Shown piece after piece: positions 1 to 31,881 of a DNA stretch of 31,881 bases. The DNA comes from a virus, in IMG/VR virus record IMGVR_UViG_3300032331_003508, positions 1 to 31,881 of that record. One strand, written 5' to 3'. Both the position numbers and the translations under genes were made by a program. The notes under the pieces were generated by a model. The model did not search any database. It was not told where the DNA came from and saw nothing but the letters and a program-made list of their open reading frames with translations. Every line of letters begins with the position of its first letter. Within the stretch, counting starts at the first letter, position 1.

Positions 1-118
1 AATGGTGATTGTAGCGTAGTTATAGACGGTTGTATCTTAGTAAATGGTGATTGTAGCGTAGTTATAGACGGTTGTATCTTAGTAAATGGTGATTGTAGCG
101 TAGTTATAGACGGTTGTA
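1..118 (-). repeat. 42-bp tandem repeat in the tape-measure gene
   Basis: Two identical 42-bp units (1-42 and 43-84) are followed by 34 bases of a third. They encode a 14-residue Ser/Thr/Pro/Gln unit on the minus strand. A related pair of about 36 bp follows at 153-225. The block may continue beyond the window. Confidence 0.95.
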
Positions 119-3100
119 AAAACGTATTAATAAGTGGTAAAATAGTCTTATTAAGCGACTGAGGCGTTGGTAATAATGTAGTTTTAGCAAGCGACTGAGG
201 CGTTGGTAATGATGTGGTTTTACCAGTCGGCTGTAAAAAAGGCGAAATTGAATGCAGTACAGCAGGAGGAGATACTTGCTGAGGAGATTGCTGTGATTTG
301 TTAGCTTGAGGGCTACGCCGGAACAAATTTAAGAAAAATTGAATATCACCAAATACCTTCGGTAATTCACTGTTATTAAATTCTTGAGCAAAAGTCTGTT
401 TTACTTTAGGCAAAAACTTTAAATTGTTTGCCGGGTTTGTCTGCATATATACAGGGGATGGCAGCGGTACAGAGCTTAAAAATGATTGGACTTTACCTAA
501 AGTATTTTTACTATTTACGCCAAGTGAATTTATACTTTTAAGAATGTTGCTATTATTATAAATTGTATTACCTGCATTACTTAAAGTATTTTTACTATTT
601 ACGCCAAGTGAATTTATACCTTTAAGAATGTTGCTATTATTATGAATTGTATTACCTGCATTACTTAAAGTATTTTTACTATTAACAACAATTGCACTCA
701 TTATCTTGGTAATTTCTATTTTGGCATTTGTCAGTGCCTCCACAGCTTTCGTCCCAAAGCTATTACCAAAAATAGTCCCTATCGCCATCATGATTTTAGA
801 TGGAGAAGCAATACCAAATACTTGCTTAATGGCATCTATAACAGAGCCACCGAAATTAGTCAATAGTCCTAAAACACTACCAGCAGAAGAGAATACTCCT
901 TTGCCAAATGCAGAGATAAAATTAATGCCTATATCTTTAAGATTTCCGCCTTTACTGAAAATATTTATAGCATTGTTAATGAAGCTACCTAGCGTCCTCA
1001 TCATAGTGCCACCAGATGAAAATACGCCTTTGCTAAAAGAAGAGATAAAATTAACACCTATATCCTTTAGTCCGCCACCTTTGCCAAATGCAGAAATGGC
1101 ACTATTAAATACATTACCTAAAATACTGTCACCACCAAAATCTTTTTTGATTGCTGATAACAATTTAGTCAATGGATGGGCAGGTTTATCAACTTCTTTT
1201 AAGTATTCCTGAACTTCTGGTTGCTGGGCAAACTGCCTATAATCACCACCGGAATTATTAAAAGCACGAGCAGCTTTTGCTTGTAATTCTTGTAGCTTTT
1301 CTGGCGAAACTGTGTGAGATTGAATGTATGGTTTCCCGCCTAGTGCAGCATGAATATTGTCCCCCAGCTCAAGTTCTTTGAGGTTGGGGTCGCTATTATT
1401 AAATGCAAATAAAACTTCATTTTTATCGTTTAATTTACCATAACCTTGATAATCATCTAAATACGTTAACCCTAATGATTGAGCTATCTTAGGATTTTTC
1501 ATTAACATCTTATTAAATTTTGTAGCAAGTTTAAATGGTGTGTCAAACCCTGTCATTAAGTTTGTGTCATGAGTCCAGTCATAGACATCATTTATCTGTA
1601 GTCCCCCTTCTTTGTTGCGGTTATAATTAAATCCCCCTAACGTATAGTGTAGATTTTTAAATCCCGGTATTTGGCTAATATTATTCCCAACAGTACCATC
1701 GTTCATTTCCCATTGATCAGGAATCGTTGCAGAAGGCTTATTTTCTCGCATAGCCTTAAACTTGTATTCAAGCATTGATCTATACATCACAGCCATTTCC
1801 GCTTCTCTGGCTGTGCGCCCTTGTATCTTATGTACATCAATATTGCCTTGATAGTACGCGCCTAAATGTTTAACTGGTTCTGATATTTTCCCCAATATAC
1901 CAGTATCGCCTAATGCAACCATAGCCGCGCCGATCATTGAGCCAAATAAACTTCTTTTTTCTTTTTGGTTACTCTTGTCATAAACATTCTTGGTAACGTC
2001 TGCCATGTTACCCACTGAGTTTTTAATTACGTCATCATAATTGCTTATATGTTCAGAGTTAAACTGGTTTAATTCTTTAGTACCAATGTCAACAGCCCCG
2101 GCTAACATCTCACTAGCATCGGATACATCAATAACGCCTTTTTTGATGCCTATAGCCAATCCTGACGCTATCATTAAACCCAATGCTATCATCACCTTTG
2201 ATGGTGAACTGATACCCATGTTTTGCTTAATCTGGGATTGGATTGAATTGCCCAGCCCAGCGATCGCATTAGTAGCAATACCAGCATTCTTGAGTATACC
2301 CTGTTCTAATCCCTTGACAATATCCTTACCTGTCTCAACAAAATTAGCTACTGGTGCAAACTTACTTATAGCTGCATTACCTAAAGACGCTGCTGTTCCC
2401 ATTGCCAAAGCCCCAGCGTTGTACAGGTTAGCATCGTTGCTACCGTGCATATCAGGAACTACTTTTAAGCCACCACCAAACATTTTTAACGCTTCAGCGC
2501 GTCCTATTTTATTTGCTTTTAAATATTGAGGAAGTACATTTTTAAATGTACTAGCGTAATTCAGAGTAGAGTCTTGTTGTGTTTGTTGCTTAGTATCTTG
2601 GTGTGCTTGTTTTAAGGACTTAGCGATCGCCATAGTTCTGAAAGCAGCTGCTACACCGTCGTTAGCAGACCCTATGGGATTAGTAAAAGCTTTTAATCCC
2701 AGTGGGGTAACGAGTTCCGTACCAAATTTAGCGATATTAACTAAATGGTCAACAGCTTCTCTGGGTTGGGTAAAAGTCTTATCTGTTACTGCGTCTTTAA
2801 CAAAGTTTTTGGCTGTCCCATAAGTAGCTTGGAATAAAGTCTGATCTGGGTTAGCTGCATGATGTTCCCCAACCTTGTCAAGCATATTTAAGCCAGTGCT
2901 AGTGGCGGACATAGCAATCATGGCTTTGTTGCTAATGTCGCTTAAATTGGGTATCATGTACGTACCCGCCAAGCCTAAGCTAGATAAATCATTGAGAGGG
3001 TCAAATGCAGATTTAACGGTTGTCACCATTTTCCTAGCACCCTCGGACACTTTGCTGTTCCCCTTCTGCATCCCAAAGAACAACCCAGAAGCTATCATCA

Positions 3101-5762
3101 TCCCAATCTCAAACATCACCCAAGATGGAGATTGGATTTTCATCTTAGCTTCAACAGTTTTAATTAGGTCATCAAGCATCTTCCTGGCAACATCAGACAC
3201 GCCATCAGAGCCATGCTTAACACCTTTTGCTAATCCTGCGTCAATATCAATACCTAATTGTTGAGCTAAAGGCGCATAGTGGGTAAGCTGCTTATCAAAA
3301 ATACTTTTTTCTTCTGTGTTTAATTTATCTATCAAGCCCTTGGCATTTGTTTGTCTGGCTTTGACTTGAGACTTGCCTTTGGCATGAGCTTTGCTAAGAT
3401 CGCTGTTAATTGTTTTGTTAAAACCAGCATCTTGGGCTTGTTTGGCAATACCATCTATGTCTTGTACCGCAAACTTGGTATTATCTATAAATTTTTTAAT
3501 TTTCTCTTTTGTAGCTTTAATTTCTGCTGAAGTTCCCGTTAATTTAACTATGTCAAACTCAGATTTTAATTTTTTATATTCTGCATTAAAATATTGATTT
3601 ATGCCTGTAAATGAATCACTAACACGCTTTAAAGATATTTCTTTTTGCGCTTTTATTTCGTCTGATTTTTTGGGTGTTCCTAGCTGGAATGATACTAATT
3701 CTTCACCATTCTCTTTAGCAGTTGCTTCAGCATATTGTTTAGACAGATCAACATTTTTTAATGTATTAGTTTTTATAGCTTCAAAGTGCTGCTTTAACTG
3801 CTGTGGTACTTGACTTGCAGTAGTTTCGATAGGCAGTAATTCAAGTTCTGGTTGTGGTTTTTTGGGAACGTTTAAAGGTGATTGTATGGGTGTCACTGGA
3901 TTTGTATTAGCCGCAAAATTAGCCAGTGCATTAACAGCATTATTCAGTATTTCAGCAGCATTTTCTAGCTTAATTGCTGCATTCTCTAGTTTAATTGCAG
4001 CTTCATCAGATTTAGTTTCTTCCTGCTTGCTATTAGGCGCAGCAGGATCGGATTGAGCGGTTTTTTTCTTACCTAATAATTCACTAACAACATCATAAGT
4101 ATTTGGGAGTATTGTCTTCAGCACTGGTTTTGCTGACTGCTTTCCAACACTTGCAATTTGCCCAGCAGCAATATGTCCAACAAATCCAGAAACTACACCA
4201 GGAACACCTACGGCATTAAGTGTACCGCCTATAACATTACCGATTTGTCCAGAAGCAGCATTAACAGTATTATCAATAGTATTATTAATGGATTGAACAA
4301 CAGCATTTTGAATATGCTGCTTAATAGTAGTATTTGCTTTATTAATAGTATTGACTAAGAAATTATCATTATCAGGTGTTTGTGTGTTAGTTGCTTGTGT
4401 GTTAGTTGCTTGTGTGTTAGTTGCTTGTGTGTTAGTTGCTTGTGTGTTAGTTGCTTGTGTGTTAGTTGCTTGTGTGGTGGATGAATTTTTATTAAAATTC
4501 CCAATTCTATCCATGCCTATAGCACGTTGGTTATACAGTCTATGGAAAGCACTAAAAGCGTCTTGCCCAACGCTAACAGCCTTTTCTCCAACAGTTTTAT
4601 TTGCGTCCTCTTGGGCTTTCTTCCCTGCACCAAGCAAGCGCAATAGTGAATTAGTTGCAATCCTGGTTGTAGTGGTTATATCAGAGCCAAATGTATCTAT
4701 AAGGCTGTTGTTAATACCTTTGCTAATACTCATCCCAAAGTCACCGACAACCCCATCCATAACGGACGTAAATAAGCCTTTACGCAAGACCCTCTCTTCT
4801 GTCGGTCTTTGTTTTGATTTCTGCTCAGAAGAGGCTTGAGTTGCTTGGTTTTGTGTACCATCTACTGTAACTGTGGTATTTTGTGGTTGACCACCTTTCT
4901 CTGAGTCAAAAGTATCTGCAAAAGCTAAACCAATACCTTTACTAATGTCAGCGATAACACCAGATGACAAACCTTCCAGAAACACTCTTGTGGCTCTTGC
5001 CGGAATGGATTTCCCTTCCGAACTTTTCTTAGATCCAATAGCACTAGAAATGGCACTGGATGACAGTTCTTCTAGGAAAGCTCTGGCAAAGTCTTCAACC
5101 GTAATTTCTTTGGTAGAAATGCGTTTACTTCCTGTCGCCTTTTCATTAACCGACTGGGATGGCTGTTTTTGACTAGGCGTACTCTCTTGGGTAACACGAG
5201 TCTTTTTAGCCTGTTTTTCAGCTTCAGCGGTAATCTTGATATTCTTAGCAGACAGGTCTTTTATTCTTTGTTCAAAAGCATCAATGCTTGATGTATCAAC
5301 TTCAAACTTAATTGGATTATTACCAATCTGATCGTTGATATATGCAATCTTGTCAGTAACACTATTTAATTTTTCTTCTAAAATATCAAAACTTTTTGTA
5401 TCAACATTTGCAGTAATTGGGTTATTATCAAAATACGTATTAACCTGTTTAAGGTGCTGTACTTTAAGATTTAAGTGTTTATTTAAATCAGTGAGTTGAC
5501 TATCATCAACACTAGGAGTAATAGGATTATTATTAAAATATTTATTAACTTGCTTAAGGTGCTTTTCTTTAGTATTTAAGTGTTTACTTAAATCATCATT
5601 CTTCATGGATTTATCATCAACACCAATGGTTAAATCCACACCTTTAAATCTATTCTCTATCAATAATGCCGCTTCATAAGCCTTCTTCTTAGCCCGTTCC
5701 AAAGTCTTTTCTAGCTCAGAAGAATCAGCAGATAACTCTACAATTAATTCGCCTAAATTCAT
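1..5762 (-). CDS. Tail tape-measure protein (partial, C-terminus off the left edge)
   Basis: The reading frame starts at ATG 5762 behind a TAGGAG ribosome-binding site and stays open to base 1, so at least 1,920 residues are present and the C-terminus is missing. Tape-measure proteins set tail length and pass through the tail tube at infection. Supporting signs are the great length, the position right after the gpG/gpGT chaperone genes, the Ala/Ser/Lys-rich coiled-coil-like N-terminus, and repeated phage tape-measure signatures of the type GIASPSKIMMAIG (about 740-830), SSPSKVMIALGLMIASG (about 2160-2230) and IQSPSWVMFEIGMMIASG (about 3070-3140). It contains three internal tandem-repeat blocks, a TQATN pentapeptide run, a 28-residue repeat and a 14-residue repeat near the edge. 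The middle third (about 1230-1720) is less repetitive and rich in Asn, Asp and aromatic residues, so it may be a separate folded domain of unknown role. Confidence in the family is high. Confidence 0.9.
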   Translation of the reverse strand, partial: MNLGELIVELSADSSELEKTLERAKKKAYEAALLIENRFKGVDLTIGVDDKSMKNDDLSKHLNTKEKHLKQVNKYFNNNPITPSVDDSQLTDLNKHLNLKVQHLKQVNTYFDNNPITANVDTKSFDILEEKLNSVTDKIAYINDQIGNNPIKFEVDTSSIDAFEQRIKDLSAKNIKITAEAEKQAKKTRVTQESTPSQKQPSQSVNEKATGSKRISTKEITVEDFARAFLEELSSSAISSAIGSKKSSEGKSIPARATRVFLEGLSSGVIADISKGIGLAFADTFDSEKGGQPQNTTVTVDGTQNQATQASSEQKSKQRPTEERVLRKGLFTSVMDGVVGDFGMSISKGINNSLIDTFGSDITTTTRIATNSLLRLLGAGKKAQEDANKTVGEKAVSVGQDAFSAFHRLYNQRAIGMDRIGNFNKNSSTTQATNTQATNTQATNTQATNTQATNTQATNTQTPDNDNFLVNTINKANTTIKQHIQNAVVQSINNTIDNTVNAASGQIGNVIGGTLNAVGVPGVVSGFVGHIAAGQIASVGKQSAKPVLKTILPNTYDVVSELLGKKKTAQSDPAAPNSKQEETKSDEAAIKLENAAIKLENAAEILNNAVNALANFAANTNPVTPIQSPLNVPKKPQPELELLPIETTASQVPQQLKQHFEAIKTNTLKNVDLSKQYAEATAKENGEELVSFQLGTPKKSDEIKAQKEISLKRVSDSFTGINQYFNAEYKKLKSEFDIVKLTGTSAEIKATKEKIKKFIDNTKFAVQDIDGIAKQAQDAGFNKTINSDLSKAHAKGKSQVKARQTNAKGLIDKLNTEEKSIFDKQLTHYAPLAQQLGIDIDAGLAKGVKHGSDGVSDVARKMLDDLIKTVEAKMKIQSPSWVMFEIGMMIASGLFFGMQKGNSKVSEGARKMVTTVKSAFDPLNDLSSLGLAGTYMIPNLSDISNKAMIAMSATSTGLNMLDKVGEHHAANPDQTLFQATYGTAKNFVKDAVTDKTFTQPREAVDHLVNIAKFGTELVTPLGLKAFTNPIGSANDGVAAAFRTMAIAKSLKQAHQDTKQQTQQDSTLNYASTFKNVLPQYLKANKIGRAEALKMFGGGLKVVPDMHGSNDANLYNAGALAMGTAASLGNAAISKFAPVANFVETGKDIVKGLEQGILKNAGIATNAIAGLGNSIQSQIKQNMGISSPSKVMIALGLMIASGLAIGIKKGVIDVSDASEMLAGAVDIGTKELNQFNSEHISNYDDVIKNSVGNMADVTKNVYDKSNQKEKRSLFGSMIGAAMVALGDTGILGKISEPVKHLGAYYQGNIDVHKIQGRTAREAEMAVMYRSMLEYKFKAMRENKPSATIPDQWEMNDGTVGNNISQIPGFKNLHYTLGGFNYNRNKEGGLQINDVYDWTHDTNLMTGFDTPFKLATKFNKMLMKNPKIAQSLGLTYLDDYQGYGKLNDKNEVLFAFNNSDPNLKELELGDNIHAALGGKPYIQSHTVSPEKLQELQAKAARAFNNSGGDYRQFAQQPEVQEYLKEVDKPAHPLTKLLSAIKKDFGGDSILGNVFNSAISAFGKGGGLKDIGVNFISSFSKGVFSSGGTMMRTLGSFINNAINIFSKGGNLKDIGINFISAFGKGVFSSAGSVLGLLTNFGGSVIDAIKQVFGIASPSKIMMAIGTIFGNSFGTKAVEALTNAKIEITKIMSAIVVNSKNTLSNAGNTIHNNSNILKGINSLGVNSKNTLSNAGNTIYNNSNILKSINSLGVNSKNTLGKVQSFLSSVPLPSPVYMQTNPANNLKFLPKVKQTFAQEFNNSELPKVFGDIQFFLNLFRRSPQANKSQQSPQQVSPPAVLHSISPFLQPTGKTTSLPTPQSLAKTTLLPTPQSLNKTILPLINTFLQPSITTLQSPFTKIQPSITTLQSPFTKIQPSITTLQSP
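498..685 (-). repeat. 84-bp tandem repeat in the tape-measure gene
   Basis: Near-identical 84-bp units begin at 498 and 582, and the start of a third at 666. They encode a 28-residue unit with NTLSNAGNTI and NSNILKGINSLG. The frame is kept, so each unit would add a fixed length to the tape measure. Confidence 0.95.
4381..4470 (-). repeat. 15-bp tandem repeat (six copies)
   Basis: Six perfect copies of TGTGTGTTAGTTGCT encode a TQATN pentapeptide run in the tape-measure protein, probably a flexible linker. The perfect identity suggests recent slippage or expansion. Confidence 0.97.
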
Positions 5763-5781
5763 AATATTAACTCCTATAAAG

Positions 5782-5817
5782 AAAAAGATTACAGACTAAG
5801 AATATTAATCTGTAATC
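5782..5817 (-). terminator. Intrinsic terminator between gpGT and tape measure
   Basis: On the minus strand GATTACAGA and TCTGTAATC form a perfect 9-bp stem, followed by TTTTTCTTT. The hairpin overlaps the gpGT stop codon and lies 20 bases before the tape-measure ATG, inside what otherwise looks like one tail operon. It may lower expression of the downstream tail genes. Confidence 0.8.
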
Positions 5818-6972
5818 AAGAAAGTAGCAGATTCAAAGCTGATAGAACCGGAGCGGGCAACCGATTGTTTTTGATAATATCCTTAACAATGTTTTCCGTT
5901 GCTTGGCTAATCTTGCGGGTATCGCCTCTAATATCGTCAGGAAAGGGTAGCAAATCAATAAACTCCATGTTGGGGTCAGTGTCTTTTTTGAACCCGTTAA
6001 ACAATCCCGTCCAACCGATTGCATGAACCCGTCCCTCAATATTAGCCTGTTCCCTCCGGTGTTGTTCAAGTGCCTCAATGCACTCAAATACTACGTGAAT
6101 GGGTTGATCTAAGAAACTATCCCAGTCTCTAAATCTGGGGTCAGAAACTCGGTAGGACTGGATTCGCCAGTAGATACTTCCCCAGTCAACTGAGGAACTG
6201 GTAGCTGCTCCCCCTCAGTCACAGGTACAGGTGCTGATTCTGGTTCTACTTTCCACCGACTACGCTCGTTCTCATAGAATTTGTAAATAGCAGATACAAA
6301 TTCATCACTACAGTCTTTAGTGTCTTCTTCAGACCACTCATCTGTACCAACTACGTAAGACTTAGTTGAGTTATTGTAAAGAAACCCTACAGTCATGGGT
6401 AAGTTTTCCGCTACAGGTTGAACTCTGATAATTGAATCTGTATCTGAGGGTTGATAGTTGCCCAGCACAGTGACTAAACAATTGCCAAAGCGAATTACTT
6501 GTCCATCCTGTAATGGGAAGTGGGTTGAAGCAACGGAAATACTTGTGGAATTAAAAAGTACTGATGATGTAAGTTCCACTGGGAAAGCTACCCGTTTTTT
6601 AATGAACAGAGTAGCCACAGCAATAGACACAGAAGCACTGTCAATGGAACTCAGAGCATTTAGTTCAGTGAAGTCTTCAATGTAGTCGTAAATGACATCA
6701 GAGTTATCAACTTCAGTCGCACCATCAGCAGACCGAGTAGGAGAAAGTAATTCTTGGGCTTCTGCAATTGTGACACCACGATCAACAGAAATCTTTTTAA
6801 CCAGCTTAGACGCAATAATAGCTGCTTTTTGACGTTTAGCATCAATGCTATCAATGTCCCTAGCTTCACCGACACTCAAAGAACCGCGTTTTTCTAAATA
6901 GATAATTCCCGTGGACTCATTACCCACAGGAATAACTTCATATTTGGCTTTCTTGTTAATTATTGGGCGCAT
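5816..6972 (-). CDS. gpGT-like tail assembly chaperone (predicted -1 frameshift product)
   Basis: The -1 frame of the gpG-like gene is open from 6214 to the TGA at 5818-5816 (about 132 codons) and has no good start codon or ribosome-binding site of its own. It encodes a convincing conserved-looking protein with YWRIQSYRVSDPRFRDWDSF, IHVVFECIEALEQHR and MEFIDLLPFPDDIRGDTRK. The frame begins immediately after a TGA (6217-6215) that touches a run of five G residues (6214-6210, minus strand), where a Gly tRNA on GGG could slip back one base. In lambda-type siphoviruses gpGT is made in small amounts by -1 frameshifting and recruits the tape-measure protein for tail-tube assembly. This gene sits exactly there, between tube and tape measure. 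Only the coordinates of the outer span are given; the join is at about 6212. Confidence 0.75.
6109..6972 (-). CDS. gpG-like tail assembly chaperone (unshifted product)
   Basis: This 287-residue protein begins MRPIINKKAKYEVIPVGN and ends in a Pro/Glu/Thr-rich tail that terminates at TAG 6109. Its start overlaps the end of the upstream 79-residue gene by 13 bases, so translation is probably coupled. Placement between tail tube and tape measure, and the overlapping -1 frame continuing past its stop codon, identify it as the gpG-type partner of the gpG/gpGT pair. It is longer than lambda gpG (140 residues). No enzyme motif is visible. The acidic N-terminal half (residues about 20-100) is predicted helical, the middle (about 100-215) more beta-like. 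The assignment rests mainly on context. Confidence 0.65.
   Translation of the reverse strand: MRPIINKKAKYEVIPVGNESTGIIYLEKRGSLSVGEARDIDSIDAKRQKAAIIASKLVKKISVDRGVTIAEAQELLSPTRSADGATEVDNSDVIYDYIEDFTELNALSSIDSASVSIAVATLFIKKRVAFPVELTSSVLFNSTSISVASTHFPLQDGQVIRFGNCLVTVLGNYQPSDTDSIIRVQPVAENLPMTVGFLYNNSTKSYVVGTDEWSEEDTKDCSDEFVSAIYKFYENERSRWKVEPESAPVPVTEGEQLPVPQLTGEVSTGESSPTEFLTPDLETGIVS
6210..6217 (-). other. Candidate -1 ribosomal slip site (G5 run)
   Basis: On the minus strand the sequence reads ACTGAGGGGGAGCAG. Frame 0 is GAG GGG GAG; slipping one base back gives GGG GGA in the gpT frame. The TGA of the -1 frame ends right at the G run, which limits where the shift can occur. A second weaker possibility is the CCCC run near 6136-6139. 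Confidence 0.55.
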
Positions 6973-7199
6973 AATTCAATCTGTAAATTGTCTTGGGAAT
7001 CTGCTAAGAGTTGATAGGTTGCTACCTGTTTAACGGAATCAGGAATCTTGATTTGATAAGAGGAGTAGCGATCAGAAACGGTAATTTGCCCTGACAACCC
7101 TCCTCTAAAAACTGCCGCACCGCATAGCAACCTATCTTCATCAATGCGGCAGTTAATGAGGATAGCTAATAAACCAGTGCTATCCTTGAGAACTTTCAT
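6960..7199 (-). CDS. Small tail-region protein, unknown
   Basis: This 79-residue protein (MKVLKDSTGLLAILINCRID...) lies between the tail tube and the gpG-like gene. Its ATG overlaps the stop codon of the tube gene in a TAATG junction, and its end overlaps the gpG start by 13 bases, so it is translationally coupled on both sides. It looks like a small beta-strand protein with two Cys residues near the middle. I do not recognise the family. Its position makes a minor virion or tail assembly role likely, but this is inferred only from context. Confidence 0.7.
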   Translation of the reverse strand: MKVLKDSTGLLAILINCRIDEDRLLCGAAVFRGGLSGQITVSDRYSSYQIKIPDSVKQVATYQLLADSQDNLQIELCAQ

Positions 7200-7957
7200 T
7201 ACAAGTTATAAACAGGGAATCCGGTACTAGAACCACCAGAAGCATAATAAGCAGGAGTCCAGGATATTTCATCTTGAAACTCTAACGTGAAAGTATATTT
7301 CAAGACTTCCATCTGTGTTGCTGGCATAGTCAAAGCCGTTACTTTAGATGCACCTTCCAGTCTTGCGCCGTTGGGATAAGTAGCGATCGCGTACAATTCC
7401 CGGTTCATAAATACAGGGTCAAAAAATGTCCGTTTAACAAATTGCTCTAAAGCAATATCACCAACGTATTCAATGCCTTCCACAGTAAGTTCTCTTTTGG
7501 TGCGGACAATAGCAGAACTAGTACCACTACCAGACTGAGCGTGAGTAGTGTCTACTACAGTGGGACTAAGTTGAGGACCAAGGTTGGTAATCCCTAGTAC
7601 AGGAAACATATCCTGAACTAATCTAGCGGTAGAGTTGGCCGGAATAGTATCCAAAAGAGGTGCGACCGTTAAAGACACTGCGGTAGTACCAGTTAAAGTA
7701 GCATTAGACAATACTAGTATTTGCTGGCGGATTAAAGGATTAGTAGGTGCAACAAAAGACAAAGAAGTACCAGCGGCAATAGTATAAGTGACACCAGTAG
7801 TAGCACTAACACTAATATTAGTAGCACCCTCTAAAGCACCAGCAGTACAAGTTAAAGTAGTGGTAGTAACTGCACGGGTATTTTCTGGTAACATTTTAAC
7901 ATCAAGAGTAAAGTTTTGAAGAATTACGGTTTGGACCGGACGATTAGCTAAAGCCAT
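7199..7957 (-). CDS. Major tail tube protein (gpV-type) with inserted beta domain
   Basis: A 252-residue protein with an AGGAG site upstream of ATG 7957. The C-terminal half (from about residue 145: REL TVEGIEYVGDIALEQFV, then YAIATYPNGARLEGASKV and LKYTFTLEFQDEISWTP) has the look of siphovirus tail tube proteins, which stack in hexamer rings around the tape measure. Residues about 30-110 form a Thr/Ala/Val-rich segment (TCTAGALEGATNISVSATTG, then PANSTARL) resembling small Ig-like beta insertions found in phage tube proteins and similar to segments in two other virion genes here. It sits upstream of the gpG/gpGT genes, as in lambda. Family assignment is moderate to good. Confidence 0.7.
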   Translation of the reverse strand: MALANRPVQTVILQNFTLDVKMLPENTRAVTTTTLTCTAGALEGATNISVSATTGVTYTIAAGTSLSFVAPTNPLIRQQILVLSNATLTGTTAVSLTVAPLLDTIPANSTARLVQDMFPVLGITNLGPQLSPTVVDTTHAQSGSGTSSAIVRTKRELTVEGIEYVGDIALEQFVKRTFFDPVFMNRELYAIATYPNGARLEGASKVTALTMPATQMEVLKYTFTLEFQDEISWTPAYYASGGSSTGFPVYNL

Positions 7958-8002
7958 TTATAAACTCCTAAGCAATTACAAAATAAGTGTAAACAAAAAA
8001 AA

Positions 8003-8623
8003 TTAAGCACTGCGAGTAACACGGATTGCATTGTAAAAAGCATCAAAATCAATACTAGGTACGTTACCTGATGAATCAGTGAGGTTAATTGCTGTGGTAG
8101 CATTAGCCACAGTCCCAGCAGTGTTTCCAAGACTGCCATCATAAAAATAGATGGTAGGGCGAATGGTGATTACAGAACCGGATTTTTGATAAAGCAATCT
8201 AATTCCCCATGTAGTAGGAGAAATTGAAGGTGGTGCAAGCTGTATTGTAGAGCTATTGGCGGTTGTACTACTTACAGTTGCGTTCACAGTAATAGTGATA
8301 GAAGTAGTGCTATTGATAGTCAGCACAGTGTTAGCAGCAATAGTACCACCGCCAGCCGTTACTGTAACTACATCACCAACACGCACATTAGCAAACCCGT
8401 TAGCAGTGGTAGTAGTAATAGTTGCACTACCGCTGGTAATATTGCAGTTGGCAACAGTGAAAGTGCTAGGGGTGATGCTGCCGTGGTTAAAAGGCAAAAA
8501 GAAAGATTCTTCAGCGGTAACACCAACACCTTCTACTTCTACTGCTGTACCTGCGGTAATTACAGCGGTAGTAGCATTGGTTGTAACAGATTTTGGTCTA
8601 CTAAAATCTAAGTTAATTGGCAT
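8003..8623 (-). CDS. Beta-rich virion protein, probable tail or neck component
   Basis: This 206-residue protein starts MPINLDFSRPKSVTTNATTA. The centre (about residues 55-125) is a low-complexity Thr/Val/Ala beta segment (for example NGFANVRVGDVVTVTAGGG), and the C-terminus has TTWGIRLLYQKSG and IRPTIYFYDGS. There are no enzyme motifs. It lies between the tail-terminator-like gene and the tail tube gene. It may be a second tube-like or decoration protein. The repeated Ig-like beta domain shared with 7199-7957 and 11402-12340 supports a virion-surface location. The exact role is unknown. Confidence 0.65.
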   Translation of the reverse strand: MPINLDFSRPKSVTTNATTAVITAGTAVEVEGVGVTAEESFFLPFNHGSITPSTFTVANCNITSGSATITTTTANGFANVRVGDVVTVTAGGGTIAANTVLTINSTTSITITVNATVSSTTANSSTIQLAPPSISPTTWGIRLLYQKSGSVITIRPTIYFYDGSLGNTAGTVANATTAINLTDSSGNVPSIDFDAFYNAIRVTRSA

Positions 8624-8639
8624 AATTTTTAAGTGGTTG

Positions 8640-9008
8640 TTACATAACTATGGGGTCAAAAATGACAATCCTGCTTTGTTCTAGTATATCAGAAGTAGCG
8701 GGAATGTGTGTATAACGTAAGACTGGAAACCGTCTCTCTATCTTAGCGATCGCCGTTGGTAAATTAGAATTTTTTACCCAATTACGCAGTAGAATTTCCC
8801 ATTGTTGAGGCTTATATCTTAACCCAGCGCTGGTAGCTTTAGCCGCAACATTAGGGGTTTCCTTAATCAAACATTCAAGCCCGTTACTTGCAGATGGTGG
8901 TTGAGAAGAACTACCGTATACCCAGATTGAAGGCAACCCATTAGTATAAGTACCCAACTCAGTAGCCAGTAGCGTTGCCAGAATTTTTCTGAGGTCAATT
9001 GCTTTCAT
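8640..9008 (-). CDS. Tail terminator-like protein (gpU-type position)
   Basis: A 122-residue protein (MKAIDLRKILATLLATELG...) whose ATG lies inside the end of the preceding gene (14-base overlap). Size, an alpha/beta pattern with a helical start followed by strands (YKPQQWEILLRNWV, SRIVIFDPIVM) and position between the gpZ-like and tail tube genes match phage tail terminator proteins, which cap the tail tube and join it to the head. No residue-level signature proves this, so it is a context-based call. Confidence 0.6.
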   Translation of the reverse strand: MKAIDLRKILATLLATELGTYTNGLPSIWVYGSSSQPPSASNGLECLIKETPNVAAKATSAGLRYKPQQWEILLRNWVKNSNLPTAIAKIERRFPVLRYTHIPATSDILEQSRIVIFDPIVM

Positions 9009-9390
9009 ATTGCACCTCGTAAGAGTCTTTCAGTTCCCCAGTGTCCACAATGTCACGGGGTGAACCAACTACATCCCCACTCTTACGGACGGTGGTGCGT
9101 GGCCATTGCCAACGGACATCCTCAAGATTTGCCTGACAAGCTTCACCAAACCCTTCAGACATAGCCATAAAGGCTTGTTTAAAGTCCTCACTTTGGTTAA
9201 ACCCGTCAGCATATTCACCCAAAAAATCATACTCATCAATAGCAGCACCAACCCAAGGACGGGCTGGGTTTTCAGAGCCATTAGAGAAAGTCGCACCTTC
9301 ATGGACAATTGCTGCATGAGGAGCGGTCCAGGCGTGGGTAGCAGTGAGTTTTCGGGGAATTTTAATACTTTTCCAATTAGCTACAACCAT
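8995..9390 (-). CDS. Tail completion / HK97 gp10-like protein
   Basis: This 131-residue protein contains HAAIVHEGATF, then NPARPWVGAAI, the type of ARPF/W patch typical of minor tail/tail completion proteins (HK97 gp10, lambda gpZ families), and an end rich in D/E/S (DTGELKDSYEVQY). The gene starts two bases after the end of its upstream neighbour and overlaps the next gene by 14 bases, as expected in a tightly packed head-tail joining operon. Confidence 0.65.
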   Translation of the reverse strand: MVVANWKSIKIPRKLTATHAWTAPHAAIVHEGATFSNGSENPARPWVGAAIDEYDFLGEYADGFNQSEDFKQAFMAMSEGFGEACQANLEDVRWQWPRTTVRKSGDVVGSPRDIVDTGELKDSYEVQYESN

Positions 9391-9392
9391 AA

Positions 9393-9815
9393 TTATACCC
9401 TACTTGCTATAGTTAAACGACCCTCAACGTATCTTTTTCTTACTTCTAAATAAGTTGCAATTCGGTTTTGAGGTACAGGAATAAATTGCCATTGCCCTGT
9501 AACCATACTACCACTTGAATCAGTAAGTACAGCATCAGCAATTAATTGATAATTAAAAATTAAATTATTCCAATTACCAATCATTCTTCCTTTCAAATAG
9601 ATAATATTTCTACCCATTTGAGCATCTTCAAACAAAGGCTTAAAATCCTTCTTAGCAGATACAGAAGCTTGAACAATCACAGTAGAAACTGTTTCAATCC
9701 TATTCCCCACAGCATCCTCAACAAAATGACCATTACCCATTTGAAAGGTTAATGTTAAGTTAGAATTAAAGGGTTCTAAATATCCAATTGTTTGGTTTAC
9801 ATAAGAGGAAATCAT
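9393..9815 (-). CDS. Head-tail joining protein, unknown family
   Basis: I place the start at ATG 9815 (MISSYVNQTIGYLEPF...), giving 140 residues; a TTG at 9872 would add 19 residues but lies inside the opposite-strand gene. The protein is beta-rich, with LTLTFQMGNGHFV and a C-terminal VRKRYVEGRLTIASRV. Location between capsid and tail genes suggests a head-closure or connector role. Its start codon overlaps the start codon of the divergent plus-strand gene by two bases, an unusual arrangement. No clear ribosome-binding site is seen at 9815. Confidence 0.6.
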   Translation of the reverse strand: MISSYVNQTIGYLEPFNSNLTLTFQMGNGHFVEDAVGNRIETVSTVIVQASVSAKKDFKPLFEDAQMGRNIIYLKGRMIGNWNNLIFNYQLIADAVLTDSSGSMVTGQWQFIPVPQNRIATYLEVRKRYVEGRLTIASRV

Positions 9816-10227
9816 GATTTTATTCAGTAACTTTATTGTCAAGTATCCAGAATTTGCGGGTGAAGAAACCAAGTTTAATTTGTTCTTACCAGAAGCACTT
9901 TTAGAAGTTGAACTGTACCATTGGGGAACTTTAAAAGACGTAGCAACTGAGTTATTGACCGCTCACAAAATTACCTTAACTAAACAAAGTACGGGTAGTG
10001 ATTACAGTACGGGAGTCTTAAAACGCTTAGAAGTAGATGATGAGTCTTACAACATTGAGTTACAAAGTGTTCCCGATAGCTACGGACAAAGTAAGTACGG
10101 ACTTGAGTACCAACGACTGTTAAAGATAGTCACAAACACCAGTCCAGAATCAGCGTCACCAACCAAAGGTACATCCATGTTTGGGTTTAGGGGAAACAGC
10201 CCAATCAAGTGGTCACAATCTAAATAA
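9814..10227 (+). CDS. DUF4054-like head-tail connector on the opposite strand
   Basis: A 137-residue protein starting at ATG 9814, with AGAGGA a few bases upstream. The N-terminus FIVKYPEFAGEETKFNLFL, followed by EVELYHWGTLKDVATELL, TAHKITL and the C-terminal GLEYQRLLKIV, fits the DUF4054/gp6-type head completion family (pattern: YPEF, L.EA..EV...WG, A...L.AH, YG.EY..L). Such proteins form a ring under the portal. The gene is the only plus-strand gene in the structural module. It shares start-codon bases with the minus gene at 9815 and overlaps the capsid gene end by 8 bases, as if a single gene was inverted in place. Confidence 0.75.
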   Translation: MILFSNFIVKYPEFAGEETKFNLFLPEALLEVELYHWGTLKDVATELLTAHKITLTKQSTGSDYSTGVLKRLEVDDESYNIELQSVPDSYGQSKYGLEYQRLLKIVTNTSPESASPTKGTSMFGFRGNSPIKWSQSK

Positions 10228-11398
10228 CTGTCAACGCAGTGGCACTATTAGTACTTCTAGCCCCGATAAAACGAGGGTCCATCACAAGAGGAAAGCCACG
10301 TCCCGCTACAGTGATTTTTTCTTGAGGTGGTTCTTTGCTGACGACTTCCGTAGTAGTTACCAGCCCCCCAGCAAAATTGTTAGAAGCTGTGGGAACAATC
10401 GCCCGTTCAATGTAGTTATCAAGAGCAAAGAAGTAATAATCAGCAGGGACATAGGTTTTCACTTCTGTGCCTACACGACCTGAACCGCGCTGATAGTAAA
10501 CTGCATCAGAAACAATAATCTCAATGTTGGGGTTTTGACCACCACCTGCTAATAATCGTTGTCCAACCACACCACCAATTTCCTGTAAAGACGGAGGTGG
10601 CAAAGCAGCTACGGCACTGGCATTAGCCGCCCCTACTTCTACAATCATTCCCTTAGCCCGTCCCACAATTTCCTTGGTGCTAGTTTGGTTTCTAAGGTTG
10701 TTGGCAGTTAGCCTAGACATAACAATATAAGGAGGAAACCTTTTAACACTGTTGTAGTAACTAGACAAGTGGCTCACCAAATCATCAATACCTGTAGCTG
10801 TGGTTGAAGCAGACCACACAGCAGTACCCGTCAAAGCAGATGGTAAATTGTCCAAAGGGATTTGACTTCTGTAACTAAGAACTGCTGATGCTCCTGATGT
10901 AGGGTCAGGATAGTTGCATTGTCCAGTACAAGCAATCAGCAAAGTTAACACAGTGTGTAAGTTAATAACAGACTGGGTAAGCAGTGCGGGTACGCCTAAA
11001 AAGATATTTCTAATAGCTTCAGACGCTTGGGCGTTACCGGACATAGCCAAGCGTTCCGCCTGTTGAGCAAGGTTAAAATCCTCTTCAGTAATCAATCTAG
11101 ATTTAGCCAGCTTAAAATTACCAAAGGTTTCTTGAGTCACGCTAAGACGTTCTACATCTTGGGGAATAGCACCATCAGTAGCTACCACATAAGCAAGAGT
11201 AGGAGTATAAGCCCGCATTTTGAGCAACGCTAAAACCGGATCACTATACTGAACAAAAGGAAAAAAACGATTCAAAGCAGGGTCGGGATAACCGTCAGCA
11301 TAGACTTCACCAGTGCTAGAGACAGTTGCCAATTGCAAGTCAATAGCCCGCTGAACCACGCCCGGTTGTGAGTTGATTAATTCAATAATTGAAGGCAT
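10220..11398 (-). CDS. Major capsid protein (lambda gpE-type)
   Basis: This 392-residue protein is consistent with the gpE branch of HK97-fold capsid proteins. Visible elements are an N-terminal strand-rich region, a helical segment with EEDFNLAQQAERLAM (about 100-115), PPYIVMSRLTANNLRNQ (about 210-225), NIEIIVSDAVYYQRG and VKTYVPADYYFFALDNYIER (about 280-325), the last resembling the conserved P-(D/N)-..-(Y/F)-F patch of that family. It follows the prohead protease and decoration genes, as expected. The product forms the icosahedral shell. It ends 8 bases into the convergent DUF4054-like gene. Confidence 0.8.
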   Translation of the reverse strand: MPSIIELINSQPGVVQRAIDLQLATVSSTGEVYADGYPDPALNRFFPFVQYSDPVLALLKMRAYTPTLAYVVATDGAIPQDVERLSVTQETFGNFKLAKSRLITEEDFNLAQQAERLAMSGNAQASEAIRNIFLGVPALLTQSVINLHTVLTLLIACTGQCNYPDPTSGASAVLSYRSQIPLDNLPSALTGTAVWSASTTATGIDDLVSHLSSYYNSVKRFPPYIVMSRLTANNLRNQTSTKEIVGRAKGMIVEVGAANASAVAALPPPSLQEIGGVVGQRLLAGGGQNPNIEIIVSDAVYYQRGSGRVGTEVKTYVPADYYFFALDNYIERAIVPTASNNFAGGLVTTTEVVSKEPPQEKITVAGRGFPLVMDPRFIGARSTNSATALTVI

Positions 11399-11401
11399 AA
11401 A

Positions 11402-12340
11402 TTACACCAAACGAATTTCAGGATACAAAGCAGCTAGTTGTCCATCCATATAAGGCAACCTAGACCCATAAACATCGCCTTCTAAGTAGAGAGCGTAATT
11501 CTGGCTTTCTCTGTACAGCAAATCTATGGGAAGTTCAGGAGACAACATTCCTAAGTTTTCCGGTGAACTAGCAGCCACACCTATAGGCATACCCAAAGGC
11601 ACGGATACAGAAGCCGCACTAATGGTAACAACATCTGTAACTGTGTTAACAGCGGAAATTGTACCTATAGCTGCGTTGGGAGCAAATACAGCCGCAGAAG
11701 CGGTAGCTGCGCCATTAGTACCAGTGTCAGCAGCAGCAAAGCTGTAAAGACTAGTAAAATCTTTTGCCCAAAAAACAATTACAGTGTCAGTAGCACCACT
11801 GGCTATAGACAATCCAGAAACCAGTCTAGAAGTATAAGAATTAGCAGCGATCGCTCCAATAACCTTAGTAGCCACGTTAGTATTGGCTACTGCAACTGTA
11901 CCAAGATCACCCGCAACTAATGTATAACCAACTGCAACGCCATTGATAGTGATTGTAACCGTATCACCAGCAGCCCAAGCAGTGCTAGAAATGGTTACTC
12001 TTACTGAAGGTGCAATAATAGAGAGAACATCAGTAGGTATGAAAATACCAGCATTGCCAACAGGGAAAGAAATACTGGTAGCACTAGCAGCAGTAGCGGT
12101 TCTGGTAGTCATACGGGGTAAAATCCGATTACCAGCCAATAAAGCCGAAGTTCCACTACCAGCAAAGAAACCAGGAGCAAAAGTTTTAACCAGCTTACGG
12201 ATAGCCCCAGTAGATCCCGTTGCATAGGCTTCATTTAAGCGGGTGTATCGGGTAGGGGTTGTTTCTGTCGCCCGTGCTAATACAGGAAAAAACCCTGATA
12301 ACTCATCGTCGTAAAGATACGACTCATAACGCATAGTCAT
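11402..12340 (-). CDS. Capsid decoration-type protein with beta-domain insertions
   Basis: A 312-residue Ala/Thr/Ser-rich protein placed between protease and major capsid protein, the position of lambda gpD. The N-terminus (MTMRYESYLYDDELSGFF) and C-terminus (SPELPIDLLYRESQNY, then YGSRLPYMDGQLAALYPEI) are conserved-looking; residues about 75-235 are beta-rich low-complexity (DTVTITINGVAVGYTL) resembling Ig-like surface domains. Three bases separate it from the capsid gene and four from the protease gene. It is larger than gpD (about 110 residues), consistent with domain insertion. The role is inferred from position and composition. The second ATG, at 12334, is an alternative start. Confidence 0.6.
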   Translation of the reverse strand: MTMRYESYLYDDELSGFFPVLARATETTPTRYTRLNEAYATGSTGAIRKLVKTFAPGFFAGSGTSALLAGNRILPRMTTRTATAASATSISFPVGNAGIFIPTDVLSIIAPSVRVTISSTAWAAGDTVTITINGVAVGYTLVAGDLGTVAVANTNVATKVIGAIAANSYTSRLVSGLSIASGATDTVIVFWAKDFTSLYSFAAADTGTNGAATASAAVFAPNAAIGTISAVNTVTDVVTISAASVSVPLGMPIGVAASSPENLGMLSPELPIDLLYRESQNYALYLEGDVYGSRLPYMDGQLAALYPEIRLV

Positions 12341-12344
12341 AGTA

Positions 12345-13484
12345 TTAATCTATAATTGGTTTAGATTGACCTAAAGATTGAATAATCTGTAAAGCCCGTG
12401 TTTCTAAATCAGCAGGATTAGACTGACCAGCATTGACAATAGGCTCAGAAATTGACTGTTTCAGATTAAGTAAAGGTGCGGTTCTCTTATTGATTAATTC
12501 AAGATGAAACTCAATATAACCCAAGCGATCGCTCTTGGTATGATGGGCAATATCGCTACTAGGTGTTTCAGAGAATAAATCTCCAAATTCAACAGCAGCT
12601 AGTTTACCTTCAGACACCAAATCTTCAGCTTTTTGACGCAAATCATAGTAGCGAGACACCACTGATTCCCGCTTTTCAAAAGCAGAAATAACAGCAGTTT
12701 TTTCCTCAATTGACTTGCTTAGAACTTTGATTTGTTCACTCAGTCTATTGTTTTCATTGGTTAACAAAACCTGCTTTTCAGACAAGAAAGCATTAGTGTT
12801 ATTCGCTTCTGTTAAAGCAGTTTTAACCGCCATTAATTCCAAATCGGTTCTCTCATTCATTTTTTGATTGGGGTTGAAATTGGGATCTCCCTTAATAGAG
12901 ATATCATCAAAACATACAAGAGACTTTCCGTATCCAACTGTTGGGTCCGCCGGTATGTCTTCAGAAGATATTTCCAATAAAACTATCTTTGTTGCTTCTA
13001 AGAGGGCTTTCTTTGTCAGCATAACGCAACCATCCTTATCAGTAGCGTATTCTGCTGGGGTGATGACACGGTATTCCTCTACGGTATATCCAAAGCTGAT
13101 ACCTCCAGAAGTACCATCTTCAATGTCAGACATGAATTGTTCTGCTAAACCGTTCCTAGACAGCTTCACAGTTGCCATGCCGCGATCGCCGTCCAGCCCG
13201 ACTTCAGTAACAATGCCGATTTTTTGACCACGTGCATGATTTTTCAGGAAAGGACAAGTTTTATTAGAAACTCTTGTCAGATCCCAGTTACGAGCATCGT
13301 GGGATAATTGCTCATCAAAAACGACACTAGCACCTTCAGGTAAATCACCATAGAGAGAATATCTTTCACAGATATTACTCTTAGAAGAAAACGAGAATCC
13401 TAAAGTTCTTGCATCCCGATTTAATAGCAAATCAGAACTTAAAACTTTAGTTAAGATAGTTTTATTTTTAGTTGTATTTGGCAT
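12345..13484 (-). CDS. Prohead protease with C-terminal scaffold-like coiled coil
   Basis: A 379-residue protein. Residues about 20-170 match HK97-family prohead protease (herpesvirus assemblin fold): ALGFSFS-like start, PFLKNHARGQKIGIVTEV with the candidate catalytic His, and DGTSGGISFGYTVEEYRV with the candidate catalytic Ser. Residues about 212-300 form a long heptad-like helix (ANNTNAFLSEKQVLLTNENN), typical of a scaffolding domain fused to the protease. The product would mature the procapsid and be self-cleaved. It is the first gene of the minus-strand virion operon, and its 5' side faces the divergent HTH gene. Confidence 0.8.
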   Translation of the reverse strand: MPNTTKNKTILTKVLSSDLLLNRDARTLGFSFSSKSNICERYSLYGDLPEGASVVFDEQLSHDARNWDLTRVSNKTCPFLKNHARGQKIGIVTEVGLDGDRGMATVKLSRNGLAEQFMSDIEDGTSGGISFGYTVEEYRVITPAEYATDKDGCVMLTKKALLEATKIVLLEISSEDIPADPTVGYGKSLVCFDDISIKGDPNFNPNQKMNERTDLELMAVKTALTEANNTNAFLSEKQVLLTNENNRLSEQIKVLSKSIEEKTAVISAFEKRESVVSRYYDLRQKAEDLVSEGKLAAVEFGDLFSETPSSDIAHHTKSDRLGYIEFHLELINKRTAPLLNLKQSISEPIVNAGQSNPADLETRALQIIQSLGQSKPIID

Positions 13485-13512
13485 AACTAAAACATTTAAA
13501 ACTGCTTTTAGT

Positions 13513-13574
13513 TTAACCGTTAAGCTAATTATTCAACTTAAGTAAATCTGCGAAAAAAGCGAGAATTAACGGTT
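13513..13574. promoter_or_regulatory. Candidate operator: inverted TTAACGGTT copies between divergent genes
   Basis: TTAACCGTTAA (13513-13523) is an 11-base palindrome, and TTAACGGTT occurs again at 13566-13574. Both lie in the 135-base gap between the protease gene and the HTH gene. This is a natural site for binding by the HTH protein; binding is inference. Confidence 0.45.
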
Positions 13575-13619
13575 TTCTTTGATATATTATTAGTGGTGTA
13601 AATAATTAATATAACAGTC

Positions 13620-13886
13620 ATGATTGTAGAACCAAATAGCTTTGAAACCTTGTCCACAGAAGGGAAAATAGGAATCTTAATTTATATAGCTCGTGAAAAA
13701 GCAGGAATGTCCAGGAAACAACTAGCAGCAAAAATTGATAAATCCGTCAACGTAATAATTGCCATAGAAGACCTATTTAAAGGACAGGACGGCAGAAGAC
13801 AAACCATATCATTTAGTGAGATTGAATCAATTGCCATTGCTTTAAATCTCCCTATTCAATCCTTACTCCCAAAAAACGTATATTGA
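13620..13886 (+). CDS. Small XRE/Cro-type HTH protein
   Basis: An 88-residue protein. Residues about 17-85 resemble a Cro/C1-type helix-turn-helix: GILIYIAREKAGMSRKQLA (helices 1-2), AAKIDKSVNVIIAIEDL (recognition helix region) and ISFSEIESIAIALNLPIQSLL (helices 4-5). It would act as a dimeric DNA-binding regulator, possibly of the divergent structural operon. Palindromic TTAAC(C)GTTAA sites lie just upstream. No clear ribosome-binding site is seen before ATG 13620. The family call is good; the target is unknown. Confidence 0.75.
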   Translation: MIVEPNSFETLSTEGKIGILIYIAREKAGMSRKQLAAKIDKSVNVIIAIEDLFKGQDGRRQTISFSEIESIAIALNLPIQSLLPKNVY

Positions 13887-13888
13887 CA

Positions 13889-13956
13889 AGAAAAAATCTA
13901 GCGACATTGAGGCGATCGCTAGATTCACGTAACCAGGTATGCTCGTTACCATTGTA
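13889..13956 (-). other. Tiny promoter-hairpin unit 1 (minus strand)
   Basis: On the minus strand TGCTACAAT (extended -10 type, hexamer at 13956-13951) is followed about 25 bases later by AATCTAGCGA...TCGCTAGATT (13925-13916 and 13904-13895, perfect 10-bp stem) and a T run. It could make a very short RNA or be a terminator for leftward transcription. Confidence 0.5.
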
Positions 13957-13962
13957 GCACAA

Positions 13963-14040
13963 ATAAAAATCCAGTGACGTTGTAGTGATCGCTGGACTGA
14001 CTTGATAGTAACAAGAGGTTCTATTTTCATAATTATAGCA
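13963..14040 (-). other. Tiny promoter-hairpin unit 2 (minus strand)
   Basis: On the minus strand TGCTATAAT (hexamer at 14037-14032) is followed by a stem between AGTCCAGCGA (13998-13989) and TCACTGGATT (13977-13968), then TTTTATTT. The organisation is the same as in unit 1, and the stem sequences are related. Confidence 0.5.
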
Positions 14041-14042
14041 CA

Positions 14043-14073
14043 CAAAAAATCAGTGGCTATAATTCCACTGATT
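14043..14073 (-). terminator. Terminator hairpin, unit 3 (minus strand)
   Basis: AATCAGTGG and CCACTGATT form a perfect 9-bp stem with a T run on the minus strand. A TATAAT-like box lies to its right at about 14096-14103. The T run continues directly into the promoter of unit 2. Confidence 0.6.
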
Positions 14074-14118
14074 CCGCTAATTCACGCACTTGACTATATT
14101 ATAATCTAAAGAGGAAAT

Positions 14119-14406
14119 ATGAACAAAAATACTGAGATACCGGTAGAAAGTTTCTTAAATACAGATGTAACCTTTAAACGTACAGCAATGCTATACAAAA
14201 TACTTAATAACAGCAAAGAAGCATCAGCAACACGAAACATTGCCATTAACTCTGATTGCAACTATGGAGATCATAGCTTCAAAGAAAATCAGCACATTAT
14301 TAATGAAATCACAAAACGCTTAGATAAAATATTAGAAGGCTTTAAACAGCAAAAAAGAGTTCAGCGTTTTTATGAAGCGTCTAAGCTATTTGATGAACAC
14401 AACTGA
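14119..14406 (+). CDS. Small hypothetical protein
   Basis: A 95-residue protein with a good ribosome-binding site (AGAGGA before ATG 14119). It is mostly helical and charged, with IINEITKRLDKILEGFKQQK and RFYEASKLFDEHN in the C-terminal half, which could form a short coiled coil. Two Cys-free thirds and no known motif are visible. It faces the convergent gene at 14481. A 7-bp stem (TAGGTAA/TTACCTA, about 14413-14437) lies between them. I do not recognise the family. Confidence 0.6.
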   Translation: MNKNTEIPVESFLNTDVTFKRTAMLYKILNNSKEASATRNIAINSDCNYGDHSFKENQHIINEITKRLDKILEGFKQQKRVQRFYEASKLFDEHN

Positions 14407-14480
14407 AAACTTAGGTAAATCACATTAACTTACCTAGACACAATTAAAAATATTTTATTTCACCGAAAATAGTAGAAGTA

Positions 14481-15329
14481 TTAGTAGGGTACTTCTGCTA
14501 TACTTCCTAGTGGTTTATCAACTAGCTTAGACGTGAGTGATATAGCTTGTTGGGCTATTTGTCCTGCTTTGACTAGCATACGTTCCCAAACCATCCTAAA
14601 CAAGCCTTTACGTCTGGTCCACTTCCAGATAATGACTTTAAAGACTGGGGTTGGTTCAACATTTAGCGTTTCAATAATCACATCACCATGTCCATGACAA
14701 TTGCCACGAAAGTCGCTGGTGACATGAAATAAGGCATTGTAGAACTGAACCATCATCATGCCACCGTGTTCAGGCATACACTCAAAACTGGAAACATTCT
14801 CTGAATGTCTTAACTTCCAATTAATTCTGTCCCTACGAACCTGATCAAATACCTGATAGAAAATCAGGATCTTGGGAATATCAACCCGTTCTAAAACCGG
14901 GGGGGTGGCTGTACCTTGTCCTTCCACACCATTAGCCGCACCCCAAGCCGCGCCCTTGGGACGGGAATCAATATCAAACCAGAACAAACCCCACTGGATA
15001 TGGAGTTTCCGATAAGTTCTTAAAGTGGTTTTATTATAAAAAGCACCTTTCCAGTTGCTTGTCAAATAATCTTCTAAGTATTTGTGAGCGGACATGATAT
15101 TCACATTCTGGTCTTTACTACAAAGTAGCAAGTTCTTCCAGTTGTCTAAGTCCATATTCTTGGCATTGACTCCATAATCAACAGCAGCCCGCCACATTAA
15201 GGCGTTGAGAATACCCATGTGAGTGAATAAAACCCGGTCAGTCAGGTCATTGGCGATCGCATAAGCCAACTCCTTAATCTCTCCTACTTCCTGTTCCGTT
15301 AAAATCGTTTCTACTACTTGATTTTTCAT
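14481..15329 (-). CDS. Unknown 282-residue protein
   Basis: This gene starts at ATG 15329, with a long leader from a promoter at 15488-15460. The protein is rich in Trp and aromatic residues (WKNLLLCSKDQNVNIMSAHK, YRKLHIQWGLFWFDIDSRPK) and has a Gly-rich loop AAWGAANGVEGQGTATPP near residue 135. A cluster HGGMMMVQFYNALFHV and NCHGHGDVIIE contains several His and Cys residues that could bind metal. The C-terminal 60 residues are basic and hydrophobic (WKWTRRKGLFRMVWERMLV). No family is recognised. It stands alone, transcribed leftward toward the HTH region. It could be a late accessory or DNA-modifying protein, but nothing visible decides this. Confidence 0.65.
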   Translation of the reverse strand: MKNQVVETILTEQEVGEIKELAYAIANDLTDRVLFTHMGILNALMWRAAVDYGVNAKNMDLDNWKNLLLCSKDQNVNIMSAHKYLEDYLTSNWKGAFYNKTTLRTYRKLHIQWGLFWFDIDSRPKGAAWGAANGVEGQGTATPPVLERVDIPKILIFYQVFDQVRRDRINWKLRHSENVSSFECMPEHGGMMMVQFYNALFHVTSDFRGNCHGHGDVIIETLNVEPTPVFKVIIWKWTRRKGLFRMVWERMLVKAGQIAQQAISLTSKLVDKPLGSIAEVPY

Positions 15330-15392
15330 AAACCATGAGTTACCATTTAATTATGTTGTAATTTGTAATGAAATTAGGTTTACTAATTTCCC

Positions 15393-15435
15393 AACGCTGT
15401 AGCAGTTGACAGACATCAAACCGCTACAGCGTTTT
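15393..15435. other. Strong hairpin in the 15330-15764 gap
   Basis: AACGCTGTAGC and GCTACAGCGTT (15393-15403 and 15423-15433) form an 11-bp stem with T's after it on the plus strand. It lies within the predicted leader of the minus gene at 15329. It may be a plus-strand terminator or a leader structure. The rest of this 435-base gap holds the two promoters listed separately. Confidence 0.6.
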
Positions 15436-15459
15436 TGTTTTTGTAACCATCACGCTTTT

Positions 15460-15488
15460 AGTTTAACACAGCTTTTTATCCCTGTCAA
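15460..15488 (-). promoter_or_regulatory. Promoter for the 282-residue minus gene
   Basis: On the minus strand TTGACA (15488-15483), a 17-base spacer and TAAACT (15465-15460). The segment AAAAGCTGTG between the boxes is shared with the KilA-N promoter at 25540-25569. Confidence 0.55.
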
Positions 15489-15661
15489 GCTAATTAGCTG
15501 GTTATTTGCTGTACTTTTAACAAATTCTCAATATTTAACTACAGTATCTTACTGGCAAACATCCATATCAAGAGAATTTAATTCCAAAAAGACAGTTATT
15601 ATCTATTAATAAGATAATGTAGCCAAATATTTAAACCCTTTATTTTTCAGCACTTTCAAGC

Positions 15662-15691
15662 TTGACAAGAATATTAATATCATGTTATAAT
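15662..15691 (+). promoter_or_regulatory. Consensus promoter for the helicase gene
   Basis: TTGACA (15662-15667), an 18-base spacer and TGTTATAAT, an extended -10 with hexamer at 15686-15691. The helicase ATG lies 74 bases downstream. Confidence 0.75.
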
Positions 15692-15764
15692 ACTTAAATA
15701 AATGTAGTGAGTAATTTATGTTTACCCACTACACTAATAATCTTGTTTAACCAACCTTACCATC

Positions 15765-17345
15765 ATGATAGCACAATTAGAACTGATTAAAAAAGAAATT
15801 CAGACACCTGTTCTTAGAGATTACCAAATTCAATTTATTAAAGACGTTTACGATCAAATACGTGCTGGGTTTAAGCGTATACTGGGAGTATCCGGCACAG
15901 GTTCAGGTAAAACAGTAATAGCGTCTAAAATAGTAGCGGACGCTGTTAAGAGAGGACGTAAAGTATTGTTTATTGTCCATTTGGATGTATTGGTAGGACA
16001 AACTTACGAGAAATTTGCAGCATTTGGGGTAGAGTGTGGATTCATTAAAGCTGGTTGGGCAGAAAATAAATCTGCTTTAGTGCAAATAGCATCAGCCCAA
16101 ACCTTACCCCGGCGGACATGGTGGAAAGAGGAATTTATTCCCGACTTAATTATCTGTGACGAAGCCCACGAGACTACTTGGATATCAGTAGTTAGTCAAT
16201 TGATAGAAGAAAACGATAAAGCCATGGTGATTGGTTTAACAGCCACGCCATACCGACTATCCAAAAAGCAGGGTATGGCAGATAAATATGATGTACTGGT
16301 AGCTGCTCCTACCCCTGGCAAACTAATGCAGCGAGGGTTCTTATGTTCACCAATCTACTATGGAATCAACCCTCCCGACTTATCAAAAGTCAAGACCATA
16401 GCTGGGGACTACTCAGATACTGGATTAAGTGAAATTATGAATGATAGCCAGGTACTTGACTCAATGTACAACAACTGGGAACGGTTGGCTAGTGACCGTA
16501 AGACCATAGCCTTTGCTGTTGACGTTGCTCACTCCAAAGCGATCGCCCAAAAGTTTAACGACAAAGGCATAAAAGCAGAACATTTAGACGGAAGTACACC
16601 AATACCAGTTAGACAGCAGATGTTTAAGCGTTTAGCAAATGGTGATACACAGGTATTATCATCTTGTCAAGCACTGCAAATAGGTTTTGATTGTCCACCT
16701 GCTAACTGTATATTAATGTGTCGTCCTACTAAATCCAAATCAATCTACTTTCAACAGTTAGGACGTGGGTTAAGACCATTTCCAAGCAAAGAGAACTGCA
16801 TGGTATTGGATCAGACTGGGAACGTCAAAAGGTTTGGATTTGTAGAAGATATTGAGGTATTTGAATTAACTGAAGGGAAAGAATCACAACAAGAAGCACC
16901 TAAGAAAGATTGCCCTGACTGTAACGCTATCCTGACTAATTTCACCATGGAATGTCCCCACTGTGGCTATCTGTTTCCCAAAGAAGAAGTAGAAAAACCA
17001 TTAGGGGAGATGAAACAATTCCAAAAGAAAGCCAAAAAAGCAAAGCCAGAATCAACAGACGATCCACTATGGAACGAGAAAGTAGAATTTATCAGAAACT
17101 CACTGGCTACTGTTTGGAGACATAAAATGAAACCAGGTTGGGTGTATTATAAATTTGCCGAGAGGTTCAGTGGTGAACAACCCAAAAAAGAGATGTTTCT
17201 TCATGGTATTTTTGGTGACACCCCAACCCAGAAGGATAAAGATGAATACTGGAAATTTCTTGCATTCAAAAGTGGCAATGACATGGTTTATGCCCGCAGA
17301 TATTACTTATGGGAATTTGGGGAAAATAGACATGGCATTGCGTAA
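15765..17345 (+). CDS. SF2 DEAD/DEAH-box helicase with zinc ribbon
   Basis: A 526-residue ATP-dependent nucleic-acid helicase of phage type. Motifs in order: Q-like LRDYQIQF (17-24), Walker A GTGSGKT (44-50), DEAH (132-135), TAT (159-161), a RecA2 domain with AEHLDGSTP and the arginine-finger motif QQLGRGLRPF (about 326-336), then a zinc ribbon CPDC...CPHC (about 381-402) and a basic C-terminal extension of about 110 residues. Such helicases (ResIII/type of RapA or UvsW) serve phage replication, recombination or fork remodelling. It has its own strong promoter and is followed by a terminator-like stem at 17401. The function within replication is inferred. Confidence 0.88.
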   Translation: MIAQLELIKKEIQTPVLRDYQIQFIKDVYDQIRAGFKRILGVSGTGSGKTVIASKIVADAVKRGRKVLFIVHLDVLVGQTYEKFAAFGVECGFIKAGWAENKSALVQIASAQTLPRRTWWKEEFIPDLIICDEAHETTWISVVSQLIEENDKAMVIGLTATPYRLSKKQGMADKYDVLVAAPTPGKLMQRGFLCSPIYYGINPPDLSKVKTIAGDYSDTGLSEIMNDSQVLDSMYNNWERLASDRKTIAFAVDVAHSKAIAQKFNDKGIKAEHLDGSTPIPVRQQMFKRLANGDTQVLSSCQALQIGFDCPPANCILMCRPTKSKSIYFQQLGRGLRPFPSKENCMVLDQTGNVKRFGFVEDIEVFELTEGKESQQEAPKKDCPDCNAILTNFTMECPHCGYLFPKEEVEKPLGEMKQFQKKAKKAKPESTDDPLWNEKVEFIRNSLATVWRHKMKPGWVYYKFAERFSGEQPKKEMFLHGIFGDTPTQKDKDEYWKFLAFKSGNDMVYARRYYLWEFGENRHGIA

Positions 17346-17347
17346 CA

Positions 17348-17380
17348 TTGACCATTACAAGAATAATGTCATGTTATAAT
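17348..17380 (+). promoter_or_regulatory. Promoter-like sequence directly before a terminator
   Basis: TTGACC (17348-17353) and TGTTATAAT (hexamer 17375-17380) repeat the ATGTTATAAT core of the helicase promoter. The spacer is long (21), so an extended -10 is the main evidence. A transcript would meet the stem at 17401 after about 15 bases. Confidence 0.4.
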
Positions 17381-17400
17381 ATATTAAGATGCACCTTTAC

Positions 17401-17438
17401 AAACTACTAAGTAAACCTTCTTTATTTAGTAGTTTTTA
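17401..17438 (+). terminator. Intrinsic terminator after the helicase
   Basis: AAACTACTA (17401-17409) pairs with TAGTAGTTT (17427-17435), followed by TTATT. Confidence 0.7.
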
Positions 17439-17466
17439 TTGTGTGAAAATTCAGTACAAAAATTTA

Positions 17467-17497
17467 TTGACGATATATAAATAAGATAGACTATATT
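17467..17497 (+). promoter_or_regulatory. Shared promoter cassette, copy A
   Basis: TTGACG, a 19-base spacer and GACTATATT; TTCAGTACA lies about 15 bases upstream of the -35. The leader ends in CAGGAGACA before ATG 17519. Confidence 0.7.
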
Positions 17498-17518
17498 TAT
17501 AGTTCAGGAGACAAAGCA

Positions 17519-17689
17519 ATGGCTACTTTAACATTTGGCAAACACAAGGGACAAGACATTAAAAATGTTCCTTTAAAATACTTAGAGTGGGGTTTTAACA
17601 AGCTACAATCTATTAAATGGAAAAACAATTTAACACTGAAATTCAGCGTCGCCAGGCTGAAGATGACGCTAAAGAAGCCTTCATTTTAG
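17519..17689 (+). CDS. DUF3820-like small protein (possibly the first half of a split gene)
   Basis: A 56-residue protein starting at ATG 17519 behind AGGAGA. Residues 5-27, with FGKHKGQDIKNVPLKYLEWG, match the FGKyKGk.l.dVP..YL.WL pattern of the DUF3820/exonuclease-associated small domain. After residue 36 (SIKWK) the frame becomes non-descript, while the overlapping frame of the next gene continues in a natural way (KQFNTEIQRRQAEDDA). The two frames cross in the run GGAAAAAC near 17620. Either a -1 shift joins them, or a recent indel or sequencing error split one gene, or two proteins are made. Confidence 0.65.
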   Translation: MATLTFGKHKGQDIKNVPLKYLEWGFNKLQSIKWKNNLTLKFSVARLKMTLKKPSF

Positions 17690-17931
17690 AAAATATTGAT
17701 TCCCAAGAAGTATGGGAATTACTTCTTATGGAATCCGCTTCTGAATTATATGAAAAGGACTACAGGAGTCAATGCGTTTCTATACAACGTGAAATACGGA
17801 AAATCGCTGAAAGAAAATTATTGATGTACGAAGAAAAAGCGATAAAATTAAAAGCTGATGTTGGCTTATGCGGTTTGAATACTGAAGATGATCAAGAACC
17901 TATATACAATCAACTGATGTTATTTAATTAG
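17617..17931 (+). CDS. Helical protein, possible C-terminal half of the DUF3820-like gene
   Basis: A 104-residue frame that lacks a ribosome-binding site before ATG 17617 and overlaps the preceding frame by 73 bases. It is highly charged and helical: FNTEIQRRQAEDDAKEAFIL, then QREIRKIAERKLLMYEEKAI. The junction with the upstream frame suggests a fused product of about 135 residues, a FGKHKG domain followed by a helical tail. No family is recognised for this part. Confidence 0.55.
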   Translation: MEKQFNTEIQRRQAEDDAKEAFILENIDSQEVWELLLMESASELYEKDYRSQCVSIQREIRKIAERKLLMYEEKAIKLKADVGLCGLNTEDDQEPIYNQLMLFN

Positions 17932-17966
17932 TCTTAAATCCTTAATCATTTAAAATATAAGCAGCA

Positions 17967-17985
17967 GCCCCATCTAGTGTGGGGC
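17967..17985. other. Hairpin before the large terminase gene
   Basis: GCCCCA and TGGGGC form a 6-bp stem with a 7-base loop, 22 bases before ATG 18007. There is no T run. Confidence 0.5.
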
Positions 17986-18006
17986 ATAAGCGTTTATATA
18001 AATACC

Positions 18007-19479
18007 ATGAACAAACTTAATCCTAAAAACATCATTAAAGTCAGAGAATACACTAAAACCAGGTCATCCAAAAACCAAATAGTTCAGATTGATCTGCCAG
18101 ACCCTCAACCCGGAGCGCAAGAACTATTTTATGACAACTACGCTGATGTCTGCATATATGGGGGTGCAGCCGGCAGTGGAAAAAGCTACGCTATGTTACT
18201 AAAAGCGGCTAAATATTTAAACGTGCCTGGTTATGGTTCAGTAATCTTTAGAAGAACACGACCGGAAATAACTAATGAAGGTGGTTTATGGGATGAGTCT
18301 AGGAGTTTATATAAACAAATAAAAAACTCAATAGCCCGTGAGTACCAGCTTGACTGGACATTTCCCAATGGTAGCGCGATTAGTTTTGGTCATGCTCAGT
18401 ATGAGAAAGATGTAGAAGACAAGTACCCTGGTTCGCAGATATGCCATATCGGTTTTGATGAACTGACTAAGTTTACCGAGCGTCAATTCTGGTTTCTCTT
18501 TTCCCGTAATCGTTCCGCCTGTGGGGTCAAGCCTCGCATAGATGCAACTTGTAACCCTGATGCTGATTCATGGGTAGCCAAAATGATTAGTTGGTACATT
18601 GATCAAAATACCGGATACCCCATAGAGGAACGGTCAGGAATTATCCGTTATTTCTATCGGATTAATGGAGAATTGCACTGGGGTGATACTGAAGATGAAC
18701 TTATGGACAAGTTTCCTGACTTAGCGGAAATAGCACCGCCTAAAAGCTTTAGTTTTATTAAGGGTACAGTTTATGACAACCCGGCACTAATAGAAACCAA
18801 CCCCCAATACTTACAAAATCTATTATCGTTGCACCCTGTAGAGATGGAAAGGCTACTTAAAGGCAACTGGAAAATTAAGTATGAATCAGGGACCATCTTT
18901 AACCGTCAATGGTTTGAGATTGTTAATGCAGTTCCCAGTGGTGGTACAACCGTGGCATTTTGGGACTTTGCAGCCACCGCCGCCGATGTTGCCACCAAGT
19001 CTAGTTTTTATAGTGTACGTACTAAAATTAAATTACATCAAGGCACGTACTACATCCTTGACTGTCACTGGGAACAGGTATCAGCAGAAGAAGGCGACTT
19101 ATCAGTAGTCAAAATAGCTTACCAGGATGGCCACGATTGTAAAATCAGGTGGGAATTAGAAGGTGGTAGTGCTGGTAAACGTTATGAAGTTTCGCTAAAG
19201 CGTCAATTAGCACAATTTGATGCTAAAGGAATTAAACCATTGGGGGATAAAGTGACCCGTGCCTTACCCATGGCGATCGCAGCCAAACAGGGAAAAGTCA
19301 AACTACTTAGGGGTGCTTGGAACGACCAGTTTCTTGCTGCTGTAAACGAGTTTGATGGAACAAAGAAACCCCTAACAAATGACATTGTAGACAGTGCTGA
19401 TGGGGCTTTTAGTGAGCTAGGTAACGCAGCATCTCGAAGCACCTTTGTGGGCGGAAAAATCAACAATCCGTTTGCTTAG
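18007..19479 (+). CDS. terL: Terminase large subunit
   Basis: I choose ATG 18007 (MNKLNPKNIIKVREY), giving 490 residues; the open frame extends upstream to a non-ATG codon near 17977 across a hairpin. The ATPase domain has Walker A GGAAGSGKS (52-60), RRTRPE, and a Walker B region ICHIGFDELTKF (about 144-155). The nuclease half has DFAATAADVATK (first catalytic Asp, about 319), a middle acidic segment RWELEGGSAGKRYE, and NDIVDSADGAF near the end. The product packages phage DNA into the procapsid using ATP and cuts concatemers. It is on the plus strand, away from the virion operon and from the probable small subunit (27430-27990). It ends 20 bases inside the convergent gene. Confidence 0.92.
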   Translation: MNKLNPKNIIKVREYTKTRSSKNQIVQIDLPDPQPGAQELFYDNYADVCIYGGAAGSGKSYAMLLKAAKYLNVPGYGSVIFRRTRPEITNEGGLWDESRSLYKQIKNSIAREYQLDWTFPNGSAISFGHAQYEKDVEDKYPGSQICHIGFDELTKFTERQFWFLFSRNRSACGVKPRIDATCNPDADSWVAKMISWYIDQNTGYPIEERSGIIRYFYRINGELHWGDTEDELMDKFPDLAEIAPPKSFSFIKGTVYDNPALIETNPQYLQNLLSLHPVEMERLLKGNWKIKYESGTIFNRQWFEIVNAVPSGGTTVAFWDFAATAADVATKSSFYSVRTKIKLHQGTYYILDCHWEQVSAEEGDLSVVKIAYQDGHDCKIRWELEGGSAGKRYEVSLKRQLAQFDAKGIKPLGDKVTRALPMAIAAKQGKVKLLRGAWNDQFLAAVNEFDGTKKPLTNDIVDSADGAFSELGNAASRSTFVGGKINNPFA

Positions 19480-19822
19480 TATTTTCCTTGTTCTGTAACT
19501 TTTTTAATCGTCTTTTTCTGCTGTACTCACGCATATATTCCCGTTGCTTCTCGCGCTGTTCTTCAGTCATATTGTCTAACCATCTTTGCCTAGACTCACG
19601 CTGCTTTATTAATTGATCCTCTGTTATGTTAGCAGCCCACTCACGATTAGCTTGACGCTGCTTTTCCTTCTGTTCTTCAGTCATGTTAGCAGCCCACTCA
19701 CGATTAGCTTGACGCTGCTTTTCCTTCTGTTCTTCAGTCATGTTAGCAGCCCACTTACGTTTACGCGCTTTACCTTTTTCGGTAGCGTTGTAGCGGGCTT
19801 GAGTTTCTGGATGGTAAGTCAT
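19460..19822 (-). CDS. Repeat-rich basic protein with NMTEEQ units
   Basis: A 120-residue protein consisting almost entirely of a 19-residue unit (WAANMTEEQKEKQRQANRE) repeated about three times with further degenerate copies, and a basic C-terminus (REYSRKRRLKKLQNKE). Units are helical, highly charged and carry a regularly spaced Trp. Similar W..N.T.EQ/NPEK repeats occur in phage and giant-virus proteins, sometimes next to HNH domains, which suggests nucleic-acid binding. No nuclease motif is present here. It is transcribed from a copy of the shared promoter cassette and overlaps the terminase end by 20 bases. Confidence 0.65.
   Translation of the reverse strand: MTYHPETQARYNATEKGKARKRKWAANMTEEQKEKQRQANREWAANMTEEQKEKQRQANREWAANITEDQLIKQRESRQRWLDNMTEEQREKQREYMREYSRKRRLKKLQNKENTKQTDC
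19627..19759 (-). repeat. 57-bp tandem repeat in the NMTEEQ gene
   Basis: Units start at 19627, 19684 and 19741 (partial). The first two are nearly identical and encode a 19-residue unit. Confidence 0.92.
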
Positions 19823-19850
19823 ATTGTCTTCCTTTTGATTTGTAATTATT

Positions 19851-19879
19851 AATATAGTCTATCCATTGCGCCTTGTCAA
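19851..19879 (-). promoter_or_regulatory. Shared promoter cassette, minus copy for the NMTEEQ gene
   Basis: On the minus strand TTGACA (19879-19874), a 17-base spacer ending in GATAGAC, and TATATT (19856-19851). AAGTACATAA lies upstream. Confidence 0.7.
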
Positions 19880-19943
19880 CGTGCCTAAGAATTATGTACT
19901 TTAAGTATAAATAGAAATTACTAAAGTTCAGTACATAAACCTG

Positions 19944-19977
19944 TTGACAATAAATAAATAGTAAGATAGTCTATATA
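19944..19977 (+). promoter_or_regulatory. Shared promoter cassette, copy B
   Basis: TTGACAATAAATA is followed by GATAGTCTATATA. The spacer to TATATA is 22 bases because of a 4-base duplication. The 34 bases 19923-19956 are identical to 22603-22636. Confidence 0.7.
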
Positions 19978-20004
19978 TATAAACAAAACACAGGAGACAA
20001 GACA

Positions 20005-20274
20005 ATGAAGGTAGACATAACTGAGTCCGGTAATTTCGTTATAGTATCTGAAGGATACTACGCAACAGCAATAACCCGCCCTTATTTAAATTATTGCTCT
20101 CTTCAAAGAAGAGAAGAAAAAAAGAAAGATTACGAAAACTATAATCTTTCTTCATATTATGAGAAAACATACGGTAATGGTATGTTTGAAGGGTACGATC
20201 ATGGGTATGACTTAGGGATCGACGATCCTTATGCCCAAGAGTTTTTAAACTCCAATATTTTATTACAATGTTAG
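20005..20274 (+). CDS. Small hypothetical acidic protein
   Basis: An 89-residue protein with AGGAGACA before ATG 20005. It has a short basic/charged stretch (SLQRREEKKKDYENYNLSSY) and a C-terminal Gly/Tyr/Asp-rich end (GMFEGYDHGYDLGIDDPYAQ). No family is recognised. It is the first gene of a three-gene unit; its stop overlaps the next start (ATGTTAG). The promoter is copy B of the shared cassette, which suggests an early or co-regulated accessory role. Confidence 0.6.
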   Translation: MKVDITESGNFVIVSEGYYATAITRPYLNYCSLQRREEKKKDYENYNLSSYYEKTYGNGMFEGYDHGYDLGIDDPYAQEFLNSNILLQC

Positions 20275-20486
20275 TTAAAGTTGAGCGGAATAAAGATAAT
20301 TCTTTAGTATTTATTGTTCCCAAAATCTCAATTAGTCCTTTGTCAGGACTTGAGATAATATATCTGCATGAAATGCTAAATGCTGCTACACCAGCATTGA
20401 TAGACTCAAATACTCTGAGTCTATCACACAAAGATTTTTCGTTAACTGTAAAAGTTAATGAAAAAACAAGAATTTTGGAAAATTAA
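20268..20486 (+). CDS. Small hypothetical protein, translationally coupled
   Basis: A 72-residue protein (MLVKVERNKDNSLVFIVPK...) whose ATG lies within the last codons of the preceding gene, so translation is probably coupled. It shows an alternating beta/helix pattern with PLSGLEIIYLHEMLNAATPA in the middle. No family is recognised. The next gene follows after 11 bases and has its own AGGAGACA site. Confidence 0.55.
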   Translation: MLVKVERNKDNSLVFIVPKISISPLSGLEIIYLHEMLNAATPALIDSNTLSLSHKDFSLTVKVNEKTRILEN

Positions 20487-20497
20487 CCAGGAGACAA

Positions 20498-20773
20498 ATG
20501 ACAGACTTATTTAATTTATGCGAACTCAGTTTCCAACTTCACTGGAAACGTTTGGGTACTATTAAGTTTATCAAGTTACCTGTATTTAAAGTTAAGATCA
20601 TTCAAGGATCGACCCTTGAATATGGAAGATTAGAGTTTACATGGGATATTTCCCAAGTAGACATCTCAATCCCAGTTCTTTATTCTGAGTACGTCAAAAC
20701 GACTCAAGAAGTTCATGACTACTATTGGGCTGAATACAACAAGTCAGGCGACCCTGACGACATCCCTTTTTAA
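20498..20773 (+). CDS. Small hypothetical protein
   Basis: A 91-residue protein with CAGGAGACA before ATG 20498. It is beta-rich (LGTIKFIKLPVFKVKIIQGS, then FTWDISQVDISIPVLYSEY) and has an acidic, tyrosine-containing C-terminus (YYWAEYNKSGDPDDIPF) that could fit a partner-binding tail. It is the last gene of the 20005 unit, and its stop codon overlaps an inverted copy of the iteron-like GGCACGATT sequence. No family is recognised. Confidence 0.6.
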   Translation: MTDLFNLCELSFQLHWKRLGTIKFIKLPVFKVKIIQGSTLEYGRLEFTWDISQVDISIPVLYSEYVKTTQEVHDYYWAEYNKSGDPDDIPF

Positions 20774-20960
20774 TCGTGCCGTTTAGTTGTCCCTGGCTAA
20801 AACCTTTACAGGGCAATAAGTTTACTCAATACCGTTCAAAATCCCCAGGAACGGTTGGCACGATTGAATAATGAAGCAATCAGTATTTGGCATGATTGAG
20901 CCTGTTTAAATTAAATTTAAACAGGCAATTTTTATGGCTTTTTGTCCTTTGGCACGATTG
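20772..20960. repeat. Iteron-like TTGGCACGATTG repeats
   Basis: Three direct copies at 20855-20867, 20887-20899 (one C to T change) and 20949-20960, plus an inverted copy AATCGTGCC at 20772-20780. The direct copies are 32 and 62 bases apart, close to whole helical turns. A perfect stem CCGTTC/GAACGG (about 20832-20854) abuts the first copy. Candidate protein-binding array or replication origin. Confidence 0.6.
20900..20934 (+). terminator. Terminator within the iteron region
   Basis: GCCTGTTTAAAT and ATTTAAACAGGC form a perfect 12-bp stem with a 3-base loop, followed by AATTTTTA. Confidence 0.8.
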
Positions 20961-20985
20961 CTCAGGGACAAATTAAATAAACTAC

Positions 20986-21018
20986 ACCCGCTTAAACTTT
21001 AATTTAAGCGGGTTTTTT
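20986..21018 (+). terminator. Terminator before the HNH gene
   Basis: ACCCGCTTAAA and TTTAAGCGGGT form a perfect 11-bp stem followed by six T's. Together with the terminator at 20900 it insulates the HNH gene from the upstream unit. Confidence 0.85.
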
Positions 21019-21051
21019 ATTATCATTGGTAGTAGTTATCTATTTGTCACA

Positions 21052-21396
21052 ATGACTAACTACCAAGTCCGATATGGAGGCAACGCCAAAAAGCATAAAA
21101 AGAAATGCCGCAACGCACATATAAGAACCCATGGGATTTGCTGTGTCTGCTTGATTAATAAGTCCGAACAAGTCCATCACTCTAGCTATAGGAAGTCAGG
21201 AGACAGATATGGGATTAATATTTTCCCAGTCTGTAGACACTGTCATAAAACTGTCTGTCATAGTCCCAAAAATTGGATTATAGACTCTGTAAATCCAAAA
21301 TGGAAGAATCATAATACCGCTGAGTTTACAGCCCGCTTAAAGCAAAATTATCAACGGTTGCGGAAATTAAAAATTAATATTAAAAAACCCTCTTAA
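21052..21396 (+). CDS. HNH-type endonuclease
   Basis: A 114-residue basic protein. HGICCVCLINKSEQVHHSSY (about 26-45) gives the first zinc Cys pair and the HH of the HNH motif; GINIFPVCRHCHKTVCH (about 54-70) gives the Asn, second Cys pair and final His. The C-terminus is strongly basic. Phage HNH proteins act in packaging (with terminase), as homing nucleases, or in DNA degradation. A stand-alone gene bounded by terminators on both sides fits a homing or moron-type insertion. There is no obvious ribosome-binding site before ATG 21052. Confidence 0.8.
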   Translation: MTNYQVRYGGNAKKHKKKCRNAHIRTHGICCVCLINKSEQVHHSSYRKSGDRYGINIFPVCRHCHKTVCHSPKNWIIDSVNPKWKNHNTAEFTARLKQNYQRLRKLKINIKKPS

Positions 21397-21414
21397 CTAT
21401 CAAGAGGGTTTTGA
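21385..21414. terminator. Bidirectional terminator
   Basis: AAACCCTCTT and AAGAGGGTTT form a perfect 10-bp stem with A's before and T's after, so it can stop the convergent HNH and acidic-protein transcripts. Confidence 0.85.
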
Positions 21415-21434
21415 TTGCTTTATTGCTTTATGGT

Positions 21435-21623
21435 TCAATCTTCATCTGTATCGCCGTCTTCATCTTCATCTTCATCACCGTCTTCATCTTCATCTTCATC
21501 ACCGTCTTCATCGCTGCCATATAAGTCATGAATGCTGTTGGCTTCCGCCACTACAGCACATCTACCCAGTGCGGGTACGTAAGCAACTGCTTGGGCTTTG
21601 CTGTCTCTCCATCTATACTTCAT
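21435..21623 (-). CDS. Small protein with Asp/Glu-repeat tail
   Basis: A 62-residue protein. The first 35 residues (MKYRWRDSKAQAVAYVPALG, then CAVVAEANSIHDLYG) are ordinary; residues 36-62 are almost only D, E and G, built from 21-24-bp repeats in the DNA. Small phage proteins with extreme acidic surfaces often mimic DNA and block host nucleases or restriction enzymes, but here the acidic part could also be a simple-sequence tail. It is transcribed from a minus copy of the shared promoter cassette. Confidence 0.6.
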   Translation of the reverse strand: MKYRWRDSKAQAVAYVPALGRCAVVAEANSIHDLYGSDEDGDEDEDEDGDEDEDEDGDTDED

Positions 21624-21646
21624 ACTTTTTCCTGGTTTCGTTTATA

Positions 21647-21680
21647 TATATAGTCTATCACATTAGATATTTACCGTCAA
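21647..21680 (-). promoter_or_regulatory. Shared promoter cassette, minus copy for the acidic protein
   Basis: On the minus strand TTGACG (21680-21675) and GATAGACTATATATA; the spacer to TATATA is 22 bases. TCAGTACAAAATATTTTCTA lies upstream. Confidence 0.65.
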
Positions 21681-21747
21681 GTGGTTTTAGAAAATATTTT
21701 GTACTGATTTTTAGTAATTTTTATTTATACAACTACCACCAATAAAC

Positions 21748-21782
21748 ACAAAAAACCGCTTAGGTGTTTTGCCTAAACGGTT
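21748..21782 (-). terminator. Minus-strand terminator 2
   Basis: AACCG-TTAGG pairs with CCTAA-CGGTT (one mismatch), followed on the minus strand by TTTTTT. It backs up the stronger terminator at 21802. Confidence 0.7.
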
Positions 21783-21797
21783 AACTAGCTATTGACG

Positions 21798-21825
21798 ATA
21801 AAACCCGCTATTGGTGTAGCGGGTT
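21798..21825 (-). terminator. Minus-strand terminator 1
   Basis: AACCCGCTA and TAGCGGGTT form a perfect 9-bp stem with a 6-base loop, followed by TTTTAT on the minus strand, just past the stop at 21835. Confidence 0.8.
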
Positions 21826-21834
21826 ATGATGGAA

Positions 21835-22386
21835 TTAAACTTTGAATTTTTTCCTTCTACCTTGGTCCGGCGTTCTTTTTTTCCTGTATGCTATGCAATT
21901 CATTATATGGGAGCTAAATTTGTCCCCAGGCTTAAATGCTGGGTGATTGCTATAATAAATTTCTTTGTTCCACACAATAATTTTGTCGTGTATGGATTTG
22001 CCTATATATTCTGATGGCTCAAAATCGAACCATTTTCTGGCTTTCGCCAGTTTATTTTTATAGTCATTGTAAGCATTTTGGAGTGCTACGTCAATCGTAA
22101 TAGCTTCTTTGCACTCTACTTCTGTGTGTACTTCTGTTACCGCCTCTGTCTCTGTTACTACTTCTGTTGCTTCCACTAAAATAAATTGTTGTCCTGGCAT
22201 TTGAACTATTAGCCCAGCTAGTTCAAATTCTAATAATATATCTAAAATTATAAAACCAAAGTTAGCTTGTATTTCCCTGTGAGATAATTTGTTTTTTTCA
22301 CAAAACATAACTGCAATGTCATTCATTGCTGTCTGTCTTTCAATCTCTGTTGCTAGTCTTAATTCGTTGTTTTTTTTGGTAGCCAT
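21835..22386 (-). CDS. Unknown 183-residue protein, winged-helix-like N-terminus
   Basis: This gene starts at ATG 22386 behind AGGAGACA and the shared promoter cassette. The N-terminal 65 residues (NKLSHREIQANFGFIILDIL, then LEFELAGLIVQMPGQQFIL) could fold as a small winged helix. A linker of TE/VT repeats (VVTETEAVTEVHTEVE) follows, then a C-terminal basic region (KLAKARKWFDFEPSEYIGKS ... YRKKRTPDQGRRKKFKV). It is thus a possible DNA-binding protein with a flexible hinge. The family is not recognised and the reading of the first domain is tentative. Confidence 0.6.
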   Translation of the reverse strand: MATKKNNELRLATEIERQTAMNDIAVMFCEKNKLSHREIQANFGFIILDILLEFELAGLIVQMPGQQFILVEATEVVTETEAVTEVHTEVECKEAITIDVALQNAYNDYKNKLAKARKWFDFEPSEYIGKSIHDKIIVWNKEIYYSNHPAFKPGDKFSSHIMNCIAYRKKRTPDQGRRKKFKV

Positions 22387-22421
22387 TGTCTGTGTCTCCT
22401 GTGTTTTTTGCTTATGTAATT

Positions 22422-22451
22422 AATATAGTCTATTCCACTATTTATTGTCAA
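22422..22451 (-). promoter_or_regulatory. Shared promoter cassette, minus copy for the 183-residue gene
   Basis: On the minus strand TTGACA (22451-22446), ATAAATAGTGGAATAGAC and TATATT (22427-22422). Divergent from copy C. The 302-base gap 22387-22688 holds only these two promoters and one copy of the 45-base duplication. Confidence 0.75.
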
Positions 22452-22570
22452 TAGGTTTTAGAAAATATTTTTTAAATTCTTAAAACCATTATTTTATAAA
22501 GACTTGGGGAATTATCAGGGTAATCCTGTGGTTCTAGTTGTGCCTAAACAGATCTAAGTTTCATTCTTTG

Positions 22571-22615
22571 CCGTAAACTTGACTACACAAGAAAATCTTT
22601 TAAAAGTTCAGTACA
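22571..22615 (+). repeat. 45-base duplication, copy 1
   Basis: Identical to 23866-23910, beginning CCGTAAACTTGACTAC and ending AAAGTTCAGTACA. Both copies sit directly upstream of promoter cassettes C and E. Confidence 0.95.
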
Positions 22616-22623
22616 TAAACCTG

Positions 22624-22653
22624 TTGACAATAAATAGTGGAATAGACTATAGT
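22624..22653 (+). promoter_or_regulatory. Shared promoter cassette, copy C
   Basis: TTGACA, an 18-base spacer (ATAAATAGTGGAATAGAC) and TATAGT, followed by AGTTACATAAGCAAAA and GGGAGACA before ATG 22689. Confidence 0.8.
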
Positions 22654-22688
22654 AGTTACATAAGCAAAAAACAAGGGAGACAAAACAA

Positions 22689-23126
22689 ATGAACACTTAC
22701 GCAATTACAAAAACTACCAAGAAATCAGTAACAGTAGTATTTACATTAGTAAATAGAAAAACCAAATCAACATCAGAACTAAAAAAAATTATTAAAACTT
22801 ATAGCGATATTACAGATGGTCTGAGTTGGTTAGAAGAATCAGAGTTTGTAGCGTTCATTGATGCTGTAAAATTCCTGCTAACACCGGAAGAGTTAGCTAA
22901 AATCACCAAAGTTTACACCCCTAACGCTATTCAAAAACTGGAAACAGCTAAACAAGTGAAAGCTAGAAAAGATTGGTATAATAACCCTGCCAATATGGCT
23001 AAAATGAACCGCGAGATTAAAAAGATGCAGAATGATCCAGGGTTCATGACTGGTAACGATATCACCAAAGAATTAATTGATTCCACAATTAATAAAGACG
23101 TTCAAAGATTATACGGACTTGCTTAA
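22689..23126 (+). CDS. Hypothetical helical protein
   Basis: A 145-residue protein with GGGAGACA before ATG 22689. The first 30 residues are beta-like (TYAITKTTKKSVTVVFTLVN); the remainder is helical and Lys-rich, with VAFIDAVKFLLTPEELAKIT and NPANMAKMNREIKKMQNDPG. No family is recognised. It forms a single-gene unit: cassette promoter in front and an intrinsic terminator behind. This organisation suggests an accessory (moron-like) gene regulated with its cassette neighbours. Confidence 0.65.
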   Translation: MNTYAITKTTKKSVTVVFTLVNRKTKSTSELKKIIKTYSDITDGLSWLEESEFVAFIDAVKFLLTPEELAKITKVYTPNAIQKLETAKQVKARKDWYNNPANMAKMNREIKKMQNDPGFMTGNDITKELIDSTINKDVQRLYGLA

Positions 23127-23138
23127 ATTAAACCCTAC

Positions 23139-23163
23139 AACCCTTGATTAACAAGGGTTTTTT
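23139..23163 (+). terminator. Terminator after the 145-residue gene
   Basis: AACCCTTG and CAAGGGTT form a perfect 8-bp stem with a 5-base loop, followed by TTTT. The next cassette -35 begins 28 bases further on. Confidence 0.85.
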
Positions 23164-23190
23164 AATATTTAAAATTATCTTAAAAATCTA

Positions 23191-23220
23191 TTGACAATAA
23201 ATAGTAGAATAGACTATAGT
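23191..23220 (+). promoter_or_regulatory. Shared promoter cassette, copy D
   Basis: TTGACA, an 18-base spacer and TATAGT. The following 40 bases (23217-23256), including GGGAGACAGACAATG, are identical to 24425-24464. Confidence 0.8.
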
Positions 23221-23253
23221 AGTTACATACACAGGAAACAAGGGAGACAGACA

Positions 23254-23712
23254 ATGACTACAACATTAAACCAATATACTCAACAAGATTACAGTGCAAT
23301 TAACCGGGTTTTAAGATACGGGAAAAATCATGAGTCAGTAGAACAAATAATTAAAGATTTACAAAATGTTAAATGTTTTAAGGGAATAGTATACCGTGGC
23401 TTAACCCTTCACAAGTCAGAAATATCAACAACTTTTAAGGTCGGTAAAGTTTACCGGGATATGGGCTTTATGTCCACATCCAAAAGTGAAGTCATAGTTC
23501 AGAAATTCAACTGCTTGGGTGTACCCTTGTCCAGAACAGATAACAGATCGATTACCCTTGTGATTGAGTCTAAAACCGGGAGAGATATTTCTAAGTTCTC
23601 TGAATACCCTGAAGAACGAGAGGTATTGTTCTTGCCTTTAACTGGCTTTGAAGTTCTTTCTATTGAGAAAGACGGCTGGGAAGAATATACAATAGTTTTG
23701 AAAGAAATTTAA
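23254..23712 (+). CDS. R-S-E class mono-ADP-ribosyltransferase
   Basis: I choose ATG 23254 (MTTTLNQYTQ, 152 residues) behind GGGAGACA; the open frame extends upstream into the promoter. The three ART signatures are visible in order: IVYRGL with NAD-binding Arg48, GFMSTSK with the STS motif (74-76), and YPEEREVLFLP with E121-R-E123 as the ExE catalytic motif. The size fits a minimal ART domain of the T4 Alt/ModA and VIP2-like type, which transfers ADP-ribose from NAD to Arg residues of host proteins such as RNA polymerase or ribosomal proteins. A role in host takeover is likely; a toxin or anti-defence role is also possible. It forms a single-gene cassette unit closed by a terminator. Confidence 0.85.
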   Translation: MTTTLNQYTQQDYSAINRVLRYGKNHESVEQIIKDLQNVKCFKGIVYRGLTLHKSEISTTFKVGKVYRDMGFMSTSKSEVIVQKFNCLGVPLSRTDNRSITLVIESKTGRDISKFSEYPEEREVLFLPLTGFEVLSIEKDGWEEYTIVLKEI

Positions 23713-23742
23713 TTAATATATAAACTACTTTAAATAACTTGT

Positions 23743-23775
23743 AACCGCTTAGACTTTCATCTAAGCGGTTCTTTT
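23743..23775 (+). terminator. Terminator after the ADP-ribosyltransferase
   Basis: AACCGCTTAGA and TCTAAGCGGTT form an 11-bp stem followed by CTTTT. Confidence 0.8.
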
Positions 23776-23865
23776 ATGTTCAAATACGTAAATTAAAAAT
23801 GGTACTTGGATCTGATATTTTAATCTGATATCAACAGGTACTACAGCGATCGCTCAAATACCCAA

Positions 23866-23910
23866 CCGTAAACTTGACTACACAAGAAAATCTTTTAAAA
23901 GTTCAGTACA
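23866..23910 (+). repeat. 45-base duplication, copy 2
   Basis: Identical to 22571-22615; see that entry. Confidence 0.95.
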
Positions 23911-23928
23911 AATTATTTCTAAAATCTA

Positions 23929-23958
23929 TTGACAATAAATAGTAGAATAGACTATAGC
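23929..23958 (+). promoter_or_regulatory. Shared promoter cassette, copy E
   Basis: TTGACA, an 18-base spacer (ATAAATAGTAGAATAGAC) and TATAGC, then AGGGAGACA before ATG 23990. Confidence 0.8.
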
Positions 23959-23989
23959 AATTACATAAGCAAAAAGCAGGGAGACAAAA

Positions 23990-24415
23990 ATGAAATTCAC
24001 AATCAACTTTCAAATCTGCACCATTAAGCATCAGATCAAAGCTACATTAAAACTTATTATAAGTGGGATTAAATCTTACGTTGACCAGTTAGTTATTTTA
24101 GAGGGTGATTTAGAAAGGTTAGAGACATCTCTAGCACCTTCGTTGGCTACATTGGGTAAAATTACAAAAAACATGATTAAGTCCGTGAAGGGCAATATTC
24201 ACTTTACATCGGTAGAAATTAAGGCTATAAAGTCTATTCTTGAATCTGGTCTTTTAGGTGAAGGACATACTCAATTTAGGGTAGGAAGAAAAGATTATTA
24301 TTTCTTAGGAATTGAAGGAAAAGAAATTAAAGTGAGAATTGGTGAAAACAGAACACGCGATTATAGCAATGTCATGAATTATGTTTGCAGCAATGGTGTA
24401 GTAACTCTTAAATAA
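23990..24415 (+). CDS. Hypothetical protein
   Basis: A 141-residue protein with AGGGAGACA before ATG 23990. The N-terminal half is helical (IKSYVDQLVILEGDLERLET); the C-terminal half is beta-like (YYFLGIEGKEIKVRIGENRT). No motif or family is recognised. It is followed after 46 bases by a second gene with a copied leader (24425-24464) but no -35 box, so the two probably form one transcript from copy E. Confidence 0.6.
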   Translation: MKFTINFQICTIKHQIKATLKLIISGIKSYVDQLVILEGDLERLETSLAPSLATLGKITKNMIKSVKGNIHFTSVEIKAIKSILESGLLGEGHTQFRVGRKDYYFLGIEGKEIKVRIGENRTRDYSNVMNYVCSNGVVTLK

Positions 24416-24424
24416 ATATTTATT

Positions 24425-24464
24425 TAGTAGTTACATACACAGGAAACAAGGGAGACAGACAATG
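24425..24464 (+). repeat. 40-base leader duplication (promoterless cassette copy)
   Basis: Identical to 23217-23256: TAGTAGTTACATACACAGG through GGGAGACAGACAATG. It supplies a ribosome-binding site and start codon to the next gene but lacks the TTGACA part. Confidence 0.95.
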
Positions 24465-24716
24465 TTCATTGAATTTGAAACTGACAAATCTGAATTTATT
24501 ACCATTGATGCCACTGAAGTCAAATCCTGGGATAAAGAGTCCCTGGTCAGATACGCATCTGAGCAATTAAGAACTAATTACGTTGACTTTAAAGTCATCA
24601 GGAAACTGAAAGATAGAGTAGTTACTAATATAGACTGGCGACCCTTAAAAGTCGCCTATAGGCAAGAATGGCTCACGCTTAAACGACCACCGCGCAAGTT
24701 TCTCATGTCTATTTAA
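24462..24716 (+). CDS. Small hypothetical protein
   Basis: An 84-residue protein whose start and ribosome-binding site come from a duplicated cassette leader. The N-terminus is acidic (MFIEFETDKSEFITIDATEV) and the C-terminus basic (RQEWLTLKRPPRKFLMSI). No family is recognised. It is the end of the 23990 unit, closed by the stem at 24721. Confidence 0.55.
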   Translation: MFIEFETDKSEFITIDATEVKSWDKESLVRYASEQLRTNYVDFKVIRKLKDRVVTNIDWRPLKVAYRQEWLTLKRPPRKFLMSI

Positions 24717-24720
24717 TTTT

Positions 24721-24760
24721 AAACCCCCCGGATTAGTGCTAGTCCAGAGGTTTCGTTTTT
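24721..24760 (+). terminator. Probable terminator between convergent genes
   Basis: AAACC/GGTTT and GGATT/AGTCC form a two-part stem with a T run. It separates the plus unit from the convergent KilA-N gene. Confidence 0.55.
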
Positions 24761-24771
24761 GACTAATTAAA

Positions 24772-25464
24772 TCAGTTCTTTACTGACTGAATAACAAGTG
24801 TAGTTGTTTCGGGTAGAGCAATACCAGGGTAAGCGACACGCCAAGCATCATGAGAGTATAAATTTTTCTCAACAAATCTTGGGCATGGCACTTTTTTAAT
24901 TTCCAATCCCATTTTTACGGATACTGCTTTGAGTCTGTACCACTTAAACCGAGTTTCTGAAATACCGTTAAATTTGGCTATGCGGACAATAGAGGAATAG
25001 CTGAATAACTCATCAACCGCTTCAGATAGGTACTCATTTTGTTGTTTTAAAAGGATGTTTTGTGCTTCTAGTCGTTCGTTCTCTTCTGCCAACTTTGCGG
25101 CTTCTAGCAACGCTTGAGAATAGGTTTTTGGTATTTGGTGTGCGATCGCTGTACTACCTGTTGACATCAGATCAAAAATATGTCCATCACACCACACAGC
25201 AAATTCTGGACTAATCCATCGGGCTAAGTTGATAGCTAAACTAGGATGTCCCCAAGTACCGCCGTTTACCCCCTCTTCTGAATAAACTACCTCAGATGTG
25301 AGTGAGTTAGCTAAAATCCTTATGTAGTCTTGAGTTTGCTTTAGTCGCGTCCAGTTGTCAAGTCGTTTCCCGTTGGCTTGACACATCTGGGTAAGGTTGA
25401 TGAACCCGTTTTGACGGCGAGAAATTGTTTGTCCGTTATAATCAAAAACTGCTAGATTATTCAT
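24772..25464 (-). CDS. KilA-N domain DNA-binding protein
   Basis: A 230-residue protein. Residues about 5-100 match a KilA-N domain (FDYNGQTISRRQNGFINLTQ, KRLDNWTRLKQTQDYI, GGTWGHPSLAINLARWISPE, FAVWCDGHIFDLM). Residues about 120-155 are a coiled coil (NERLEAQNILLKQQNEYLSE), and the C-terminal 75 residues resemble an antirepressor-type tail (SSIVRIAKFNGISETRFKWY). KilA-N proteins are phage and viral DNA-binding or antirepressor proteins. The gene has a promoter with TTGTCA/TGCTATAAC and a structured leader related to that of the Cas12-like gene. Function in lysogeny or gene control is inferred. Confidence 0.88.
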   Translation of the reverse strand: MNNLAVFDYNGQTISRRQNGFINLTQMCQANGKRLDNWTRLKQTQDYIRILANSLTSEVVYSEEGVNGGTWGHPSLAINLARWISPEFAVWCDGHIFDLMSTGSTAIAHQIPKTYSQALLEAAKLAEENERLEAQNILLKQQNEYLSEAVDELFSYSSIVRIAKFNGISETRFKWYRLKAVSVKMGLEIKKVPCPRFVEKNLYSHDAWRVAYPGIALPETTTLVIQSVKN

Positions 25465-25487
25465 GTGACCTCGGTGTTAGGTTACTT

Positions 25488-25528
25488 CCCCTGCGGACTT
25501 GGTGCTGATAACACCATCCGGCGAGGGG
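25488..25528 (-). ncRNA. Structured leader hairpin of the KilA-N gene
   Basis: On the minus strand a three-part hairpin forms: CCCC/GGGG outside, CGGA/TCCG in the middle and GGTG/CACC inside with loop TTATCAG. It starts about 11 bases after the -10 box. It aligns with the leader at 28570-28612 (23 of 32 central bases identical, with pair-preserving changes), so it looks like a homologous RNA element rather than a chance stem. Confidence 0.6.
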
Positions 25529-25539
25529 ATTACATAGTA

Positions 25540-25569
25540 GTTATAGCACAGCTTTTAATACATTGACAA
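25540..25569 (-). promoter_or_regulatory. KilA-N promoter
   Basis: On the minus strand TTGTCA (25569-25564), an 18-base spacer ending in TGC, and TATAAC (25545-25540), an extended -10. The spacer contains AAAAGCTGTG, as at 15460-15488. Confidence 0.7.
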
Positions 25570-25574
25570 AAAAC

Positions 25575-26618
25575 TCACAATAACCACTGACTAATTACTG
25601 CTTGTGCTACCTTTTCCATCATGCGCGGTGGTACACTCATACCTATCATATATTTACCTATCCTTGTACTTCTAGCTTTATAATCATCTGGAAATGAGCC
25701 TAAGCGTTTATATTCTCTATAAGTTAGTTTTCTGCATACATCCCAATGCGTATATTGTTCCGGTGTAGAAGCAAGCGTATTAGCAGGGCAACTATCATTT
25801 AATCTAATACTGTTAAAGCAAGCATTACGTTTCTCTGTCTTTAATAAAAAAGTTCTGTACATATCACCTTTGCGTGTATGCTCCCAACACTTAATATCGT
25901 TGGGACTAGGACGGGTTTCTTTGATTTCATCCTGTGTAAGCACTTGCAAATCACTAGTGGCTTCTCCCGTGCTAACCCATTGGTGCTTAGGTGCTAATAT
26001 CAGCTTAGGCTTATGAATATCGTTGCGTAGTGCAATAAAAAATACCCGTTCTCGTCTCTGCGGTACACCACAGTCAGCAGCATTAACCAAGAATAATTGG
26101 GGGCTGTAACCAATAGCTTTGAATCTATCAATAATGAGTTTGCAGTAACCTTTAGCATTACCTAATATCAACCCCTTGACATTTTCAGCGATCGCCACCT
26201 TGGGTTTTAGCTTTTGAACTAAGCTTAAATAGTCAAAGAAGAGGTCGTCTAAAACCTGTACAGCTTGACCTTCCCGAAAGTGTTTTTTCTTCCCCCAGTC
26301 CTTTTCCCGATTACCTGATACTGAAAAATTAGAACAGGGTGGGCTGCCATCTAATATGTCTAAATGATAGAGTTCACTGGGCAACTGTTTCTTGATTAAG
26401 TCCTTAACTGGACACAAGAAATAATGTTGAGGATCAAGATTTAGCCGATAATGATAAGCCATCTCAGGATCAATATCATTAGCAGCAATGACATTGCAAC
26501 CTGCTAGTTTGTAACCCATAGAACTACCACCACCGCAACTAAAAGTAGACATCACCTTTAGTCCATTTTGGGGTATAAGCTTCAAATCTTTTAAGTACCA
26601 GGCGTGGGGATTATTCAT
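25575..26618 (-). CDS. C5-cytosine DNA methyltransferase
   Basis: A 347-residue protein with the ordered motifs of this family: AdoMet site FSCGGGSSMGYKLAG (motif I, about 26-40), ANDIDPE (II), LDGSPPCSNFS with catalytic Cys95 (IV), VAIAENVKG with Glu145 (VI), CGVPQRRERVFFIA (VIII), and a C-terminal YREYKRLGSFPDDY / IGMSVPPRM (IX-X). The target-recognition region lies between VIII and IX. No cognate restriction endonuclease is adjacent, so it is probably a solitary phage methyltransferase that protects phage DNA. Its start overlaps the ParB-like gene end by 4 bases (ATGA), so the two are coupled. Confidence 0.93.
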   Translation of the reverse strand: MNNPHAWYLKDLKLIPQNGLKVMSTFSCGGGSSMGYKLAGCNVIAANDIDPEMAYHYRLNLDPQHYFLCPVKDLIKKQLPSELYHLDILDGSPPCSNFSVSGNREKDWGKKKHFREGQAVQVLDDLFFDYLSLVQKLKPKVAIAENVKGLILGNAKGYCKLIIDRFKAIGYSPQLFLVNAADCGVPQRRERVFFIALRNDIHKPKLILAPKHQWVSTGEATSDLQVLTQDEIKETRPSPNDIKCWEHTRKGDMYRTFLLKTEKRNACFNSIRLNDSCPANTLASTPEQYTHWDVCRKLTYREYKRLGSFPDDYKARSTRIGKYMIGMSVPPRMMEKVAQAVISQWLL

Positions 26619-27151
26619 TTTTTATCATTGTACTGAAAACCACATTTAGGACACTTGTGGTCAAATTCAAACTCATCTACATTGACTTCCTTGGTTGAGG
26701 ATTTTGGGCTGTAAGGTTCATTAACCTCCTCTTCCTGTTCATCATCTAAAAAACTCAATTCCAATTCCCCAAAACCCGTTAAACCTAAATCAAAATCACT
26801 ATCCTGTAGAAACTCAAAATCCAGTTTCAACATTTCCGGATCAAATCCAGTATTCATGGTCAGCTTGTTGTGTGCTAACCGATATGCCACTTTTTGAGCA
26901 TCTGACAGCCCAGTAACTTGAATTACGGGAATTGTACTATCACCCCTTTTCTTGGCTGCTAAAAGCCGACCGTGACCTTCTAGTATTTCACCATTCTCAT
27001 CTACTGCCACCGGGTCGAGAAAAGTAAATTCCTCAATAGAGTTGGCTATCTGTTCAATGTGAGAATCAGGGTGCAACTTAGCATTGTTCTCATAAGGAGA
27101 CAGCCGATCAATATCCCATTCTTCTATCTGGCTACGCTTGATTTTGCTCAT
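26615..27151 (-). CDS. ParB-like nuclease-domain protein
   Basis: I choose ATG 27151 (178 residues); a TTG precedes it. Residues about 10-100 are a ParB/Srx-like domain: LSPYENNAKLHPDSHIEQIA, LDPVAVDENGEILEGHGRLL (the GEILEGHGR box) and DAQKVAYRLAHNKL. The C-terminus has an acidic linker and a CPKC zinc knuckle (one CxxC). Such domains sit beside phage DNA methyltransferases and may act in modification, packaging or regulation. Its 5' end overlaps the STAS-like gene by 20 bases and its 3' end overlaps the methyltransferase by 4. Confidence 0.82.
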   Translation of the reverse strand: MSKIKRSQIEEWDIDRLSPYENNAKLHPDSHIEQIANSIEEFTFLDPVAVDENGEILEGHGRLLAAKKRGDSTIPVIQVTGLSDAQKVAYRLAHNKLTMNTGFDPEMLKLDFEFLQDSDFDLGLTGFGELELSFLDDEQEEEVNEPYSPKSSTKEVNVDEFEFDHKCPKCGFQYNDKK

Positions 27152-27443
27152 CAAAGTACCACTTATACGCTTTTTTCATTACACGCCGTATTATATCACG
27201 TTTATGTTGACTGAGTCCACTAAACTCAATTAATCCATTCACTTTTTCCTGGGGGATATCCCTCAGCAATCGCCCCAAAGCAACTCCCACAAATGCAGTA
27301 CCTAAAATCTCAATTCCTGTAAAATCCAATTGCACTAACTCATTACGCAGTAAGTGGTAATGAATTGCCTTGTATACAGTTTCTCCATGTTCAATAGCGA
27401 TCGCGTTATATCCAGTAAAATCAAAAACTTTAAATGACTTCAT
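27132..27443 (-). CDS. STAS-like (DUF4325-type) protein
   Basis: I choose ATG 27443 (MKSFKVFDFTGYNAIAIEHG, 103 residues) behind GGAGGTGA. The pattern of G..AIA.EHGE.V, HYHLLRNELVQLDFTGIEIL, and GTAFVGVALGRLL matches the small STAS-like alternating beta/alpha family DUF4325, often found in anti-phage or signalling contexts beside kinase-like partners. No partner kinase is visible here. It overlaps the small terminase-like gene by 14 bases and the ParB-like gene by 20, so it is part of one operon. Its role in a phage is unknown. Confidence 0.65.
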   Translation of the reverse strand: MKSFKVFDFTGYNAIAIEHGETVYKAIHYHLLRNELVQLDFTGIEILGTAFVGVALGRLLRDIPQEKVNGLIEFSGLSQHKRDIIRRVMKKAYKWYFDEQNQA

Positions 27444-27990
27444 CTTCACCTCCATTGCTTGGATCAATAATTTGGTAGCCTTCCTTAGATAGCTTATCAG
27501 CAGCCGCGTTGACATCAACAAAGTATTTTATTCCTCTAGTCTCATTGATAGCACTTGTTGACCGCTGTAAGGCTTGTGACCATTGATTTGTTTCAGGTGC
27601 GCTATGTAGAGAAATTGCTTTCTTTCTTTCTTCTCCTGTTAGTTCTAAATCTTCTGCCAATTGCCGTGCCTTAACCTCAATTATTTTAGCCACATAATCC
27701 CTAGCGAGTTTGTGTACTTTGTAATTTTCAATGACAATTTGAGAGAGTTCATCTGATATTTTCTCAGATGCTTTTTGTATAGTTTTAACCTGAATAGTTG
27801 TCTTGAGGGTGTCTTGGTACTGTCGCCTTTGGTCTACCCATAATTCTCGTCTTACCCATACCTCAACAGTTCCCTTCCCTAAGCCAGCCTCGACAGCCAG
27901 TTTTCTAATACCTATATCCTCTTCGCTTTCAACGTAGCGACGGCGACACTGTTCTTTAGTCCAAGGCTTTGGTAGTTTTTCCCATTTCAT
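27430..27990 (-). CDS. terS: Probable terminase small subunit
   Basis: A 186-residue protein. Residues about 25-55 form a helix-turn-helix (GIRKLAVEAGLGKGTVEVWV, then RRELWVDQRRQY) as in small terminase subunits that recognise packaging sites. Residues about 58-140 are a long helical segment (YKVHKLARDYVAKIIEVKAR) suited to oligomerisation. The large subunit lies 8 kb away on the other strand, which is unusual. An alternative is a general HTH regulator, but the HTH followed by WVDQRR and a helical body is typical of terminase small subunits. Confidence 0.6.
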   Translation of the reverse strand: MKWEKLPKPWTKEQCRRRYVESEEDIGIRKLAVEAGLGKGTVEVWVRRELWVDQRRQYQDTLKTTIQVKTIQKASEKISDELSQIVIENYKVHKLARDYVAKIIEVKARQLAEDLELTGEERKKAISLHSAPETNQWSQALQRSTSAINETRGIKYFVDVNAAADKLSKEGYQIIDPSNGGEDEVI

Positions 27991-28107
27991 AGCAGTAAAA
28001 ACTCAATATTTTTATTTTTAATAATTACATATAATTAATTGTTATGTACAATATCAGTAGAAATATTTTGATAAATTTTGTTGAATATATAGCTCGCTTA
28101 GACGTGA

Positions 28108-28437
28108 TCAAGGTCTAAATATTTGAATCAAACTCAGTTCCAATTTAAACACTTTCTCACTTGATGGTGTCCACTTAAACGTCTCGCAACGGTACAAAGT
28201 CGAATTAAAGTAGAAAGGCTTACCTAAATTATTAGTTAAAAAAGTATCAATCTCTGAATAAGTAAATAGACTATCAATGGTCAAGGTCAAAGTCTGCGTA
28301 CCGACCACCTGGTTAAGCTGGTTTCTATTCCCTTTCTCATCCACACCACCCTGGTAGTTTTGAGATAAGAAACTTGCTTCAAAACTTATGGCATTATCCC
28401 AACTGATTTTAAGAGAACTAGGCGCATTTGGGAACAT
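28108..28437 (-). CDS. gpM-like minor tail protein
   Basis: A 109-residue protein, the same length as lambda gpM. The pattern AISFEASFLSQNYQGGVDEK, QTLTLTIDSLFTYSEIDTFL, LGKPFYFNSTLYRCETFKW and LELSLIQIFRP fits the phage minor tail protein M family, which forms part of the tail tip. In lambda the gene follows the tape measure; here it lies more than 22 kb from the tape-measure gene on the same strand. A stem-loop (28447-28467) precedes it. The family call is moderate to good. Confidence 0.65.
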   Translation of the reverse strand: MFPNAPSSLKISWDNAISFEASFLSQNYQGGVDEKGNRNQLNQVVGTQTLTLTIDSLFTYSEIDTFLTNNLGKPFYFNSTLYRCETFKWTPSSEKVFKLELSLIQIFRP

Positions 28438-28446
28438 AATGATAAA

Positions 28447-28467
28447 GCTGTCAGCATTACTGACAGC
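28447..28467. other. Hairpin between gpM-like and Cas12-like genes
   Basis: GCTGTCAG and CTGACAGC form a perfect 8-bp stem around CATTA. There is no T run on either side, so its role is unclear. Confidence 0.55.
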
Positions 28468-28553
28468 AACCTTAATTTATCTGAGCTTGACATTATTATT
28501 GTAGCGTAAAATCTTTGTTTTAATTGCTTTTAATGTCATATATTTAAGTTAAA

Positions 28554-28562
28554 TGCTATAAT
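28554..28562 (+). promoter_or_regulatory. Extended -10 promoter of the Cas12-like gene
   Basis: TGCTATAAT is a perfect extended -10. No -35 of good spacing is seen (TTGCTT lies 27 bases upstream). The structured leader starts 8 bases after it, about where transcription would begin. Confidence 0.6.
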
Positions 28563-28569
28563 ATTTAAA

Positions 28570-28612
28570 CCTAGTCGCGCGGTGATGTTCTCAGCATCAA
28601 GCCACCACTAGG
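28570..28612 (+). ncRNA. Structured leader of the Cas12-like gene
   Basis: CCTAGT/ACTAGG closes a hairpin with an inner GGTG/CACC or GATG/CATC stem and loop TTCTCAG. It is followed by GGAGTAGGTCC and a small GGT/ACC pairing. It is the relative of the leader at 25488-25528; differences at paired positions keep the pairs (C-G to G-C, A-U to G-C, G-C to A-U). It could be a riboswitch-like or protein-binding element. The gene's ATG at 28647 lacks a close ribosome-binding site. Confidence 0.6.
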
Positions 28613-28646
28613 AGTAGGTCCAACATACCCACGCATCTATTTTACC

Positions 28647-30410
28647 ATGAAAACTTTTGAATTTAAACTTGACCCCACGGTTGCACAAGTACAAACGATT
28701 AATCAATGGCTAGACAAACTCAAGTGGGTTTGGAATACAGGGCTGTCACTCAAACTAGCAGGAAGACAGAAATATTATAGAGAGAAAGAAATAGGCGATC
28801 GCATTATTCCTGATGGTGTAGTTTTGCAGTGGAAATGGCGAAAGGTTGTTACTGAAGACAAGAAAGGTAAGTCTACTGAGAAGTGGGAGAAAGTCCGCTT
28901 AGTCGGTACAGGTGTCATCAGACCTAAAAGCGGTCATCCTTACTGTGAAATTAGACAACACTTAAATATTGAAAACCCTGATAAATATGCACAATGTGAA
29001 TTTTATAGGAGAGACAATATTCCCGACTTTATGGCAGATGTTCCCACTAAATTTAAGGCAGGGGTAATTGATTCTTTAAAGAAATCATGGAAAGCTTACG
29101 TTACTCCAAAACACCCCGGTAGAAAGCCAAAATTCAAAGGGAGAAACGATAAAATCAAGTCGCTTGTTAATTTCAATGCTGGGGGTTTATCTAAAGAACT
29201 AAAACCAGAAAAAATACCCGGTTCAAATAATGGTTATGTCCAGTTCCCCAAGCTTGGTAAAATTAAAGTTAAGGGATTATTTGATAGATATGACTGGCAA
29301 GAATGGGGTCCTGCCAGAATAGTTAAAGAACCATCAGGTTACTATCTTCATGTATGCGTTGATATCCCCAATGACCCATTACCAAAATCTGATAAAGCAG
29401 TAGGAATTGATCCGGGTTTACTATCAGTTATCACCACAGATCAGGGGAGAGAAGTTGAGCCGCCTAGGCTATTTAGGAAACAACAAACTAAGCTAAGACG
29501 GTTACAGCGTAAAGCGTCTAGGCAACAAAAGGGAGGATGTAATCAGAAGAAAACCTATCAAAAAATAGCCTTACACCATGAAAAGATCCGCCGCAGCCGC
29601 AACGCATTTAATCATAAGCTATCTACTAAAGTTGTGCGTGAGTATTCTGGCATTGTCATGGAAGACATCAAAATACAAAATCTAAACCGTAAGCCCAAAG
29701 CCAAGAAACGTGAAGACGGCAATGGCTATGAACAAAACGGTGCAAAACGTAAAGCCGGGTTAAACAAAAGTTTTGCCGATTCAGCACTGGGTGATTTAAT
29801 CAGTAAGATTGAAACAAAGTGTAAAGATACTGATAGAGAGTTTGTAAAAGTTGCGGCACACTACACTACGGTTGACTGTTCAAAATGTGGTGCTAAAATA
29901 AAGAAAGCATTGAGCCAAAGAACTCACCGCTGTACAGAATGTGGTCACACAGAAGGACGTGATTCTAACGCAGCTAAGAACATCTTACTCAAAGGCAAAA
30001 AGCAATTATCAGCAGTGTACCGCGCTTGGGCGTGGGAACATGGGGAAACCCGAAAGCCTGGCTCTGATTCCAATACGGAATGTCACCAGGAAGGTGTGCA
30101 AGCACCACCGGAGGATGGATATTCCTCCCAATTAAACCCCGAAAGGGGAACTCAGCGCGGAAGGGGGGATGTAAAAACCTCTAAAGCCGTGAAAACAACC
30201 TCAAAGGTAGACACCGTAAGCAATCCGAACCTTGACAATTTATCCATCACCCGCGCACCTTACCCAATAAGCATTTCAGCTAATTCAGCGAAAACTCAAA
30301 AACCTGGAACAAAGAAAAATAAGAGATCCGCGCAATCAGGGGATGAAACCTTTACACAGCTTACGATCTGGGATACGGCAGGTGAAACCGACCTTGGGGA
30401 ACTGGGTTAA
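28647..30410 (+). CDS. Compact TnpB/Cas12-like (type V-U-like) RNA-guided nuclease
   Basis: A 587-residue protein. The N-terminus (MKTFEFKLDPTVAQVQTINQ, then LDKLKWVWNTGLSL) and the basic central part (HPGRKPKFKGRNDKIKSLVN) are of TnpB/Cas12 type. The RuvC nuclease is complete: D255 in AVGIDPGLLSVITTD, E339 in SGIVMEDIKIQNL, D439 in GRDSNAAKNILL. A zinc finger has C411-C414 and C429-C432. It is larger than typical TnpB (about 400) and near the small Cas12 effectors. Residues about 458-587 are a Ser/Thr/Gly/Pro-rich tail without a fold signature, coded over a chain of RNA hairpins. The TAA stop lies at bases 28-30 of the first 37-base CRISPR repeat. No cas1, cas2 or transposase TnpA is in the window. 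It would use crRNA, probably with a tracr-like RNA, to bind or cut DNA. An alternative is a TnpB insertion next to an unrelated array, but the stop-in-repeat overlap argues against this. Confidence 0.88.
   Translation: MKTFEFKLDPTVAQVQTINQWLDKLKWVWNTGLSLKLAGRQKYYREKEIGDRIIPDGVVLQWKWRKVVTEDKKGKSTEKWEKVRLVGTGVIRPKSGHPYCEIRQHLNIENPDKYAQCEFYRRDNIPDFMADVPTKFKAGVIDSLKKSWKAYVTPKHPGRKPKFKGRNDKIKSLVNFNAGGLSKELKPEKIPGSNNGYVQFPKLGKIKVKGLFDRYDWQEWGPARIVKEPSGYYLHVCVDIPNDPLPKSDKAVGIDPGLLSVITTDQGREVEPPRLFRKQQTKLRRLQRKASRQQKGGCNQKKTYQKIALHHEKIRRSRNAFNHKLSTKVVREYSGIVMEDIKIQNLNRKPKAKKREDGNGYEQNGAKRKAGLNKSFADSALGDLISKIETKCKDTDREFVKVAAHYTTVDCSKCGAKIKKALSQRTHRCTECGHTEGRDSNAAKNILLKGKKQLSAVYRAWAWEHGETRKPGSDSNTECHQEGVQAPPEDGYSSQLNPERGTQRGRGDVKTSKAVKTTSKVDTVSNPNLDNLSITRAPYPISISANSAKTQKPGTKKNKRSAQSGDETFTQLTIWDTAGETDLGELG
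30020..30215 (+). ncRNA. Candidate tracrRNA / omega-RNA-like scaffold inside the effector gene
   Basis: Consecutive stems occur on the plus strand: CCGCGC/GCGTGG (30020-30035); GGG-GAAA-CCC (30042-30051); a compound hairpin CCTGG/CCAGG (30057-30090) with inner ATTCC/GGAAT; GGTGT-GCAA-GCACC (30093-30106); GGAGG/CCTCC (30110-30128); and CCCC-GAAA-GGGG (30137-30148). Three have GNRA tetraloops. CAATTAAACCC (30129-30139) can pair with the repeat's GGGTTAATTG (one bulge). CCTCAAAGGTAG...CACC (about 30199-30215) can pair with the repeat's GGTG...CGACCTTGGGG. The order suits antiparallel pairing. GGGGAACT is shared by this region (30145-30152) and the repeat. The 5' and 3' ends of the RNA cannot be fixed from sequence alone. 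Confidence 0.6.
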
Positions 30411-31881
30411 TTGCAAGTGAGCAATGGCTTAAAGGTGCCTGATAAGTTTTTCTGGTGAAACCGACCTTGGGGAACTGGGTTAATTGCAAGTGAACATTTG
30501 TACAACAAAAAGTTGTCAGAACGGTGAAACCGACCTTGGGGAACTGGGTTAATTGCAAGCCCACCTCTAGCGAGATTTTAGAAGTAGTAGAAGGGTGAAA
30601 CCGACCTTGGGGAACTGGGTTAATTGCAAGCAGGATATTGAATATTGTAAAAAAACTCCAGAATTAGGGTGAAACCGACCTTGGGGAACTGGGTTAATTG
30701 CAAGAAAATCCTATTGAAAGAATAAAAGAATGGTGTGGCTTGGTGAAACCGACCTTGGGGAACTGGGTTAATTGCAAGAATGGTTTTGATGTAAAAATTG
30801 CTGATAATGAATTGGTGAAACCGACCTTGGGGAACTGGGTTAATTGCAAGGTGATACCCACCGCCCACCCCCAACCCCCCTCCTGGTGAAACCGACCTTG
30901 GGGAACTGGGTTAATTGCAAGGACTAGATTATGTTTAAATTTAGGATTGATAAAAGAGAGGTGAAACCGACCTTGGGGAACTGGGTTAATTGCAAGTCAT
31001 GCCCTAAGCTATTGCTTAATAAGTGGATGTGGTGAAACCGACCTTGGGGAACTGGGTTAATTGCAATATCAAACCAAAAAGCTAGGTAGTACTTGCACTA
31101 ATGGGTGAAACCGACCTTGGGGAACTGGGTTAATTGCAAGCCTACAGAGATAAGCTTGAAAGTATCAAAGAAATGCTCAGGTGAAACCGACCTTGGGGAA
31201 CTGGGTTAATTGCAAGACTAAAGCTTATCCCTTTATGGATTGAATTAACAGGTGAAACCGACCTTGGGGAACTGGGTTAATTGCAAGAATTTGGGGGGAC
31301 GTGACAGGGGAAAAACCGCGATGGTGAAACCGACCTTGGGGAACTGGGTTAATTGCAAGAGTGGCAATAAATATCTTGTCGCCACCATCCGGTGAAACCG
31401 ACCTTGGGGAACTGGGTTAATTGCAAGTTACATTTGTAATTATATTAGTCTTACTTATATGTCATGGTGAAACCGACCTTGGGGAACTGGGTTAATTGCA
31501 AGGATATTGAATTGACTGAAAACAAAGAACAAAATATTGGGTGAAACCGACCTTGGGGAACTGGGTTAATTGCAAGCTTCTGGAGTGCGATCGCGCGTCC
31601 AGTCATTGATTGGTGAAACCGACCTTGGGGAACTGGGTTAATTGCAAGCCTCATTTAGAGAGGCATTTTTAGCGTAGGGGAATCGGTGAAACCGACCTTG
31701 GGGAACTGGGTTAATTGCAAGACGATCCAAGCCTAACAACCATCTTCTACCCTCCCCCGGTGAAACCGACCTTGGGGAACTGGGTTAATTGCAAGGTAGT
31801 TCAGGTTGTGGGATTGTTTTTAAAAACTCGGTGAAACCGACCTTGGAGAACTGGGTTAATTGCAAGGCTATTGGCTATAGA
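30381..31881 (+). CRISPR. CRISPR array, 21 repeats of 37 bases, open at the right edge
   Basis: Repeats begin GGTGAAACCGACC and end GGTTAATTGCAAG. Starts: 30381, 30454, 30523, 30594, 30668, 30742, 30814, 30885, 30960, 31031, 31104, 31180, 31251, 31323, 31391, 31466, 31540, 31612, 31685, 31759, 31830. Twenty complete spacers of 31-39 bases are all different; a 21st is cut by the window edge. Repeat 10 ends in T instead of G; the last repeat visible has GGAG for GGGG. The other 19 are identical. The first repeat overlaps the last 30 bases of the effector gene. Repeat and spacer sizes fit type V systems. Orientation is taken as the direction of the effector gene; a leader end is not proven. Confidence 0.98.

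Follow-up and report, generated by a model that had tools for sequence, protein, structure and literature searches.

A type V-U2 (C2c8) CRISPR locus of a cyanophage with a candidate scaffold RNA inside the effector reading frame

Phage-borne type V systems without acquisition genes have been described, some of them with anti-phage spacers (PMC7162821), and a 2025 classification recognizes about 50 independent TnpB-CRISPR associations (PMC12669027). In 2018, the cyanophage vB_AphaS-CL131 was published as carrying a V-U2 effector and ten spacers, unaccompanied by further cas genes (Sulcius et al. 2018, PMC6293099; MG209611). That paper reported no tracrRNA, doubted cleavage by V-U2 and proposed a gene-regulatory role (PMC6293099). 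Type V-U2 is one of the type V systems listed as uncharacterised; in the table of a 2024 review, C2c8 appears without a PAM or an effector length (PMC11641405). Given the publication of CL131, the locus described here is not novel as a kind, and an earlier note on this DNA overstated the novelty of a complete effector plus array in a cyanophage.

The DNA analyzed, referred to as the window, comprises positions 1 to 31,881 of the 31,881-bp IMG/VR virus record IMGVR_UViG_3300032331_003508. Outside the CRISPR cassette, the window consists of phage genes, among them those for a tape measure protein, a major head protein/protease, a helicase, a DNA methyltransferase, an antirepressor and a large terminase (phrog_979, E 5e-142). 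Its earlier description as otherwise clearly phage (capsid, tail, terminase) is thus borne out by the head, tape measure and terminase genes. The window is collinear with two other IMG/VR contigs, G001 (over 22 kb, 90.6%) and G004 (over 20.6 kb, 92.8%); the effector is present in both, with an array in G001 and an array remnant in G004. These independent contigs rule out a host-contig assembly artefact joining phage to CRISPR DNA, which the earlier note had raised as a possible undoing of its reading. Close relatives of the effector are encoded in 13 IMG/VR loci and one Dolichospermum circinale contig. Neither Cas1 nor the Y1 transposase TnpA (Y1_Tnp) gave a match in the window record and 11 related phage records (n = 12), and control genomes gave matches for both. 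The absence of adaptation genes and transposase claimed earlier holds for Cas1 and TnpA, the two that were searched for in these 12 records. Judged by the same Cas1 search, the locus is without adaptation genes, as type V-U2 loci are, and does not have its own Cas1-Cas2 as the complete adaptive CRISPR system of phage ICP1 does. The features of the cassette are as follows.

28547 to 28646, plus strand: cassette 5′ boundary, with a TATAAT-like box (28557-28562) and a CCTAGT/ACTAGG stem-loop (28570-28612); from alignment and the onset of DNA similarity.
28647 to 30008, plus strand: V-U2 (C2c8, Cas12u2) RuvC nuclease, codons 1-454, the protein-selected part; from NF038192, PADLOC, third-position bias and catalytic residues.
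30009 to 30410, plus strand: in-frame 3′ extension of the open reading frame (ORF), codons 455-587, without codon-position bias, holding the putative scaffold RNA; from substitution positions, and from the CL131 stop with conserved DNA beyond it.
30016 to 30134, plus strand: putative scaffold RNA (tracr/omegaRNA-like) with a GTACCGCGCTTGGG-GTGGGAAC stem, further stems and a terminal hairpin (30110-30128); from consensus fold and covariance model.
30129 to 30139, plus strand: putative anti-repeat CAATTAAACCC, pairing with the repeat 3′ end GGGTTAATTG with one bulge, weak in the window and strong in related lineages; from shuffle tests.
30381 to 31866, plus strand: CRISPR array of 21 repeats and 20 spacers, repeat 1 overlapping the ORF end and the distal end cut by the record end; distal spacer 20 also occurs in the L112 contig.
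31360 to 31390, plus strand: spacer 14, matching the same protein site (D-N/G-G-E/D-K-V/I-FIAT) as spacers in the arrays of two other phages; from spacer comparison.
31577 to 31611, plus strand: spacer 17, homologous to a 60-aa ORF in phages G004 and G007 and to a G007 spacer; from a protein-level match.

By its sequence, the 587-codon ORF at 28647-30410 (plus strand) is a type V-U2 (C2c8) effector. The HMM search against Cas12 subtypes and TnpB that the earlier note had proposed gave the curated C2c8 model NCBIfam NF038192 as the best family (484 bits against a cut-off of 350), and the PADLOC Cas12u2 profile matches at 550 bits; the previous assignment as Cas12/TnpB-like is thereby sharpened to type V-U2. 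A guided_TnpB profile also matches, at 201 bits. The RuvC triad (D255, E339, D439) and zinc-finger cysteines (C411/C414/C429/C432), already recognized from the letters alone, are invariant in 11 orthologues; with its catalytic residues intact, the protein is a putative RNA-guided enzyme that may cleave or bind its target. In a phylogeny that sets V-U2 effectors beside 21 TnpBs of cyanobacteria, also suggested earlier as a check, the two groups are separated at 98/96, which contradicts a placement inside ordinary IS605 TnpB, and the phage effectors form a single clade (100/100). Long branches lead to several of the V-U2-side sequences, which makes the branching order there uncertain. An AlphaFold model of the effector was too low in confidence to use (pLDDT 34.7).

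The codons of this ORF do not evolve alike. In codons 1-454, substitutions at codon positions 1:2:3 number 25:9:126 between the window and L015 and 74:42:193 between the window and L007. From codon 455 to the end, the counts are 23:24:20 and 33:38:32, a pattern that does not depart from uniform, and the two parts differ significantly (P = 1e-12 and 7e-9, respectively). Thus, of the 587-residue nuclease described before, the 587-codon ORF stands, but only about 454 codons behave as protein and about 130 behave as RNA. The CL131 protein ends at a stop after 466 codons, but conservation of the DNA extends past that stop and the RNA is kept. The motif GTACCGCGCTTGGG(C/A)GTGGGAAC is unaltered even in a Chroococcidiopsis c2c8 gene with 32% protein identity. 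The consensus fold (A1) has 34 pairs, with compensatory changes in 12 of them, including all six pairs of the terminal hairpin. A covariance model (R1), trained on the phage copies, the Dolichospermum copy (L015) and the Chroococcidiopsis copy, finds the scaffold RNA in a host V-U2 locus outside the training set (L054, E 3.4e-8), where it lies between the gene and the array, outside the ORF and 82 nt past its stop codon. Among 98 cyanobacterial genomes, R1 has one match, in the Dolichospermum genome from which L015, a close V-U2 relative, comes; because L015 was in the training set, this match is not independent and shows only the specificity of the model. An Rfam search gave no match. These observations suggest that the region of codons 455-587 is a structured scaffold RNA that had been overlooked and appears new; the earlier note, too, had missed it in the 3′ quarter of the ORF. 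Counting against a pure RNA, which would not need an open frame, the frame through it is open in all phages but CL131 and L006. The last residues of the frame, QLT(I/L)W, recur among relatives, and some protein role for its end is possible.

Directly 3′ of the terminal hairpin lies a short segment complementary to the repeat of its own lineage. It reads CCAATCAC...ATCATCC against GGATGTCATGTGATTGG in L007, CCAACTACATTACATCC in CL131 and CAATTAACC against GGTTAATTG in L015; in a Microcystis locus, where no alignment of the scaffold was possible, CCTGATAAGGC faces GCCTTATTAGG at the 3′ end of the frame. A duplex search across the whole 520 nt upstream was uninformative for the window group and was replaced by an anti-repeat test limited to this position. 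Pairing is significant in six loci (shuffle P < 0.0005 in L007, CL131 and L017; 0.0055 in L011; 0.025 in L015; 0.022 in L054), as is expected of type V systems that use a tracrRNA. In the window it is weak (P = 0.13) and rests on position and homology, which counts against the dual-guide mechanism proposed below. In related lineages, the anti-repeat changes along with the repeat. When anti-repeats and repeats are swapped among loci, an anti-repeat usually but not always pairs best with its own repeat; both exceptions, the L015 anti-repeat with the window repeat and that of CL131 with the L011 repeat, are within the clade.

The array adjoins the effector gene, as is typical of V-U2 loci. The at least 21 repeats noted previously right behind the nuclease gene are borne out as 21 repeats of 37 nt (GGTGAAACCGACCTTGGGGAACTGGGTTAATTGCAAG) from 30381, with small changes in two copies; repeat 1 starts within the ORF, 30 nt upstream of its end. 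Window spacers are 31-39 nt long. The most frequent spacer length is 34 nt (35 of 124 spacers), a peak of the kind that a ruler-type integrase would produce. Effectors can be 94-98% identical and yet have different spacers. In three pairs of arrays (L007/L008, L012/L079 and window/L112), distal spacers are common and differences lie only beside the gene. L007 and L008 have three distal spacers in common and an identical 2,133-bp downstream flank. The parent contigs of L012 and L079 are identical across 20,180 bp, and the arrays differ by the first 14 spacers and one duplicated unit, a difference for which gain is no better an explanation than one deletion of 14 spacers or an assembly effect. 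The window and L112 have only spacer 20 in common. Such polar differences appear to be new, and entry of new spacers beside the gene would be expected to produce them. No array of the phage repeat was found in 149 Nostocales genomes; hence a cognate Cas1-Cas2 is not indicated by any host array.

The cassette as a whole also has a recognizable edge. Its 5′ boundary is conserved in five of the eight aligned loci (window, L006, L007, L011 and CL131) and absent from L004, L005 and L015. With CL131 and with G005/G006, the window has DNA in common at 28547/28559-30093 and nowhere else. Because these phages share cassette DNA only, the cassette must move between otherwise unrelated phages, a distribution that seems to be new. 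A blastn search for DNA relatives on plasmids found none.

The earlier note had also proposed a search of the spacers against phages. By blastn, about 100 spacers had no exact foreign protospacer among INPHARED phages, exact IMG/VR scans with spacer parts gave no convincing one, and homologues of the target genes held diverged sites only. Homologous sites in cyanophage genes were found at the protein level. Two spacers of different phages match a telomere resolvase (PF16684), one matches a DUF3854/D5 primase-helicase of a cyanophage, and window spacer 17 and one G007 spacer match the same 60-aa phage ORF. These matches score at least 45, against 42 for the best of 148 shuffled spacers; the matched set is small, at about five out of roughly a hundred spacers. 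Spacers from more than one array converge on several sites, as window spacer 14, G003 spacer 14 and G007 spacer 23 do. A core common to several G007 spacers, TTTAGTGCCGGTGGAA, led to unrelated loci. Spacer 1 of G002 is a perfect match to its own genome (37/37), which is awkward for a cleaving effector. The flanks of the homologous sites were inconsistent and no PAM was derived from them; none is readable because no exact foreign protospacer was found. The array thus appears, from these few homologous sites, to be aimed at genes of rival cyanophages, which would be new. The inter-viral weapon imagined before gains a few phage target sites but not an exact foreign protospacer.

We propose that the locus encodes a dual-RNA-guided nuclease against competing phages, with a probability of about 0.62. 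A single transcript would span the coding sequence of the ~454-residue RuvC nuclease, the scaffold RNA embedded in the 3′ end of that frame, and the CRISPR array. This scaffold would be the counterpart of the TnpB omegaRNA, split from the guide, and its anti-repeat would pair with the repeat part of each crRNA once the array is processed. The dual guide would then direct the nuclease to DNA of other cyanophages in the same host, where cleavage, presumably beside a PAM, would result in inter-phage exclusion. New spacers would be inserted beside the effector gene, with the 3′ end of the gene taking the place of a leader. Because the phages are without Cas1, host Cas1-Cas2 probably inserts them, and we consider such a supply plausible.

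Cas12m and plasmid type IV systems repress by binding rather than cutting. The main rival explanation is that the V-U2 complex also binds without cutting and represses genes of other phages or of its own phage. It would render the self-matching G002 spacer harmless and agrees with the regulatory role, and the doubts about cleavage, voiced for CL131 (PMC6293099), but the invariance of the RuvC triad and zinc ribbon in the 11 orthologues, together with targets that are coding sequences of other phages, leads us to regard it as unlikely. It is improbable that the array serves the host, with a host effector using the phage crRNAs and the V-U2 gene as a separate passenger: gene, scaffold and array occur together in every locus reaching past the gene, the anti-repeat follows the repeat of the lineage, and the 149 Nostocales genomes do not have the phage repeat as an array, even though effector-less cyanophages with arrays are known (Nostoc phage, reference 76 of PMC6293099) and most phage CRISPR systems are without acquisition genes (PMC7162821).

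The locus might instead be a decaying remnant kept through hitch-hiking with neighbouring genes, as the L006 array (two repeats with a 14-nt spacer) and the loss of the C-terminal frame in CL131 could indicate. However, the strong third-position bias of the nuclease part, the near-perfect repeats and the fully different spacers of closely related phages together show selection and turnover to be ongoing, making decay distinctly improbable. The last alternative, an ordinary IS605 TnpB transposon that lies beside an array by chance, draws on the guided_TnpB match and on some c2c8 relatives that sit on Chroococcidiopsis plasmids without an array; IS200/IS605 TnpB elements, too, have a scaffold RNA at the gene's 3′ end. 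It is contradicted by the TnpA search of the 12 phage records and by the split in the tree, and we consider it highly improbable, with the C2c8 model far above its cut-off and, wherever a phage locus extends far enough, an array immediately after the gene. Neither a Y1 TnpA nor an element with both ends was found, and the 5′ flank is unconserved across loci.

If the scaffold RNA is the missing guide component of V-U2, the published loci would be testable at once with the ~454-residue effector, and earlier tests with crRNA only would be expected to fail. The array pairs are a natural record of how the array of a phage that lacks Cas1 changes at one end, and they are relevant to the question of whether host adaptation enzymes are borrowed by phages for attacks on rivals. 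More tentatively, and with somewhat less than even confidence, we conjecture that V-U2 is a living TnpB-Cas12 intermediate, whose RNA, pairing in trans with the repeats, lies in frame in phages and outside the frame in a host locus, and whose arrays receive spacers beside the gene from host Cas1-Cas2 and are used by related cyanophages against one another.

Compared with known systems, the window is similar to CL131, also a siphovirus of filamentous cyanobacteria, in having an effector of the same family (76.5% identity) with an array directly behind it and no other cas genes; a CL131 spacer partly matches a cyanobacterial DNA primase pseudogene (PMC6293099). It differs from CL131 in its repeat, its spacers and its unrelated flanking genome, and, in contrast to the absence of a tracrRNA from that paper, a candidate scaffold RNA with a putative anti-repeat can be seen here in both the window and CL131. 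Host V-U2 (C2c8) loci (G152, G220; Microcystis plasmid p1) likewise have a C2c8 effector followed by an array, and G152 has the same scaffold RNA family between gene and array, but there the scaffold RNA is outside the reading frame; the repeats of host loci differ, and the phage effectors form their separate clade. Unlike in IS200/IS605 TnpB/omegaRNA systems, where the guide comes from the flank of the element, the guide in the window would come from a multi-spacer array, TnpA is absent, and the effector falls outside the cyanobacterial TnpB clade. The systems of huge phages (CasPhi, V-U variants; PMC7162821) are also compact, phage-borne type V effectors with an array and no Cas1/Cas2, and some of their spacers are directed against other phages (PMC7162821), but they belong to another effector family and another phage group. 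A sister phage of the window, G007, carries a second compact Cas12 with its own array, essentially identical to Cas12p (PDB 9JFS/9JG3). Cas12p itself is only distant kin of the window effector.

The first array spacer of a related cyanophage (L004 on contig G002) matches its own phage genome perfectly (G002:13840-13876) and a sister phage with one mismatch. The following gene of G001, a contig collinear with the window, is also a spacer target:

G001:31603-32646 (L021), telomere resolvase (ResT/TelK) gene of a related cyanophage

The presence of this gene suggests linear plasmid-like prophages or hairpin ends.

The arrays themselves vary in form. At L006 (6568-6655), the array has been reduced to two repeats and a single 14-nt spacer and truncates the reading frame at its 3′ end; this array is a decayed form. 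At L002 (7136-7670), the array region holds a small gene, which is bracketed by two copies of a sequence of about 36 bp and followed by two further repeats. A sister phage of the window, G007 (contig IMGVR_UViG_3300042378_000447), carries a second compact effector (L042, 13443-15311), which is essentially identical to the Cas12p of PDB 9JFS (1413 bits across 612 residues) and has its own convergent array, built on a different repeat.

The genome assembly of a host, Dolichospermum circinale AWQC310F, includes a contig (NZ_KE384676.1) that bears a close V-U2 relative and 14 repeats (L015); this may represent a prophage, phage contamination, or a host locus.

The effector reading frames of the window (at 30350-30385) and of the Microcystis c2c8 locus (L017, at 7715-7740) encode QLT(I/L)W at their ends, where the two share 18 identical nucleotides; this peptide may be similar to a beta-sliding-clamp binding motif. 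The C2c8 genes of Chroococcidiopsis conjugative plasmids (L018, at 6312-6550, and L019) carry the scaffold RNA, the structured RNA of the window's effector gene, and are followed 3′ by TTGCAAG, resembling the phage repeat end. No array is present at either plasmid gene, and these loci are possibly a TnpB-like single-guide form.
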